64,000 bases of DNA, taken from Streptomyces sp. NBC_01216. GTDB lineage: Bacteria; Actinomycetota; Actinomycetes; Streptomycetales; Streptomycetaceae. The notes below the pieces were generated by a model. The model was not told the DNA's origin and ran no database searches. It saw only the letters and a program-made list of their open reading frames with translations. Below are positions 1 through 64,000 of this stretch, one piece after another. A program made the translations under genes and the position numbers. The stretch spans positions 5,208,001 through 5,272,000 of the forward strand of contig NZ_CP108677.1 of the NCBI RefSeq assembly GCF_035994945.1, written 5' to 3'. Every line of letters begins with the position of its first letter. Within the stretch, counting starts at the first letter, position 1.

Positions 1-254
1 TGGCCCGCGACGGCGCCGGGGGTGACGTCACCGAGGGCGGCGGCCGAGAGCAGCCCCGCGGCCACCAGCAGGGGCTGGGCCACGGCGGTGTCGCGGATCT
101 CGTCCGCGTCGGCCTTCGTGCCGTAGTGGGCGAGGTCGAGCCCGATGGCGTCGGACCAGGCCGCGATGCGGTCGGCGGCGCCGGGCAGTTCGAGCCAGGG
201 AGTCAGGAAGCCGGGCGTCTGAGCGCCTTGGCCGGGAGCGACGAGTACGAGCAC
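1..254 (-). CDS. fabD: Malonyl-CoA:ACP transacylase FabD, N-terminal part (gene runs off the left edge)
   Basis: The first 84 or so residues are visible. They open with a short beta strand and the GQGAQ motif (VAPGQGAQTPGF), the hallmark of FabD-type acyltransferases, which move malonyl from CoA to acyl carrier protein to start each cycle of type II fatty acid synthesis. I chose the GTG at 254-252 because a purine-rich ribosome site (GAGAGAG, 268-262) lies 7 bases upstream; a second GTG at 260 would be too close to it. The active-site Ser and His lie outside the window. The PucR-type regulator immediately upstream on the same strand matches the fasR-fabD-fabH-acpP-fabF arrangement known in Streptomyces, which supports fabD rather than a polyketide malonyltransferase. 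Confidence 0.9.
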   Translation of the reverse strand, partial: MLVLVAPGQGAQTPGFLTPWLELPGAADRIAAWSDAIGLDLAHYGTKADADEIRDTAVAQPLLVAAGLLSAAALGDVTPGAVAG

Positions 255-343
255 CCTCACACTCTCTCTTGTGGACGGTCCGCCGCGCCCGTGAGGACTG
301 GGACGAAGAACCGTCGGGGGAATTGTCGGTGTTCGACAAAAGT

Positions 344-1525
344 CTAGGACTGCGGATCTCCGTCGGCCAAGCGCCCCAGGATGAGCGCGATTCGCAGGGT
401 GAACGCGGATCGCACGTCGGAGGGTGACCAGCCGGTGACGTCTGTCACACGTCGGAGCCGGTAGCGCACGGTGTTGGGGTGAACGAACAACATCCGCGCC
501 GCGCCTTCCAGGCTGCTCGCCTGTTCCAGATAGACACTGAGCGTTTCCAGGAGGGCCGAGCCCGCCTCCTCCAGCGGTCTGTAGATCTCCTCCACCAGCT
601 GTTCGCGCGCCGAAGGGTCGGAGGCGATGGCCCGCTCCGGCAGGAGATCGTCCGCCAGGACCGGCCGCGGGGCGTCCTGCCAGGCAGAACACGCCTTGAG
701 GCCGGCCGCGGCGGCCTGCGCGGAGCGGGTGGCGGCGAGGAGGTCGGGTACCACGGGCCCGGCGACCACCGGGCCCGCCGCGTACGGCCCGATCAGGGCC
801 TTGGCGACCTGGAGCGGATTGTCGTTCCCGCCGGCGATCACCACCAGCCGGTCCCCGAGAACACCGGTGAGGACCTGGATCTTGGCGTGGCGGGCGGCGC
901 GGCGGATCGCCTCGACGGTCAGCTCGCTGTCGCCGTCGGGGGCTGTGCCGAGGACGACGCAGACGTGCTCGGGGGAGTTCCAGCCGAGCGCGGCGGCCCG
1001 GGAGACGGCGCCCTCGTCCGCCTCGCCGGACAGGACCGCGTTGACGACCAGGGATTCCAGCCGGGCGTCCCAGGCGCCCCGCGCCTCCGCGGCCTGTGCG
1101 TAGACCTGCGCGGTCGCGAAGGCGATCTCGCGGGCGTAGACGAGCAGCGCCTCGCGCAGGATCGACTCGTCCCCGGGCGCGGCGACCTCGTCGATCGCCA
1201 CTTCCATGACCTCGATGGTGGTGCGGACCATCTCGACGGTCTGGCGCAGGGTGATGGCCCGGGTCAGTTCGCGCGGCGCGGTCCCGAAGACGTCGGTGGA
1301 GATCGCCTGAGGGGTCTCCGGGTGCCGGAACCACTCGGTGAACGCGGCGATGCCGGCCTGGGCGACCAGGCCGATCCACGACCGGTTCTCGGGCGGCATC
1401 GCCCGGTACCACGGCAGCGTCTCGTCCATGCGGGCAATGGCGTTGGCGGCGAGCCGCCCGGAGGACTGTTCGAGGCGTTTCAGGGTCGCGGAGTGCGGGT
1501 GAGCGGCGTTCGTGGGTTCAGGCAC
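344..1525 (-). CDS. fasR: FasR-like PucR-family activator of fatty acid synthesis
   Basis: A 393-residue cytoplasmic protein. The C-terminal ~60 residues hold the PucR-type helix-turn-helix (MLFVHPNTVRYRLRRV), preceded by a GGDEF-like/CdaR central region; no membrane segments or periplasmic domain are apparent. It lies directly upstream of fabD on the same strand with about 90 bases between. In Streptomyces coelicolor the regulator in this position, FasR, activates the fabDHPF operon; that link is known for the homologue and inferred here from synteny. The start is the ATG at 1525, followed by MPEPTNAAHPHS. The gene is divergent from the pirin gene, with about 140 bases between. Confidence 0.9.
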   Translation of the reverse strand: MPEPTNAAHPHSATLKRLEQSSGRLAANAIARMDETLPWYRAMPPENRSWIGLVAQAGIAAFTEWFRHPETPQAISTDVFGTAPRELTRAITLRQTVEMVRTTIEVMEVAIDEVAAPGDESILREALLVYAREIAFATAQVYAQAAEARGAWDARLESLVVNAVLSGEADEGAVSRAAALGWNSPEHVCVVLGTAPDGDSELTVEAIRRAARHAKIQVLTGVLGDRLVVIAGGNDNPLQVAKALIGPYAAGPVVAGPVVPDLLAATRSAQAAAAGLKACSAWQDAPRPVLADDLLPERAIASDPSAREQLVEEIYRPLEEAGSALLETLSVYLEQASSLEGAARMLFVHPNTVRYRLRRVTDVTGWSPSDVRSAFTLRIALILGRLADGDPQS

Positions 1526-1667
1526 GGGGACAAGACTGCCTTATCGGGACGGCGACGTGCGGGGTCGGGGCGGTCTGCCCGCCCGCGGGCCCGGCGGACG
1601 TCCCCCGACCGGGCCGCACGGCCGGCCTCCCCCGCCGCACGCCCCGGCGGCTACCGTTTACTCCGTG

Positions 1668-2324
1668 ATGAGCATCCAGCGCGCCGGCGACCGCTACCCC
1701 GGCGGCGATCCCGAGGCCGGGATCGAGACCCGGCACGCGTTCTCCTTCGGCGCCTCCTACGACCCCGACAACCTGGGCTTCGGCGCGCTCCTCGCCTGCA
1801 ACGAGGAGCGGCTCGCCCCCGGCGCCGGGTTCGCCGAGCACCCGCACAGTCACACCGAGATCGTCACCTGGGTCGTCGAGGGCGAGCTGACCCACCACGA
1901 CTCGGCCGGACACACCACCGTCGTCCGCCCCGGGGACGTGCAGCGGCTCAGCTCGGCCCGGGGCGTCCGGCACGAGGAACGCAACGACGCGGACGTGCCC
2001 CTGATCTTCGTCCAGATGTGGCTGGCTCCGCTGGAGCCGGGCGGCGACCCCTCCTACGAGATCGTCCCCGGCATCGCCGACTCCACCCCGTACGCGCTGC
2101 CCGGCGCGGCCTCGATGCTCCACGTGCGGCGCCTGGCCGCGGGTGAGCGGACCGCCGTGCCCGACGCCGACCGCGTGTACGCGCACGTCGTCCGCGGCAC
2201 CGTCCGCCTCGACGGCGAGGAACTCGCCCCCGGCGACGCCGCCCGGGTCACCGGCGCCGGGAACCTCGCACTGCTCGCCACCGCCGACGCGGAGGTCCTG
2301 CTATGGGAGATGCGGGCCCGCTGA
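1668..2324 (+). CDS. Pirin-family bicupin protein
   Basis: 218 residues. The N-terminal half has the pirin cupin metal-site pattern: PHSHTEIVTWVVEGELTHHDS supplies two His and a Glu, followed by RLSSARGVRHEE with a further His. The C-terminal half is a second, metal-less cupin ending at LLWEMRAR. Pirins are Fe-binding; some oxidise quercetin and in Streptomyces a pirin has been linked to central carbon flux and oxidative stress. Substrate cannot be told from sequence. The start is ambiguous between a GTG at 1665 and the adjoining ATG at 1668; I prefer the ATG because MSIQRAGDRY is the usual pirin beginning. No strong ribosome site is seen. Confidence 0.85.
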   Translation: MSIQRAGDRYPGGDPEAGIETRHAFSFGASYDPDNLGFGALLACNEERLAPGAGFAEHPHSHTEIVTWVVEGELTHHDSAGHTTVVRPGDVQRLSSARGVRHEERNDADVPLIFVQMWLAPLEPGGDPSYEIVPGIADSTPYALPGAASMLHVRRLAAGERTAVPDADRVYAHVVRGTVRLDGEELAPGDAARVTGAGNLALLATADAEVLLWEMRAR

Positions 2325-2390
2325 GCGGCCGCCGGGACCTCGAACCGATCGAAGGCCACCGCACGGACACGGAGCCGCGCCCGTCCCGCG

Positions 2391-3575
2391 TCAGTGCGCC
2401 AGCGCGCTCTTCCCCCGCCACGCCTCCCAGCTCACGTTCCACGCGCCGTAGCCGTTGCCCTCGGCCACCGTCCCCTTGGTCTCCGCGCCCTTGATCTCGA
2501 ACGGGTCGCCGACCTTCACCATGGCGTAGAACGACGCGGCGTCCTCCGTGCTCATCCCGACACAGCCCGAACTGTGGTTCGCCCGGCCGAAGTACGCCGC
2601 GTTCCACGGCGCCGCGTGCGCGTACATGCCCGACCAGGTCAGCCGCATCGAGTAGTCGACCATCTTGTCGTAGGCGTCGCCCAGCCCCACCGTCTCCGAG
2701 TTCATGTTGATCGTGCCCTCCTTGGCCATCAGCACCGCCGTGCCCCGCCAGGAACGCTTGTCACCGCCGGGCGTGCCGCCCGAGACCGGGATGGCGCGCA
2801 CCACGCGCCCCTCCCGCTCCACCGTGAGCCGGTGGCTGTCCAGGTCGACCCGGACCACCTGCGCCTCCCCGACCGTGAACCCGGTCCGGTAGTCCCGGAC
2901 GAACCAGCCGCCCCCCGAGTCCGTGCCGTTCAGCTCCGCGTCGAGCGTCACCTTCGTCCCCGGCTTCCAGTACGCCTCGGGCCGCCAGTCCACCCGGTCC
3001 TTGCCCGACCAGTCCTTCAGCCAGCCCCAGGACCCCACCGTGCCGTTGGAGGTGGTGACCTTCAACTGCTTCTCCACCTCGGCCTTGTGCGTCACCGGCC
3101 GGTCGAAGACGATCGACAGCGGATGCCCGATTCCGACCGTCGTGTTCTTCCCGGGAGCCAGCGTCAACTTGTTGACCCGTGCGGCCTTCTCCGTCGAGAA
3201 CGTCGACCGGGTCGTCGTCTCCGCACCACCCGCGCCGCGCGCCGTCACCTCCACGGTGTAGGAGGCGCCCGGCACCGCCTTGCGGTCCGAGACCCACGAA
3301 GCGCCGCCGGGCGCCGTCCGCCCCGCGAGCACCCCGCCGTCCCCGTCCGCCACCTTCACGGACGTCAGCGTGCCGCCCCGCGCCGTCACCGTCACCGGCC
3401 GGCCGGCCGCCGGCGACACCACGGCCACTTTCGCCGGACGGCCGTCCCCGCCGCCTCCCGCCGCGTCCCGTGGCGCGCCGACCGCACCCGCCGTGCAGGC
3501 GGTGAGCGAGACACTGAGGGCAACGGCCGCGACCATGGGGCGTATTCGGGTGCGGACGGGAAGCGCGGAAATCAC
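2391..3575 (-). CDS. L,D-transpeptidase lipoprotein (YkuD catalytic domain)
   Basis: 394 residues starting at GTG 3575, with GGAGG five bases upstream. A lipoprotein signal ends in a lipobox (SLTAC, Cys27). Two Ig-like regions follow (about 45-230), the usual spacer of actinobacterial Ldt enzymes, then a YkuD domain with the catalytic HSSGCVGM motif (Cys338) and the upstream YAHAAPWN segment. Such enzymes make 3-3 peptide cross-links in peptidoglycan, working outside the membrane. A C-terminal extension (WNVSWEAWRG) beyond the catalytic fold is typical of the Mycobacterium LdtMt2 and Streptomyces group. The divergent neighbour is a FemX/MurJ pair, so the surroundings are cell-wall related. 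Confidence 0.92.
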   Translation of the reverse strand: MISALPVRTRIRPMVAAVALSVSLTACTAGAVGAPRDAAGGGGDGRPAKVAVVSPAAGRPVTVTARGGTLTSVKVADGDGGVLAGRTAPGGASWVSDRKAVPGASYTVEVTARGAGGAETTTRSTFSTEKAARVNKLTLAPGKNTTVGIGHPLSIVFDRPVTHKAEVEKQLKVTTSNGTVGSWGWLKDWSGKDRVDWRPEAYWKPGTKVTLDAELNGTDSGGGWFVRDYRTGFTVGEAQVVRVDLDSHRLTVEREGRVVRAIPVSGGTPGGDKRSWRGTAVLMAKEGTINMNSETVGLGDAYDKMVDYSMRLTWSGMYAHAAPWNAAYFGRANHSSGCVGMSTEDAASFYAMVKVGDPFEIKGAETKGTVAEGNGYGAWNVSWEAWRGKSALAH

Positions 3576-3773
3576 GGAAGCCTCCGGAATCGGGGTGGGA
3601 TGCCCTGGACTCTAGGCCGCCCCACCGCCGCGCGGACCTGCCGCGGGTCCTGTGACGGCGGCTGTGGCGGAACGGTCATCGTCCGGTCACATGCGACGCG
3701 CGGAGCGGTCAAAGTCGGCTGTGAGCATCCTGTGCGCCCCCCGAACGAGGGGCGGAACAAGGAGGCTCCCGTT

Positions 3774-4949
3774 GTGTCAGCGCTGCTCGTGACGGCCGCA
3801 CCCGATGTGCGGGGTACGCGACTCGGTCCCGTCACACCCGACGCCTACCGCTCCTTCCTCGCCGCCAGGTCCACCGGTGCGGACGGCCCCAGTTTCCTTC
3901 AACTCCCCTCCTGGGCAAGGGTGAAGGAGGGCTGGCGGCACCAGCTCGTCGGCTGGGAGGGGGAATCGGGAGAACTGGCCGGAGTCGCCCTCGTCCTGCT
4001 GCGCCCCTTCCCCGGTACCCGCAAGTCCTTCGCCTACCTCCCCGAAGGCCCGGTCGCCGACTGGGCCGACCCGGACCTCGACGGCTGGCTCACCCCGCTC
4101 CTGAACCACCTGCGCGCGGCCGGCGCCTTCGCGGTACGCATCGGCCCCACGCCCGCCTTCCGCCGCTGGAAGGCCGCCGCCCTCAAGGCCAACACCGGCC
4201 CCGGGCGGCGCCTGGCCGACGTGCTGGCCGGCGAGGTCGACCCGCTCGGCACCGCCGTCGCCGAACGACTGCGCAGCCGCGGCTGGCGCCGCTGCGGCGG
4301 CGACGCCGGCGACGGGGCCGATGCCCAGCCCCGCTTCGTCTACCAGGTCCCGCTCGCCGACCGCACCTCGGACGACCTGTGGAGCGGCCTCAACCAGGAA
4401 TGGCGGCGCAACGTCCGCAAGGCCCGCAGGTCCGGGGTCGAGACCGTCGTCGGCTCGGCCGCCGACCTGCCCGTGTTCCACCGGCTGCTCAGGATCACCG
4501 AGGAACGCGACGGCTTCCGGCTCGGCCGTTCCCTGGCCTACTACCAACGCCAGTACGAAGCCCTCAACGCCGAGCACCCGGGCCGGATGAAGCTCTACCT
4601 CGCTCGCCACGACGGCGAGATCCTCGCCGCGCACACCATGATCAGCGTCGGCGGGCGGGCCTGGTACCAGACCGGCGCCTCCGCCGACCACCGCCGTGAG
4701 GTGCGCCCCTCCAACGCCCTTCAGTGGCGGATGATGCTCGACGCGCACGCCCACGGGGCCGAGGTCTACGACATGCGCGGGGTACCCTCCACCCTTGATC
4801 CGGACGAACGTTCCCACGGACTGCTGCGCTGGAAGCTCGGCACCGGCGGGCAGGTCGTCGAGACGTTGGGGGAATGGGAGACACCGTTGAACGGCACGGC
4901 CAACCACGCGCTGTACCGGGCCTTTCATGCCTATCTGGCCCGCCGATGA
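3774..4949 (+). CDS. FemX/FemAB-type peptidoglycan bridge aminoacyltransferase
   Basis: 391 residues from GTG 3774, chosen because GGAGG (3761-3765) sits 8 bases upstream; the open frame extends much further 5' but without coding character. The protein has two GNAT-like halves typical of FemABX enzymes, which use aminoacyl-tRNA to add the first bridge residue to the stem peptide of lipid II; Streptomyces uses Gly on an LL-diaminopimelate stem. Supporting segments include FLQLPSWARVKEGW near the N-terminus, LNQEWRRNVRKARRSGV in the middle and MRGVPSTLDPDERSHGLLRWKLGTGG near the end, the last being the usual lipid II FemX signature. The stop codon overlaps the murJ start (ATGA), so the two are translationally coupled. 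Confidence 0.88.
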   Translation: MSALLVTAAPDVRGTRLGPVTPDAYRSFLAARSTGADGPSFLQLPSWARVKEGWRHQLVGWEGESGELAGVALVLLRPFPGTRKSFAYLPEGPVADWADPDLDGWLTPLLNHLRAAGAFAVRIGPTPAFRRWKAAALKANTGPGRRLADVLAGEVDPLGTAVAERLRSRGWRRCGGDAGDGADAQPRFVYQVPLADRTSDDLWSGLNQEWRRNVRKARRSGVETVVGSAADLPVFHRLLRITEERDGFRLGRSLAYYQRQYEALNAEHPGRMKLYLARHDGEILAAHTMISVGGRAWYQTGASADHRREVRPSNALQWRMMLDAHAHGAEVYDMRGVPSTLDPDERSHGLLRWKLGTGGQVVETLGEWETPLNGTANHALYRAFHAYLARR

Positions 4950-6592
4950 CGGCGACCGCCCTCGCCCCGGCCCGGACCGGCACCTCCGCACTGCGCAGCG
5001 GCGCGCTCATGGCCGCCGGTTCCCTCGTCTCGCGCGCCACCGGATTCGTACGCTCCGCCGTCGTCGCGGCGGCCCTGGGCGTCGGCCTGGTGTCCGACGG
5101 GTACGCGGTCGGCAACTCCGTGCCCACGATCGTCTACACGCTGCTCCTGGGAGGCGCCCTCAACGCCGTCTTCGTACCGGAGTTGGTCAAGGCGGCCAAG
5201 GAGCACGAGGACGGCGGCGCCGCCTACACCGACCGGCTGCTCACGGTGTGCGTGCTGGCCCTGCTGCTCCTCACGGCGGTCGCGGTCCTCGCGGCGCCCG
5301 CGATCGTCGACGTGTACACCGACTACTCCGGCGCGCAGCGCTCCACGACGGTTGCCTTCGCCCGGTACTGCCTGCCGCAGATCTTCTTCCTCGGGCTCTT
5401 CACCCTGCTCGGACAGGTACTCAACGCGCGGGGCCGCTTCGGCGCGATGATGTGGACACCGGTCCTCAACAACCTCGTCGTCGTCGGGGTGTTCGCGCTC
5501 TACCTGGTGACGGCGGCCGACGGCGGCCGGCTCACCGAGGGCGAGACCGCGCTGCTCGGCTGGGGCACCTCCGCGGGCATCGCGCTCCAGGCCCTGGCCC
5601 TCGTGCCGTCCCTGCGCGCGGCCCGCTTCCGCTGGCGACCGCGCTTCGACTGGCGCGGCAGCGGGCTGACGGCACCCCTGCGCGCGGCCGGCTGGCTGGT
5701 GCTCCTGGTCCTCACCAACCAGGGCGCGTACTGGGTCACGACCCGGCTCGCCACGGCAGCGGGGCAGCGGGCGGGGGCCGGGGACGGCGCGGGGGGTTTC
5801 GGTTTCGCCGCGTACAACAACGCGTATCTGCTGTGGGCGGTGCCGCACGGCATCGTCACCGTCTCCCTGGTGACCGCGCTGCTGCCCCGGATGAGCGCGG
5901 CGGCGGCCGAAGGGGACCTGACGGGCGTGCGCCGGGACGTCTCCTACGCACTGCGGACGAGCGCGGCGGGCATCGTGCCGGCCGCCTGCCTGCTGTTCGC
6001 GCTCGCCGCCCCCCTGATGGCGACCGTCTTCCAGTACGGCCGGACCGGCGCTGCCGACGTCCGGGCGATGGCCTGGATCCTGATGGCCTTCGCCCCTGGC
6101 CTGGTCGCGCTGTCCGGCCAGTACGTCTGCACCCGCGCCTTCTACGCCCTCCGGGACACCCGCACCCCCTTCCTGCTGAACCTGGTGATCGCCGGGCTCA
6201 ACGCGGCCCTTTCGGTGACCGCGTACGCGTTCCTCCCGGCACGCTGGGCGGTGGCCGGCATGGCCGCCGGCTACACGGTGGCCCTGTGGGCGGGCTGGGC
6301 CCTGACGGCCTGGGTACTCGGCCGGCGGCTGGGCGCCCCCGCCGGACGGGACCATCCGCGTGCCCTGCCCGCGCTGGCGCGACTGGGATGCGCCGCCGTC
6401 CCGGCCGCCGTGGCCGGCCTGCTGGTCGCCGACACGGTCGGCACCGCGGGCGTGGTCGCCGCGGACGCGGGCGGGACGCTCGCCGTCCTGGCGGTCTTCG
6501 CCGCGCTCGCCCACCCGCTCCGGCTCCTCGAACTGCGGGCGCTCCTGACCGGCGCGGCGGACCGGCTGCGCGGCCTCGTCCGCGGGGCGTGA
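4946..6592 (+). CDS. murJ: MurJ/MviN-family lipid II flippase
   Basis: 548 residues beginning at ATG 4946, which overlaps the femX stop. It is a polytopic membrane protein of 13-14 predicted helices. The MurJ opening pattern is present (SLVSRATGFVRSAVVAAALG) together with the conserved GALNAVFVPELVKA and the later YNNAYLLWAVPHGIVTVSLVTALLPRMS. MurJ flips lipid II to the outer membrane face for wall assembly. Streptomyces carries another murJ near its replication origin, so this is probably a paralogue. Its coupling to a FemX enzyme suggests it handles the branched precursor that enzyme makes; that partnership is an inference. Confidence 0.88.
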   Translation: MTATALAPARTGTSALRSGALMAAGSLVSRATGFVRSAVVAAALGVGLVSDGYAVGNSVPTIVYTLLLGGALNAVFVPELVKAAKEHEDGGAAYTDRLLTVCVLALLLLTAVAVLAAPAIVDVYTDYSGAQRSTTVAFARYCLPQIFFLGLFTLLGQVLNARGRFGAMMWTPVLNNLVVVGVFALYLVTAADGGRLTEGETALLGWGTSAGIALQALALVPSLRAARFRWRPRFDWRGSGLTAPLRAAGWLVLLVLTNQGAYWVTTRLATAAGQRAGAGDGAGGFGFAAYNNAYLLWAVPHGIVTVSLVTALLPRMSAAAAEGDLTGVRRDVSYALRTSAAGIVPAACLLFALAAPLMATVFQYGRTGAADVRAMAWILMAFAPGLVALSGQYVCTRAFYALRDTRTPFLLNLVIAGLNAALSVTAYAFLPARWAVAGMAAGYTVALWAGWALTAWVLGRRLGAPAGRDHPRALPALARLGCAAVPAAVAGLLVADTVGTAGVVAADAGGTLAVLAVFAALAHPLRLLELRALLTGAADRLRGLVRGA

Positions 6593-6802
6593 CCCCGGCC
6601 GCCTCCGCCGCCGGGCCCGGCCACGCCCGGCACCCCACCGCCCTCACGCCGGCGCGGGCCGTCCCCGGCCCACCTCGGGCGCTCCGATACCGCTCCGGCC
6701 CGGTGCGGGACGGTGCCGGACGGTCCGCCTCCCCACGGTGCCGACCGCCTCCCGGCGGGGACTCCGTCCGTACCAAGACCGGGATACGGGGATAATCGAC
6801 GG

Positions 6803-7486
6803 ATGCCTCGTGTGCTCCTCATAGAAGACGACCCTTCCGTGCGCGAGGGGGTGGAACTCGGCCTGCGCCGAAGAGGGCACGAGGTGCGGACCGCCGCCAC
6901 CGGGGAGTCCGGGCTGGCCGCGCTCGACGAGTTCCGCCCCGACCTCGTGCTGCTCGATCTGATGCTGCCCGGCATGAACGGGGTACAGGTCTGCCGCCGG
7001 GTCCGGGAGACCAGCCAGCTCCCGATCATCATGCTCACCGCCCGGGGCGACGACTTCGACGTCGTCACCGGCCTGGAGACCGGCGCCGACGACTACATCG
7101 TCAAACCCGCGCGCACCGAGGTCATCGAAGCCCGCATCCGGGCCGTGCTGCGGAGGATCGAGGAACCGGGCGACGCGCGGCCCGCCGTCGAGTTCCACGG
7201 GGACCTCGCCGTCGACCGCTCCGGACTCACCGTCGCCAAGTCCGGCGAGCGACTCCCGCTCGCCCCCTCCGAACTGAAACTGCTGCTCCATCTGACGGCC
7301 GCCCCCGAGCAGGTCTTCAGCCGCCAGCAGTTGCTGGAACACGTCTGGGAACACAGCTACCACGGCGACGCCCGGCTCGTGGACGCCTGTGTCCGCCGGC
7401 TGCGCAACAAGATCGAGGACACCCCCGGGAACCCCCGCTACATCCAGACCCTGCGGGGCTTCGGCTACCGGTTCGGCCCCCTGTGA
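6803..7486 (+). CDS. OmpR/PhoB-family response regulator
   Basis: 227 residues. The receiver domain (1-120) has the acidic pair Asp9/Asp10, phospho-acceptor Asp52 (LLDLMLPG), Thr80 and Lys102. The C-terminal winged helix (about 130-227) shows the OmpR pattern SRQQLLEHVWEH, VDACVRRLRNKIE, IQTLRGFGYRF. Its 3' end overlaps the kinase start (GTGA at 7483-7486), so both are made from one message. It belongs to a three-gene operon with a kinase and a lipoprotein. The closest architectural parallel is MtrA-MtrB-LpqB, but the receiver sequence does not look like MtrA itself, so I give no symbol. The 210 bases upstream hold no other gene. Confidence 0.93.
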   Translation: MPRVLLIEDDPSVREGVELGLRRRGHEVRTAATGESGLAALDEFRPDLVLLDLMLPGMNGVQVCRRVRETSQLPIIMLTARGDDFDVVTGLETGADDYIVKPARTEVIEARIRAVLRRIEEPGDARPAVEFHGDLAVDRSGLTVAKSGERLPLAPSELKLLLHLTAAPEQVFSRQQLLEHVWEHSYHGDARLVDACVRRLRNKIEDTPGNPRYIQTLRGFGYRFGPL

Positions 7487-8970
7487 GGCGCGCCGAGAAG
7501 AGGGACACCGATCCGGCCGCCCCGCCCGCCCGACGCCGACGGTTCCGGCCGTTCGGGCTGCGGACCCGGCTCGTCATCGCCTTCCTCCTTGTCGCCGCCA
7601 TCGGCTGCGGCACCACCGCCACCCTCACCTATCGGGCCGCCCGCAACGCGATCCTCGAACAGACCCAGGACACCGCGGTCTCCGCGTTCCGCGACCAGAT
7701 CGGCCGCCTCATCACCCCGCTCCCCGTCAACCAGGACGGCCTGCGCGCCGCCGTGAACGAGGTCGCCAAGTGGGGCAAGCCCCGGCCCTGGCGCGTCTAC
7801 GCCGAGTACGGCGACCTCTGGGCCTCCTCCACCACCTCCCGGACCATCGGCGCCACCGTCATCACTCCCGAACTCCGCGCCGGCGCCCAGGGCACGCCGT
7901 ACGGCGCCTTCCAACGGGTCCTGCGCGACGGCGTCGCGTACCTCACCATCGCCATGCCCGCCGCCTTCCAGCCGCACGTGGCCACCGGCACCGTCCACCG
8001 CACCGGTCTGGTCTTCTACGCGGTCCTCGAACTCGACGTGGAGGAAGCCGACATCGAGGCGATGCTGGTCGCCGCCCGCGACGGTGTACTCCCCGCCCTG
8101 CTCGTCGCGCTCATCCCCGCCCTGCTCGCCGCCCGCAGCGTGCTGCGGCCCGTCCGGGAACTGCGCCGCGCCGCCCGCAATATGGGGCGCGGCGCGCTGG
8201 ACACCCGCATCCCGGCCCGCGGGACCGGCGAACTCTCCGATCTCGCACGGACCTTCAACGAATCCGCCGCCGCCCTCGAGAGCTCCGTCGCCGAACTGCG
8301 GCGCGCCGAGGCCCGCGCCCGCCGTTTCGCCTCCGACGTCTCGCACGAGCTGCGCACCCCGCTGGCCGGGATGCTGGCGGTCACCGAGGTCCTCGACCAG
8401 GACGCGGGCGGCCTCGACTCCGACACCGCGCGTGCCGTGCGGCTCATCAGCGCGGAGACCGGGAAACTCGCCGTCCTCGTCGAGGACCTGATGGAGATCT
8501 CCCGGTTCGACGCGCGCGCCGCCGAACTCCACACCGACGAGGTCGACGTGGCCGACTCGATCCGCCGGACCCTTCAGAGCCGCCGCTGGACCGACGGCCC
8601 CGACGCGGTCGTCACCGAGCTCCCGGCCGGCATCCGCGCCCGCCTGGACCCGCGCCGCTTCGACGTCGTCGTCGCCAATCTGGTCGGCAACGCCCTGCGG
8701 CACGGCCGCCCACCCGTCACGGTCCGGCTGTTCGTCGACGGCTCCTGGCTGGTCACGGAGGTCGCCGACCGAGGGCCGGGTATTCCGGACGAGGTCCTGC
8801 CGCACGTCTTCGACCGCTTCTTCAAGGCCGACCAGGCCCGCACGCGCTCGTCCGGCAGCGGACTCGGACTCGCCATCACCCAGGAGAACGTACGGCTGCA
8901 CGGCGGCACCGTGGAGGCGGCCGACCGGTCCGACGGCGGGGCCGTGTTCACCCTGAGGATGCCCCTGTGA
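7483..8970 (+). CDS. Membrane sensor histidine kinase
   Basis: 495 residues from the GTG that overlaps the regulator's stop. A basic N-terminus is followed by helix 1 (about 28-50), an extracytoplasmic sensor region (about 51-195), helix 2 (about 203-220), a HAMP segment (LRPVRELRRAARNMGRG onward), the phospho-acceptor box SDVSHELRTP (His288), an N box NLVGNALRHG (about 399-408) and G boxes DRGPGIPDEV and SGSGLGLAI. All catalytic elements are present. The sensor region has no recognisable named domain. Its stop overlaps the lipoprotein start by four bases, so the kinase is made together with a secreted partner that could tune its sensing, as LpqB and CseA do for theirs (inference). Confidence 0.93.
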   Translation: MRRAEKRDTDPAAPPARRRRFRPFGLRTRLVIAFLLVAAIGCGTTATLTYRAARNAILEQTQDTAVSAFRDQIGRLITPLPVNQDGLRAAVNEVAKWGKPRPWRVYAEYGDLWASSTTSRTIGATVITPELRAGAQGTPYGAFQRVLRDGVAYLTIAMPAAFQPHVATGTVHRTGLVFYAVLELDVEEADIEAMLVAARDGVLPALLVALIPALLAARSVLRPVRELRRAARNMGRGALDTRIPARGTGELSDLARTFNESAAALESSVAELRRAEARARRFASDVSHELRTPLAGMLAVTEVLDQDAGGLDSDTARAVRLISAETGKLAVLVEDLMEISRFDARAAELHTDEVDVADSIRRTLQSRRWTDGPDAVVTELPAGIRARLDPRRFDVVVANLVGNALRHGRPPVTVRLFVDGSWLVTEVADRGPGIPDEVLPHVFDRFFKADQARTRSSGSGLGLAITQENVRLHGGTVEAADRSDGGAVFTLRMPL

Positions 8971-9599
8971 TCCGTGGCCGGGCGGTGGCCGCCGCGGTCG
9001 GGCTGGTGCTGGTCACCGCCGGTCTCGGGGGCTGCGGCGTGCGCAGGACCGACGTCATCGAGGCCGGCGCCCCGGCGACGATCGGCGTCGACACGCCTCC
9101 TCCGGACCGGATGCTGCTGTTCTTCGTCGACGCGCACGGCGGACTGATGCCCGTGGCCCGCCGCCTGGACGCGCCTCTTCCGGACGAGTCGTCCCCCGGC
9201 GACACGTCGGGGGACACGGGCGGGCGATCACCGGTCCCGGGCACCTCGGGCGGGTCCGGTGCGGCCTCGGACCGCCGCGGAAGGGTCGCCACCGAGAAGG
9301 TGCTCACCGTGCTCCAGTACGGTCCCGACTCCCGGGAACGGGCCGTCGGGATCACGTCCCGGCTCTCCCCGCCGCGCGCGGAGGCACCCGAGTTCACCGT
9401 CGAGGTCCCCCCCTCAGGGGACCGGGCCGACGGTGAGCGGACGGTGCTGGTCAGGACCCAGCGGCGCGTCCTGGACCTGGACGAGACCGCCGTGGAACAG
9501 CTCGTCTGCACGACCGCCTACGCGGAGGACCCCAGGGGAGGAACGCTCGTCCGCCTCGTCGGCGTCGACGGTTCGCTGCCCGCCGCCGCCTGCGACTGA
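8967..9599 (+). CDS. Lipoprotein with a GerMN-like domain, partner of the two-component system
   Basis: 210 residues from GTG 8967, overlapping the kinase stop (GTGA). A lipoprotein signal ends at LGGC (residues about 17-20). After a Gly/Ser/Pro-rich linker (about 70-105) the C-terminal ~100 residues follow the GerMN layout: KVLTVLQYGPDSRERAVGITSRL, then an LVRTQRRVLDLDETAVEQLVCTTA segment and a final VRLVGVDG strand. GerMN domains occur in sporulation proteins and in LpqB, the lipoprotein partner of MtrAB. The fold call rests on pattern only. It would sit on the outer membrane face next to the kinase sensor. Confidence 0.75.
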   Translation: MIRGRAVAAAVGLVLVTAGLGGCGVRRTDVIEAGAPATIGVDTPPPDRMLLFFVDAHGGLMPVARRLDAPLPDESSPGDTSGDTGGRSPVPGTSGGSGAASDRRGRVATEKVLTVLQYGPDSRERAVGITSRLSPPRAEAPEFTVEVPPSGDRADGERTVLVRTQRRVLDLDETAVEQLVCTTAYAEDPRGGTLVRLVGVDGSLPAAACD

Positions 9600-9622
9600 G
9601 GACGGCGCGACCGGGCGCGGCC

Positions 9623-9644
9623 GACAGGCTCCCCGGAGCCTGTC
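9623..9644. terminator. Bidirectional hairpin between convergent genes
   Basis: A perfect inverted repeat, GACAGGCTCC then CC then GGAGCCTGTC, lies between the end of the lipoprotein gene and the end of the convergent serine hydrolase gene. It lacks a U-tract, as is common in Streptomyces. The right arm runs into a GCCTGTCGG element that recurs elsewhere in this window (see repeat entries). Confidence 0.7.
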
Positions 9645-9668
9645 GGGTGGCCTTCGGCCGACAGCCTC
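9637..9668. repeat. GCCTGTCGG intergenic palindrome, copy 1
   Basis: This copy reads AGCCTGTCGGGTGGCCTT and then CGGCCGACAGCCTCTCAG, an imperfect hairpin ending at the hydrolase stop. Related copies lie at 53770-53804 and 59038-59066, each placed just after a gene's 3' end. All share AGCCTGTCGG, a CCTTCG or TCGAAGG centre, and an inverted CGGC(C)AGGCT or GGGCTCT arm. Confidence 0.55.
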
Positions 9669-10484
9669 TCAGCCGCGCAGCTCCGCCAGCACCGCGTCGG
9701 TGAACGGCGGCCAGGCTTCCACCGCCCAGGGCCCGAAGTCCCGGTCGGTCAGGGCCACGCACGCGGCGCCCGCGTCCGGGTCGACCCACAGGAAGGTGCC
9801 CGACTGGCCGAAATGCCCGAAGGTACGCGGCGAGGACGAAGCGCCCGTCCAGTGCGGCGACTTGGAGTCCCGGATCTCGAAGCCGAGCCCCCAGTCGTTG
9901 GGCTTCTGGTGCCCGTAGCCGGGAAGGATGCCGGTGAGGCCGGGATGGGTGACGGTCATCGCGTCGAGCACCGTGCGCGCGTCCAGCAGCCGGGGTGCCT
10001 GCAACTCCGCGGCGAACCGCAGAAGGTCGTCGACGGTCGACACCGCGTCCTTGGCGGGCGAGCCGTCCAGCGCGGTCGCCGTCATGCCCAGCGGGGCCAG
10101 GACCGCCTGGTGCAGATAGTCGGTGAAGGGAATGTCCGTGGCCTTGGCGACATGGTCTCCGAGCGCCTCGAAACCGGTGTTGGAGTAGATCCTGCGCGCG
10201 CCCGGGGCGGCCATCACCCTCGGCTCGTCGAAGGCCAGGCCGGACGTGTGGGCCAGCAGGTGGCGGACGGTCGCGCCCTCGGGCCCGGCCTGCTCGTCGA
10301 GGTCGATCGCGCCCTCCTCGTACGCGACGAGGACGGCGTAGGCCGCCAGCGGCTTGGTGACCGAAGCCAGCGGGAACCGCCGTCCGGTGGGGCCGTGGGT
10401 CCCGGCCACGGTGCCGTCCGCGCGGACGACGGCTGCCGCCGCGGTGGGCACGGGCCAGTTCTCGATCATCGCCAGGCTCTGCAT
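9669..10484 (-). CDS. Serine hydrolase, class C beta-lactamase/DD-peptidase family
   Basis: 271 residues without a signal peptide. Family motifs are the nucleophile SxxK (S41VTK44), the Tyr motif YSN (Y100) and HFG (about 224-226), which stands in for the usual KTG/HxG triad. The product is therefore probably a cytoplasmic esterase, amidase or peptidase of the beta-lactamase fold rather than a secreted resistance enzyme. It is somewhat shorter than typical members (350-400) but ends cleanly with LTDRDFGPW and a terminal helix. It is convergent with the two-component operon and divergent from merR. Confidence 0.85.
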   Translation of the reverse strand: MQSLAMIENWPVPTAAAAVVRADGTVAGTHGPTGRRFPLASVTKPLAAYAVLVAYEEGAIDLDEQAGPEGATVRHLLAHTSGLAFDEPRVMAAPGARRIYSNTGFEALGDHVAKATDIPFTDYLHQAVLAPLGMTATALDGSPAKDAVSTVDDLLRFAAELQAPRLLDARTVLDAMTVTHPGLTGILPGYGHQKPNDWGLGFEIRDSKSPHWTGASSSPRTFGHFGQSGTFLWVDPDAGAACVALTDRDFGPWAVEAWPPFTDAVLAELRG

Positions 10485-10515
10485 GACCCCGAGCCTACTG
10501 GGCGGACGAAGTCAC

Positions 10516-10546
10516 TTGCCTGGAGTGCACTCGAAGTCCGTAGCGT
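10516..10546 (+). promoter_or_regulatory. MerR-type promoter with 19-bp spacer and operator
   Basis: A -35 TTGCCT (10516-10521) and -10 TAGCGT (10541-10546) are separated by 19 bases, the overlong spacer that MerR regulators compensate by twisting DNA. The spacer holds the palindrome GAGTGCACTC (10523-10532). It precedes merR and the aldo/keto reductase gene, implying autoregulation of the pair. Confidence 0.75.
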
Positions 10547-10553
10547 AGAGGTC

Positions 10554-10958
10554 ATGAGCGTGATCGAGGGCACCACTCCGACGCATCCGCGCCCGGACGG
10601 CCGGGACCGCTACACGATCAGTGAGGTAGCCGCCATGACCGGTCTGACGGCGCACACCCTGCGCTGGTACGAGCGGATCGGACTGATGCCGCACGTGGAC
10701 CGCTCACACACCGGCCAGCGACGCTTCAGCGACCATGACCTCCAGTGGCTGGCCTTCGTCGGCAAGCTGCGGCTGACCGGTATGCCGGTCGCCTCGATGG
10801 TGCGCTACGCGGAGCTCGTGCGGGAGGGCGATCGCACCGTCGCCGCGCGGCGCGAGCTGCTGGAGGACACGCGACGGGACGTGGCGTCCCGGATCGCCGA
10901 GCTCCGGGACGCGCTGGCCGTGCTGGACGTCAAGATCAGTCACTACGGGGAGGCATGA
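10554..10958 (+). CDS. MerR-family transcriptional regulator
   Basis: 134 residues. The N-terminal winged helix carries the MerR signature YTISEVAAMTGLTAHTLRWYERIGL followed by GQRRFSDHDLQWLAFVGKLR; a dimerisation helix (about 85-125) follows. No Cys residues are present, so a metal-sensing role is unlikely; this subgroup usually sits beside oxidoreductases and responds to organic or oxidative signals. The stop at 10958 is four bases from the next start, so it forms an operon with the aldo/keto reductase. The promoter upstream has a MerR-type spacer. Confidence 0.93.
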   Translation: MSVIEGTTPTHPRPDGRDRYTISEVAAMTGLTAHTLRWYERIGLMPHVDRSHTGQRRFSDHDLQWLAFVGKLRLTGMPVASMVRYAELVREGDRTVAARRELLEDTRRDVASRIAELRDALAVLDVKISHYGEA

Positions 10959-10962
10959 CCCG

Positions 10963-11973
10963 ATGAGCAGGATTTCCACGGTCCGACTGGGCACGGACGG
11001 ACCGCAGATCGGTGTCCAGGGCTTCGGCGCCATGGGCATCAGCGAGTTCTACGGCGACACCGACGAGGCCGCCGCCCGCGACACCCTCGACGCGGCCCTG
11101 GAGGCCGGCGTCACGCTGATCGACACGGCGGACGTGTACGGGCAGGGCGCCAACGAGGAGTTCCTCGCGCCGTTCGTCGCCGCCCACCGCGACGAGATCA
11201 CCCTCGCGACCAAGTTCGCCATCGAGCGGCGGCCCGACGACCCCCACTACCGGGGCGTCCGCAACGACCCCACCTACATCCGGCGGGCCGCCGAGGGCAG
11301 CCTGCGCCGCCTCGGTGTGGAGACCATCGACCTGTACTACATGCACCGCCGCGACCCGGCCGTGCCGCTCGCCGAATCGGTCGGCGCGATGGCCGAACTG
11401 GTACGGGAGGGCAAGGTGCGGCACCTGGGCCTGAGCGAGGTCACCGGCGCGGAGCTGCGCGAGGCGTACGCGGTCCACCCCATCGCCGCCCTCCAGTCGG
11501 AGTGGTCGCTCTTCTCCCGTGACGTGGAACGCAGCGCGGTCGGCGCGGCGGCCGCGCTCGGGGTGACCTTCGTGCCGTACTCACCGCTGGGCCGCGGCTT
11601 CCTGACGGGTGCGTTCAAGGACGCCGCGCGGGACCTGTCGGGCAGCGACTATCGGCGGCACCAGCCGCGCTTCACCGGCGAGAACGCCGAGCGGAACGCG
11701 GCACTCCTGGAGCCGGTACTGAAGATCGCCGCGGCGCACGGGGCCTCGGCGGCCCAGATCGCGCTGGCCTGGGTCCAGCGGCGGTCGGCCGTGCACGGCC
11801 TGTCGGTCGTCCCCATCCCGGGCACCCGCAAGCGGTCCCGGCTCCTGGAGAACGCCGCGGCCACCACGATCACGCTCTCCGAGACCGAGCTGGCCGCCCT
11901 GGAGCCGATCGCCGCCGAGGTGGCGGGGGACCGGTACCCGGACATGACCTTCACCTCGGCGGCCCGGGAGTAA
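10963..11973 (+). CDS. Aldo/keto reductase
   Basis: 336 residues forming the NADPH-dependent (beta/alpha)8 aldo/keto reductase fold. The catalytic tetrad is readable: Asp and Tyr in LIDTADVYGQG, Lys in ATKFA and His in YYMHRRD. The cofactor end segment VVPIPGTRKRSRLLENAAA matches the family. It resembles the AKR13/YakC type common in Streptomyces, which reduces varied aldehydes. It is co-transcribed with the MerR regulator directly upstream, so expression is probably induced by the compound it detoxifies. The physiological substrate is not evident. Confidence 0.93.
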   Translation: MSRISTVRLGTDGPQIGVQGFGAMGISEFYGDTDEAAARDTLDAALEAGVTLIDTADVYGQGANEEFLAPFVAAHRDEITLATKFAIERRPDDPHYRGVRNDPTYIRRAAEGSLRRLGVETIDLYYMHRRDPAVPLAESVGAMAELVREGKVRHLGLSEVTGAELREAYAVHPIAALQSEWSLFSRDVERSAVGAAAALGVTFVPYSPLGRGFLTGAFKDAARDLSGSDYRRHQPRFTGENAERNAALLEPVLKIAAAHGASAAQIALAWVQRRSAVHGLSVVPIPGTRKRSRLLENAAATTITLSETELAALEPIAAEVAGDRYPDMTFTSAARE

Positions 11974-12045
11974 CGCGCGGGGCGGGCGGCTCGTCGCCGC
12001 CGGGCCGGGCGGTGTCACCCCTCTCCCGGCTCCGTCCCGCCCCGC

Positions 12046-12912
12046 TCACAGCTCCGCCAGCAGATCCGCCTTCTTCGCCGTGAACTCCTCGTCCGTCACC
12101 AGCCCCGCCCGGTGCAGTTCCCCCAGGTGCCGGATGCGCTCCGCGACCCCCGCCGGGTCGCGCCGCTCCGCCGCGAGGGGCGCCGCCGCCCGTCCCGCGC
12201 CCCGGATCGCCGCGAGGACGGAGGCCGCGAACGGCAGCGACTCGTGGACCGGTCCGTATCCGAGGCCGAAGACGACCGCCGCCGGGTCCTGGTCCGCCTG
12301 CGCGGGGCGCGGTTCACCCTTGCGCGGCAGCAGACGCAGGTATCCGTCGAAGACGTCGGGGGACCGCCACTCGACACCGCTGAGGTCCCGCACCGCGAAC
12401 GTCTGGTCACCGGCCTTCCACTTCTCCGAGGACGCGCCCGTCCAGAACCAGCGGAACGCGATCTCCGACCTGCCGTCGAACGTCGCCTTCCCGTCATACG
12501 CCTTGAAGGACTGCGGCCCCTCCGGCGCCGCGACCAGGAAGCCGTCGGACGGTTCGCCGTCCGCGCCGCCCGGACGGCCCGCGAGCACCCTCCGCAGTTC
12601 GTCCCGGTAGTACTCGGCGAGCGTCTCCTGCTCGGCCGGAAGCACCAGCCGGTACGGGTCGCAGACGTCCTTGAGCTGCCCCGCCGCCGCTTCCACCAGA
12701 GGGTCGGCGCCCGGCCGTGGTACGGCGTGCAGCACGACGGTGCCCCGCTTGCCCGGGGCGAGCGTCACCGACGCCAACGCCTCGTGCGGGACACGCCGTT
12801 CGCGCAGCGCCTGGAACAGCCTCGGTGTGCGGATCCCCCGTTCGAAGCGGATGACGACGGCGTCGTTCTCGAACTCCCAGGTGGCATGAATTCCGGCCAG
12901 CACATCACCCAT
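12046..12912 (-). CDS. DUF4429 protein with C-terminal SHOCT motif
   Basis: 288 residues. It starts with MGDVLAGIHATWEFENDAVVIRFERG and contains two repeats of the DUF4429 beta domain; the second includes GKATFDGRSEIAFRWFW and is followed by the DQTFAVRDLSGVEWRSP segment. The last ~35 residues form a SHOCT helix pair (RIRHLGELHRAGLVTDEEFTAKKADLL), a short motif found at the ends of many bacterial proteins and thought to mediate oligomer or membrane contacts. There is no signal peptide and no known function. It is convergent with the aldo/keto reductase. Confidence 0.85.
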   Translation of the reverse strand: MGDVLAGIHATWEFENDAVVIRFERGIRTPRLFQALRERRVPHEALASVTLAPGKRGTVVLHAVPRPGADPLVEAAAGQLKDVCDPYRLVLPAEQETLAEYYRDELRRVLAGRPGGADGEPSDGFLVAAPEGPQSFKAYDGKATFDGRSEIAFRWFWTGASSEKWKAGDQTFAVRDLSGVEWRSPDVFDGYLRLLPRKGEPRPAQADQDPAAVVFGLGYGPVHESLPFAASVLAAIRGAGRAAAPLAAERRDPAGVAERIRHLGELHRAGLVTDEEFTAKKADLLAEL

Positions 12913-12978
12913 GTGCCATATCGTATGCGGCCGACGCCCGCGCGTCGCCCCTGTGAGAGCGCCCCGGTTCGGCGTGCT

Positions 12979-14199
12979 CTACGCGCGTATGTTCCCCTCG
13001 GCGCCGGAGATTCCACGGCGGCAGCCGCCGTCGGCGCCCGCGCAGGTCAGATCCTGGTACGCCCCCACCCCTATCGCGGCGAAGTTGTCGAGGCTCTCGG
13101 TACCCGGCTCGAAGTATCCGGCGTGGCCGGCCGCCCCGGCGGCCGAGAGCAGGCGCGCCCCGAACTCGGGCGCCACCGGGTCCGCTCCGTGCCCGACCCC
13201 GCCGACCTCCAGGTTGGGCACGTCCCGGATCCAGTCGTCCGCGTCCCGCATCGCCCACACCCGGGCGCGGGTGGACAGTTCGGCCGCGCTGTCCACCCGC
13301 ATACCGGGAGATCCGGCCACCGCCATGTCCGTCACCCGGGCGGGCAGCCGGTGCGCGGCGACCCCGCAGAGCACCGAGCCGTAGCTGTGGCAGAACAGGG
13401 CGATGCGCGAGGTGCCCGGCAGGGCGTCGGTCATCTCCACGAGGCGTACCGCGCCGTTCTCGGCGAGCCGGCCCAGGGCGGCGTCGATGCCGAGCCCGAC
13501 GGGCGCGGTGTAGTCGGCCCAGGCGATGACGGCGGTGCCGGAGGCCGGTGCCGCGCTGCGCTCCGCCGCGTACAAGGATTCGGCCATTCCGGCGGGGGCC
13601 GTGTACCTGCCGTGGGTCTTCTGGAAGGTCAGGAGGTTGGTGTCGACCCCTGGCACGATCACCGACACCCTTCGCGCCCGGTCCAGATCGCCCAGAACCT
13701 CGGCCGTCCGGCCCGGGCCGGTCGGATCGAAGGCCAGGATCTGGCGGCCACGCCGCATCAGCGACATGAAGCGGTGCACCCGGCGCAGGGCCTCGTGCCG
13801 TCCGGCGGTGTTCAGCCGCGGGTCGTCGACCCGGCCCCGCTCGGCGGCGAGCGCGCGGGCGAGGGAGAGGCGGTTGGCCCGGTAACGCAAGGTGACGGGC
13901 GCTCCGTTGAGGTTGCCGACGACCAGTGGGTGCGCGTCGGCGAGCCGGGTCCCCGAGGAGGGGCCTATGGAGTCGAAGAACGCGGCGATCCTCGGGGCGG
14001 GGGAAGCCGGGTCGGGGAGCGCCCGCTGACCGATCCGCCCGTGCGCCCACGCATTGAGCGCACGGGCCCGGAGGTCCCCTGGCCCGCGGTGATGCCGGAC
14101 CGTCGTCCAGCCGGTGGTCGCCAGAAGCACGAACACGACGGCCAGCGCGAGCAGCGCGCGCCCGACCGGAAGAGTGGGGGAGGAGTCGAAGGAAGTCAC
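12979..14199 (-). CDS. DUF1023 alpha/beta hydrolase, membrane-anchored or secreted
   Basis: 406 residues with one N-terminal hydrophobic helix (about 13-32). The alpha/beta hydrolase core has the nucleophile elbow CHSYGS (G-x-S-x-G variant) after RIALF, an oxyanion region near VSVIVPGVDTN, and the family C-terminus with DDWIRDVPNLEVGGVGHGADP supplying acid and His. The YFEPGTESL box near the end is characteristic of actinobacterial DUF1023 proteins. Substrate is unknown; a lipase or esterase acting outside the membrane is likely. Confidence 0.88.
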   Translation of the reverse strand: MTSFDSSPTLPVGRALLALAVVFVLLATTGWTTVRHHRGPGDLRARALNAWAHGRIGQRALPDPASPAPRIAAFFDSIGPSSGTRLADAHPLVVGNLNGAPVTLRYRANRLSLARALAAERGRVDDPRLNTAGRHEALRRVHRFMSLMRRGRQILAFDPTGPGRTAEVLGDLDRARRVSVIVPGVDTNLLTFQKTHGRYTAPAGMAESLYAAERSAAPASGTAVIAWADYTAPVGLGIDAALGRLAENGAVRLVEMTDALPGTSRIALFCHSYGSVLCGVAAHRLPARVTDMAVAGSPGMRVDSAAELSTRARVWAMRDADDWIRDVPNLEVGGVGHGADPVAPEFGARLLSAAGAAGHAGYFEPGTESLDNFAAIGVGAYQDLTCAGADGGCRRGISGAEGNIRA

Positions 14200-14473
14200 T
14201 CCGGCACACCCTAGGAGACCCGCCCGGCGCGCCGGACGGGTGGGTGACGGGGATCACATGACGATCGGCGGCGAGGTCACGTTCCGTGTGTACGGGCACA
14301 CGCCTCGCGCGCCCCGGTTCACCGTCGCCGAGGCCGTTGGACCGGCGATGTCGGCCTGTGGAGCGCGGGTGAGCCGGCACTCGCCCCGGCGTAGCGCGGA
14401 GAGGCGGGAACCCGCTGAGACGGTCAGGCGACCGTGGCGGGAATTCCCGGGCCTTGATCCGGGGATTCGGAAG

Positions 14474-15103
14474 TCAAGAGCGCCAGTCGGCCACCAGCGC
14501 CGGACCCAGCTGGTCCAGGTGACGTCCCGTGAGTTCGCGCATCGCTTCGAGAGTCGGGTCGCCGCCCCGTCCCCACAGTTGGCCGGTCACCCGCATCACG
14601 CCGCTGAACGCCGCCACGGCGACCCGTGGGCGCGGGTCCTCGTCCACGTCCAGGCCCTCGCGCTCGGCGATGAGCCGGGCGATGCTCTCCTCCATCTCGG
14701 CGGAGCGTCGCAGGTGGGTGGCGAGGAGCGCCGGAGTCGACTCGATCATCCGGAAGGTCCGCAGGTACAGGTCGACCGGCACGACCTCCATGACCGCCTC
14801 GCCGATGGTGTTCCAGGCGCAGAGCACCGCGTTGCGCATCGCGTCGAGCGGGCCTTCCTCGGCGGGACGCTCGGCCAGGGCCCGGACGAAGCGTTCCTCC
14901 ACCATCTGCTGGACGGCGAAGGCGACCTCCTCCTTGGAGGCGAAGTACCGGAAGAAGGTGCGCTGCGAGACCTCGACCGCCTCGGTGATCTCGTCCACGG
15001 TGGTCTGCTCGTACCCCTGGGACGTGAACAGTTCGAGAGCCACCCGCAGCAGTGCGTCCCTGGTGCGCTGCTTCTTCCGTTCCCGCAGGCCGGAAACCGT
15101 CAC
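14474..15103 (-). CDS. TetR-family repressor, probable regulator of the divergent exporter
   Basis: 209 residues. The N-terminal helix-turn-helix (RDALLRVALELFTSQGYEQTTVDEI then VSQRTFFRYFASKEEV) is classic TetR; the C-terminal ligand domain is of the TetR_C group common beside drug exporters. It is divergent from a DHA2 exporter with 125 bases between, and that gap holds a 15-bp palindrome inside the exporter promoter. This makes local repression relieved by an exported compound the simplest model (inference). Confidence 0.9.
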   Translation of the reverse strand: MTVSGLRERKKQRTRDALLRVALELFTSQGYEQTTVDEITEAVEVSQRTFFRYFASKEEVAFAVQQMVEERFVRALAERPAEEGPLDAMRNAVLCAWNTIGEAVMEVVPVDLYLRTFRMIESTPALLATHLRRSAEMEESIARLIAEREGLDVDEDPRPRVAVAAFSGVMRVTGQLWGRGGDPTLEAMRELTGRHLDQLGPALVADWRS

Positions 15104-15192
15104 GGCATGGTCCTCTTTCCGCCTTTTCCCGACGCCTCGTGCGACTCAGCGTACCTCCGGGATACATGGCAGTTACCGGCGAGTGAATCCCT

Positions 15193-15222
15193 TTGTCAAT
15201 TGTCAGTGGCTGACATTACCCT
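15193..15222 (+). promoter_or_regulatory. Exporter promoter with TetR operator; probable leaderless start
   Basis: The -35 TTGTCA (15193-15198) and -10 TACCCT (15217-15222) are 18 bases apart. The perfect palindrome TGTCAG-TGG-CTGACA (15201-15215) fills the spacer, an ideal place for a repressor. Transcription would start about 7 bases after the -10, at or near 15229, the A of the exporter ATG; no ribosome site precedes that codon, consistent with a leaderless mRNA. Confidence 0.7.
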
Positions 15223-15228
15223 TCCGGT

Positions 15229-16851
15229 ATGACTCGTCAGATCACCATGGAAAAGGCCCCGCAGGGTCAGGGGGGCGACCAGGGCCCCGCTCCGGCCGCG
15301 GCGAAGGGACTGCGCGGCCACCCCTGGCTGACTCTGTTCGCCGTCGCGATCGGCGTCATGATGGTGGCCCTCGACGGCACCATCGTCGCCATCGCCAACC
15401 CCGCCATCCAGAAGGACCTGGGCGCCTCGCTCGCCGACGTCCAGTGGATCACCAACGGCTATCTGCTCGCCCTCGCCGTCGCCCTGATCACGGCCGGCAA
15501 GCTGGGTGACCGCTTCGGCCACCGGCAGACCTTCCTGATCGGCATCGCCGGCTTCGCCGCCGCGTCCGGCGCGATCGGCATGTCCGGTTCGATCAGCCTC
15601 GTGATCGCGTTCCGGGTGCTCCAGGGGCTCTTCGGCGCCCTGCTGATGCCCGCCGCGCTGGGCTTGCTGCGCGCCACCTTCCCGGCCGAGGAGCTGAACA
15701 TGGCGATCGGTATCTGGGGCATGGTGATCGGCGCCTCCACGGCCGGCGGACCGATCGTCGGCGGCCTGCTCGTCGAGCACGTCAGCTGGCAGTCCGTCTT
15801 CTTCGTCAACGTGCCCGTCGGGGTGATCGCGCTCCTCTTCGGCCTGGTGATCCTCAGGGACCACCGTGCCGAGAACGCTCCGCGCTCCTTCGACATCCTC
15901 GGCATCGTGCTGCTCTCGGCCGCGATGGGGTCCCTCATCTGGGGCATCATCAAGGCCGGTGACTCCTGGGGCTGGGACAGCGGCAAGACCTGGGGCTTCC
16001 TGATCGGCGCGGTCGTGCTCTTCGGCCTCTTCGCCCTGTGGGAGACCAAGGTCGCGGAACCGCTCATCCCGCTGGGCATGTTCCGCTCCGTGCCGCTGTC
16101 CGCCGGTGTGGTCCTGATGGTCCTGATGGCCTTCGCGTTCATGGGCGGCCTGTTCTTCGTGACCTTCTACCTCCAGGGTGTGAAGGGGCTCAGCCCCGTG
16201 GACAGCGGGCTGCACCTGCTCCCGCTGACCGCGATGATGATCGTCTCCTCGCCGCTGGCCGGCGCCCTGATCACCAAGTTCGGTCCCCGCATCCCGCTGG
16301 TCGGCGGGATGGTCTGCACCGCCACAGCCATGTTCGGCATGCTCACCCTGACCTCCGGGACGGGCACACTCGCCATGTCCCTCTGGTTCGCCCTGCTGGG
16401 CCTCGGCCTCGCCCCCGTCATGGTCGGTGCCACCGAGGTCATCGTCGGCAACGCTCCGCTGGAGCTCTCCGGTGTGGCGGGCGGCCTCCAGCAAGCCGCG
16501 ATGCAGGTCGGCGGCGCGCTCGGCACGGCCGTCCTCGGGGCGGTGATGTCCTCCAAGGTCGCCGGCGCCTTCGCGGAGAACTGGAAGGACGCCGGCATCC
16601 CGGTCCCGGCCGACCCCCGGCTGGAGCAGGCCGCCGAGTTCGGCATGGTCCCGCCGGAGCTGGGCGAGGCGCCCGGCATGACCCCCCAGCTGGTCGACAG
16701 CATCACCGGCGTCATCCACGACACGTTCATGGACGGTATGGGGCTGGCCTTCACCGTCGCCGGTGTCGTCGCGGTCGTCGCCGCGCTGGTCGCCACGCTC
16801 ACCAAGCGGGGCGAGAACGCGGAGGCCGGTGCGGGCGCCGCCCACATCTGA
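15229..16851 (+). CDS. DHA2-family (EmrB/QacA) multidrug exporter
   Basis: 540 residues with 14 predicted membrane helices. Family signatures are the motif D1-type segment VMMVALDGTIVAIANPAIQKDLG in helix 1, motif A GKLGDRFGHRQTF in loop 2-3 and motif C-like GASTAGGPIVGGLLVEHVSWQSVFFVNVPVG in helix 5-6. It uses the proton gradient to export drugs or other hydrophobic compounds. It is divergent from a TetR gene, and its start codon coincides with the expected transcription start. A strong terminator follows the gene. Confidence 0.93.
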   Translation: MTRQITMEKAPQGQGGDQGPAPAAAKGLRGHPWLTLFAVAIGVMMVALDGTIVAIANPAIQKDLGASLADVQWITNGYLLALAVALITAGKLGDRFGHRQTFLIGIAGFAAASGAIGMSGSISLVIAFRVLQGLFGALLMPAALGLLRATFPAEELNMAIGIWGMVIGASTAGGPIVGGLLVEHVSWQSVFFVNVPVGVIALLFGLVILRDHRAENAPRSFDILGIVLLSAAMGSLIWGIIKAGDSWGWDSGKTWGFLIGAVVLFGLFALWETKVAEPLIPLGMFRSVPLSAGVVLMVLMAFAFMGGLFFVTFYLQGVKGLSPVDSGLHLLPLTAMMIVSSPLAGALITKFGPRIPLVGGMVCTATAMFGMLTLTSGTGTLAMSLWFALLGLGLAPVMVGATEVIVGNAPLELSGVAGGLQQAAMQVGGALGTAVLGAVMSSKVAGAFAENWKDAGIPVPADPRLEQAAEFGMVPPELGEAPGMTPQLVDSITGVIHDTFMDGMGLAFTVAGVVAVVAALVATLTKRGENAEAGAGAAHI

Positions 16852-16949
16852 CCCGCGCCGCATCCGGGCCTCCGCCGCATCCGGCCCCTCGCGCGGGAGA
16901 CGAGGGCCGGTGCGCGATGTCCGCACCGCCGCGTCAACACGGCGTGAAC

Positions 16950-16982
16950 ACGGCCCCGCCGGACCCGGTCCGGCGGGGCCGT
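16950..16982. terminator. Strong hairpin after the DHA2 exporter
   Basis: A perfect 16-base-pair stem, ACGGCCCCGCCGGACC paired with GGTCCGGCGGGGCCGT around a single C, lies about 100 bases after the exporter stop. Confidence 0.85.
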
Positions 16983-17085
16983 CACCTATCCGGGTGATCC
17001 CGCTCGAACCCTCTTCCCATCGGGGGATCGCTCCCACAGAGTTGTGGTTACAGAGAGTGACGAAAAGTGATGGGGGTTCACCGAC

Positions 17086-17595
17086 ATGCGTACACAGACC
17101 GTTCTCACCGCCGCCGCCCTGGCGGCCACCCTCCTGAGCGCCCTGCCCGCGACGACCATGGCGGCCACTCCGGCGTCCGCCACCGCCACCGCCACCGCCA
17201 CCGCCACCGCCACCGCCACCGCCACCGCCACCGCCACCGCCACCGCCGGGCCGACGGCGAGGGCCGGGACCCAGGCGCCGCCGTCCGCCGCCGCGGCCGG
17301 CCCGCGGACCAGGCTCGGCGCCTGCGGCCCCGGCCAGCTGTGTCTGTGGCCCAAACCCGATTTCGGGGGCAAGGCGCGGACTCATGAGCTGTCCGACACC
17401 GATATCGACAGCTGCGTGCCGCTCCCGCCGGGCGCCACGGCCCTGGCGCTCGCCAACCGCACCGGGAGGCCGGTCACCACCTACCAGTCGGCCGAATGCG
17501 CGGAGACCGGCGCCTTCGAGACCTATCCGGGCGACGGTACGTGGGTGCCGCAGTCACCCCACCAGGTGCGCGCCTTCAAGATCTGGGAGCGGTAG
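17086..17595 (+). CDS. Secreted protease inhibitor, family I36 (SMPI-like), with Ala-Thr repeat
   Basis: 169 residues with a signal peptide (1 to about 27, cleaved near TMAA). An Ala-Thr dipeptide run of about 11 units follows, then a ~90-residue domain with the I36 pattern CGPGQLCLWPKPDFGG, Cys pairs and a closing RAFKIWER. The prototype, SMPI from Streptomyces nigrescens, inhibits metalloproteases in the medium. The Ala-Thr spacer is coded by a near-perfect hexanucleotide array and is probably a flexible linker whose length can drift. The 3' end overlaps that of the convergent K+ channel gene by 20 bases. Confidence 0.85.
   Translation: MRTQTVLTAAALAATLLSALPATTMAATPASATATATATATATATATATATATAGPTARAGTQAPPSAAAAGPRTRLGACGPGQLCLWPKPDFGGKARTHELSDTDIDSCVPLPPGATALALANRTGRPVTTYQSAECAETGAFETYPGDGTWVPQSPHQVRAFKIWER
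17179..17247 (+). repeat. In-frame hexanucleotide microsatellite (GCCACC) x11
   Basis: Eleven exact tandem copies of GCCACC plus a final GCC, coding alternating Ala and Thr. Because the unit is six bases, slippage would change linker length without breaking the frame. Confidence 0.97.
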
Positions 17596-18364
17596 CGGTG
17601 TCCTCCAGCGCGTCGCTCGCGGCATCGTTCTGCGAGGGCACCCCGGGCGCCGACGACAGGCGCGCGACGTCCGCCCGCAGCTCCTTGACCTCACGGGTGA
17701 GTGCGTCGAGCAGTTCGGCGTGGCGGCGCTCGGCCTCGTCGTCCCGGTCGAAGCGGGAGATGAACCAGGCGGCGATATTGGCGGTCACCACACCCAGCAG
17801 GGCGATGCCCGAGAGCATCAGGCCCACGGCGAGGAAGCGGCCGAGACCCGTGGTCGGGGAGAGGTCCCCGTACCCCACGGTCGTCATCGTGGCGAACGAC
17901 CACCACACGGCGTCACCCAGTGTCTTGATGTTGCCGCCCGGCGCGTCCCGCTCCACCTGCAGTACCGCCAGCGAACCGAACATCATCAGTCCGACCACCG
18001 CACCGGCCACATATGTCGTGAGCGTGATCTGCGGGGTCATACGGGCCCGTCGGCCCACCAGGAGGAGTGTCGCGACCAGACGCAGCAGCCGCAGCGGCTG
18101 AACGAGGGGCAGCAGGACCGCGAGCAGATCGAGCGGATGGCTCCGCACGAAGTCCCATCTGGCCGGCGCCAGGGCAAGCCGTACGAGGTAGTCCAGCGCG
18201 AAGGCGGACCAGACGACCCACTCGGTGAGCGAACAGACCAGATGGACCCAGGGAGCCGCGTCGGGCAGCACGATCCGTACGGCGTAGGCGATGCCGAACG
18301 CGATCGCGAGCCCCAGCAGGGGTGTCTGACTCCGCGCCTCCCAGTGTTCCCTCATGCAGGGCAT
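17576..18364 (-). CDS. Voltage-gated-type potassium channel subunit
   Basis: 262 residues. Four or more N-terminal helices form a voltage-sensor-like domain, including a short Arg-rich S4-like stretch (PLRLLRLVATLLLVGRRARM, about 90-109). A pore loop follows with the K+ selectivity filter TTVGYGD (161-167) and an S6 helix (about 176-196), then a charged coiled-coil tail (about 205-243) that would aid tetramer assembly. The basic S4 is weaker than in animal Kv channels. The start is at 18364, though Met4 (18355) is equally possible. Confidence 0.88.
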   Translation of the reverse strand: MPCMREHWEARSQTPLLGLAIAFGIAYAVRIVLPDAAPWVHLVCSLTEWVVWSAFALDYLVRLALAPARWDFVRSHPLDLLAVLLPLVQPLRLLRLVATLLLVGRRARMTPQITLTTYVAGAVVGLMMFGSLAVLQVERDAPGGNIKTLGDAVWWSFATMTTVGYGDLSPTTGLGRFLAVGLMLSGIALLGVVTANIAAWFISRFDRDDEAERRHAELLDALTREVKELRADVARLSSAPGVPSQNDAASDALEDTATAPRS

Positions 18365-18673
18365 CGTAGGGAACGCCGCGGGGCGGCAGGACCAGCGGTC
18401 GCACCGTGCCTCACCGTAGGGACGGGCGCCGTCCGACCGTACGGGCCGTCTCCCGGGGACCGTGGCCCGAACCGGGCCACTTCACGGCGTGGCCGAAATC
18501 ACCCTCCCGCGCCGGACGAGAGGGTGACGCGTCCGCGCCATGTCACCTTCGGGTGTCTCCGGACGCCGCCCCTGCCGGACGCGGCGGCGTCCATCGGGTC
18601 ACCGGTGCCGCATCAGGCGCCGGTCGCCTGTGGCCGGGCGTCGCGACGCCCGGCACGGCGACTCGTGGTGCCT

Positions 18674-21406
18674 CTAGGCGTCGCCGCCGGCGGCACCGGG
18701 TTCCGCCGCTGCCACGTCCAGCAGCTGGTAGCGGTCCACGGCCTGCTTCAGGACCGAACGGTCGACCTTGCCGTCCCTGGCGAGCTCGGTGAGCACCGCC
18801 AGCACGATCGACTGGGCGTCGATGTGGAAGTAGCGGCGGGCCGCGCCACGCGTGTCCGCGAAACCGAACCCGTCCGCGCCCAGCGAGGTGTAGGAGCCGG
18901 GGACCCAGCGGGAGATCTGGTCCGGCACCGAGCGCATCCAGTCCGAGACGGCCACGAAGGGCCCCTGCGCGGCGGACAGCTTCCGGGTCACGTACGGGAC
19001 GCGCTGCTCCTCGTCGGGGTGGAGCAGGTTGTGCCGGTCGACCTCCACGGCCTCGCGACGCAGCTCGTTCCAGGACGTGGCGGACCAGACGTCGGCCCGT
19101 ACGTTCCACTCCTCGGCGAGGATCCGCTGCGCCTCGATCGCCCACGGCACTCCGACACCGGAGGCCATGATCTGAGCCGGGATCGTGCCCGCCTCACCGC
19201 GCCGGAAGAGGTGGATGCCCTTGAGGATGCCCTCGACGTCCACGTTCTCCGGCTCGGCCGGGTGCTGGATCGGCTCGTTGTAGACGGTCAGGTAGTAGAA
19301 GACGTCCTCGGCGTCGGGGCCGTACATCCTCCGCAGGCCGTCCTGGACGATGTGCGCGATCTCGAAGCCGAAGGCCGGGTCGTAGGCGACGCAGGCCGGG
19401 TTGGTCGAGGCAAGCAGCTGGGAGTGGCCGTCCGCGTGCTGCAGGCCCTCCCCGGTCAGGGTCGTGCGACCGGCCGTCGCGCCGAGGACGAAGCCGCGGG
19501 CGAGCTGGTCGGCCATCTGCCAGAACTGGTCGCCGGTCCGCTGGAAGCCGAACATCGAGTAGAAGACGTAGACCGGGATCAGAGGCTCGCCGTGGGTGGC
19601 GTACGCCGATCCGGCGGCGATCAGCGAGGCGGTGCAGCCCGCCTCGGAGATGCCGTCGTGCAGCATCTGGCCGGTCGGGGACTCCTTGTACGCCAGGAGC
19701 AGCTCGCGGTCCACGGCCTCGTACTGCTGCCCGAGCGGGTTGTAGATCTTGGCGCTCGGGAAGAACGCGTCCATGCCGAAGGTGCGGTACTCGTCGGGGG
19801 CGATCAGCACGAAGCGCTTGCCGATCTCCTTGTCCCGCATGAGGTCCTTCAGGATGCGGACGAAGGCCATCGTGGTGGCGATCGACTGCTGGCCCGAACC
19901 CTTCTTGGCCGCCGCGTAGGTCTTGTCCTCGGGCAGGGCCAGGGGCTTCGCCCGGACGACCCGGGTGGGGACGTACCCGCCGAGCGCCTTGCGGCGGTCG
20001 TGCATGTACTGGATCTCCTCGGAGTTCCGCCCCGGGTGGTAGTACGGCGGGTAGCCCTCGTCCAGCTGCTTGTCCGTGATCGGGATGTGCAGCCGGTCGC
20101 GGAAGCGCTTGAGGTCGTCGACCGTCAGCTTCTTCATCTGGTGGGTCGCGTTGCGTCCCTCGAAGTTCGGGCCGAGCGTCCAGCCCTTGACCGTCTGGGC
20201 GAGGACCACGGTCGGCTGGCCCTTGTGGGCCTTGGCCGCCGCGAAGGCCGCGAAGATCTTCCGGTGGTCGTGGCCGCCACGGCCCAGGTGCAGGATCTGG
20301 TGGTCCGACATGTTCTCGACCATCGACCGCAGCCGCTGGTCGTCGCCGAAGAAGTGTTCGCGGATGTAGGCGCCGGTCTCCGTCGCGTACGTCTGGAACT
20401 GGCCGTCCGGGGTGGAGTTGAGCTTGTTCACCAGGATGCCGTCGCGGTCCTGCGCGAGCAGCGGGTCCCAGGTGCGGTCCCAGACCAGTTTGATGACGTT
20501 CCAGCCGGCGCCCCGGAACTGCGATTCGAGCTCCTGGATGATCTTGCCGTTGCCGCGCACCGGGCCGTCGAGCCGCTGCAGGTTGCAGTTGACGACGAAG
20601 GTCAGGTTGTCCAGGCCCTCGCGGGCGGCGATGGACAGCTGGCCGAGCGACTCCGGCTCGTCCATCTCGCCGTCGCCGAGGAATGCCCAGACGTGCGACG
20701 CGGAGGTGTCGGCGATGCCGCGCGCCTCCATGTAGCGGTTCATCCGGGCCTGGTAGATCGCGCCGAGGGGGCCCAGGCCCATGGAGACGGTCGGGAACTC
20801 CCAGAAGTCCGGCATCAGCCGCGGGTGCGGGTAGGAGGAGAGGCCGTTCGGGTACTTCGACTTCTCCTGGCGGAAGGCGTCGAGCTGTGTCTCGTTCAGC
20901 CGGTCGAGGAGGTAGGCGCGGGCGTAGATGCCGGGGGAGGCATGGCCCTGGAAGAAGATCTGGTCCCCGCCGTCGCCCTCGTCCTTGCCGCGGAAGAAGT
21001 GGTTGAAGCCGACGTCGTACAGCGACGCGGAGGAGGCGAAGGTGGCGATGTGGCCGCCGACCCCGATCCCCGGACGCTGGGCCCGCGAGACCATCACGGC
21101 CGCGTTCCAGCGGGTCGCGTTGAGGATCTTGCGCTCGATCTCCTCGTTGCCGGGGAAGAAGGGCTCGTCCCGGGTGGCGATCGTGTTCACGTAGTCCGTG
21201 CTGCGCATCTCGGGCACGGCGACGCGCTTCTCGCGTGCCCGCTCGATCAGGCGGAGCATCAGGTAGCGGGCCCGCTCCCGGCCGCGCTCGTCGACGGCGG
21301 CGTCCAGGGAGTCGAGCCATTCCCGGGTCTCTTCGGGATCGAAGTCCGGGACCTGGCTGGGAAGGCCGCCAATGATGATCGGGTTGCGATCGGATCCGGA
21401 AGCCAC
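18674..21406 (-). CDS. aceE: Pyruvate dehydrogenase E1 component, homodimeric type
   Basis: About 910 residues. The thiamine-diphosphate motif runs from GDGEMDE (244-250) to NCNLQ (about 276-280). The whole sequence follows the single-chain E1p family (E. coli AceE, about 887 residues), which decarboxylates pyruvate and passes acetyl to the E2 lipoyl domain. I place the start at GTG 21406 because GAAGGA lies 6 bases upstream and [14 protein letters not shown] begins the conserved sequence. An in-frame ATG at 21484 would add 26 unconserved residues and falls beside a palindrome that looks regulatory. E2 and E3 genes are not in the window. Confidence 0.95.
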
Positions 21407-21806
21407 GCTGTTCCTTCGCTGTTCGGTGGAGCCCACGGGGAGGCCGGGAAGTCCATCGTGTACCCCGGCGGTGTCAGACGTCATCTTTACCGGGGGGTAA
21501 CCCTCGTGGGGCGCCCGGTGGGGTCAAATCGCAACCTTACGCCCAAGCCGCGCATGCGTTTCGTCCGACTGTTCGGCAGACTGAAGCCGCACAAGAGAGC
21601 AAATCAGGGCGAAGAGTGTGTGCCGCGTCACGGAGTGGAGTGGAACAGGACCGGAAGTTGCGGCGAGACGGCCCCAAACGTCACCGTTTCGGCGGTCTCG
21701 ACGGCCGGGTACTTGCGCGATCCGCCCAGCCCGTGTGGACTACGGCCAGCGCCGCGCGTACGCGCGTGGCCCAAGCATTTTCCGATACATGATCAGGAGG
21801 CAAGCC
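21407..21806. promoter_or_regulatory. Divergent aceE / DUF3052 control region
   Basis: A 400-base gap between divergent genes. It contains the palindrome TTACC-GGGG-GGTAA (21487-21500), placed about 80-95 bases upstream of the aceE start, a candidate operator. AGGAGG at 21795-21800 is the ribosome site for the DUF3052 gene. I see no other gene in it. Confidence 0.5.
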
Positions 21807-22229
21807 GTGAGCGCGACCGCGGACCACGCGGAGGAGCGGACCAACCCGGCAGCGAGGCTGGGGTTCGAGCCCGGACAGGTGGTCCAGGAGATCGGTTACG
21901 ACGAAGACGTCGACTTCGATCTCCGAGAAGGCATCGAGTCCATCATCGGGTCGGATCTTGTGGACGAGGAATACGACGACGTCGCCGACGCCGTCGTGCT
22001 CTGGTTCCGTGACGAGGACGGAGACCTCACCGATGCCCTGGTGGACACCATCGGTCTTCTGGAGGACGGCGGCGTGATCTGGCTGCTGACACCGAAGACG
22101 GGCCGCGACGGCTACATCGAGCCGAGCGACATCAGCGATGCCGCGCAGACCGCCGGTCTCTCCCAGACCAAGAGCGTCAGTGTCGCCAAGGACTGGGCGG
22201 GCAGCCGCCTGGTGGCGCCCAAGCGCTGA
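21807..22229 (+). CDS. DUF3052 protein
   Basis: 140 residues from GTG 21807, with AGGAGG seven bases upstream. A very acidic protein (QEIGYDEDVDFDLREGIESIIG, then EEYDDVADAVVLWFRDEDGDLTDALVD) ending with TKSVSVAKDWAGSRLVAPKR. The family is restricted mostly to actinobacteria. In Mycobacterium tuberculosis a homologous small protein lies between aceE and ahpE, the same neighbourhood as here. No reaction is known; the fold resembles a nucleotide- or SAM-binding alpha/beta protein (weak inference). A terminator separates it from the peroxiredoxin gene. Confidence 0.85.
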   Translation: MSATADHAEERTNPAARLGFEPGQVVQEIGYDEDVDFDLREGIESIIGSDLVDEEYDDVADAVVLWFRDEDGDLTDALVDTIGLLEDGGVIWLLTPKTGRDGYIEPSDISDAAQTAGLSQTKSVSVAKDWAGSRLVAPKR

Positions 22230-22243
22230 TCCCCCATGCAGCA

Positions 22244-22276
22244 GGAACCCCCGCCGGCCCCGCCTGCGGGGGTTCC
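22244..22276 (+). terminator. Hairpin after the DUF3052 gene
   Basis: The stem GGAACCCCCGC / GCGGGGGTTCC (11 base pairs) with an 11-base loop is followed by TTGCG. Confidence 0.85.
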
Positions 22277-22328
22277 TTGCGTAGGCTGGCCCTCACCTGT
22301 TCGGTCCAGTGAAGGGAACCCGTACGTC

Positions 22329-22787
22329 ATGGCGATCGAGGTCGGCATCAAGGCCCCTGAGTTCGAGCTCAAGGACAACCACGGCCGCACCGTGAGGCTC
22401 TCCGACTACCGGGGCGAGAAGAACGTCGTGCTGCTCTTCTACCCCTTCGCCTTCACCGGCGTGTGCACCGGCGAGCTGTGCGAGCTGCGCGACAACCTGC
22501 CGAAGTTCGTCAACGACGACACCCAGCTGCTCGCCGTCTCCAACGACTCCATCCACACCCTGCGCGTCTTCGCCGAGCAGGAGGGCCTGGAGTACCCGCT
22601 GCTCTCCGATTTCTGGAAGCACGGCGACGCCTCCCGCGCCTACGGCGTCTTCGACGAGGAGAAGGGCTGCGCCGTGCGCGGCACCTTCATCATCGACAAG
22701 GAGGGCGTCGTCCGCTGGACCGTCGTCAACGCCCTGCCGGACGCCCGCGACCTGGGCGAGTACCTCAAGGCGCTCGACGTCCTCTGA
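22329..22787 (+). CDS. ahpE: AhpE-type 1-Cys peroxiredoxin
   Basis: 152 residues. The thioredoxin fold carries the peroxidatic Cys46 in FTGVCTGELC with the preceding Pro and Thr of the Px3T/SxxC motif and a later Arg in AVRGTFIID. A second Cys (Cys51) lies in the same helix, as in Mycobacterium AhpE, where it is not essential. The enzyme reduces organic peroxides and peroxynitrite, recycled by mycothiol/mycoredoxin in actinobacteria. It lies close to aceE and DUF3052, the order seen in mycobacteria. Confidence 0.88.
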   Translation: MAIEVGIKAPEFELKDNHGRTVRLSDYRGEKNVVLLFYPFAFTGVCTGELCELRDNLPKFVNDDTQLLAVSNDSIHTLRVFAEQEGLEYPLLSDFWKHGDASRAYGVFDEEKGCAVRGTFIIDKEGVVRWTVVNALPDARDLGEYLKALDVL

Positions 22788-22915
22788 ACCCGACACTCGC
22801 GGGACACCGGGGTGAATCGCCTGTTCAGGCCGGGAACCCGTCACTAGGATCCAGACGTTGATCCGATGCCAACGCACGACGGGGGCGCTGCCCCTGGAAA
22901 CCAATGGAGGGACTC

Positions 22916-23491
22916 GTGGGAGTCAGCCTCAGCAAGGGCGGCAACGTCTCGCTGACCAAGGAGGCCCCTGGCCTGACCGCCGTGACCGTCGGTCTGGGCT
23001 GGGACGTCCGCACCACCACCGGGACGGACTTCGATCTCGACGCCAGCGCCATTCTGGTCAGCGCGGAGGGCAAGGTCCGCAACGACCAGGACTTCGTGTT
23101 CTTCAACAACCTGAAGAGCGCCGACGGCTCGGTCGAGCACACCGGTGACAACCTCACGGGCGAGGGCGAGGGCGACGACGAGCAGGTCAAGGTCAACCTG
23201 GCCGGTGTCCCCGCGGACGTCGCCAAGATCGTCTTCCCGGTGTCCATCTACGACGCCGAGAACCGCCAGCAGTCCTTCGGGCAGGTCCGCAACGCGTTCA
23301 TTCGCGTCGTGAACCAGGCCGGCGGCACGGAGATCGCCCGCTACGACCTCTCCGAGGACGCCTCGACCGAGACCGCCATGGTCTTCGGTGAGCTGTACCG
23401 CAACGGTGCCGAGTGGAAGTTCCGCGCCGTGGGCCAGGGATACGCCTCGGGGCTCCGCGGTATCGCGCAGGACTTCGGCGTCAACGTCTGA
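22916..23491 (+). CDS. terD: TerD-family stress protein
   Basis: 191 residues from GTG 22916; GGAGG lies five bases upstream and [13 protein letters not shown] is the standard TerD opening, so the upstream in-frame ATG at 22904 is not used. The TerD beta-sandwich has acidic calcium-binding motifs ([21 protein letters not shown]). It ends with [21 protein letters not shown], shared with the next gene. TerD proteins bind Ca2+ and act in metal, oxidative and phage stress; in Streptomyces they also influence development. A perfect hairpin follows. Confidence 0.95.
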
Positions 23492-23505
23492 GTCACGCTC
23501 GACCT

Positions 23506-23540
23506 CGTCCGGCGCCGCACGCTCCGTGCGGCGCCGGACG
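23506..23540. terminator. Hairpin between the two terD genes
   Basis: A perfect 15-base-pair stem (CGTCCGGCGCCGCAC / GTGCGGCGCCGGACG) with a five-base loop, 14 bases after the first terD stop. It may end or attenuate transcription into the second terD. Confidence 0.85.
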
Positions 23541-23632
23541 TGCCTCATCAGCCGTACGCGCGTGGCCCGCCGGGCCGTGAGGACGCGGTACGGCTTCGCA
23601 CGCAGCAGTTCTCACCGGGGAGGAACCACATC

Positions 23633-24208
23633 ATGGGCGTCACGCTCGCCAAGGGAGGCAACGTCTCCCTCTCCAAGGCCGCACCCAACCTGACCCAGGT
23701 GCTGGTCGGTCTGGGCTGGGACGCGCGCTCCACCACCGGCGCGCCCTTCGACCTGGACGCCAGCGCGCTGCTGTGTCAGGCGGGCCGGGTGCTCGGGGAC
23801 GAGTTCTTCGTCTTCTACAACAACCTCAAGAGCCCCGAGGGCTCCGTCGAACACACCGGCGACAACCTCACCGGTGAGGGTGAAGGCGACGACGAGTCGC
23901 TCATCGTGGACCTCGGCCGGGTGCCGGCCCACTGCGACAAGATCATTTTTCCGGTCTCGATCCACGATGCCGACAACCGCGGCCAGGCATTCGGTCAGGT
24001 CGCCAACGCTTTCATTCGCGTGGTGAATCAGGCGGACGGTCAGGAACTCGCCCGCTACGACCTCTCCGAGGACGCCTCCACAGAGACCGCGATGATCTTC
24101 GGCGAGCTGTACCGGTACGGGGGCGAATGGAAGTTCCGTGCGGTAGGGCAGGGGTACGCGTCCGGGCTTCGGGGCATCGCTCTAGACTTCGGGGTCAACG
24201 TTTCGTAA
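23633..24208 (+). CDS. terD: TerD-family stress protein, second copy
   Basis: 191 residues, same length as its neighbour and clearly a tandem duplicate ([15 protein letters not shown] start, DPF-type Asp cluster [22 protein letters not shown], and the [22 protein letters not shown] end). The middle third has diverged, with two extra Cys residues (LLCQAG and PAHCDK). GGGGAGGA lies about nine bases before the ATG. The DUF475 gene starts 29 bases after the stop, so the two are probably co-transcribed. Confidence 0.95.
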
Positions 24209-24237
24209 AACCGCGTACTTACACGATGGGGTAGACA

Positions 24238-25386
24238 GTGGTTCTGAAAACCTTCGGCTGGTCGTTCGCCATTACGGCGCTCGGCCTGGTCGCAGCGGTG
24301 CTCTACGGGGGGTGGGAAGCGTTCGGGATCGTGGCGATCCTCTGCGTCCTCGAGATCTCGCTGTCCTTCGACAACGCGGTGGTCAACGCCGGAATCCTGA
24401 AGAAGATGAACGCCTTCTGGCAAAGGATCTTCCTCACGATCGGTGTGCTCATCGCCGTCTTCGGCATGCGGCTGGTCTTCCCCGTCGTGATCGTCGCCGT
24501 CAGCGCCAAGATCGGGCCCGTCGAGGCCGTCGATCTCGCCCTCAACGACGCGGACCGCTATCAGGAGCTCGTGACCGACGCCCATCCGTCGATCGCGGCC
24601 TTCGGCGGCATGTTCCTGTTGATGATCTTCCTCGACTTCATTTTCGAGGACCGTGACATCCAGTGGCTGCGCTGGATCGAGCGCCCGCTCGCCAAGCTCG
24701 GCAAGGTCGACATGCTGTCGGTCTGCATCGCCCTGATCGTCCTGCTGATCAGCGCGATGACCTTCGCGACCCACGCGCACCAGCATGGCGGCACGCAGGT
24801 GGACAAGGCGCAGACGGTCCTCATCTCCGGCATCGCGGGCCTCATCACCTACCTCGTCGTCGGTGGTCTCTCCGGCTACTTCGAGAACAAACTGGAGGAG
24901 GAAGAGGAACGCGAGCACGAGGCCGAGGAGGAAGCCAAGCGCGCCGGCAAGAAGGTCTCCGTCGTGCAGCTGGCCGGCAAGGCCGCCTTCTTCATGTTCC
25001 TCTACCTCGAGGTCCTCGACGCGTCGTTCTCCTTCGACGGCGTCATCGGCGCCTTCGCCATCACCAACGACATCGTCCTCATGGCGCTCGGCCTGGGCGT
25101 CGGCGCCATGTACGTCCGTTCGCTCACGGTCTACCTCGTGCGCCAGGGCACCCTGGACGACTACGTCTACCTGGAGCACGGCGCCCACTACGCCATCGGC
25201 GCGCTCGCCGTGATCCTCATGGTCACCATCCAGTACGAGATCCCCGAGGTCATCACCGGCCTCGTCGGTGTCGCGCTGATCGCCTGGTCCTTCTGGTCCT
25301 CCGTCCGCCGCAACCGGGCCCTCGCGGCCGACGAGGGGGAAGCCGACTCCTCGGACGACAAGACCCAGGTGCCGTCCGGGGTGTGA
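24238..25386 (+). CDS. DUF475/TerC-like integral membrane protein
   Basis: 382 residues from GTG 24238. About nine membrane helices contain the two TerC-type acidic repeats ISLSFDNAVVNAGIL (about 40-54) and LDASFSFDGVIGAFAITND (about 260-280), in which Asp residues inside helices are thought to bind metal. A Glu/Lys-rich cytoplasmic loop (EEEEEREHEAEEEAKRAGKK, about 221-240) separates the halves, a feature of the DUF475 branch. In Ter systems TerC-like proteins form a membrane complex with TerD/TerB; they are implicated in metal handling, for example manganese export. Confidence 0.92.
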   Translation: MVLKTFGWSFAITALGLVAAVLYGGWEAFGIVAILCVLEISLSFDNAVVNAGILKKMNAFWQRIFLTIGVLIAVFGMRLVFPVVIVAVSAKIGPVEAVDLALNDADRYQELVTDAHPSIAAFGGMFLLMIFLDFIFEDRDIQWLRWIERPLAKLGKVDMLSVCIALIVLLISAMTFATHAHQHGGTQVDKAQTVLISGIAGLITYLVVGGLSGYFENKLEEEEEREHEAEEEAKRAGKKVSVVQLAGKAAFFMFLYLEVLDASFSFDGVIGAFAITNDIVLMALGLGVGAMYVRSLTVYLVRQGTLDDYVYLEHGAHYAIGALAVILMVTIQYEIPEVITGLVGVALIAWSFWSSVRRNRALAADEGEADSSDDKTQVPSGV

Positions 25387-25414
25387 CACCCCGGACAATG
25401 AGGAACGCTTCACA

Positions 25415-25445
25415 GCGGGGCGGCCGGTGCACCCGGCCGCCCCGC
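25415..25445. terminator. Hairpin after the DUF475 gene
   Basis: The stem GCGGGGCGGCCGG / CCGGCCGCCCCGC (13 base pairs) with loop TGCAC. Confidence 0.8.
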
Positions 25446-25499
25446 AGCGTGCCCCCGTCCCGCCGGCGGGGGCCGGCCGACGAGTGGGGGGTGGGAGGC

Positions 25500-26237
25500 A
25501 TGGCCTTCTGGGACGGTCTGTTTCCAGGAAGGGCGGCGCAGTTCGACTCGGGCAGCGCCGCGACCAACGCGATCGAACTGACCAGACGCCGCCCGACGGT
25601 CTCGCTCACCAAACAGGGCGCGGCCACCGGCAACCTCCGCGTCAACCTCTCCTGGCGGATGCGCACCTCGGACATCGAGGGACGCTCCAGCCAGAGCGGG
25701 CGACTCCTGCGCCACCCCTCGAAGCTCTTCAAGCCCGAGGTGGTCCAGGCCCACACCCAGGGCGTCGTCAACGTCGACCTCGACCTCGGCTGCATGTACG
25801 AGCTCGCGGACGGCAGCAAGGGCGTCATCCAGCCGCTCGGCAACTTCTTCGGGTCGTTGAACACACCGCCGTACGTCAACCTCAGCGGCGACGACCGGTT
25901 CGGCGGGTCGACAGGCGAGACGATCTTCGTCAACCTCGATCACCGGGACGAGATCAGACGGCTGCTGTTCTTCGTCTACATCTATGACCAGACCCCCGCC
26001 TTCGACCGCACCCACGCCAAGGTCACGCTCTACCCCAGCAACGGGCCACGCGTCGAGATCGAACTGGAGGAGCGCGCCCCGCAGGCCCGCTCCTGCGCCG
26101 TCTTCACCGTGGACAACGTCAAGGACGAGCTGGTCGTCCGCCGCGAGGTGAGGTTCGTCTACGGCTTCCAGGCCGAACTGGACCGGTTGTACGGCTGGGG
26201 CCTCCAGTGGGGACGCGGCTACAAGTCGAAGGCATGA
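25500..26237 (+). CDS. TerA-like tellurium-resistance family protein
   Basis: 245 residues from ATG 25500, preceded by GGGAGG. The N-terminus (MAFWDGLFPGRAAQFDSGSAATNAIELTRRRPTVSLTKQG) leads into a TerD-fold beta sandwich with its own acidic patch (VNVDLDLGCMYEL) and the FFVYIYDQTPAFDRTHAKVTLYP strand pair typical of TerA. It ends with RLYGWGLQWGRGYKSKA. TerA proteins are paralogues of TerD and probably join the same membrane-associated stress complex. It is convergent with the next TerD gene, with 9 bases between stops. Confidence 0.88.
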   Translation: MAFWDGLFPGRAAQFDSGSAATNAIELTRRRPTVSLTKQGAATGNLRVNLSWRMRTSDIEGRSSQSGRLLRHPSKLFKPEVVQAHTQGVVNVDLDLGCMYELADGSKGVIQPLGNFFGSLNTPPYVNLSGDDRFGGSTGETIFVNLDHRDEIRRLLFFVYIYDQTPAFDRTHAKVTLYPSNGPRVEIELEERAPQARSCAVFTVDNVKDELVVRREVRFVYGFQAELDRLYGWGLQWGRGYKSKA

Positions 26238-26246
26238 ACCGTGTTC

Positions 26247-27011
26247 TTACGGACGGACGAACTGGGGACCCATCGGCGGCAGCCGGAAGTTCGGGTCCGG
26301 AGCCGGTGCGGCGGCCGCCGCCGGCTGCGGGTATCCGTACGCGGGGGGCGCGGACGGCCTGGGCGGCACCCCGGCCGGACCCGGCGCGTGCGCCACGGTC
26401 GCGTCCGGTTCCGGGACGGACGCGGGAGCCGGGTCCGGCTCCTGAGCCTCCGCCTCCGCCGCCTCGTCGACCGAGATCCCGAAATCGGTGGCGAGCCCCA
26501 CGAGCCCCGTCGGGTACCCCTGCCCCACCGCGCGGAACTTCCAGCCCTCACCCCGCCGGTACAGCTCGCCGCAGATCACGGCCGTCTCCTCACCCGTCTC
26601 CGCCGTCACGTCGAACACGGCGAGCGGGTCCTGACCGGCCGGGACCGCGTCGAACAGCAGAATCCGCAGGTCGGTGACCGAACGGAAGGTGCCGCCGTCC
26701 GAGGAGGCGGCGATCACCACCCGGTCGACTGACGGGTCGAGCCCGCCCAGATCGGCCTCCACAGTGTCGGTCAGCCCCTCGGCCACCCGCTTCTTCGGCA
26801 GCCGCCGCACCAGCCCCGAGGGATGGCGCGGCTGGTTGTAGAAGACGAAGTCCTCGTCCGAACGCACCCGGCCGTCGGAGCCCAGGAGCAGGGCGGAGGC
26901 GTCCACGTCGGGGACCCCGGGGCCCGGGGTCCAACGGAGCACGGCCCGTACGGCCGCGGTGTCGAGAGGGACGTTGGAGCCCTTCAGCATCGCGTGCGTC
27001 ATGGGCGTCAT
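26247..27011 (-). CDS. TerD-domain protein with Pro/Ala-rich C-terminal tail
   Basis: 254 residues. Residues 1 to about 180 are a TerD domain ([28 protein letters not shown] and [23 protein letters not shown]). The last ~70 residues are low-complexity Ala, Pro and Glu, ending [13 protein letters not shown], likely a disordered tether. GGGGAGG precedes the ATG at 27011 by four bases; Met4 (27002) is also possible. It is divergent from the CitE-like gene, and the 180-base gap between them should hold both promoters. Confidence 0.9.
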
Positions 27012-27190
27012 CCTGCCTCCCCGGCCCGGTCAGGGACAACGCGGGGGTCGCACCGGTCCACGGAGGACTCCGTGTATGCGGACGGGTTACCTGGATTTCA
27101 TACCTGGAGGGAACTAAGGACACCCACACCTACGTACTATTACCGGCCACACGTCGTCAGGGCCCCACAGAGGTAGTCGGGAGAGTTACA

Positions 27191-28366
27191 TTGCGTCATT
27201 TCGGACACATCCCGTCCGCTTCGCGGGCCGGGCTGTTCCACCAGGAGCCGGCCGAGTTCACGGCCGACTCGCCCGCGAGCACCCTCGCCGCCGCCCTCGG
27301 CGCCACCCTCTACAGCCCGGCGACCCGGCCACAGCTCGCCGACGACGTACGCAAACAGGCCGCCCGCGGGGTCGTCTCCATGGTCCTGTGCCTGGAGGAC
27401 TCCATCGCGGACGCCGAGGTCGAGGCCGCCGAGACCAACCTCGTCGAGCAGTTCACCCGGCTCGCCGAAACCGCTCCGGTGGCCCCCCGGGACCTGCCCC
27501 TGCTCTTCATGCGGGTCCGCGAGCCCGCCCAGATACCGGACCTCACCGCTCGGCTCGGCGACACCGTCCGTCTGTTGTCCGGCTTCGTCCTGCCCAAGTT
27601 CGACGCGCCCCGCGGACGCGCCTTCCTCGACGCGCTCACCGCCGCCGAGAACGCCTCCGGACGACGACTTTTCGCCATGCCCGTCCTCGAATCGCCCGAG
27701 CTCCTCCATCTGGAGACCCGTGCCCGGACCCTCACCGGCATCGCGACGCTCGTCAACGAACACCGCGACCGGGTCCTCGCCCTCCGTCTCGGCGTCACCG
27801 ACTTCTGCTCCGCGTACGGACTGCGCCGCCCGCCCGACATGACCGCCTACGACGTCCAGCTCGTCGCCCACGTCATCGCCGACGTGGTCAACGTCCTCGG
27901 CCGCTCCGACGGCACCGGCTTCACGATCACCGGCCCCGTCTGGGAGTACTTCCGCCTCGGCGAGCGCATGTTCAAACCCCAGCTGCGCCGCAGCCCCTTC
28001 CTGGAGGGCCGCGCCGAAGACCTGCGCACCGCGCTCATCGAGCACGACCTCGACGGGCTGCTGCGCGAGATCGAACTCGACCGGGCCAACGGCCTGCTCG
28101 GCAAGACCTGTATCCACCCCAGTCACGTCGTTCCGGTCCACGCACTCTCCGTGGTCAGCCACGAGGAGTTCAGTGACGCCCAGGACATCCTCCGCCCGGA
28201 GCGGGGCGGCGGCGGAGTGCTGCGCTCCGCCTATACGAACAAAATGAATGAAGTGAAGCCGCATCGTGCGTGGGCCGAGCGGACCCTCCTGCGCGCCGAG
28301 GTCTTCGGCGTCGCAAGGGAGGACGTCGGCTTCGTCGATCTGCTCACCGCCGGACTGTCCGGCTGA
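27191..28366 (+). CDS. HpcH/HpaI-CitE-like lyase of the Ter-linked metabolite operon
   Basis: 391 residues from TTG 27191 with GGGAGAG upstream; LRHFGHIPSASRAGLF is the normal start of this subfamily. The (beta/alpha)8 CitE-like barrel shows the metal-site segment SMVLCLEDSIADAEV and later RLGVTDFCSAYGLRR and GKTCIHPSHV (product-binding His). The subfamily is not citrate lyase proper: it occurs beside Ter genes with phosphoribosyltransferases and HAD phosphatases, where it is proposed to supply an aldol cleavage or condensation step in building a nucleoside-like metabolite. The next gene starts 6 bases after its stop. Confidence 0.88.
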   Translation: MRHFGHIPSASRAGLFHQEPAEFTADSPASTLAAALGATLYSPATRPQLADDVRKQAARGVVSMVLCLEDSIADAEVEAAETNLVEQFTRLAETAPVAPRDLPLLFMRVREPAQIPDLTARLGDTVRLLSGFVLPKFDAPRGRAFLDALTAAENASGRRLFAMPVLESPELLHLETRARTLTGIATLVNEHRDRVLALRLGVTDFCSAYGLRRPPDMTAYDVQLVAHVIADVVNVLGRSDGTGFTITGPVWEYFRLGERMFKPQLRRSPFLEGRAEDLRTALIEHDLDGLLREIELDRANGLLGKTCIHPSHVVPVHALSVVSHEEFSDAQDILRPERGGGGVLRSAYTNKMNEVKPHRAWAERTLLRAEVFGVAREDVGFVDLLTAGLSG

Positions 28367-28372
28367 CGGAAG

Positions 28373-30850
28373 GTGAATCAAGACGTGGTCTGGTCGGGAA
28401 CATGGGTCGCCGAGCGACTCGGCGTCGAACTGGACGGCGACGAGCGGCTCCCGGGCCTGCTGGGCCTCGCACTGCGCCGCAACCCCAGACGAGCCCATCT
28501 GCTCGTCTCCAACGTGCTGGGCAAACACGTGCCCCAGCGCCCCGCCGTGGTCCGCGACGCGGGCCACGCCCTGGGCGTACGAGTACGGGAACTGCTCGGA
28601 GACCGGGACGCGGCGCGGTCCGTCGTCCTCGGCTACGCGGAGACCGCGACCGGCCTCGGCCACAGCGTCGCCGACGGCCTGGCACTCGCGCCCTACCTCC
28701 ACTCCACCCGCCGGCCCGTACCCGGCGTCACCCCCGCCGGCGGCTTCGAGGAATCCCACTCGCACGCCACCTCGCACCTGCTGCTCCCCGAGGACCCCGA
28801 CCTGCTCGCCGGCGACGGACCGCTGATCCTCGTCGACGACGAGTTCTCCACCGGCAACACCGTCGTCAACACCATCCGCGACCTGCACGCCCGCCACCCC
28901 CGCGACCGGTACGTGATCGTGGCCCTCGTCGACATGCGCGCCCCCGCCGACCGGGACCGGCTCACCGCCTTCGCCGCCGAGATCGGCGCCCGGGTGGACC
29001 TCGTCACCACCGCCGCGGGCACCGTCGCCCTGCCCGAGGGCGTACTGGAGAAGGGCCGGGAACTCGTGGCCCGCCACGAGACCGCCCCCGCCCCCTCCCC
29101 GGCCCCCCGCACCACCCCCGTACGCGTCGACCTGGACTGGCCCGTCGGCGTCCCGGACGGCGGCAGGCACGGCTTCACACCCGAGCACCGCACCCGCCTG
29201 GAAGCGGCCCTGCCGACCATGGCCGACCAGCTCGCCGACGCCCTCACGGACGCCCCCGGCACCCCGCCCCGCGTCCTCGTCCTCGGCTTCGAAGAGCTGA
29301 TGTACGCGCCACTGCGCCTCGGCACCGAGCTGGAGCGGGCCGGACACGACGTCGCGTACTCCACGACCACCCGCTCGCCCGTCCTCGCCGTCGACGACCC
29401 CGGCTACGCCATACGCACCCGGCTCGTGTTCCCCGCCCACGACACGCCCGCCGACGGCCCCGGCGAGCGCTACGCCTACAACGTCGCCGGCGCCGGTTTC
29501 GACGCCGTCGTCGCCGTCGTCGACTCGCCCGCCGACACTCCCGCCCTGCACGCTCCCGACGGCCTGCTGGCCCAGCTCGCGGCGCACGTCCCGCACGTGG
29601 TCCTCGCCGTCACCCCCTCGTACGTCCCCGCTCCCGCCACCGAAGCTCCCGAAAGGAGCTCCATGCTGCCCGAGCCCCTCCGCGGCCCCGCCTTCTCCTC
29701 GTACGCGCCCGACGAGGTCGGCTGGCTGCTCCAGGACCTGTCGGAGGTGGAGCTGGAGGCCCCGACCGAGGAGCGCGAGGAGGCCGTCCAGAGCGGCGGA
29801 GCCCACTACGCCGAGTCGCTGCCCGTCGAGTACCAGCCCAGCGCCCGGTACCAGGAGCTCTTCCAGACCGCCCTGGAGACCTCCGCCGCCCGGATCGCCC
29901 GCGCCGTCGGTACCGTCACCGAGACCGTCCTCGCCGAGCACGCCCAGCGTCACCGGCCCGGGAGCGGCCCGCGCCACCCCGTCCTCGTCTCGCTCGCCCG
30001 TGCCGGCACCCCGGTCGGCGTCCTGATGCGCCGCTGGGCCCAGGCACGCCACGGCCTGGACCTGCCCCACTACGCCGTCTCCATCGTGCGCGGACGCGGC
30101 ATCGACACCAACGCGCTGCGCTGGCTCGCCGCCCATCACGACCCCGCCGACGTCGTCTTCGTCGACGGCTGGACCGGCAAGGGCGCCATCACCCGCGAGC
30201 TCGCCGAGGCACTACGCGCCCACCACCGGCGCCACGGCGGCCCCGCCTTCCACCCGGAGATCGCGGTCCTCGCCGACCCCGGCTCCTGCGTGCGCACCTA
30301 CGGAACCCGCGAGGACTTCCTCATCCCGTCCGCCTGCCTCAACTCCACCGTCTCCGGGCTGATATCACGCACCGTCCTGCGCGACGACCTCGTCGGACCC
30401 GACGACTACCACGGCGGAAAGTTCTACCGAGAACTCGTCGGCGCCGATGTGTCGAACGACTTCCTGGACGCCGTCACCGAACATTTCGACGAGGTCTCCG
30501 CCGCCGTCGACATCGAGGTGAAGGAACTCCTGAGCGCCGACCGGACCCCCACCTGGGAGGGCTGGGCGGCCGTCGAGAGGATCAGCGAGAAGTACGGCAT
30601 CCACGACGTCAACCTGGTCAAGCCGGGCGTCGGCGAGACCACCCGGGTCCTGCTGCGCCGCGTCCCCTGGAAGATCCTCGCCCAGCGCGGCGCGGACACC
30701 GACCTCGCCCACGTACGCCTTCTCGCCGAGCAACGCGGCGTACCGGTCGAGGAGGTCGACCACCTGCCCTACACCTGCGTGGGACTGATCCACCCCCAGT
30801 ACACGCGGGGTGCGACGGGCACCGACGGGAAGGCGGTGGCCTCCCGGTGA
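28373..30850 (+). CDS. Fused phosphoribosyltransferase/TRSP and StiP-type protein of the Ter operon
   Basis: 825 residues. The first half is an orotate-PRTase-like domain with the PRPP-binding loop LILVDDEFSTGNT (about 151-163), followed by a TRSP-type domain (about 230-440). The second half (from about 480) matches the StiP family, itself thought to be a PRTase relative: VFVDGWTGKGAIT (about 593-604) and YHGGKFYREL (about 679-688). Many genomes encode these as two proteins. The start could be GTG 28373 or GTG 28385; GGAAGG at 28368-28373 fits the second better. The stop overlaps the HAD gene start. Confidence 0.85.
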   Translation: MNQDVVWSGTWVAERLGVELDGDERLPGLLGLALRRNPRRAHLLVSNVLGKHVPQRPAVVRDAGHALGVRVRELLGDRDAARSVVLGYAETATGLGHSVADGLALAPYLHSTRRPVPGVTPAGGFEESHSHATSHLLLPEDPDLLAGDGPLILVDDEFSTGNTVVNTIRDLHARHPRDRYVIVALVDMRAPADRDRLTAFAAEIGARVDLVTTAAGTVALPEGVLEKGRELVARHETAPAPSPAPRTTPVRVDLDWPVGVPDGGRHGFTPEHRTRLEAALPTMADQLADALTDAPGTPPRVLVLGFEELMYAPLRLGTELERAGHDVAYSTTTRSPVLAVDDPGYAIRTRLVFPAHDTPADGPGERYAYNVAGAGFDAVVAVVDSPADTPALHAPDGLLAQLAAHVPHVVLAVTPSYVPAPATEAPERSSMLPEPLRGPAFSSYAPDEVGWLLQDLSEVELEAPTEEREEAVQSGGAHYAESLPVEYQPSARYQELFQTALETSAARIARAVGTVTETVLAEHAQRHRPGSGPRHPVLVSLARAGTPVGVLMRRWAQARHGLDLPHYAVSIVRGRGIDTNALRWLAAHHDPADVVFVDGWTGKGAITRELAEALRAHHRRHGGPAFHPEIAVLADPGSCVRTYGTREDFLIPSACLNSTVSGLISRTVLRDDLVGPDDYHGGKFYRELVGADVSNDFLDAVTEHFDEVSAAVDIEVKELLSADRTPTWEGWAAVERISEKYGIHDVNLVKPGVGETTRVLLRRVPWKILAQRGADTDLAHVRLLAEQRGVPVEEVDHLPYTCVGLIHPQYTRGATGTDGKAVASR

Positions 30851-31728
30851 ACACCACCATGGTCGCCAGCGACCTCGACCGGACGCTCATCTACTCCGTG
30901 GCGGCCCTCGCGCTCGCCATGCCCGACGCCCAGGCACCCCGGCTGCTCACCGTCGAGGTCCACGAGAGCAAGCCGCTCTCCTTCATGACCGAGGACGCCG
31001 CCGCGCTCCTGGCGCGGCTGGCCACCGAGACCGTGTTCGTCCCCACCACGACTCGCACCCGCAAGCAGTACCAGCGCATCCGGCTTCCCGGCCCGGCACC
31101 CCGGTACGCGATCTGCGCCAACGGCGGGCACATCCTCGTCGACGGCGCCTGCGACCGCGACTGGAACGACGAGGTGGTCCGCCGCCTCGCCGACGAGTGC
31201 GCGCCGCTCTCCGAGATCCGCGCCTACCTGACCGCCACCGCGGACCTCTCCTGGGTGCGCAAGCACCGGGTGGCCGAGGACCTCTTCGCCTACCTCGTCG
31301 TCGAGCGGGAGCGGCTTCCCGCGGAGTGGCTGGAACGCTTCGGGGAATGGGCCGGCGACCGGGGCTGGACCGTCTCCCTCCAGGGCCGCAAGGTCTACGC
31401 GGTACCCAAACCGCTCACCAAGAGCGCCGCGATGCGCGAGGTCGCGCGCCGCACCGGCGCCACCCTCACCCTGGCCGCGGGCGACTCGCTCCTCGACGCC
31501 GACCTCCTGAGCGCCGCCGACCGGTCCTGGCGACCGGGCCACGGAGAACTCGCCGACACCCGGTGGACCGCCCCGCACCTCGACGCGCTCACCGAAAGCG
31601 GAGTCGCGGCCGGCGAGGAGATCCTCCGCCGCTTCCTGGCGGCGGCCCGCTCCCACCGGTCCCTCGTGCCCCCGCAGACCGTCACCCCGCCGGACGGTAC
31701 CGGCGCCCCGCTCCCCGACCGGGCCTGA
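30847..31728 (+). CDS. HAD-family hydrolase of the Ter operon
   Basis: 293 residues from GTG 30847, overlapping the previous stop (GTGA). HAD motif I is SDLDRTLIYS (Asp9, Asp11), motif II the TTTTRTRKQY region, and motif IV AAGDSLLDADLL. A cap domain lies between (about 85-185), the Cof/sucrose-phosphatase-like arrangement. In Ter-linked operons this enzyme is expected to dephosphorylate the product of the PRTase/lyase steps. A ~30-residue Pro-rich tail is probably disordered. Together with the two upstream genes it forms one tightly packed operon. Confidence 0.9.
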   Translation: MNTTMVASDLDRTLIYSVAALALAMPDAQAPRLLTVEVHESKPLSFMTEDAAALLARLATETVFVPTTTRTRKQYQRIRLPGPAPRYAICANGGHILVDGACDRDWNDEVVRRLADECAPLSEIRAYLTATADLSWVRKHRVAEDLFAYLVVERERLPAEWLERFGEWAGDRGWTVSLQGRKVYAVPKPLTKSAAMREVARRTGATLTLAAGDSLLDADLLSAADRSWRPGHGELADTRWTAPHLDALTESGVAAGEEILRRFLAAARSHRSLVPPQTVTPPDGTGAPLPDRA

Positions 31729-31758
31729 CCGTCACCCAGGCAGCCAGGCAGCCAGGCA

Positions 31759-31793
31759 CGGCGCCCGCCGCGTTCCGGGGCGAGCGGGCGCCG
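31759..31793 (+). terminator. Hairpin ending the Ter metabolite operon
   Basis: The stem CGGCGCCCGC / GCGGGCGCCG (10 base pairs) with a 15-base loop lies 30 bases after the HAD stop. Three tandem CCAGGCA(G) units (about 31737-31758) directly precede it. Confidence 0.7.
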
Positions 31794-31959
31794 CCCTTCC
31801 GGCCACCCGCGGGCGCCGAGGGACCGCGGGCCCGGTGCGCCATGCGCCGGCGCCCCGCTCGGCAGCGGAACGCCACGACGGTGGGCCGCGCCACACACCG
31901 GCCGAAGCCCCGGCGGACAGCCCGCTCCGCGGTGGGACGCCCGGACCGGGCCTCGGAGA

Positions 31960-32175
31960 TCAGCCGCAGCAGCCACCACCGCAGCAGCCCCCGCCGCCAC
32001 CGCCGGACGGCGCGGCACCACCCTTCGCGGTGCCGCCGACGGCGACGGCCGAGAGCAGTTTGACGGTGTCGTCGTGCCCCTGCGGGCAGGAGGCGGGAGC
32101 GGACGACTCGGCCATCGGCCGGTTCAGTTCGAACGTGTCGCCACAGGTCCGGCAGCGGTATTCATAACGAGGCAT
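31960..32175 (-). CDS. FmdB-family zinc-ribbon protein
   Basis: 71 residues. The N-terminal ribbon has YEYRCRTCGDTFE and a second CPQGH element, giving a CxxC...CxxxH zinc site. After a short link the tail is almost pure Gly with two CC pairs (GGGCCGGGCCG end). FmdB/YfgJ-type ribbons are common in actinobacteria and were first linked to formamidase regulation; their function is unresolved. The Cys-Gly tail could bind metal. It is convergent with the Ter operon. Confidence 0.88.
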   Translation of the reverse strand: MPRYEYRCRTCGDTFELNRPMAESSAPASCPQGHDDTVKLLSAVAVGGTAKGGAAPSGGGGGGCCGGGCCG

Positions 32176-32404
32176 GGGCCCAGGCTAGCGGCCGGTGACG
32201 GCTGCCACGCCGGTCCGGCGCCAAGCGGACCGTCGACGGCCCACACCACCGCGCCCGCCCCTTCCTCCGCTGCCTCTTCCCCCGTCCCGTCCAAGGTTCC
32301 CGTCCCGGCCCACGGGAACAAGGCCCGTGCGGTGGCAGGCCCGGGGGAAGGCGACGGACGGGCGAGGGACCGACGGTGGCGGCCCACGGCGGGCCCGCCT
32401 TCGC

Positions 32405-33805
32405 TCAGGGATGACCGGCGCCCCGGTCCTCCCGGATCTGTTCGACGACGCGGGCGGCGGTCGCGCGGACAGCCTCCAACTCGGTCAGGAAGTGCCAGTA
32501 GTCCGGGTGCCGGCCGCTGTCCAGACCCGCTACGGCCCGGTCGAGACGGTCGACGGCGTCGTCGAGAGGGCGGGCATGACGCGGGTCTGGGGTGTTCCGT
32601 CCCGCCATGGCGAGACGCTGGGCGTCCCGCACCGCGAACCGCGTGCGGTCGATCTCCCGCTGCGGGTTCCTGGCCACCTCGTCGAGCCGCCGCAGCCGGT
32701 CACCGGCGGCGGACACGGCCTCGTCGGTGCTGTTGAGCAGGGCCCGTGCGGTGGCCAGCAGACTCGTGGTGTCCGGCCAACGCTGCTCCGCCCGCGCCGT
32801 GGCCGCCTCCCGGAGCTTCTCCTCGGCCTGGCGGACGGTCGTGGCGGCCTGCTCGGGAACGTGCTGCAGGTCCTGCCAGCATGCGGCGGAGAACCGACGC
32901 CGTAGCTCCGAGAGCACCGGCTCGACCGCACCGGCCCGAGTGGTGAGGGCCTGCGCACGGGTACGGAGCGAGACCAGGCGCTTGTCGGCCTCGGCGGCCC
33001 GCTCGGGCAGCCGTTCGGCCTCGGTGCGGACGGCCTCGGCGTCGCGCAGGACGCGGCCTGCGCGCTCGAGGGTGTCCGCGACACCGTGACGCCCGGCGCC
33101 CTCGTTGAGCCGGGTGAGCTCGGGGCCGAGGGTGGCGAGCCGGGCGGCGAGGTCGTCGGCGCGCAGCCCCGACTCCCGTACCGCGTCCAGAGCGGTGCTC
33201 GCGCCGCGCAACGCCTGACGGGCCCGCTCGACAGCGGGAGCGAGGCGGGCGAGCTGCGTCTCGGCCCGGTCGAGCAACGGGCCGAGCCCTTGCTCGAAAC
33301 GGTCAAGTTCGGCCTTGACCCGCACGAGTTCGTCCTTGGCGCGGGTCAGTTCCGTACGGGCCCGTTGTGCGGTCGCCGAGTCCAGTTCGTCCCGGTCGAG
33401 GTCGTGGCTGTCGACAGCGGTGATGTAGGCGTGACTGACCTCGTCGATCCGCTGCCCCAGCGCGGCGAAGCCCTCGACGGCGCGCCGGGCGCCAGGCGAG
33501 TCGTCGACGGCGGTGATCGTCTCGATGGAGATCCGCAGATCACGCTGAGCGGTGTCGAGTTCGTAGAACGCGGCGGCCGCGGCGTCCTTGGCGGCCTGTG
33601 CCTCGGCCCGCTGGCTCTCCCCGCGGCCCCCGAACCAGCGGCGCGTACCGCCGCCCGCGAAGGCGGCGGGCAGCAGGGCGAGACCGATCAGCGGTAGCGC
33701 GATCATGAGTCGCGGTCCGCTGAGACCCGCCCCGGCCGGGTCCGCCACCGGGACAGCCCCCGATTCGGCGCTCGTCGCACTGGCCCCCGCGTGAGTCGCC
33801 GCCAC
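32405..33805 (-). CDS. Membrane-anchored coiled-coil protein (TPM-protein tail-like)
   Basis: 466 residues. One helix (about 32-50, LMIALPLIGLALLPAAFAGGG) follows a short Ala/Gly-rich N-terminus; from about 60 on the protein is almost entirely heptad-rich helix (AKDELVRVKAELDRFEQGL and similar). It resembles the long C-terminal part of actinobacterial TPM-domain membrane proteins but the TPM domain itself is absent; I could not find it in the upstream sequence either. Function unknown, perhaps a scaffold at the membrane. Confidence 0.7.
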   Translation of the reverse strand: MAATHAGASATSAESGAVPVADPAGAGLSGPRLMIALPLIGLALLPAAFAGGGTRRWFGGRGESQRAEAQAAKDAAAAAFYELDTAQRDLRISIETITAVDDSPGARRAVEGFAALGQRIDEVSHAYITAVDSHDLDRDELDSATAQRARTELTRAKDELVRVKAELDRFEQGLGPLLDRAETQLARLAPAVERARQALRGASTALDAVRESGLRADDLAARLATLGPELTRLNEGAGRHGVADTLERAGRVLRDAEAVRTEAERLPERAAEADKRLVSLRTRAQALTTRAGAVEPVLSELRRRFSAACWQDLQHVPEQAATTVRQAEEKLREAATARAEQRWPDTTSLLATARALLNSTDEAVSAAGDRLRRLDEVARNPQREIDRTRFAVRDAQRLAMAGRNTPDPRHARPLDDAVDRLDRAVAGLDSGRHPDYWHFLTELEAVRATAARVVEQIREDRGAGHP

Positions 33806-33885
33806 GTGTTCCTCTCCCGTGCTGTGTCCGCCGCTTCCGGTCCGGGTTCATTCTCCCACCGGGTAAGGACGAACACACGGGCCGG

Positions 33886-34653
33886 TCAGTTCGCCTCGCG
33901 GACGGTGACTCCTCCGTTGTCGTTGCGCGCCGTCACGGCGTGCCCACTGCCCTTCGCGGTCGGGACACCGATCCGCACCGTTCCGTTGTTGCTGTGGCCG
34001 TCGACGTCGTACGAGGCACGGGGCAGCGCGATGTCGATGTCGCCGTTCTCTCCGACGACTTCGACCCGACGCGGCACGGCGCTCAGAGCCAGCCGCACGT
34101 CGCCGTTGCCGGAGCGCGCGACGACATCGGTCGAGGTGGAGGATTCCCCGACGATGACCCGGCCGTTGTCGCTCCCCAGGTCGAGCGGGCCGGCGGCGCG
34201 CCGCACCACCACGTCGCCGTTGTCGGTGCGGACCCTCAGCGAGGTGGCGAACCCGTCGGCCGCCACGTTCCCGTTGTCGTCCCGCACGCTCACGGAGACC
34301 CCCCGCGGCACCTCGACCCGGTGGAGCGCCGAACAGGCGGCGGCGAGGGCCTCGCACTTCAGCCGGAGGCTGAGCCGCCCGTCGTCCATCCGCCACGTCG
34401 CCTCGGGTCCGTTCCCCAGGAACACCCATCCGTCGACCTGCCGGCTGACGCGGACGTCCTCGACGTCGGCGGGCACGATCTCCAGGTCGGAGTTGTCGGA
34501 ATCGATGGTGAGGGAGGTCCCCGAGAGGGCGAAGCTCCTGGTCTCCACGGGTGCCCCCGCGGCGTCCGCGGAGCCGCAGCCGCCCACCCCGAGAGCGACC
34601 ACGACGGCTCCGCCGGCGGCGAGAAGCACACGGACGTGGCGGCGAACTGCCAT
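33886..34653 (-). CDS. DUF4097-like beta-helix lipoprotein
   Basis: 255 residues from ATG 34653. A lipoprotein signal ends at VGGC (about 22-25). The rest is a chain of short beta repeats with recurring xDNGxV units (DNSDLEI, DDNGNVAADG, TDNGDVVVRR, SDNGRVIVG, SGNGDVRLAL, GENGDIDIAL, SNNGTVRIGV, NDNGGVTV), the DUF4097 solenoid. The longer open frame to 34806 runs toward the tRNA and lacks a start with a ribosome site. Such proteins sit on the cell surface; some are linked to envelope stress regulators. None is adjacent here. Confidence 0.85.
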   Translation of the reverse strand: MAVRRHVRVLLAAGGAVVVALGVGGCGSADAAGAPVETRSFALSGTSLTIDSDNSDLEIVPADVEDVRVSRQVDGWVFLGNGPEATWRMDDGRLSLRLKCEALAAACSALHRVEVPRGVSVSVRDDNGNVAADGFATSLRVRTDNGDVVVRRAAGPLDLGSDNGRVIVGESSTSTDVVARSGNGDVRLALSAVPRRVEVVGENGDIDIALPRASYDVDGHSNNGTVRIGVPTAKGSGHAVTARNDNGGVTVREAN

Positions 34654-34828
34654 GACGATCGAACCCCCTGGTGAAGCGCTGACTGTCCCCTCACGGTAGG
34701 CGCCCCCCGAGCGCGCCTCGATCCGGCGTCCCACCCTCCAGGGGTGGGGATATCCCCCGGGCCCCGGCCACGCACGATCGGTTTGCGGGACCCACCCGTG
34801 GTCCATGTACGCTGTTGCTTCCTTCCAC

Positions 34829-34903
34829 GGGTGCGTAGCTCAGGGGTAGAGCGCTGCTCTTACAAAGCAGATGTCGGCGGTTCGAAACCGTCCGCGCCCA
34901 CCA
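34829..34903 (+). tRNA. tRNA-Val (anticodon UAC), CCA encoded
   Basis: The acceptor arm GGGTGCG (34829-34835) pairs with CGCGCCC (34893-34899), with one G-T pair. The D arm is GCTC-AGGGGTA-GAGC, the anticodon stem CTGCT/AGCAG encloses loop CTTACAA (anticodon TAC), and the T arm is GGCGGTTCGAAACCGTC. Discriminator A34900 is followed by CCA (34901-34903). The 3' part doubles as the left attachment site of an inserted island. Confidence 0.97.
34859..34902 (+). repeat. attL-like 44-bp direct repeat (3' half of tRNA-Val)
   Basis: The 44 bases from the anticodon loop to the second C of CCA are repeated exactly at 36700-36743; the flanking bases differ on both sides. A tRNA 3' half duplicated in direct orientation is the standard footprint of site-specific integration. 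Confidence 0.93.
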
Positions 34904-34917
34904 GCAGGTAGCACGAC

Positions 34918-34948
34918 AAAGGCCCAGGTCACCGGTACTGAGCCTTTT
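34918..34948 (+). terminator. Terminator-like hairpin after tRNA-Val, supplied by the island
   Basis: The stem AAAGGCCCAG / CTGAGCCTTT has one mismatch and a loop of about 10 bases, ending in TTTT. It would end tRNA transcription now that the better hairpin at 36750 has been displaced. Confidence 0.6.
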
Positions 34949-34993
34949 CCAAGCTGGTTTCGTTGACCGCGAGCTGGACAGTCCTGCGCAACG

Positions 34994-35052
34994 ACGAAGC
35001 TCCTGGTAGACGGGTTCTCGACCAAGATCACCCGTGTCTGCCAGGAGCTTCG
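34994..35052. repeat. Inverted repeat upstream of the transposase remnant
   Basis: CGAAGCTCCTGGTAGACGGG and its near-complement (ACCCGTGTCTGCCAGGAGCTTCG, split by about 16 bases) form a long imperfect hairpin just before the transposase start. Streptomyces IS5-type elements often carry such a structure between the IS end and the transposase gene, perhaps limiting its translation. Confidence 0.6.
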
Positions 35053-35053
35053 C

Positions 35054-35558
35054 GTGCTTGTCTATCCGTCTTCGATCGATCTGTCCAGCCGCACCTTGCG
35101 GTTCCTGACCGGGCGGCTGACCGCCAGACGGCAGGACGGCCGGTTTCGGCATCGCGACCGCCTTCCGCTACATACGCGAGGCCGTCGACATCCTGGCCGC
35201 TCTGGCCCCGTCCCTGGCCGAGGCGATGAGGACGATCCGGACGAAGGCGTTCGTCATCCTCGACGGCACTCTGCTGCCGATTGACCGCATCGCCGCTGAC
35301 ACCCCCTACTACTCGGGGAAGCACAAGCGCCATGGCATGAACGTCCAGGTCCTCACCGACCCGTTCGGACGGTTGCTCTGGGCCTCGCCGGCGCTGCCCG
35401 GATCGACTCACGACCTCACCGCCGCACGACAGCACGGCATCATCGAAGCCCTCACCGAAGCAGGACTCGAATGCTGGGCCGACAAGGCGTATCAAGGCGC
35501 CGGCGGACCCGTCCGGGTACCGTTTCGCGGCCGTCGCCTCAAGCGATGGAAGCGCCGC
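35054..35558 (+). pseudogene. IS5-family transposase, internally deleted and truncated
   Basis: The reading begins in one frame (MLVYPSSIDLSSRTLRFLTG, GTG 35054) and continues in another from about 35137 (GFGIATAFRYIREAVDILAAL), with the linking segment missing, consistent with an internal deletion. The DDE_4 domain follows with the first two acidic residues (VILDGTLLPIDRIA and GSTHDLTAARQHG) and WADKAYQGAGG, then stops after RRLKRWKRR. The C-terminal part with the catalytic Glu is absent. No intact IS right end was found. Nonfunctional. Confidence 0.88.
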
Positions 35559-35610
35559 CGAGGATGCACAACCGACATGGGTCGTCAGCGCTCCGGCGTA
35601 CCTTCTCGGC

Positions 35611-36018
35611 ATGGCGAATAGACCCCCTGAGAACTGGCGTGCCTGGATGGCGGAGGTGGCCCGCGATGTCGAGGCCGGGATCTTGGCGCCCGAGTGTGCC
35701 GGGACGGCGGAGATGTACCCCGAGTCCTTGCTGAGGGCGACGGACTCGGCGCTAGAGGCGTTCGAGGCGGAGATGCGGGTGCTCGTGGAGCCTTCTGACG
35801 AAGCGCTCTTCGGGGTGATCGAGAAGGTTGTTCTCGCGCTCAATGCTGTCGACGCCGACGCTAGCCACGGTGGCGCCGGCTACTGCACCGAAGAGCGGGA
35901 GCAACTGTGCGAGTACATCGATCGCACCTTGGGCGAGCACGGTGTGGACGTGGCCGCTCTGGCGGCGAGGAGGGGCATCAATCGTGCCGAGATCACGGAC
36001 GCGTGGCGCGACTGGTGA
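35611..36018 (+). CDS. Unknown 135-residue island protein
   Basis: Not recognised. A soluble, acidic, mostly helical protein: MANRPPENWRAWMAEVARDVEAGI at the start, a middle segment with SLLRATDSALEAFEAEM, and a C-terminal part (YCTEEREQLCEYIDRTL then GVDVAALAARRGINRAEITDAWRDW). The final ~26 residues and ~60 bases of 3' flank recur, diverged, at 36873-37012, outside the island. It sits directly before an immunity-type gene, so it may itself be an immunity or defence accessory protein (weak inference). No clear ribosome site. Confidence 0.65.
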   Translation: MANRPPENWRAWMAEVARDVEAGILAPECAGTAEMYPESLLRATDSALEAFEAEMRVLVEPSDEALFGVIEKVVLALNAVDADASHGGAGYCTEEREQLCEYIDRTLGEHGVDVAALAARRGINRAEITDAWRDW

Positions 36019-36103
36019 CCGCAACCTCCTGAGCTTCCGCCGGCTTGCTGCGTGTGAGGGGCAAGCCCCCCGGGCTCCGGAGACCGGTCCGAGCGGCGGC
36101 ATC

Positions 36104-36403
36104 ATGGGTTCCATGACTTCCGGATACGGCCCAGCGCCGATCGAGAGCACTCATGTCACGGCCGCCGTTGAGAGCACTGCGCTCCGCTTTTCCTGGGATG
36201 CCGATGCCCGAATCGAGGTGCGCAATCTCGGGAGCGAGATCGTCATCGAGGCGAATGCTGCGGGTCTCAGGACGCTTGCCAGGCATCTTCTGGTGTTGGC
36301 CGGCGAAGGAGTTCCGGATGGGACCCATCTGCACCTCGATGACGGCAACGGGCTGGAGGAGGGGTCCGCCGGCCTTGTCCTGGAGCGCAGCGACGAAGAG
36401 TGA
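36104..36403 (+). CDS. Imm32-like immunity protein
   Basis: 99 residues from ATG 36104 (Met4 at 36113 is an alternative). The sequence follows the Imm32 pattern: a short beta strand FSWDADARIEVRNLG, then LRTLARHLLVLAGEGVPDGTHLHLDDG and EEGSAGLVLER near the C-terminus. Imm32 proteins are predicted to neutralise toxins of polymorphic contact-dependent or secreted systems. No cognate toxin is in the window, so this is an orphan carried by the island. Upstream Asp/Glu content and codon use do not differ strongly from the host. Confidence 0.68.
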   Translation: MGSMTSGYGPAPIESTHVTAAVESTALRFSWDADARIEVRNLGSEIVIEANAAGLRTLARHLLVLAGEGVPDGTHLHLDDGNGLEEGSAGLVLERSDEE

Positions 36404-36554
36404 CCGTGCTCCTCGCGGTTGTCTCGGGGGCTGACATCCGAACTGGCATCAACTACGGCAGATGACGGCCGTCGTACGCGGTCTGCCGGGGCAGGGGTGA
36501 CAGCGGCCCGCTGCTGATCGGGGCACGGTGGACGAAGTCACGAGGCAGGTGTCG

Positions 36555-36584
36555 GTGCCAGGGCCCGTGCCAGAACCGTGCCAG
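36555..36584 (+). repeat. Three GTGCCAG repeats, possible integrase arm sites
   Basis: GTGCCAG occurs at 36555, 36567 and 36578, spaced 12 and 11 bases, about 115 bases inside the right attachment repeat. Short direct repeats at this distance from att are typical arm-type binding sites of tyrosine integrases in actinomycete elements. No integrase gene is left. Confidence 0.5.
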
Positions 36585-36699
36585 ATCGAGCAGTCAGCCA
36601 CGGTCAATCGGGGTCCGCAGCGGGGCAAGCAAGAGCGGGGCGCCGAGCAGCGCTGTACGCCCGTTGACCAGCCAAGACCGCTCTGTGATCAGCGCCAGG

Positions 36700-36743
36700 C
36701 TTACAAAGCAGATGTCGGCGGTTCGAAACCGTCCGCGCCCACC
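36700..36743 (+). repeat. attR-like 44-bp direct repeat
   Basis: Exact copy of tRNA-Val bases 34859-34902. The 5' half of a tRNA is missing here, so it is not a second tRNA gene. Confidence 0.93.
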
Positions 36744-36749
36744 GGTACG

Positions 36750-36782
36750 AAGGCCCCGGACCGATCATGGTCCGGGGCCTTT
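36750..36782 (+). terminator. Probable original terminator of tRNA-Val
   Basis: The stem AAGGCCCCGGACC / GGTCCGGGGCCTT (13 base pairs) with loop GATCAT starts 6 bases after the right att copy. That is where a tRNA terminator would be before island insertion. Confidence 0.88.
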
Positions 36783-36872
36783 GACATCTACTTCTGACAC
36801 CAACGGGGACGGTCGATCACGACCGGGCCTCCTCGTGAGCAGCCGGTCCACGCGACTCACGGCCGCGCACCG

Positions 36873-36948
36873 TGTGGACGTGGCCGCTCTGGCGGTGAGG
36901 AGAGCCATCAACCGCGACGAGATCACCGACGCCTGGCGCGACTGGTGA
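36873..36948 (+). pseudogene. Tail fragment of a homologue of the island's unknown gene
   Basis: About 25 codons read VDVAALAVRRAINRDEITDAWRDW and a TGA, matching the end of the gene at 35611-36018 with several substitutions. Similarity continues past the stop for about 60 bases (to about 37012). No 5' part or start codon is present. It lies outside the att repeats, so it predates or is independent of the present island. The rest of 36783-37198 shows no gene. Confidence 0.75.
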
Positions 36949-37198
36949 CCACGGCTTCCCGTATTTCCCGCGGCGTTCTGTGTGCGAGGACACGTCCCCC
37001 GGCTGATGCCAACGACGGCGGATGGCGGCGGTCGCACCCGGGTTGCCGTGTCGGAGAGGGTCCCGGTCCGCGATGCCGCCGGGGTCCGCCACAACGGGTT
37101 CTCGCGTCCGGGCCATGCGCGTTCCGGTGCCGACTCCGGGTGGAGCGGGAGTGGTTGGGTGAGAACACGAGGTGATCTGTATGTGATCGGATAGGGCC

Positions 37199-37762
37199 AT
37201 GAGCAACCGGACCCTGTATCTGTTCTCCAGCGCCGCACCGCCGTTGTTCGACGTCGCACGCGTCATCGAGGACGCGCAGGCCGACGGCTGGGACGTCTGC
37301 CTCGGTCTCACCCCCGCGGCCGCCCGGTGGCTGGAGGGCTCCCTCGACGGCCTCGCCGCGCTCACCGGCCACCCGGTCCGGTGGGAGTACGAGCCGCCCG
37401 GCCGGCCGGACCCGTGGCCGCAGGCGGACGCGATCCTCGTCGCGCCGGCCACGTTTGACACGGTGAACGCCTGGGCGCTCGGGCTGACCGACAACTTCGT
37501 GGTCGGGGTGGTCGCCGAGGGCATCGGAAAGGGTGTGCCGATGGCGGTGATGCCGTGTGTGAGTGACGCTCACGTGCGGCACCCGCAGTTCGAGAGGTCG
37601 TTGGAGATCCTGCAGAGTGCCGGGGTGAGCGTGCTGTACGGCGAGGGCGGGTTCCTGCCGGCCCGGCCCGGCCCGGACGACCCGGCCGCGTACCCGTGGC
37701 GGGCGGCGCTGGACGCCGCGCTGAGGCTGCGTGTGCGGCGCCCCGAGCCGGAGGGCGTCTGA
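37199..37762 (+). CDS. Flavoprotein of the PPC-decarboxylase-like family
   Basis: 187 residues. A Rossmann-like flavodoxin fold starting TLYLFSSAAPPLFDVARVIEDAQADGWDV, with ADAILVAPATFDTVNAWALGLTDN, the FMN-phosphate and substrate segment of HFCD flavoproteins (PPC decarboxylase, EpiD, MrsD). The later GVPMAVMPCV matches the family's conserved loop. Such proteins oxidatively decarboxylate Cys-containing substrates, but many Streptomyces members stand alone and have unknown substrates. It follows the island's flank and is not part of it. Confidence 0.8.
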   Translation: MSNRTLYLFSSAAPPLFDVARVIEDAQADGWDVCLGLTPAAARWLEGSLDGLAALTGHPVRWEYEPPGRPDPWPQADAILVAPATFDTVNAWALGLTDNFVVGVVAEGIGKGVPMAVMPCVSDAHVRHPQFERSLEILQSAGVSVLYGEGGFLPARPGPDDPAAYPWRAALDAALRLRVRRPEPEGV

Positions 37763-37880
37763 CCCCGGGGCCGGCGGGCCGACCCCTGCCGGGTACCCGC
37801 CCCACGATGTGGGAGCCCGCGCTCGCTCGGGGGCGGGGTGGCGGTGACCTTTCGGTGGATTCCTGCCGAGGGGCTCGCGG

Positions 37881-38393
37881 TCAGTCGGCCACGCCCAGGT
37901 CCTCACGCATGATCCGGCGCATGGCGGTGAGCGCGGGCTCCGCCGCCTTCAGGGCCTCGAGCGCCCGGGCGGCGCTCTCTCCTTCCCTGGAGATGCCGCG
38001 GTCGATGCGCTTGGCGGTGGCGTCGACGGCGGCAAGGACGGTGTTCACCTCCCGAGAGGCGCTGAGCACGACCTCGGGGACGATCATCTGGGCCTCGGCG
38101 TAGCGGTCCCGGTAGTCGCGCCGTGCCTGCTCGACCTGGGCGCGGTCCTCGTCCGTGTAGACGTCGTCCCGCAGGCGGTGAAGAGCGTCCTTCAACAGGG
38201 TGTGGAAGTGGCGGGAGGCGCGATTCATCCCGGTGTACGCGTTGCGCCGCTCCTCGAAGAGCCTTCGCTCGTGTTCGGCCCGGCTCTCCTCGGTCCGCTG
38301 GCGTTTCGTCATCCACCTCGTGACCACCGGCGCGAGGAGCGTGCCCAGCACTCCGACGACGGCGGTCACCATGGCGGCGGTCGTGGCACCCAT
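37881..38393 (-). CDS. Small membrane-anchored helical protein, unknown function
   Basis: 170 residues. One N-terminal helix (about 5-27, AAMVTAVVGVLGTLLAPVVTRWM) is followed by a long charged coiled coil (RTEESRAEHERRLFEERRNAYTGMNRASRHFHTLLKDALHRL and onward). This architecture is common among Streptomyces proteins of unknown function. No catalytic motifs are seen. Confidence 0.75.
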   Translation of the reverse strand: MGATTAAMVTAVVGVLGTLLAPVVTRWMTKRQRTEESRAEHERRLFEERRNAYTGMNRASRHFHTLLKDALHRLRDDVYTDEDRAQVEQARRDYRDRYAEAQMIVPEVVLSASREVNTVLAAVDATAKRIDRGISREGESAARALEALKAAEPALTAMRRIMREDLGVAD

Positions 38394-39020
38394 GCGCGTG
38401 ACCCTAGCGGTGGTCCGTCGCCGTCGGCTCGCTCATGAGGGAGAGAGCGGAGACGGCTGCCCCCCGGGGCCGGCGCGGGTGGACGGCGACGGTGGCGATG
38501 TACGGTCGGCCGCGCGGAGGGAGCCCCGCGGCGGTGTCCGCCCGGTATCGCGGTCCACGGTTTTTCCGTGACCTGTCCGGGGAGGTTTCGTACGTGGCTC
38601 GGGGAACTCCGGCAGGGCTCCGGGTGTCCCGCCTACCGTCCGCGGGGCCCCGCGATCAGGGGGCGGGGCGCAGCGCCCACGGCATCGGCCGGCTCCCGTG
38701 CGAGCCTCGTCCGGGCATGCGTGTGCAGGAGGAGTGGAAGGGTGCCTGTCGCCCAGGATCTCCAGAGCCACCCGTCGGAAGGTCGTGCCCAGCCGTCGGC
38801 GGGCACACGCGACGGCCTCGCCGAGCCGTCACGCCACCGGCCCGCGCCTGCGGTCGAGTCGCCCTTCCCTCGCCTCGCAGGGGCAGCCGGGACCCCGTCG
38901 GAGGCCATGAGCCGACCCGGCGGCTGGGGTACCGGGCCTGGACCCGCGTGTTTCGGCGGGAGTCGCCGGGGTGTGCGCATCCGGCCACGGTGGAGCGGTC
39001 CACCGCGGCCGAGTCGCTGT
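38394..39020. other. Gene-free stretch of about 630 bases
   Basis: Several open frames cross it on both strands but all are Arg/Pro/Gly-rich shadows without codon bias, ribosome sites or recognisable domains. I see no RNA gene or clear repeat. Confidence 0.6.
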
Positions 39021-39245
39021 TCAGAGGCGGTGCGTCCCCGAGTAGGGGGTGACGATCCGGGTCTGGTGGGAACCGAAGTCGACGAGGATGGCTTCTGCCG
39101 CCGCCTCCACGGCGACGATCCTGCCGAGGCCGTGCCGGTCGTGAGAGACGCGGTCCCCGAGAGCGAAGTGCCTGACCGGTGGCTCGACGGGAGCCTTGAA
39201 GGGGCTGGTGGGCATGTGGCGCCGGGGCGCGGGTCTCTTTGTCAT
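39021..39245 (-). CDS. Small conserved SH3/Tudor-like protein
   Basis: 74 residues from ATG 39245. The core reads HFALGDRVSHDRHGLGRIVAVE then ILVDFGSHQTRIVTPYSGTHRL, the HGxGxV barrel seen in UvrD C-terminal Tudor and CarD-like domains. Small stand-alone versions are widespread in Streptomyces and unstudied. A -10-like CATACT (39257-39252) lies seven bases before the ATG and no ribosome site is visible, so the mRNA may be leaderless. Confidence 0.75.
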   Translation of the reverse strand: MTKRPAPRRHMPTSPFKAPVEPPVRHFALGDRVSHDRHGLGRIVAVEAAAEAILVDFGSHQTRIVTPYSGTHRL

Positions 39246-39367
39246 TGCTGCCAGTATGCGCCGTGCCGCACCCGTCGCATAGTGCCGAATATGTGCACGG
39301 CCGTCCGAGGGGCCCCTGCGCGGCACCCGGTGGTCCCCTGTTCGGGATGCCCGTAGGGGGTATCGGC

Positions 39368-39413
39368 GGCGGTTTCGGAGCGTGCGGGGCCGGAACGGCC
39401 GCTCGAAACCGCC
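39368..39413 (-). terminator. Hairpin downstream of the GntR gene
   Basis: GGCGGTTTCGGAGC pairs with GCTCGAAACCGCC with a single bulged base and a loop of about 19 bases, 150 bases after the gntR stop. The rest of 39246-39562 shows no gene. Confidence 0.65.
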
Positions 39414-39562
39414 AGGGGCCCCGGGGCCGGCCGGGGCCGCTCGGCGCCGGACCGGGGGTCCGGCTCTCCGGTGTGGGCGGACGCGGTGAGGACACCGGGC
39501 GGACGCCCGGGGGCGGCGCCGGGTGGGCGCGTGCCCCTGACCCGGCGCTGACCGCCTCGTCC

Positions 39563-40321
39563 TCACGCGCCGAAGTCGTACTCCAGGACGTAGGACGCCG
39601 AGTCCAGGGTCATCTCGTTGAGCTCCACCGCGACTCCGTCGGCGGCGAAGGCCGTGCGGCCGATCAGGATCACCGGGGTGCCGAACCCCAGCGCGAGGCG
39701 TGCGGATTCGTCCGCCGTGGGCATCCGGCATCGGATCTCCTCGCGGAAGTGCACGGGCTGGTGGCCGAGTTCGGCCAGCCGGGCATAGGTGCCGCCGGGG
39801 CCCGTGTCGGGAGACGCGATCGGGGTGCCCCGCGTGAGGCGGGCCGGCAGGTACGACACCGACAGCAGCACCGGCTTGCCGTCCAGTACGAAGCGGCGAC
39901 TGCGCACGCAGACCCGTTCGTCCGGCCGCAGGCCCAGCGCCGCGGCGGCCCGAGCACCGGGCGTCGCCTCGGACACCTCGATCTGGTCCACCAGCAGGGC
40001 ACGGTCCTCGATGTCCGCCGACCAGACCGAGCGGCCCATGCCCCAGTGCTCCTGGGCGAGCCGGGGGATGCCCCGCCGGCGCAGCGGGCGGAAGGCGCGG
40101 ACGAAGACGCCGGCGCCCTTGCGGGCCTCCGCGAGGCCCTCGTTGCGCAGGACGGACAACGCCTGCCGGGCCGTCATCCGGGCCACCTCGTAGGTGGTCA
40201 TGAGGTCGTTCTCGCCGGGGAGGCGGTCGCCCGGGGCGAAGGCGCCTGACTGGATGGCGGTTCTCAACTCGTCGGCGATGCGCTGGTACTTGGGCCGACG
40301 ACCGCTGTCCTGGTCAGTCAT
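39563..40321 (-). CDS. GntR/HutC-family regulator with UTRA domain
   Basis: 252 residues. A GntR winged helix fills the first ~75 (YQRIADELRTAIQSGAFAPGDRLPGENDLMTTYEVARMTARQALSVLRNEGL). The UTRA ligand domain (about 100-245) includes RSRRFVLDGKPVLLSVSYLPARLT and ends LNEMTLDSASYVLEYDF. HutC-type regulators in Streptomyces sense sugars, amino sugars or developmental signals; the ligand cannot be deduced. It is divergent from a small gene across a region with two matched operators, suggesting it represses both. Confidence 0.92.
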   Translation of the reverse strand: MTDQDSGRRPKYQRIADELRTAIQSGAFAPGDRLPGENDLMTTYEVARMTARQALSVLRNEGLAEARKGAGVFVRAFRPLRRRGIPRLAQEHWGMGRSVWSADIEDRALLVDQIEVSEATPGARAAAALGLRPDERVCVRSRRFVLDGKPVLLSVSYLPARLTRGTPIASPDTGPGGTYARLAELGHQPVHFREEIRCRMPTADESARLALGFGTPVILIGRTAFAADGVAVELNEMTLDSASYVLEYDFGA

Positions 40322-40425
40322 GGGTGGACCACTCCCTTCGTCTGCGGGACACCCTACGGCGCGCTCCTTTGCGTTGGTGCACGCCTATGCGCCGTCCCGT
40401 GCCGCCGATCCATCCAACGGGGGAC

Positions 40426-40437
40426 ATCTCTAGAGAT
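40426..40437. promoter_or_regulatory. GntR operator 1
   Basis: The perfect palindrome ATCTCTAGAGAT ends three bases before a consensus -35 TTGACA (40441-40446) that points to the small gene at 40514. Confidence 0.7.
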
Positions 40438-40475
40438 ACGTTGACAGTGAGGGGTCTCCGGGTTTCTCTGGGTGT

Positions 40476-40487
40476 ATCTCTGGAGAT
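40476..40487. promoter_or_regulatory. GntR operator 2
   Basis: ATCTCTGGAGAT differs from operator 1 at one central base and lies exactly 50 bases downstream of it, between the promoter and the 40514 start. Confidence 0.7.
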
Positions 40488-40513
40488 CCGCAACTCCGGG
40501 ACGGAGGGGATTC

Positions 40514-40735
40514 GTGCCATCACTGCCCGAGGCCGGTGACCTCGTACGTGACATCGCCACCGGGCGGGTCGGCTTCTATGTGGACAGCGTCGCCGGCCGC
40601 TTCCTGATCCGGCCGGTGAGCGGCGGGTCCGTGTGGGAGGCCGCACCGGAGGACGTGCAGCTCGCCACCCCGATGAGGGAGCTGCGGGCGCGGGCCGCGG
40701 AGATCAACGCACGCAGCAGGCGTGGTCTCAGCTGA
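40514..40735 (+). CDS. Small conserved Streptomyces protein in the GntR control region
   Basis: 73 residues from GTG 40514, with GGAGGGGA three to ten bases upstream. It opens with LPEAGDLVRDIATGRVGFYVDSVAGRFLIRPVSGG and ends in a basic helix (MRELRARAAEINARSRRG). This family is common in Streptomyces, often near GntR regulators and in plasmid or integrative-element loci. No function known. Its promoter carries both GntR operators. Confidence 0.8.
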   Translation: MPSLPEAGDLVRDIATGRVGFYVDSVAGRFLIRPVSGGSVWEAAPEDVQLATPMRELRARAAEINARSRRGLS

Positions 40736-40968
40736 GCCCCGTGCGGCGTGGCGCCGCGTACCGGCCGCCCGGACGCCGGGCGGTCCGGCCGTCGGTCGTG
40801 AGGCCGGGGTCCGGTCCGCGTGTCGCGGCGTCCCCGCCCGACGGGTCGCTGACTCTGCGTGCGCGCCCGCGAAGATCCTTCGCGCGGTGCGCGGATGTGG
40901 CGCGCGGGACGCGGGAACGGAGAAGGACGAGGTTCGTCGATGTCAGTGGGACGCGCCACACTGGAATC

Positions 40969-41217
40969 ATGTGCCGCAGCATCAAGACTCTCCGCCCGCC
41001 CGCCCTTCCCGAAGAGGCCACCGAGGAGGACATGAGGGCCGCCGCTCTTCAGTACGTGCGCAAGGTCTCCGGCTTCCACCATCCCGCCCCGCACAACCGC
41101 GAGGTCTTCGACAGCGCCGTGGACGAGATCGCCGAGGCGACCGCCCGGCTCCTCGGCGGGCTCGAGGTGCGCGGGGTCAGGAAGCCGCGACCGGAGCCCC
41201 AGCCGGACGCCGTATGA
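40969..41217 (+). CDS. DUF2277 protein
   Basis: 82 residues. It begins MCRSIKTLRPP and contains AALQYVRKVSGFHHPAPHN followed by AVDEIAEATARLLGGL, the DUF2277 signature. The conserved Cys2 and the His pair suggest metal or nucleic acid binding, but no role is known. No strong ribosome site is apparent. Its last 41 bases overlap the 3' end of the convergent DedA gene. Confidence 0.88.
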   Translation: MCRSIKTLRPPALPEEATEEDMRAAALQYVRKVSGFHHPAPHNREVFDSAVDEIAEATARLLGGLEVRGVRKPRPEPQPDAV

Positions 41218-41797
41218 CGTAGCCGGCGAGCGCGCCCGCGAGGAGGAGCGCGGCGACCGAGACCCCCGCGCTGATCCAGGTCGGGCCGAGCCACAGGCCG
41301 CCGAACCAGCCGAGCGCCACGCTGTAGCCGGCCCAGGCCAGGCCGGCCAGCGCCGACCAGGGAAGGAACTCCTTGATCCGGCGCCGCGCCGCCCCCGCTC
41401 CGAGCGAGACCACCGAGCGGCCCGCCGGGGCGAAGCGCGCGATCACCACGAGGAGGCCGCCGCCGCGCGCGAGCGCCGCGCCGAGACGTTCCTGCGCCCG
41501 GGTCAGACGGCGTGAGCGGGCGATGGCCCGGTCCAGCCGTGCCCCACCGCGCCAGGCCAGCCGATAGGCGACGAAGTCGCCCAGGACCGAAGCGGTGGCC
41601 GCGCACAGGAGCAGCGGCAGCACGGCGGGTACGTCCTGCGACGCCGCGGTGGCGGTCGCCGCCGCCGTCGCGCCCGTGATCACCAGGATTCCGCTCGGCA
41701 GCACGGGCAGGAAGACGTCGAGAAGCACCGACGCCGCCACCGCCGCGTAGATCCAGGGGCCCGCGGTCAGCGACCCCAGGCTGTCGAGCATGTTCAC
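41177..41797 (-). CDS. DedA-family membrane protein
   Basis: 206 residues, four to six helices. The family core is FLPVLPSGILVITGA near the N-terminus, a cytoplasmic loop with GGARLDRAIARS, then ARFAPAGRSVVSLGAGAARRRIKEFLPWSALAGLAWAGYSVALG, which matches the F/G-x-R-F-x-P-x-x-R DedA motif. DedA proteins flip phospholipids or polyprenyl phosphate and support membrane energetics. The 3' end overlaps the DUF2277 gene. Confidence 0.85.
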   Translation of the reverse strand: MNMLDSLGSLTAGPWIYAAVAASVLLDVFLPVLPSGILVITGATAAATATAASQDVPAVLPLLLCAATASVLGDFVAYRLAWRGGARLDRAIARSRRLTRAQERLGAALARGGGLLVVIARFAPAGRSVVSLGAGAARRRIKEFLPWSALAGLAWAGYSVALGWFGGLWLGPTWISAGVSVAALLLAGALAGYVIRRPAGAPVAAS

Positions 41798-41936
41798 AGC
41801 GGGAGCCTACGCGGGGCGGGCGCACCGCACGGCCGGAGGGGCCGGAATTCGCCCTTGCGGCATCCGGCGCCCGCGGCCGCGGTGCCCCGGCCCCGCGCGG
41901 CGGGGACATCCGCCGTACGGGGCCGCGGCGCCTGGC

Positions 41937-42383
41937 CTACGCCGTGAGCGGTGCGCGCTGCTCCTCGGGCCGTGCGGAGTCCTCGCCGCGGGCGCCCAGG
42001 AGCCGGTCGAGCGCGAGCGCGCCCGGACCGGTGAAGACGAGCAGCAGGAACACCCAGCAGAAGAGGGCCGCGCCCTCCCCGCCGTTCTGGAGCGGGAAGA
42101 GCGACTCCGGCTGGTGCACCGTGAAGTACGCGTACGCCATCGAGCCGGAAGCGAGGAAGGCGGCGGTCCGGGTGGCCACTCCGGCCAGGACCAGGGCGCC
42201 CGTGGCGAGGTGGATCACTGCGGCGTACCAGCTCGGCCAGGTCCCGGCCGCGACGGTTCCGCCGCCGAGGACCCCGAAGAGCGAGGCGGCGCCGTGGCAG
42301 GCGAAGAGCAGGCCGACGACGATGCGGAAGAGGCCGAGCGCGTAGGGCCGCGCCTGGTGCAGACGGTTCGTCAGATGGTTCAT
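41937..42383 (-). CDS. DoxX-family membrane protein, probably iron-regulated
   Basis: 148 residues from ATG 42383, with AGGAG ten bases upstream; the open frame to 42431 lacks a ribosome site. Four helices follow the DoxX pattern (GLFRIVVGLLFACHGAASLFGVLGGG, then HLATGALVLAGVATRTAAFLASGSMAYAYFTVHQPESLFPLQNGGE). DoxX proteins take part in redox and membrane-associated sulphur or oxidative stress systems. Upstream lies a 19-bp sequence close to the DmdR1/IdeR iron box, so transcription is probably repressed by iron. Confidence 0.85.
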   Translation of the reverse strand: MNHLTNRLHQARPYALGLFRIVVGLLFACHGAASLFGVLGGGTVAAGTWPSWYAAVIHLATGALVLAGVATRTAAFLASGSMAYAYFTVHQPESLFPLQNGGEGAALFCWVFLLLVFTGPGALALDRLLGARGEDSARPEEQRAPLTA

Positions 42384-42453
42384 GGGGGATGGACTCCTTC
42401 GGTCGTGTCCGTGCGCGGATGCGACGGACATGGGGGCGGAACCGATGAGGTCG

Positions 42454-42472
42454 CTAGGTTAGGCACCCCTCA
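42454..42472. promoter_or_regulatory. Candidate DmdR/IdeR iron box upstream of doxX
   Basis: TAGGTTAGGC followed by a weaker right half (CCCTCA) matches about 14 of 19 positions of the actinobacterial iron-box consensus. The adjoining ACTTGCAAGT (42478-42487) is a perfect palindrome that could bind a second regulator. Confidence 0.55.
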
Positions 42473-42542
42473 CTTGTACTTGCAAGTTCAACATTTGGCC
42501 TGAGTGTTCCGCCGGCGCCGTCGGGCGCGCCCGACGTGCTGG

Positions 42543-44264
<1,722 letters not shown>

Positions 44265-44337
44265 CGTGTTCCTCTCCGCCGTCGGTCGCCCCGCCGTACG
44301 GTACGGAACGACGGGGCGGACCACACGGGTTCCGGTG

Positions 44338-45000
44338 TCAGCAGCCGTTGAGGACCGTCTGCAGGGCACTCTTCTCGGCGGAGTCGACGTTCAGGTTCCA
44401 GTAGTGCTTCACCTGGACCCACATCCGGGCGTAGGTGCAGCGGTAGGCGGTGCGCGGGGGCATCCAGTCCGCCGGGTCCTTGTCGCCCTTGGACTGGTTG
44501 ACGTTGTCGGTGACGGCTATGAGCTGCGGGCGGGTCAGGTCGTTGGCGAAGGACTGCCGCTTGGAGGTCGTCCAGGAGGCGGCGCCGGAGCGCCACGCCT
44601 CCGCGAGCGGCACGACGTGGTCGATGTCGACGTCGGAGGCGGCCGTCCAGGTGGCGCCGTCGTACGCGGAGTACCAACTGCCGCTGACCGAGGCGCAGCT
44701 GGAGTTGGTGACGACGTTCACTCCGTCCCGCTTGAGGACGGTCTCGCGGGTGTTGCAGCTGCCTGACTGGGTGATCCAGTGCGGGAAGAGGTCACGGCTG
44801 TAGCCGCTGGAGGAACCTTCCGCCTTGACGGTGAGCGAGGTGAGGTACGTTCGGGCCGTCGCCGCGCTCACCGGGGTGGGCGGGGCCGCCTGGGCTGTGG
44901 GGGCGGTGGCGAGGAGAGCGGTGGCGGTCAGTGCGGCGGCGGCGCCGGCGACGGTCGCGCGTCGAACGGTTCGACGCGCGTAGAACATGGCGGCGAGCAT
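44338..45000 (-). CDS. Secreted HNH endonuclease (GmrSD/DUF1524-like)
   Basis: 220 residues from ATG 45000 (AGGGAG six bases upstream). A signal peptide (1 to about 39, ending AQAA) precedes the nuclease: DIDHVVPLAEAWRSGA supplies the catalytic Asp-His pair, and RPQLIAVTDNVNQSKGDKDPADWMPP the Asn and the following metal-binding region. Two Cys pairs probably form disulphides. Such secreted nucleases degrade extracellular DNA for phosphate or during mycelial turnover. The phosphatase gene next to it has a related nutritional theme. Confidence 0.9.
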   Translation of the reverse strand: MLAAMFYARRTVRRATVAGAAAALTATALLATAPTAQAAPPTPVSAATARTYLTSLTVKAEGSSSGYSRDLFPHWITQSGSCNTRETVLKRDGVNVVTNSSCASVSGSWYSAYDGATWTAASDVDIDHVVPLAEAWRSGAASWTTSKRQSFANDLTRPQLIAVTDNVNQSKGDKDPADWMPPRTAYRCTYARMWVQVKHYWNLNVDSAEKSALQTVLNGC

Positions 45001-45522
45001 GTGAACTCCCTTGGTGTGGGGGAACCTTGGCCGTGCCGTCCCGCGTCCTGCCGGGCGGCCCGGTCATCGTGGCGGCGCGAGGTTTCCGCGGGGGATGCGC
45101 CAGGTGACAGGGTGACGACATGGACACGTCACATCAAGGGTTCGGGCTGTATCCGACGAGGCGTCAATCGCCCTGCGGGGGGATCGAAGCGCTCGTGCGG
45201 AGCCGGTGTCACTCCCGCCGCGGTTCCGGCGCTTCCGGCCATCGCCTGTCGCGCCCCTGGGTTCCCTTCCGCCCGCCGCCGCGACGGGGTGAGGTACCTC
45301 GCGCGGCCTCCGGCACGTCATCGCACCGTGTCGCCTCGTTCGCCTCGGCCGCCGCGCGGGCGTGGGTCGCGATCCCTCCGGGGGCCAGCCAGGGTGACCC
45401 GCCACGGGATGATCTCGGTGAATCAGCAGTGCGGCTCGGGGAGGTCGTGCTCGTCTTCCTGGACGTCCAGGGGTCGCGGCCGGTGTCGGCGCGCGGCTGC
45501 TGGGCGTCCAGGGTGCCCGGGC
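45001..45522. other. Gene-free stretch of about 520 bases
   Basis: Upstream region of the nuclease gene. Open frames on both strands lack coding character. I see no RNA gene or strong repeat. Confidence 0.55.
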
Positions 45523-45997
45523 TCAGTCGATGCCGGTGTCCGCCTCCGGTTCCTTTCGGGCGTTGTTCCTGAGGTTGGCGAAGGGCAGAGCTCCTCCGTG
45601 GAGTTCTTCGAACTCGTCGATCAGGTCCTGCTCAGCCTCACCCGCGTCGTCCTCGGCCGTCGGTCGCCAGGCGGCGAGCAGTACGTCCGAGCCGACCAGC
45701 TGCCAGATGTAGCGACCGCCCCAATGGCCGGCCGGCAGACCGGCGCCGTGGCGGCGGTAGTCGGCGAGCCGCTGATGCAGTCCGTCCTGGCCCGTGGCCT
45801 TGCCGATGTACACGACCGTCGGCCCCGTCCACCCAGGCATCGCCGAGTTTGTCGGCCGTCACGGACGGGTCGCGGCCCTTGAGGTGTCCGGCAGGGCTGG
45901 TGGGGAGGAACGACGGGGGCGAGGTGTCCGTGCGGATCACCACGTAGATTCCCTGCCCGGTGGGGACGTTGCTGTCGGGCAGTGCACGGAACGGCAC
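45523..45997 (-). pseudogene. GIY-YIG nuclease-family gene broken by a one-base frameshift
   Basis: The frame starting at GTG 45997 reads VPFRALPDSNVPTGQGIYVV, then [19 protein letters not shown]. The GIY-YIG core continues in a different frame: [35 protein letters not shown], then [22 protein letters not shown]. The switch lies at a GGGG run (about 45820-45830); removing one G joins the two parts. In-frame family-like sequence (TPELTQRTLTARGFRGF) continues upstream of 45997, so the true 5' end is uncertain. Either a pseudogene or a sequencing error. Confidence 0.75.
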
Positions 45998-46291
45998 GAA
46001 GCCGCGGAAGCCGCGTGCGGTCAGGGTCCTCTGCGTCAGCTCTGGTGTCGGGCTCAGGCCAGGCGTCGTGTCAGGCGCATCTGACGGTCCTTCGGCCCAG
46101 TTCTCGTAGCCGCTATGGCCAGGTGGCGGTCTGGCTCTCGGTGATGCTCGGGACGTTCCGTCGACAGCAGAGCCGCCCGCGGCCTCCGTGGCGTCCCTCG
46201 CTACTCGTCCTCCGGTGCCTCCGGGCAGGGTCGATCGAGCGGTCCGCAGGGTCGGACGTTCCCGGTAGCGTCCCCGCGATGGTGCGAGCCG

Positions 46292-46629
46292 GTGCTTCTG
46301 TGTGTGGAGAACGACGATCCGACAACGGAGCTTCAGGTACAGCTTTTCGAGGGGCGGGGATCGCGCCGGGAGACGTCGCTCCCTGGAACGCCCACCCCTG
46401 GTACATCAACCGCTCGCCGAGGCTGCCGAGCTTCTGGCCGGCGTCGAGGTCCTGAAGCGGCTTCTGGGGTTGATGCCGAAGATCGGGGTGGTGCTTCTCC
46501 AGGGCGGCGAAGCCCAGGAAGCGGGGCGCCGCCCGCGAGGCGCACCCCGGAGTCGTCCGTGAACGGAGTCTGAAGGTGGTCGGCACCTACCGCCTGGGAC
46601 AGCGGGGTCTCTTCGTGCGGACCCGGATG
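46292..46629 (+). pseudogene. Uracil-DNA-glycosylase-like gene in several broken frames
   Basis: Four segments in changing frames follow one another in the order of the UDG superfamily: VLLCVENDDPTTELQVQLFE (from 46292), GAGIAPGDVAPWNAHPWYIN (from about 46354), LAEAAELLAGVEVLKRLLGLMPKIGVVLLQGGEAQEA (from about 46417) and HPGVVRERSLKVVGTYRLGQRGLFVR (to about 46625). At least three frameshifts separate them, and the normal TYH catalytic-type His is replaced (TYR). An N-terminal part is missing or unrecognisable. Nonfunctional. Confidence 0.75.
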
Positions 46630-46751
46630 AACGCGCCCGCCGCGCACGGCACCGAGTCGTCGACTCCCGCCAGGCCGTCGGTGGCGTGCTCCGTGGGGAG
46701 GGCGGGCAGACGTGGAACTCGGCCGTGCCGGCGCGCGGACCAGGCCGTGGA

Positions 46752-47348
46752 TCATCTGCCCGATGGGCGAGAGGTACCGGCGGCGCCCTGCGGGCGGTAG
46801 AGCCCTCGGGCGCGGGCCAGGCTGATGGGCCCGCCCTGGTGCAGGTGCAGGAAGAAGCCCAGCTGCCACGCCTGCGCACTGCCGGCCTGGCGGTTGGCGG
46901 GGGCCACCCAGGGCGGGTAGACGCGGAAGGCTCGTTTCCCACCGGAACCGTTCACCGAGACGACGCCGTGCCGGCGGAGCGCGTCCATGGGAAAGACGAA
47001 CTGGCCGAAGTGGTGATCGTCGCGGGTGCTGATGACGAAGAGGTCGACGGGGTCCGTGGCGTCGAAGGGCTGGATGGGCCCGGCCGGGGACCTCTTCCAG
47101 ACGGTGACGAACTGGCCGACCTTGGTGGGGGTCGTCCTGGCCGCGCGAAACCGGATGGCGAGGCCGTCGAGGGTGAACACGTGGGCGGCGTACTCGGCAC
47201 TCTCGGCTTCGGGGACCGGCTGCGAGCAGGCGAACCCGCAAGGGTCGTACACGAGCGCCTTCGCCGCGATGAGGTCTCGGTGGGCCGGGGCGGTGTCCAG
47301 CCAGGGTTCGGGGCGCAGATCGACTGACTGCTCGCGGTCCGTGGACAT
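46752..47348 (-). CDS. mepB: MepB-family protein
   Basis: 198 residues. The central part has the MepB pattern GLAIRFRAARTTPTKVGQFVTVWKRS, then FDATDPVDLFVISTRDDHHFGQFVFPMDALRRHGVVS and GKRAFRVYPPWVAPANRQAGSAQAWQ. MepB is named for the Staphylococcus mepRAB locus, but its biochemical function is unknown. The last ~30 residues (after QLGFFLHLHQGG) go beyond the usual family end and may come from read-through into decayed sequence. It lies beside two pseudogenes. Confidence 0.82.
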   Translation of the reverse strand: MSTDREQSVDLRPEPWLDTAPAHRDLIAAKALVYDPCGFACSQPVPEAESAEYAAHVFTLDGLAIRFRAARTTPTKVGQFVTVWKRSPAGPIQPFDATDPVDLFVISTRDDHHFGQFVFPMDALRRHGVVSVNGSGGKRAFRVYPPWVAPANRQAGSAQAWQLGFFLHLHQGGPISLARARGLYRPQGAAGTSRPSGR

Positions 47349-47421
47349 GAGCCCACCCTGTCACACCCACGGGACCGGGCGACCGGTCACATGATCCCCG
47401 ATCACCCACGCGCACTGACGA

Positions 47422-48108
47422 TCATTCGGAACGACTCGCCCGGCGCAGGACGGTCATGCGGATCGTGCCGTCCTCGGACGCCGTCAGCGAGAGGTCGGTG
47501 AGGTCCCGGACGTGGATGTCCGGGCCGAAGACCGCCGCGCGCGGGCCCACGCCCACGACGCGCATGCCCGCGGCGCGCCCGGCCTGGATGCCGGCCTCGG
47601 AGTCCTCGAAGACCACACAGTCCTCCGCCGCGAAGCCGAGCTCCGCGGCGCCCTTGAGGAACCCTTCCGGATCGGGCTTGCTGGCGCCCACGCACTCAGC
47701 CGTGACGCGGATCTCGGGCATCGGCAGGCCCGCCGCGTCCATCCGGGCGTCGGCGAGCGCCGTGTCCGCCGAGGTCACCAGGGCGTGCGGAAGGGCGGCG
47801 AGGGCGGCCATGAACGCCGGGGCGCCCGGTACGGGGACGACACCGTCGAGATCCGCCGTCTCCTCGGCGAGCATCACCTTGTTGTCCGCGTGGTTCTCCT
47901 CCATGGGCCGCTCGGGGAGGAGGACGGCCATGGTCGCGTACCCCTGACGCCCGTGGACGACCTTGAGGGCCTGCTCGGGGTCGAGCCCGTGCCGGACGGC
48001 CCAGCGACGCCAGCAGCGTTCGACGACCGCGTCGGAGTTGACGAGGGTGCCGTCCATGTCGAGCAGGAGGGCGCGGGCGGTGAGCGTTGCCGGGGTGTCG
48101 GCGGGCAT
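47422..48108 (-). CDS. HAD-family sugar/polyol phosphatase
   Basis: 228 residues, HAD subfamily IA. Motif I is LLLDMDGTLVNSD (Asp17, Asp19), motif II VTSADTALADARM, motif III Lys in GASKPDPEGF and motif IV VFEDSEAGIQAGRAAGM. The helical cap lies at about 30-95. This set matches phosphoglucomutase-like or mannitol/glycerol-phosphatase-type enzymes (YqaB/GPP group); the exact sugar phosphate is not determinable. GGAG lies nine bases before the start. It is followed by MepB in the same direction. Confidence 0.9.
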   Translation of the reverse strand: MPADTPATLTARALLLDMDGTLVNSDAVVERCWRRWAVRHGLDPEQALKVVHGRQGYATMAVLLPERPMEENHADNKVMLAEETADLDGVVPVPGAPAFMAALAALPHALVTSADTALADARMDAAGLPMPEIRVTAECVGASKPDPEGFLKGAAELGFAAEDCVVFEDSEAGIQAGRAAGMRVVGVGPRAAVFGPDIHVRDLTDLSLTASEDGTIRMTVLRRASRSE

Positions 48109-48242
48109 CGAGAGTCTCCGAAGGGGTGGGAGGAGAACGCAGTGGACCCGCCCGCCGGTCAGGGAATGCGAGCGGGACCCACTTTGTTTTTACACGATAC
48201 AAAACGCGGCACGGCGCCGCCAATCCGTCCGTATCGCGGACC

Positions 48243-49571
48243 TCAGGGGCTCGTCGCCGCCTCCAGCGAGCGCCGTGTGTTCGGCCCGTAGACGCCTTTC
48301 TGGTCCCCGTTGATGGCCTGGTACGACTGGTAGACCTCGACCGCGTGGCGGACCTTCTTGTCGTACTCGCCGTTCGACGGGCCGTTGTACAGCCACAGCT
48401 GCCGCAGGCGGTCCTGGAGCTCCCGGACCTCCGGCCCCGAGTCGCCCTGGCGCAGGGTCGGGCCGAGCGGGTCCTGCGTCGGTGACGGCGTCGGCGCCGT
48501 GGTGGTGCTCGGGGGAGCGGAGGGAGAGGTGCCGACGGTGGGGACGGACGGTGCGGCCGTCCGGGTGGGCGAGGGTGACGCGGAGGCCGTGGGTCGCGCG
48601 GACGGTGAGGCCGACGCGGAAGGCGTCTCCGAGGCGGAGACCGACGGCGAGACCGACGGCGCCTCGGAGACGGTGACGTTCTCGGACGCGCTGGTGGTCA
48701 CCGTGGGGACGGCGGCCCGTTCGTCGGAGTCGTCCCCCTGGTCGAGCAGGCCGGACGCGAAGGCCCCGGCCCCCACGACCGCGACCGCCACGGCCGCCGC
48801 CAGCGCGACGACGGCGCCCCGTCGGCGGGTGGCCGGCCGCTCGGGGCCGTACCCCATCGCGTACTCCGGGGCCGTGCCGTCGGACGGCGCGCCGGGCCCG
48901 GTGCCCGGTCCGGCGTGCGGAGGGAAGTCCCACTCGGGGCCCTGGGCCGCGTCGGGTCCGGTGTCGGGTGCGAACCCCCCGACGGTGCCGTACGCGACGT
49001 CCGGCCGCGGAGCGTGCGTGGGTTCCGCGCCGGCCGCCGGCCAGGCCGCGGCGTCACCGCCGCTCCCCGGCCCGCCGGCGCCCCGGTGACCTCCGGCCCC
49101 CGGGAGCAGCAGCGGCATCGTCTCGGACGGGTCTCCCGCCGTGCCCGATGCGGGGGTCTCCGACGGCAGCGGCCCGGAGCCGGACTCCGGCGGCAGCGGC
49201 CCGGGGCCGACGGCCCCGGGCGCGTGCAGGGACAGCCCCTGCGCCGTCCCCGGGGCGTGTCCGGCGGCGTCCCGCGGGCCCTGCGCGGCGTCCTGCGCCT
49301 CCCGCGCGGGGCCCGGCGGCCGGCCGTGTCCCGCCACGGGGCCGGAGCCGGCCTCCGGCGCGCCCCGGGGCGGAGCCGTCCACGTCGGTACGGGCGGCGG
49401 CGGAGCCTTCGGCGGAAGTCCCTGCCCCGGCCCGTAGGCGCCCTCCGGCGCCTCCAGCGTCACGTACGGCCGGATGCGCAGCGGGTCGAAGTCCTCCGCC
49501 ACGGCCCTCTCGGTCCGGCACGCACAGCCAGGTCTGTGCGCACCGCATTCAGGACATGCTTGTCCACTCAC
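48243..49571 (-). CDS. Peptidoglycan-binding membrane protein with zinc-ribbon N-terminus
   Basis: 442 residues from GTG 49571, with GGGAGGGG six bases upstream. A short CPECGAHRPGCAC zinc-ribbon-like N-terminus is followed by a long Pro/Gly/Ala-rich cytoplasmic region (about 30-235), one membrane helix (about 246-266, AVVALAAAVAVAVVGAGAFAS), a Ser/Thr/Pro-rich stalk, and a C-terminal PG_binding_1 domain (QGDSGPEVRELQDRLRQLWLYNGPSNGEYDKKVRHAVEVYQ). It spans the membrane and should contact the wall. The function is unknown; the layout suggests linking the cytoplasm to peptidoglycan. Confidence 0.87.
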   Translation of the reverse strand: MSGQACPECGAHRPGCACRTERAVAEDFDPLRIRPYVTLEAPEGAYGPGQGLPPKAPPPPVPTWTAPPRGAPEAGSGPVAGHGRPPGPAREAQDAAQGPRDAAGHAPGTAQGLSLHAPGAVGPGPLPPESGSGPLPSETPASGTAGDPSETMPLLLPGAGGHRGAGGPGSGGDAAAWPAAGAEPTHAPRPDVAYGTVGGFAPDTGPDAAQGPEWDFPPHAGPGTGPGAPSDGTAPEYAMGYGPERPATRRRGAVVALAAAVAVAVVGAGAFASGLLDQGDDSDERAAVPTVTTSASENVTVSEAPSVSPSVSASETPSASASPSARPTASASPSPTRTAAPSVPTVGTSPSAPPSTTTAPTPSPTQDPLGPTLRQGDSGPEVRELQDRLRQLWLYNGPSNGEYDKKVRHAVEVYQSYQAINGDQKGVYGPNTRRSLEAATSP

Positions 49572-49663
49572 CGTGGATCCCCTCCCCATACCAACGTGCG
49601 AGCGATTATGCAGGCCGTTCGTGTACAAGGAACGGGGGGCGGCTCTCCTCCCGCAGGCCATAA

Positions 49664-51778
<2,115 letters not shown>

Positions 51779-51879
51779 GCACCGCCGCCCGGCCGCCGTG
51801 GCGCGGGACCCCGTGCCCGGCCGCCGACTCCCGTACCACCGGGCGGGGGAGACGACGACGTACGCGGGCGTCCCCGGGA

Positions 51880-52365
51880 TCAGAGGGCCCTGCCGTACCA
51901 GACCTCCATGTACGGTCCGTCGCAGTAGGCGGGGATCTCCCCGTACCCGTGGCGGGTGTACAGCGCGCGCGCCTCGACCAGGTCGAGACGGGTGTTGAGC
52001 ACCGTTCGGCGCGCACCCAGCTCGCGGGCCGCCGTCTCCAGACCGTCGATCAGCCGGGCGCCGCCGCCTCTGCCACGGAACGGCGGGCGGACGTAGACCC
52101 GGGTCAGTTCGGCGCGCTCGTCGTCCAGCATGAGGACGCCGCCGCAGGCGGCCGGCTCCCCGGCGAAGCGGCCGACGAGGAACGCTCCGGTGGGCGGCGT
52201 CAGGAGTTCCGCCCCGTCGTCGGCCAGCCCCGCGTCCGTCTCGGCTTCGGTCGCCGGTCGCTTCCAGTAGCGGCCGGCGACCTCGCCGTAGTAGTCGCGG
52301 CGCAGGGCGGTGGCGTGCGGGGTGTCGACACGCTCGGCGGTGAAGATCCAGTCCATGCGCGCCAT
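51880..52365 (-). CDS. GNAT-family N-acetyltransferase
   Basis: 161 residues. The GNAT core has motif A ELTRVYVRPPFRGRGGGARLIDGLE (acetyl-CoA pyrophosphate loop R-G-R-G-G-G), an earlier ACGGVLMLDDE strand and the C-terminal TRHGYGEIPAYCDGPYMEVWY. The acceptor is unknown. Met4 (52356) is an alternative start. Confidence 0.9.
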   Translation of the reverse strand: MARMDWIFTAERVDTPHATALRRDYYGEVAGRYWKRPATEAETDAGLADDGAELLTPPTGAFLVGRFAGEPAACGGVLMLDDERAELTRVYVRPPFRGRGGGARLIDGLETAARELGARRTVLNTRLDLVEARALYTRHGYGEIPAYCDGPYMEVWYGRAL

Positions 52366-52466
52366 GGTGGACCGGACGGCGTCAGGTGCGCCGCCCCATT
52401 TTTCGCGTGCCCGCCGCGCGCCCGCGCCTCGGCCGCCGTCTCCGCCCCGCCGGGGCCCGCCGCGGA

Positions 52467-52793
52467 CTACTTAGGGGACGACTGCTGGACGACCTCGAAG
52501 GACCACAGAGTGGAACCGGTCGCGGCGGGCTTCGGCCGCTCGCCGCCGCCCTCACCACCCTGGTGGGCGGCCTTCATGGGACCGTTCATCCAGTTCTGGA
52601 AGTCCTCCTCGCTGCGCCAGCGGGTGTACACCAGGTACTGGTCCGTGCCCTCCACCGGGCGCAGCAGCTCGAACCACTCGAAGCCGTCGGAGCCCTCCAC
52701 CGCCCCGGCCCGCGAGGCGAAGCGCTTCTCCAGCACCTCCCGCTGCTCCTCCGGGACGGTGAGCACGTTGATCTTCACGACACCAGGCACAGG
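52467..52793 (-). CDS. MhuD-like haem-degrading monooxygenase
   Basis: 108 residues from GTG 52793 with GAGAGG about six bases upstream. A ferredoxin-like ABM fold whose sequence follows Mycobacterium MhuD: VVKINVLTVPEE, GFEWFELLRPVEGTDQYLVYTRW, then FQNWMNGPMKAAHQG and GSTLWSFEVV. The residues needed for haem ring opening in MhuD fall in place (Asn8, Trp67, His76 here). It should bind haem and release iron, in the cytoplasm. An ordinary antibiotic-type monooxygenase is the alternative. I see no iron box upstream. Confidence 0.8.
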   Translation of the reverse strand, partial: PVPGVVKINVLTVPEEQREVLEKRFASRAGAVEGSDGFEWFELLRPVEGTDQYLVYTRWRSEEDFQNWMNGPMKAAHQGGEGGGERPKPAATGSTLWSFEVVQQSSPK

Positions 52794-52946
52794 ACACCTC
52801 TCGGGAAACACGGGCCTGGCGCTGCGCCGGCCCTGATCGCGTACTCGCAGTCTCCTACATCCGCCGGTCGGAGCGGCGTCAGGGTGACACCCCGGACGCC
52901 GCCCGCGCCTCGGCCGGTGCGGGCCCGCGCTCCCGGCCGGTCCCGG

Positions 52947-53615
52947 TCAGCCGACGACGCGCGCCAGCAGCAGTCCGTCGTACCCCTTGGAGCCGACCGT
53001 CTGGAAGGCGGTCGCGTCCAGCCGGGGCTCGCGCGAGACGAGTTCGACCATCTCGCGGGTGCCGGTGATCGCGGGGTCGTCCGGGTGCGCCTCGGCCACC
53101 TTCCCGCCGCGGACCACGTTGTCGACGATGATCACCGTGCCGGGGCGGGAGAGCCGGAGTGCCCAGGACACGTAGTGCGGGTTGTTCACCTTGTCCGCGT
53201 CGATGAAGACCAGGTCGAACGGGCCCGCGCCTTCGGCCTCCAGCCGGGGCAGGGTGTCCAGGGCCGCTCCGGTGCGCACCTCGACGATCTTGTCGAGACC
53301 GGCCCGCGCGATGTTGGCGCGTGCCACGTCCGCGTGGGCCGGGTCGTACTCCAGGGTGATCAGCCGACCGTCCGCGGGCAGCGCGCGGGCCAGCCAGATC
53401 GTGCTGTAGCCGCCGAGGGTGCCGACCTCCAGGATGGATCGCGCGCCCTGCACGGTGGCGAGCAGGTTGAGCAGCTTGCCCTGGTTCGGGGCGACGGCGA
53501 TCTCCGGGAGCCCGGCCGCCGTCGAGTCGGCGAGGGTGGCGGTGAGGATCTCGTCGGCGGGGGCCAGCAGTTCGGTGAAGTAGCCGTCCACGGAGTTCCA
53601 TTGATCATGTGTCAT
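52947..53615 (-). CDS. SAM-dependent O-methyltransferase, caffeoyl-CoA/catechol type
   Basis: 222 residues from ATG 53615 (MTHDQWNSVDGYFTELL). The class I methyltransferase fold shows motif I EVGTLGGYSTIWLA, acidic LITLEYDPAHADVARANI and DLVFIDADK (metal-binding Asp). Family 3 methyltransferases use Mg2+ and catechol-like substrates; Streptomyces members act on secondary metabolites or xenobiotics. The upstream 20 codons of the open frame lack support. Confidence 0.9.
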   Translation of the reverse strand: MTHDQWNSVDGYFTELLAPADEILTATLADSTAAGLPEIAVAPNQGKLLNLLATVQGARSILEVGTLGGYSTIWLARALPADGRLITLEYDPAHADVARANIARAGLDKIVEVRTGAALDTLPRLEAEGAGPFDLVFIDADKVNNPHYVSWALRLSRPGTVIIVDNVVRGGKVAEAHPDDPAITGTREMVELVSREPRLDATAFQTVGSKGYDGLLLARVVG

Positions 53616-53769
53616 ATCGTCGAACGTACCGCAGCGCCGTGTCGCCCGCCCCTGCCGCCACGACGACGGCGCCATGGGGGCCTGGTGTCGCGAGGGACAT
53701 GGCGCACGCGACGCACGCGTGCCGGACGCCCGCGGTCCCTCCGGTCCCGCCGGGGGAGCCGCACCGCTC

Positions 53770-53804
53770 AGAGCCTGTCGGTCGAAGGCCGTCGGACGGG
53801 CTCT
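53770..53804. repeat. GCCTGTCGG intergenic palindrome, copy 2
   Basis: AGAGCC (53770-53775) pairs with GGCTCT (53799-53804) around TGTCGGTCGAAGGCC. It ends at the P450 stop codon. Related to the copies at 9637 and 59038. Confidence 0.5.
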
Positions 53805-55051
53805 CAGCCGGGGATCCGGACCCGGAGTTCCTTGATGCCGTTCAGCCAGGCGGCGCGCAGCCGGCGTGGTTCCCCCGCCGGTCGCAGGTCGGGCAGGACG
53901 TCCGCCAGCGCGTTGAAGATCAGCTCGATCTCCTTGACGGCCAGTGACTTCCCGAGGCAGAAGTGCGGGCCGCCGCCCCCGAAGCCGAGGTGGGGGTTGG
54001 GGTCTCGGGTGATGTCGAACGTCCCGGGGTCGTCGAAGACCTCGGGGTCGTTGTTGGCGGAGGAGTAGAAGAGCCCGATCCGGTCACCCTCACGGATCTT
54101 CTGCCCGCCGAGCTCGGTGTCCTGGGTGGCCGTGCGCTGGAAGGAGACCACCGGGGTGGCCCAGCGCACGATCTCCTCGGCGGTCGTCGCCGGGCGTTCC
54201 CGTTTGAACCGCTCCCACTCGGCGGGGTGGGTGAGGAAGGCGTGCATCCCGTGGCTGATGGCATTGCGCGTGGTCTCGTTGCCGGCGACCGCGAGCAACA
54301 GCACGAAGAACCCGAACTCGTCGGAGGAGAGGTTGCCCTGCCCCTCGGCGGCGACGAGCTGGGACACGATGTCCTGGGCCGGACACTTCTTGCGGGCTGC
54401 GGCGAGGTTCATCGCGTACCCGATGAGCTCCATGGCGGACTCGGCGCCGACCTCCTCCGTGATGGCGTACTCGGGGTCGTCGTACGCGACCATCTTGTTC
54501 GACCAGTCGAAGATCCGGGCGCGGTCCTCCTGTGGGACGCCGATGAGTTCGGCGATGGCCTGGAGCGGCAGTTCGACGGCGACCCGGGTGACGAAGTCGA
54601 AGGAGCCGTCCGCGTCCGCGCCGCGCCGCGCCTCCTCGGCGATCCTCTTGGCGCGCTCGCGCAGCGCGGCCTCCAGCCCGCGGATCGCGCGCGGGGTGAA
54701 GCCGCGCTGGACGATCTGACGGACCCGGGTGTGCTCCGGCGGGTCCATGTTGAGCATGATCAGCTTCTGGACGTCGATCTGGTCCCGTGTGACGTGCTCG
54801 TTGAAGCGGATGACGGCCGTGTTCTCCGCGGAGGAGAACAACTCGGGCCGGGTGGAGACGTACCTGACGTCCGCGTGCCGGGTGACGGCCCAGTACCCCG
54901 CGTCGTCGAAGCCGGTGACACCGGCCGACTGGGCGCACCACCAGACGGGTGCCGTCTGCCGGAGCCGCGCGAACTCCGGATGGGGGACGCGGCTGTGGAG
55001 CAGGTCGGGGTCGGTGGCGTCGAACCCTTCGGGGAGGTGGGGGCAGGACAT
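53804..55051 (-). CDS. Cytochrome P450, CYP125-like (steroid C26-hydroxylase type)
   Basis: 415 residues from ATG 55051 (an earlier GTG at 55060 is too near the GGAG). The haem ligand is in GFGGGGPHFCLGKSLA (Cys about 365); the I-helix has AGNETTRNAISHG and the K-helix the expected E-x-x-R (EEIVRWATP). The N-terminal CPHLPEGFDATDPDLLHSRVPHPEFARLRQTAPVWW matches the CYP125/124/142 group. In Mycobacterium tuberculosis CYP125 oxidises the cholesterol side-chain terminus and is divergent from fadA5, as here. Substrate in this organism is inferred: a steroid or branched lipid. Confidence 0.87.
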   Translation of the reverse strand: MSCPHLPEGFDATDPDLLHSRVPHPEFARLRQTAPVWWCAQSAGVTGFDDAGYWAVTRHADVRYVSTRPELFSSAENTAVIRFNEHVTRDQIDVQKLIMLNMDPPEHTRVRQIVQRGFTPRAIRGLEAALRERAKRIAEEARRGADADGSFDFVTRVAVELPLQAIAELIGVPQEDRARIFDWSNKMVAYDDPEYAITEEVGAESAMELIGYAMNLAAARKKCPAQDIVSQLVAAEGQGNLSSDEFGFFVLLLAVAGNETTRNAISHGMHAFLTHPAEWERFKRERPATTAEEIVRWATPVVSFQRTATQDTELGGQKIREGDRIGLFYSSANNDPEVFDDPGTFDITRDPNPHLGFGGGGPHFCLGKSLAVKEIELIFNALADVLPDLRPAGEPRRLRAAWLNGIKELRVRIPG

Positions 55052-55214
55052 CGGCAACACGCTCCATGGTCTGACGGCCCATCAGAATGGCGGGAAAGGT
55101 AGTAACGAGTTCCACAAGTGGCAAGGCCCGCGGCGGGAAGTGTTGCCGGGGGCCGCGCGCGGGCGTGTGCACGACCCTTGCGTACCCGCGGTAGCAGTCA
55201 TAAGACTGCACTCA

Positions 55215-56457
<1,243 letters not shown>

Positions 56458-56595
56458 TACGGGCCGGGAGACGGGGGCGGGTCCGGCCGGTCAGGGCGGG
56501 GGCGGCTTCCGGACACGGCGTCCCGGGGTCGGGTGCCCGTCGTCCCTCTGCCCCGCCCCTCTCCCGCGCGGCTCCCGGCGCTCGGGCGGCCGGTT

Positions 56596-56615
56596 CCCGG
56601 CCCTGAAGGGCCGGG
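56596..56615. terminator. Hairpin between thiolase and nitronate monooxygenase genes
   Basis: A perfect 8-base-pair stem CCCGGCCC / GGGCCGGG with loop TGAA, directly next to the monooxygenase stop. Confidence 0.7.
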
Positions 56616-57701
56616 TCAAGCCGACCGTTCCAGCAGCCGGTCCGCCTCCTCCACGAGTCCGGCGAGGTACGAGGCCGCCGCCGGCGTCCGCCGGGCCAGC
56701 GCCGCCGCCTGGCCGGCCCACAGGTTCACGTATCCGGAACGCCCTCGCCTCCCGGCCTCCCGGCGGATCGGCCGCATCAGGGCGTTCTGTACGGGATAGG
56801 GCGGTACCCGGTCCTCGTGGGCGGCCATCTCCCGGACGAAGTCGTTCGGGATGCCCCGGGCGGTGCGCCCGGAGAAGAGCCGGGTGAGGACCGTCGTCCG
56901 GGCCCGCGGAGTGCCGAGCGTCTCACGGTGCACCGTGCTCGCCCCGGACTCCCGGGCGGCCAGGAACCCGGTGCCGACCTGGACCGCGTCCGCGCCGAGC
57001 GTCAGGGCGGCGGCCATCCCGCGGCCGTCGGCGATGCCGCCCGCCGCGATCACCGGCACTCCGACCGCGTCCGCCACCTGGGGGACCAGCGAGAACGTGC
57101 CGACCAGGGACTCCCGGACCGGCCGCAGGAAGGCCCCCCGGTGCCCGCCCGCGTCGCTGCCGGAGGCGACGACCGCGTCCACGCCCGCCCGCTCCAGGGC
57201 GACGGCCTCGTCCACCGTCGTCGCCGTGCCGATCAGTGCGATGCCCCGGCGCCCGGCCTCCTCGACCAGGTGACGGGGCGGCAGTCCCATCACCAGACTG
57301 ACGACCGGCGGCGCGGCGGCGAGCAGCGCCTCCACCTGCGCCTCGAAGTCCGGCAGTGCCGCCACCTCGGCGGCGGTCGGCGCGGACGTGCCCAGTTCGT
57401 CGTAGTACGGCCGCAGGCGGGCCGCGTGCGCGGCCAGCTCCTCCTCCGACGGACGGAAGGCGGTCTCGCCGTCGAGCGGCACCCAGAGGTTCACGGCGAA
57501 CGGCCTGTCCGTGCCCGCCCTCAGCCGGGCCACCAGGTCCGTGATCTCCGCCGGTTCGAGGACGTGGGCCCCGTACGAGCCCAGTCCGCCCGCCTCCGAG
57601 ACCGCCACCGCCAGTGCGACGGAGGAGAGTCCGCCGCCGAACGGGCCCTGGACGACGGGGAGGGAGAGCCCGAGGAGTTCGCCGAGCCGTCCCGGCCTCA
57701 T
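56616..57701 (-). CDS. Nitronate monooxygenase (2-nitropropane dioxygenase family)
   Basis: 361 residues from ATG 57701, which overlaps the upstream stop (ATGA). The FMN-binding TIM barrel shows VQGPFGGGLSSVALAVAVSEAGGLGSYGAH at the start, VVASGSDAGGHRG (conserved His near flavin), PVIAAGGIADGRGMAAALTLGADAVQVGTGFLA for phosphate binding, and the ending APAASYLAGL-type helix. It oxidises nitronates or reduces enones; some relatives are 2-enoate or quinone reductases. It is coupled to a flavodoxin-like NAD(P)H reductase, which could supply reduced flavin. Confidence 0.9.
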   Translation of the reverse strand: MRPGRLGELLGLSLPVVQGPFGGGLSSVALAVAVSEAGGLGSYGAHVLEPAEITDLVARLRAGTDRPFAVNLWVPLDGETAFRPSEEELAAHAARLRPYYDELGTSAPTAAEVAALPDFEAQVEALLAAAPPVVSLVMGLPPRHLVEEAGRRGIALIGTATTVDEAVALERAGVDAVVASGSDAGGHRGAFLRPVRESLVGTFSLVPQVADAVGVPVIAAGGIADGRGMAAALTLGADAVQVGTGFLAARESGASTVHRETLGTPRARTTVLTRLFSGRTARGIPNDFVREMAAHEDRVPPYPVQNALMRPIRREAGRRGRSGYVNLWAGQAAALARRTPAAASYLAGLVEEADRLLERSA

Positions 57702-58318
57702 GCCGTGACCGCCAGGTCGCTCTCGGCCCGGCGGCCCAGGCTCTGGCGCAGGGTGGCGCGGGCGACCCGCTCGCCCAGGTGCCGTGCCGTGCGCAGGTCC
57801 GCCGCGCCGGGAGCCTGGTCGGGGCCGAGGTCGGCGGGCGACTGGGCCATGGCGCCGACGAAGCCGCCGAGCCGGTTGAGGTCCTCGGGGCTGCCGGCGG
57901 AGGAGTAGATCCAGCCGGGGGTCAGACCGAGCGGCACCCAGGTCATGCCGTGCTGGGCGGCGAACACGGTCATCGACAGCAGCGCGTTGTCCTTGTTCCC
58001 GTTGACGCCCGCCGAGTTGGTGAAGCCCGCCGCGAGTTTGTCCTGCCAGCCGCGCTCGGCCCAGACCGGCGCGCTCGCCTCGGCGAACGCCTGGAAGACG
58101 GCGGAGGTGGAGCCCATGTACGTCGGCGACCCGAAGATGATCGCCTCGGCACCGGCCAGGGCGGTCCACAGGCTTTCGTCGAGAACCGAGACGTCCCGCG
58201 CGTCGGCACGGACGCCGGGCACGGACGCCACGCCCTCGGCGACGGCGGCGGCCTGGCGGGCGGTGTGCCCGTAGCCGCTGTGATGCGCGATGACGACGGT
58301 GATCGGGGGTACAGCCAT
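57698..58318 (-). CDS. Flavodoxin-fold NAD(P)H oxidoreductase (WrbA-like)
   Basis: 206 residues from ATG 58318 (AGGAGG seven bases upstream). The FMN phosphate loop HHSGYGHTARQAAAVAEG, then FGSPTYMGSTSAVFQAFAE and the FTNSAGVNGNKDNALLSM segment mark the WrbA/NAD(P)H:quinone reductase family. It would reduce quinones or free flavin in the cytoplasm. It is the first gene of a two-gene unit with the nitronate monooxygenase and is divergent from a TetR gene whose operator flanks both. Confidence 0.9.
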   Translation of the reverse strand: MAVPPITVVIAHHSGYGHTARQAAAVAEGVASVPGVRADARDVSVLDESLWTALAGAEAIIFGSPTYMGSTSAVFQAFAEASAPVWAERGWQDKLAAGFTNSAGVNGNKDNALLSMTVFAAQHGMTWVPLGLTPGWIYSSAGSPEDLNRLGGFVGAMAQSPADLGPDQAPGAADLRTARHLGERVARATLRQSLGRRAESDLAVTA

Positions 58319-58372
58319 GGAACAGCCTCCTGGGTCGTCGGCGGGCCGGATGCCCGCTGACACCAAGAACGC

Positions 58373-58390
58373 TAGACGACCGGTCAACTA
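58373..58390. promoter_or_regulatory. TetR operator, reductase side
   Basis: Reading on the minus strand the site is TAGTTGACCGGTCGTCTA, containing the palindrome GACCGGTC. Fifteen of 18 bases match the site at 58415-58432, in opposite orientation. Confidence 0.7.
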
Positions 58391-58414
58391 AAAGCCAGCC
58401 GGGGGCCTCCCATG

Positions 58415-58434
58415 TAGTTGACCGCTCGTATAGT
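58415..58434 (+). promoter_or_regulatory. TetR operator overlapping the tetR -10; probable leaderless start
   Basis: TAGTTGACCGCTCGTATA (58415-58432) overlaps a consensus-like -10 TATAGT (58429-58434). Transcription would begin about seven bases later, at the ATG (58442); there is no ribosome site. Autorepression is expected. Confidence 0.65.
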
Positions 58435-58441
58435 GGCCGTC

Positions 58442-59035
58442 ATGGGACGCACCAGCACGGCACGCGAACGGCTCCTGGACGCCACCGGCGCACTCATGCG
58501 CAGCCGCGGCTACAGCAGCCTCGGCGTCGCCGAGATCTGTGCCCGCGCGGATGTGCGGAAGGGCAGCTTCTATCACTTCTTCGAGTCCAAGCAGGCGCTG
58601 ACCGTCGAGGTCGTCGACGCCTACTGGGAGAGCGAGCGGGACTGCTGGGCCGGCGTCCTGGCCGCGCCGGGGTCCGCTCTCGACCGGCTGCGCGCGCTGC
58701 TGGAGGCCATGGCGGCGGTCCAGCGCCGGATGAAGGAGACCTCCGGCACGGTCGACGGCTGCCTGCTGGGCAACCTCGCCCTGGAACTGAGCACCCAGGA
58801 ACCGGATGTCCGGGCCCGCCTGGAGACGATCTTCGACGAGCAGATCCGGCTGGTGGCCGGTGTCCTCGGGGACGCGGCGGCCGAAGGCGCGATCACGCCG
58901 GACCGCGCCTCCGCGGCGGCGGCCCGCGCGGTCGTCGCCCAGTTGGAGGGCATGGTGCTGTTCGCCAAGCTCAAGAACGACCCGGCGGTGCTCGACGACC
59001 TCTGGCCGCACACCCTCATGCTGCTGGGCGCCTGA
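58442..59035 (+). CDS. TetR-family repressor of the reductase/monooxygenase pair
   Basis: 197 residues from ATG 58442; the open frame starts eight codons earlier but within the promoter. The helix-turn-helix is RERLLDATGALMRSRGYSSLGVAEI then ARADVRKGSFYHFFESKQAL. The C-terminal domain (GTVDGCLLGNLALELSTQEPDVRARLETIFDEQI) matches TetR regulators next to electrophile-responsive reductases such as NemR-type systems, in which a Cys senses quinones or N-ethylmaleimide; Cys residues are present here (ICARAD, DCWAG, DGCLLG). A role as an electrophile sensor is inferred. Confidence 0.9.
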   Translation: MGRTSTARERLLDATGALMRSRGYSSLGVAEICARADVRKGSFYHFFESKQALTVEVVDAYWESERDCWAGVLAAPGSALDRLRALLEAMAAVQRRMKETSGTVDGCLLGNLALELSTQEPDVRARLETIFDEQIRLVAGVLGDAAAEGAITPDRASAAAARAVVAQLEGMVLFAKLKNDPAVLDDLWPHTLMLLGA

Positions 59036-59037
59036 GA

Positions 59038-59066
59038 GCCTGTCGGGTGACCTTCGATCGGCAGGC
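59038..59066. repeat. GCCTGTCGG intergenic palindrome, copy 3
   Basis: GCCTGTCG (59038-59045) pairs with CGGCAGGC (59059-59066) with one G-T pair, around GGTGACCTTCGAT. It starts two bases after the tetR stop. The rest of 59067-59394 shows no gene. Confidence 0.55.
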
Positions 59067-59284
59067 GGGCGCGTTCTGGTATGTGCGATTCCAAGGCGCC
59101 GGGATGTCGCTGTGGCGGAACTGCCAGGGCATGCCGACAGCACCGGCAGCGCGCGCGCCAGGGCGTGACCGCCCGGCCAGAGGCCACCCGACTGGGTCTG
59201 AGGGGCCGTCGGTCGCCCCGGGGTGACCGACGGGCTGCCCTTCTGTCGGGCGGGGCGCCGGCGCGGAGCCCGGAAAACGCGGCG

Positions 59285-59316
59285 GGCCCCGCTCCTCCGG
59301 TGGGGAGGGCGGGGCC
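59285..59316 (-). terminator. Hairpin downstream of the transglycosylase gene
   Basis: GGCCCCGC pairs with GCGGGGCC, and the inner CCTCC/GGAGG extends the stem. It lies about 80 bases after the transglycosylase stop. Confidence 0.7.
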
Positions 59317-59394
59317 TTGCGTCCGCGTCCGCGGCGGCCGGTGGCGGTGGAGCGGGCCCGGGGTCGGGCTCTGGTGTCCGGCCGGTCCTCGGAC

Positions 59395-59796
59395 TCAGTA
59401 CCAGCCGTTGGCCTGCCAGAACGACCAGGCGGCGTTCGGGCTTCCGTAGCGCTCGTTCATGTAGTTCAGGCCCCACTTGATCTGCGTGGCGGGGTTCGTC
59501 TTCCAGTCGGCACCGGCCGAGGCCATCTTCGAGGCCGGCAGGGCCTGGACCAGGCCGTAGGCGCCGCTTGAGGAGTTGGTCGCGGTGAAGTTCCAGCCCG
59601 ACTCGTGCTCGACGATCTTGCTGAAGGCCTGGTACTGGCCGGCCGGGACGATCTTCTTGGCGATCTCCTGGGGGCTGGCGGCCGAGGCCGAAGCGGTCGT
59701 TCCCAGTACCGCGCCCGAGGCTGCCAGCAGCACGGCTGCGGAGGCGGCGACGGTCTTCTTGCGGTCGGAGACACGAGTGGCGAGGGAGCGGAGCAA
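59395..59796 (-). CDS. Small secreted lytic-transglycosylase-like protein
   Basis: 133 residues from TTG 59796 with AGG about eight bases upstream. A signal peptide (about 1-40, ending ASASAA) precedes a compact SLT-type domain: FSKIVEHESGWNFTATNSSSGAYGLVQALPASKMASAG contains the catalytic Glu and the GxYGLxQ motif, and the ending WGLNYMNERYGSPNAAWSFWQANGWY is typical of Streptomyces small transglycosylases. It would cleave glycan strands during growth or germination. The 290-base GC-rich region upstream has several hairpins but I do not see a c-di-AMP riboswitch there. Confidence 0.87.
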   Translation of the reverse strand: MLRSLATRVSDRKKTVAASAAVLLAASGAVLGTTASASAASPQEIAKKIVPAGQYQAFSKIVEHESGWNFTATNSSSGAYGLVQALPASKMASAGADWKTNPATQIKWGLNYMNERYGSPNAAWSFWQANGWY

Positions 59797-60084
59797 GGTG
59801 CGTACCTAACGTCGGGGACTTGGTCGACGCCGGGCGTTTCGGGCAAGCCGGAACCAGAGCCCGGGAAATCCGGGAACCGGGGGGATCGGCCTGTCCGGGG
59901 GAAGCAGCGGCGAACGCTTGCCGCCCGGCGACGTCCACCAGAGAAGCAGGGCGGGAGGACCGGCGCAACGACCCCTTGTACTAGTGCGGTTCGCACGACC
60001 GTGGAAGCGTCCGCGGCGACGCTACGGGTGTTTTCGCAGGCCAAGAGGGCCTATGGGGTGATTTGGGCGGGTCTCGACTGTCTA

Positions 60085-60954
60085 CTATTCCGGGCCGTAG
60101 GGGACTTTGGTCATGTGGGCCGCCTCACCGCGAAGAGGTCCTTCCGCGGCCTCGAATGTGACCTGGGCCTCGAAATTGGCCCGCCGGGTGGCCCGCCGGA
60201 GCGCCTTCAGGAGGGTGCCGCCGACGGTCAGGGTCAGGACGACGGTGAGCGCGGCGCGCCCGAGGTCCCAGCCGACGGACGTCGCCAGTACGTAGGCCAG
60301 GAACCGCACGAGGTTCTCCCGCACCGGGTCGCCCGGCACGAAGGCGATCCCGTGCGCCAGGCCGCCGACCGTCACCCAGCCGTACAGATTGGTGACCGTG
60401 CCGTACGCGAAGGCGGCCAGGAACCCGTACGCCGAGAGCATCAGCAGCTCGCCCCGGCCGCGGAGCCGCTCCGGTCCCGGCAGCAGGCCGGCGCCCATCG
60501 TGAACCAGCCCATCGCCAGCATCTGCACCGGCATCCAGGGGCCCACCCCGCCCGTCAGCAGCGCGGACGCGAACATCGTGACCGAGCCGAGGACGAAGCC
60601 GAAGCCCGGTCCGAGGACCCGGCCGCTCAGCACCATCAGGAAGAACATCGGCTCGATGCCGGCGGTCCCCGCTCCCAGGGGCCGCAGCGCCGCCCCCACG
60701 GCGGCGAGCACGCCCAGCATCGCGACCGCCTTCGCGTCCATCCCGCAGTCGGAGATCGTCGCGACCACCACCCCGATCAGCAGCGGAAGCAGCGCGGCGA
60801 ACAGCCAGGGCGCGTCGGCGGCATGGGTGGTGACCGCCGCGTCACCGTCCGCCAGAAGGGGCCAGCCGACGGCGATCAGACCGATCACGGAGACCAGGAC
60901 GAGGGCGGCGACCGAACGCGGCCCGAGCCGGACCGGTCGTGTCCGGGTGCTCAC
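60085..60954 (-). CDS. ECF transporter substrate-binding (S) membrane component
   Basis: 289 residues from GTG 60954, which overlaps the ATPase stop (GTGA), with GGAGG four bases upstream. Six to eight helices: LVLVSVIGLIAVGWPLL, then LFAALLPLLIGVVVATI, GAGTAGIEPMFFLMVLSGRVLGPGFGFVLGSVTMFASALLTGGVGPWMPVQMLAMGWFTMGAG, which is the ECF S-component (CbrT/HtsU-like) glycine-rich pattern, and further helices to about 245. It binds a vitamin-type or similar small molecule; specificity cannot be read. It ends the operon. Confidence 0.87.
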   Translation of the reverse strand: MSTRTRPVRLGPRSVAALVLVSVIGLIAVGWPLLADGDAAVTTHAADAPWLFAALLPLLIGVVVATISDCGMDAKAVAMLGVLAAVGAALRPLGAGTAGIEPMFFLMVLSGRVLGPGFGFVLGSVTMFASALLTGGVGPWMPVQMLAMGWFTMGAGLLPGPERLRGRGELLMLSAYGFLAAFAYGTVTNLYGWVTVGGLAHGIAFVPGDPVRENLVRFLAYVLATSVGWDLGRAALTVVLTLTVGGTLLKALRRATRRANFEAQVTFEAAEGPLRGEAAHMTKVPYGPE

Positions 60955-62723
60955 AACGCCTCCCGCACCTGTTCGACCGTGAGCCACGGCTGGGGGGCCA
61001 GGATCTTCGCGACCTGGGGGGAGAAGGCGGGGGAGGAGACGACCACCTCGGCGGTCGGACCGTCCGCGACGATCTCACCGCCGGCCAGGATCACCACCCG
61101 GTGCGCCAGCTCCGCGGCGAGTTCCACGTCGTGCGTGGCCAGCACGATGGCGTGGCCCTCGGCCGCCAGCGTCCGCAGATGCGTGACGAGGCGGGCCTTG
61201 GCCGCGTAGTCCAGGCCCCGGGTCGGCTCGTCGAGGAGGATCAGGGGCGGGCGTCCGGTCAGCACGACGGCCAGGGCCAGCGCGAGACGCTGCCCCTCCG
61301 ACAGATCGCGGGGGTGGGTGTCGTCCGTCACACCCGGAAGCAGCGCGGAGACGAGGGCGCGACAGCTGCCGGGTCCGGCGCCCGCGTCCGCGTCGGCCGC
61401 GTCGCACTCCGCGCCGACGGTGTCCGCGTACAGCAGGTCGCGGGGTTCCTGCGGCACCAGGCCCACCTGCCGGATCAGCGTCCGGGGGTCGGTGCGGTGC
61501 GGGGTCCGGTCGCCGACGAGGATTCCGCCGGACGTCGGCTCGATCATCCCGACGACGGCCCCGAGCAGTGTCGACTTGCCCGCGCCGTTGCGGCCCATGA
61601 GCGCCACGGTCTCTCCCACGGTGACCCGCAGGTCGACCCTCCGCAGTGCCTCGACCCGTCCACGCCGGACTCCGAGCCCGCGCACCTCGACCAGTGCGCC
61701 CGAGCCGTCGGGCTTCCTCGCCGCCCCGGCGCCCCGGCGCCGTCGGAACAGCGAGAAGCCCGAGCGACGATCGGTCGCGGACGGACTCCCGGCCCGGCCC
61801 GCTTCCGCCGAAGCCGACCGAGGCAGGGGCATCGGGGCGGACGGGGGCGTCGAAGGGGACGAAGGCGAGGGTGAGGGCGGCGCCGGGGCCGGGGACGGGA
61901 GTGGACGCGCCGGAGTGGCGTCCCGGAGACGCTCCCGTAGTTCGCCCGCCCCGCGTCGGGCGTCCCGCACGGTCAGCGGCAGCGGTTCCCAGCCGGCGAG
62001 CCGGCCCAGGGCCACGACCGGCGGATACACCGGCGAGACGGACATCACGTCGGCCGGCGGACCCATGACGCCGTCGGGCAGCAGCAGCACCTGGTCCGCG
62101 TACTGCACCACCCGCTCCAGACGGTGCTCCGCCATCAGGATGGTCGTCCCCAGGTCGTGGACCAGGCGTTGCAGCACCGCGAGGACGTCCTCGGCCGCCG
62201 CCGGGTCGAGCGCCGAGGTCGGCTCGTCGAGGACCAGGACCCGTGGGTGCGGGGTCAGCACCGAACCGATCGCGACCCGCTGCCGCTGTCCGCCGGACAG
62301 GGTGGCGATCGGCCGGTCCCGCAGCTCGGCCAGCCCCAGCAGGTCCAGGGTCTCCTCCACCCGGCGCCGCATCACCCCGGGCGCCAGGCCCAGCGACTCC
62401 ATTCCGTACGCCAGCTCGTCCTCGACGGTGTCCGTGACGAAGTGGGCCGAGGGGTCCTGCCCCACGGTGCCGACGACGTCGGCCAGTTCGCGGGGCTTGT
62501 GCGTCCGGGTGTCGCGTCCCGCGACCGTCACCCGGCCCGTCAGCGTCCCGCCGGTGAAGTGCGGCACCAGCCCCGAGACGGCGCCGAGCAGCGTCGACTT
62601 GCCCACGCCCGACGGACCGACGAGCAGGACCAGCTCACCTTCGGGGACCGTCAGGTCCAGGCCCCGCAGAGTGGGCTGGGCCCCCTCCGCGTACGTCACG
62701 GAGACGTTCTCGAAGCGGATCAC
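60951..62723 (-). CDS. Fused double ATPase (EcfA1-EcfA2) of the ECF transporter
   Basis: 590 residues from GTG 62723 (GGAGG seven bases upstream; the start overlaps the EcfT stop). Two ABC ATPase domains: domain 1 has Walker A GPSGVGKST, signature LSGGQRQR, Walker B VLVLDEPTSALD; domain 2 has GRNGAGKST, signature LSEGQRLA and ILLDEPTRGLD. A Pro/Ser-rich linker (about 280-350) separates them. ECF transporters usually use two ATPases, here in one chain. The second signature has Glu for Gly (LSEGQ), which is common in ECF A2 subunits. Confidence 0.93.
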   Translation of the reverse strand: MIRFENVSVTYAEGAQPTLRGLDLTVPEGELVLLVGPSGVGKSTLLGAVSGLVPHFTGGTLTGRVTVAGRDTRTHKPRELADVVGTVGQDPSAHFVTDTVEDELAYGMESLGLAPGVMRRRVEETLDLLGLAELRDRPIATLSGGQRQRVAIGSVLTPHPRVLVLDEPTSALDPAAAEDVLAVLQRLVHDLGTTILMAEHRLERVVQYADQVLLLPDGVMGPPADVMSVSPVYPPVVALGRLAGWEPLPLTVRDARRGAGELRERLRDATPARPLPSPAPAPPSPSPSSPSTPPSAPMPLPRSASAEAGRAGSPSATDRRSGFSLFRRRRGAGAARKPDGSGALVEVRGLGVRRGRVEALRRVDLRVTVGETVALMGRNGAGKSTLLGAVVGMIEPTSGGILVGDRTPHRTDPRTLIRQVGLVPQEPRDLLYADTVGAECDAADADAGAGPGSCRALVSALLPGVTDDTHPRDLSEGQRLALALAVVLTGRPPLILLDEPTRGLDYAAKARLVTHLRTLAAEGHAIVLATHDVELAAELAHRVVILAGGEIVADGPTAEVVVSSPAFSPQVAKILAPQPWLTVEQVREAL

Positions 62724-63826
62724 GCGGAAACCTCCTCGGCGCGGGGCGCCGGTGCGACGAACGCGGGCAGCAGGCCCACCAGGACGGAGGCGGCGGGCCA
62801 CAGCGGCAGCTCCGGCGCCACCAGCGGCACGACTCCGGGGTGCAGCGCCTCGTACATGTACGCGTTCGCCAGGATCATCAGCGCCGCGACGGCGACACCC
62901 GACGCGGCGACCAGCCATGCCCGCGGGCCCCACCGGTCGGGCCGGTAGCGGGTCCGTGCCGCACGCCGCCCGCCCAGCCGCAGCCCGGCCACGGCGGCGG
63001 TGAGCCCGCCGACCACGAGCGGCAGCCCGTACCCCGCGCCCTCCGCCGCCAGCAGACCGTACGAACCGGCGCACACACCGAGCAGCCCGCCCAGCGTCAG
63101 CACGTTCGTCGTCCGACGCACGGCCGCCGGGACCCGCGCCGTGCGTCCGTAGCCGCGCGCGTCCATCGACGCCGCCACCGCGACCGAGCGCTCCAGCGCG
63201 CCCTCCAGGACCGGAAGCCCGATCCGGAGCACCGCCCGCACCCCGCCCGTCGGCCGCCCGCGCAGCCGCCGGGCCGTGCGCAGCCGCAGCACGTCCGCGA
63301 CCATGTTCGGGGCGAACGTCATCGCGACGACGACGGCCACCCCCGCCTCGTAGAGCGCGCCCGGCAGGGACTTGAGCAGCCGCGCCGGGTTGGCCAGCGC
63401 GTTCGCCGCGCCCACGCAGATCAGCAGGGTCGCCAGCTTCGCCCCGTCGTACAGGGCGAACACCACCTGCTCGGCGGTGACCCGTCCCCCGATCCGGACC
63501 CCTTGGGCCCAGGAGGGCAGCGGCACCTCGGGCAGGGTGAACAGGACGTGTGAACCCGGGATCGGCGAGCCCAGGACGACGGAGAAGACCACCCGCAGGA
63601 ACACCACGAACAGTCCCAGCTTCACGAACGCCCCGTACGAGCGGGCCCAGGGCGCGTCGGTACGGCGGGCCCCGACGACGTAGCCGGCCACTCCCACGAT
63701 CAGCCCCAGGACCAGCATGTTGGTGGTGCGGGATGCGGCCACGGCCAGACCCAGTGCCCACAGCCACCAGGCGCCGGCGTGCAGGGCGTTGGAGCGGTTC
63801 GCCTCCGGGGCGCGGAGCGTCGTCAT
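62720..63826 (-). CDS. ECF transporter T component (EcfT/CbiQ)
   Basis: 368 residues. At least seven helices; the T-component signature AASMDARGYGR (Ala-Arg-Gly coupling helix) lies mid-protein after EGALERSVAV, with a second ALRRLRGRP-type helix (RLRTARRLRGRPTGG). An extra C-terminal membrane portion (about 245-345) is present, as in some actinobacterial members. Start and stop overlap neighbours by four bases each, so all four genes are coupled. Confidence 0.92.
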   Translation of the reverse strand: MTTLRAPEANRSNALHAGAWWLWALGLAVAASRTTNMLVLGLIVGVAGYVVGARRTDAPWARSYGAFVKLGLFVVFLRVVFSVVLGSPIPGSHVLFTLPEVPLPSWAQGVRIGGRVTAEQVVFALYDGAKLATLLICVGAANALANPARLLKSLPGALYEAGVAVVVAMTFAPNMVADVLRLRTARRLRGRPTGGVRAVLRIGLPVLEGALERSVAVAASMDARGYGRTARVPAAVRRTTNVLTLGGLLGVCAGSYGLLAAEGAGYGLPLVVGGLTAAVAGLRLGGRRAARTRYRPDRWGPRAWLVAASGVAVAALMILANAYMYEALHPGVVPLVAPELPLWPAASVLVGLLPAFVAPAPRAEEVSA

Positions 63827-64000
63827 CGCCGGCGACGGGCCCGCAGGACGGCGGCTCCTCCGAGTACGAGCACGGCGGCTCCGCCCGCGACGATCCCGAC
63901 GGACGGTCCGCCGTCGTCACGCTGCTCCCCGTCTTCCGGCGGCGCGGCGGCCGAGGCGGTCGGCCGCCCGGCGGGCGTGCCGGACGGTTCCCGCTCCGAC
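63823..64000 (-). CDS. C-terminus of a surface-anchored protein, first visible gene of the ECF operon (partial)
   Basis: Only the last 58 residues are in the window. They read as a Pro/Thr/Ser-rich stalk followed by a membrane helix (GIVAGGAAVLVLGGAAVL) and a basic RARRRR end, an LPXTG-less sorting-type or TM anchor. The stop overlaps the EcfT ATG (ATGA). In Streptomyces similar ECF operons begin with large secreted proteins, some with DUF4430 or prenyltransferase-like repeats; the domain here is outside the window, so no identity is given. Confidence 0.7.
   Translation of the reverse strand, partial: SEREPSGTPAGRPTASAAAPPEDGEQRDDGGPSVGIVAGGAAVLVLGGAAVLRARRRR

Follow-up and report, generated by a model that had tools for sequence, protein, structure and literature searches.

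The tRNA-Val gene of Streptomyces sp. NBC_01216 is followed by a 1.84-kb island that is very probably the decayed relic of an actinomycete integrative and conjugative element (AICE), one resembling the cis-mobilizable elements (CIMEs) defined in PMC5704250. Its two ends are homologous to those of an intact AICE inserted in the same tRNA of a related genome (G040), an AICE kind that, together with its alikes, we call type A. The features of the island and of the DNA beyond it are listed in Table 1; the window is the whole 64,000-nucleotide stretch analysed (NZ_CP108677.1, positions 5,208,001 to 5,272,000).

Table 1. Features at the tRNA-Val locus (positions in the window)
Feature	Position	Strand	Evidence
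tRNA-Val (anticodon TAC), intact; 3′ half is the attL core	34829..34903	+	ARAGORN; 75 nt at 100% in other genus genomes
attL core, 44 bp	34859..34902	+	exact repeat; the 44 bp before the terminal A of the tRNA
attL-inner edge of type-A AICE (first part of terminator hairpin)	34903..34941	+	identical to G040/L047 until 34941, then diverges
IS5-family element stub	34939..35559	+	left end present, right end missing; 92 bp missing at 35136/35137 relative to sister copy
ORF135, intact, unnamed family, 135 aa, predicted all-helical	35611..36018	+	homologues, alignment, dN/dS, model
Imm32 immunity-protein gene, intact, 96 aa	36113..36403	+	PF15566, E 1.2e-17; open relatives; dN/dS
attR-inner arm region, type-A AICE	36533..36699	+	83-87% in G040, G370, G317, G161, G290
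attR core (distal 44-bp copy)	36700..36743	+	exact repeat
attL edge of second, type-B AICE: hairpin 36750-36781 and integrase C-terminal codons	36744..36864	-	92% to G370/L156
Second ORF135 copy, tail, fused to type-B edge	36861..37002	+	80% to island copy
Sequence like that after Imm32 in L168	37010..37056	+	87% to L168 6621-6667; Imm32 missing from second copy

Results

The att cores and the tRNA-Val site

The two exact 44-bp copies are spaced by 1841 bp, in agreement with the first-pass annotation, which had reported that the 3′ half of the tRNA is repeated exactly 1.84 kb away. Searching the genome of the host with a 43-bp pattern taken from the repeat (up to three mismatches) returned these two places only, and the reversed pattern used as control gave zero matches in the same genome. 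The tRNA-Val itself was matched at E ≤ 0.001 in 150 of 150 sampled genus genomes. In the 50 genomes with the closest tRNA match, the 43-bp core pattern (again with up to three mismatches) occurred once in 31 and two to four times in 19, some of the copies in G033, G125 and G126 sitting on other contigs. Relatives free of the island might have been expected to keep both repeats had there been no insertion, and these 31 genomes carry one. One copy need not indicate an empty site, however: some of the 31 retain element edges (for example G071, G028 and G128).

Both ends match intact AICEs in the same tRNA

In G040 a 16.8-kb insertion occupies the same tRNA and both of its ends match the window: positions 34796-34944 are 97% identical to its left end over 149 bp, and positions 36533-36778 are 87% identical to its attR side over 246 bp. 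Read from attL, this element encodes a 378-aa tyrosine integrase (PF00589), a 69-aa helix-turn-helix protein (probably Xis) and RepSA (E 2e-149), followed by a protein with DUF2637 and one of the FtsK/SpoIIIE kind (E 1e-40). The genes int, xis, repSA, tra and spd are given as AICE genes in a passage of PMC4891641. Similar elements are found in G317 (18.6 kb; ends 95% and 87% identical to those of the window) and G161 (15.6 kb; 88% and 85%), their integrases being 95.5% identical to that of G040, and the integrase of G029 is 92.6% identical to it. The first-pass annotation had proposed a search for relatives in which the integrase is intact; G040, G161 and G317 are such relatives, and they share the ends of the island. 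Its reading of a site-specific insertion into tRNA-Val is also borne out.

The AICE gene set of G040 (integrase, RepSA-type initiator, FtsK-type Tra) is absent from the island. Six integrase queries (E 1e-4) found no integrase there, as had been claimed from inspection of the sequence, and no match to rep or tra was obtained within 5.7 kb after the tRNA. The same 5.7 kb gave two weak integrase-like matches (E 3e-4 and 6e-4, with composition correction off) that look like noise. A Pfam scan of the three main island ORFs brought only the IS transposase and Imm32 above cut-off. Elsewhere the host carries two RepSA loci, and its nearest integrases are 46% identical to type A, 47% to type B and 47% to type D, three types that occur at this tRNA.

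The genome G370 has ORF135-Imm32 followed by a type-A attR (85% DNA identity) at the right end of a 14.7-kb interval. The left end of this interval is of type B, its integrase is truncated, and the 39.9 kb fetched to the left contain no tRNA-Val. We found no intact type-A AICE carrying ORF135-Imm32.

Putative arm sites are kept at attR and lost at attL

The arm region before the distal core holds GTGCCAG at 36555, 36567 and 36578 (−145, −133 and −122 from the core), three of the six occurrences on both strands of the 64-kb window. The pair at −133/−122 is also present on the attR side of L047, L159 and L156, the copy at −145 being a third in the window; the attR side of L158 has GTGCCAG at −133 and −8, without that at −122. 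At the other end, 13 loci with a type-A left edge were compared, of which L094 and L159 belong to one genome. GTGCCAG lies at +95/+106 inside attL in eight of them (L047, L158, L159, L094, L097, L113, L088 and L039), at 94/105 in L040 and at 88/99 in L043; L041 has a degenerate pair at 94/105, and L042 and L090 have none on the attL side. The attL-side pair of the intact relatives is absent from the window, where an IS stands in its place. Judged by position and spacing, the GTGCCAG repeats are likely integrase arm sites, in agreement with the first-pass annotation. A search with 171 bp of the arm region gave DNA matches, full or partial, in 143 of 392 genus genomes; most of those listed fall around GTGCCAG (window 36563-36613). 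The region may therefore be an end module common to many AICEs and serving several targets.

The point at which the left edge departs from G040 is the left end of an IS5-family element. A sister copy in the same genome (L166, C1:613059-613777) has a 251-aa transposase gene and is 100% and 98% identical to the stub. The transposase stub matches Pfam DDE_Tnp_4 (E 9e-18), confirming the IS5 remnant noticed earlier. With the NCBIfam IS5 model it gives E 8e-16 but 58 of the 140 bits required, as a fragment would be expected to do. Homology with G370 starts at 35578, close to where the stub stops, and a deletion between the IS interior and ORF135 would explain this.

Cargo genes

The unknown gene of the first-pass annotation, ORF135, is intact and reaches the cut-off of no Pfam or NCBIfam model. 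It has 182 relatives at E ≤ 0.001 and is present in 51 of 392 genus genomes; none of the 120 relatives listed has a domain known to Pfam, and every organism named among them belongs to Streptomyces, Kitasatospora or Actinacidiphila. The predicted structure (mean pLDDT 89.5) gave no informative match in a fold search. The match to ORF135 is split between frames in L105 and L168, and the tail alone is left in L091; sequencing error is possible in these cases.

The second gene, described before as Imm32-like, scores 64 bits against a family cut-off of 27 (PF15566). Its frame is open across the alignment in seven relatives, so that all eight copies compared are open. Two comparisons of ORF135 gave dN/dS of 0.19 and 0.23, and seven of Imm32 gave 0.18-0.33, so that both genes were under purifying selection over the compared history, in which the time since the decay is not set apart. 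Imm32 is linked to the toxins Ntox7, Ntox12 and Ntox37 in the relevant passage of PMC3482391. The island gene shares the Imm32 domain with the proteins of those polymorphic toxin systems but, unlike the systems described there, is an apparent orphan, as no partner toxin was recognised among the Pfam-scanned island ORFs; anything that lay upstream of ORF135 would have been lost in the deletion. We suggest, from its family, that it probably acts as an orphan immunity protein against the toxins of competitors.

Imm32 genes appear over-represented near tRNA-Val. In 50 genomes, 6 of 18 lie within 30 kb downstream of it (G000, G374, G052, G064, G097 and G142), a limit that was chosen after seeing the data and with genes on other contigs scored as not near. 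On the same scoring, 4 of 13 do so once the four genomes picked by similarity (G000, G370, G374 and G317) are left out (binomial 1.6e-7). The Imm32 gene of G370 lies beside an att core, and the 69 kb fetched around it contain no tRNA-Val. Among 30 named loci with a tRNA core, Imm32 is nearby in five (L091, L092, L096, L105 and L116, the last being from the same genome as G374). The literature searched, of incomplete coverage, contained no report of Imm32 at tRNA-Val. L105 (Streptomyces bikiniensis, 13260-14766) is a mirror case, with a transposase remnant, a split ORF135, an intact Imm32, an att core and a type-A edge, and a further Imm32 gene occurs about 1.5 kb from arm-like sequence in G284 (C1:4051738-4053469).

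A second relic beyond the distal core

The DNA just outside the island, at 36744-37056, is element debris that escaped the first reading. Positions 36700-36864 are 92% identical to the type-B attL edge in G370, and the minus strand encodes C-terminal codons of a type-B integrase (VSRVDRLLTRRP compared with VSHVDRLLRSRP), with the stop codon not kept. The first 60 bp after the distal core, with the hairpin, also resemble the DNA after the single-copy tRNA of L089 (90% up to 36810) and therefore cannot decide the matter; it is the next 50 bp that encode the end of the type-B integrase. Since these codons and the tail of a second ORF135 copy both lie beyond the distal core, we conclude that a second relic directly follows the first. 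It probably stems from another element that had its cargo in the same order and lost Imm32 by deletion; no attR of its own was recognised.

This affects the hairpin that had been taken for the likely original terminator of the tRNA, displaced past the distal copy. The hairpin is indeed there (arms 36750-36762 and 36769-36781), but an original chromosomal origin is not required, because the flank matches a type-B attL edge. Further out, at 37199-38393, a flavoprotein gene and a 170-aa gene vary among relatives in their distance and orientation from tRNA-Val. The true chromosomal flank may therefore start only near the GntR gene at 39563.

Other small intervals at tRNA-Val

We surveyed att-bounded intervals at 22 fetched loci, allowing up to 6 mismatches in 36 core positions. 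Fourteen intervals of less than 6 kb were found in 13 genomes, this island included, and the six queries found a full-length integrase in none of the 14; fragments of 16 to 263 aa survive in five. Among intervals above 9 kb, 10 of 11 have a full-length integrase. The loci were mostly picked for a second core or matching ends, so these proportions are biased and are not population estimates; the survey left out intervals of 40-63 kb in five genomes and other recombinase types. In or beside relics at tRNA-Val there are HNH nucleases at four loci (L032, L034, L038 and L161, in G114, G148, G099 and G075), 55-84% identical pairwise over their aligned parts; three of the four were scanned and all three match methyl-directed type IV restriction models. 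G374 and G385 have an AspBHI-type nuclease beside an att core instead.

Discussion

The comparison with G040 and its alikes suggests the following course of events. The first step is shown by the comparison: the tyrosine integrase of a type-A AICE recombined the element into the 44-bp 3′ half of tRNA-Val, so that the tRNA stayed whole and a second core came to lie at the far end. An IS5-family copy would then have inserted 36-39 nt inside attL, and a deletion running from the IS interior to just upstream of ORF135 would have removed int, xis, rep and tra, a step for which the junctions are seen. Finally, as the type-B edge suggests, another AICE would have integrated at the distal core (accretion) and would in turn have been reduced by deletion to its edge and a small part of the same cargo. 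Only ORF135 and Imm32 are probably still active. The island would be unable to excise itself and, since the attL-side arm sites are lost too, is likely to move only by homologous recombination between the cores or with a new AICE arriving at a core.

The first-pass annotation had left it open whether the island is a decayed element or a passive one mobilised by a relative. We favour decay because the attL-side GTGCCAG pair is absent, the left edge stops at the IS end and the host has no close integrase. A passive, non-autonomous mini-element that relied on a type-A AICE integrase acting in trans for its excision and integration would account for the identical 44-bp cores, for the conserved attR arm region and for the att-bounded intervals of less than 6 kb without a full-length integrase in twelve other genomes (a biased sample). 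It is nevertheless improbable: the attL-side arm sites are missing, the host is without a close integrase, and the small intervals, unlike one another in their ends and cargo, retain pieces of integrase in 5 of 14 cases, which points to separate decay. Against the reading as an AICE relic stand the type-A edges of L042 and L090, which are also without the attL pair, the attR side of L158 with one of the −133/−122 sites, and the lack, among the genomes compared, of an intact type-A AICE that carries ORF135-Imm32. We can hardly credit a derivation of the distal copy from a second tRNA gene or from a local tandem duplication. Apart from the exact repeat itself nothing speaks for it, whereas the copy begins in the anticodon arm with no tRNA 5′ half, the approximately 167 bp before it are 83-87% identical to the ends of integrated elements, and ARAGORN finds one tRNA in the window.

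A different question is where the cargo came from. ORF135-Imm32 may have belonged to the chromosome beside tRNA-Val from early on and have become enclosed between att cores through AICE insertion and accretion (gene capture), rather than being original AICE cargo; this would be compatible with the island being an AICE relic, and we regard it as possible though rather doubtful. Counting against the relic reading as such, in four species (L044, L091, L092 and L096) Imm32 lies close to tRNA-Val and no att was found behind it, and so the ORF135-Imm32 cargo may be an older resident. The same four loci are without a clear type-A or type-B integrase stub (weak matches only, with composition correction off). 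The second ORF135 tail lying without Imm32 outside the distal core and the over-representation of Imm32 genes near tRNA-Val point in the same direction. Against capture, the Imm32 genes of the window, G370, G374 and L105 have an att core to their right and adjoin arm regions of two types, as cargo of the right end would.

Taken as a decayed type-A AICE, the island belongs to an established class of relics, with comparable leftovers at the same tRNA in some relatives. As in the CIMEs described in passages of PMC5704250, an att core stands at either end, the genes for integration and transfer are lost (the searches for integrase, rep and tra being negative), and a decayed element lies in tandem, as by accretion, a past second insertion at the distal core being suggested by the sequence there. 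Both 44-bp cores are exact and the attR arms are kept. The island differs from the CIMEs of that description in being very small (1.84 kb) and in having lost the attL arm sites (the GTGCCAG pair) too, and its cis-mobilisation is hypothetical. CIMEs also appear in passages of PMC8369830 and PMC4891641. The latter has the CIME XSAM1 of S. ambofaciens, which lies next to the AICE pSAM2 and, at 42 kb, differs from the island in size; the likeness is in this arrangement of CIME and AICE in Streptomyces. AICE03 of PMC9513070 lies in tRNA-Val between 46-nt repeats and so shares its target and a similar repeat length with the island, whereas the island is without int, rep and tra. The same source describes accretion of AICEs, with a shared remnant, at a tRNA-Arg site.

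We put forward, as a speculation that is more likely wrong than right, that single immunity or restriction genes are stored over long times in the AICE relics at tRNA-Val(UAC). Selection would keep them there after loss of the backbone, and later AICEs at the same cores would re-acquire Imm32 (and methyl-directed HNH nucleases), so that the tRNA would serve as a place where orphan immunity genes are exchanged. The island shows a conjugative element shrunk to two att cores and cargo, and it would escape annotation that relies on finding an integrase. Should the excess of Imm32 at tRNA-Val hold in an unbiased sample, the locus would offer a test of whether orphan immunity genes persist longer than the elements that carried them.
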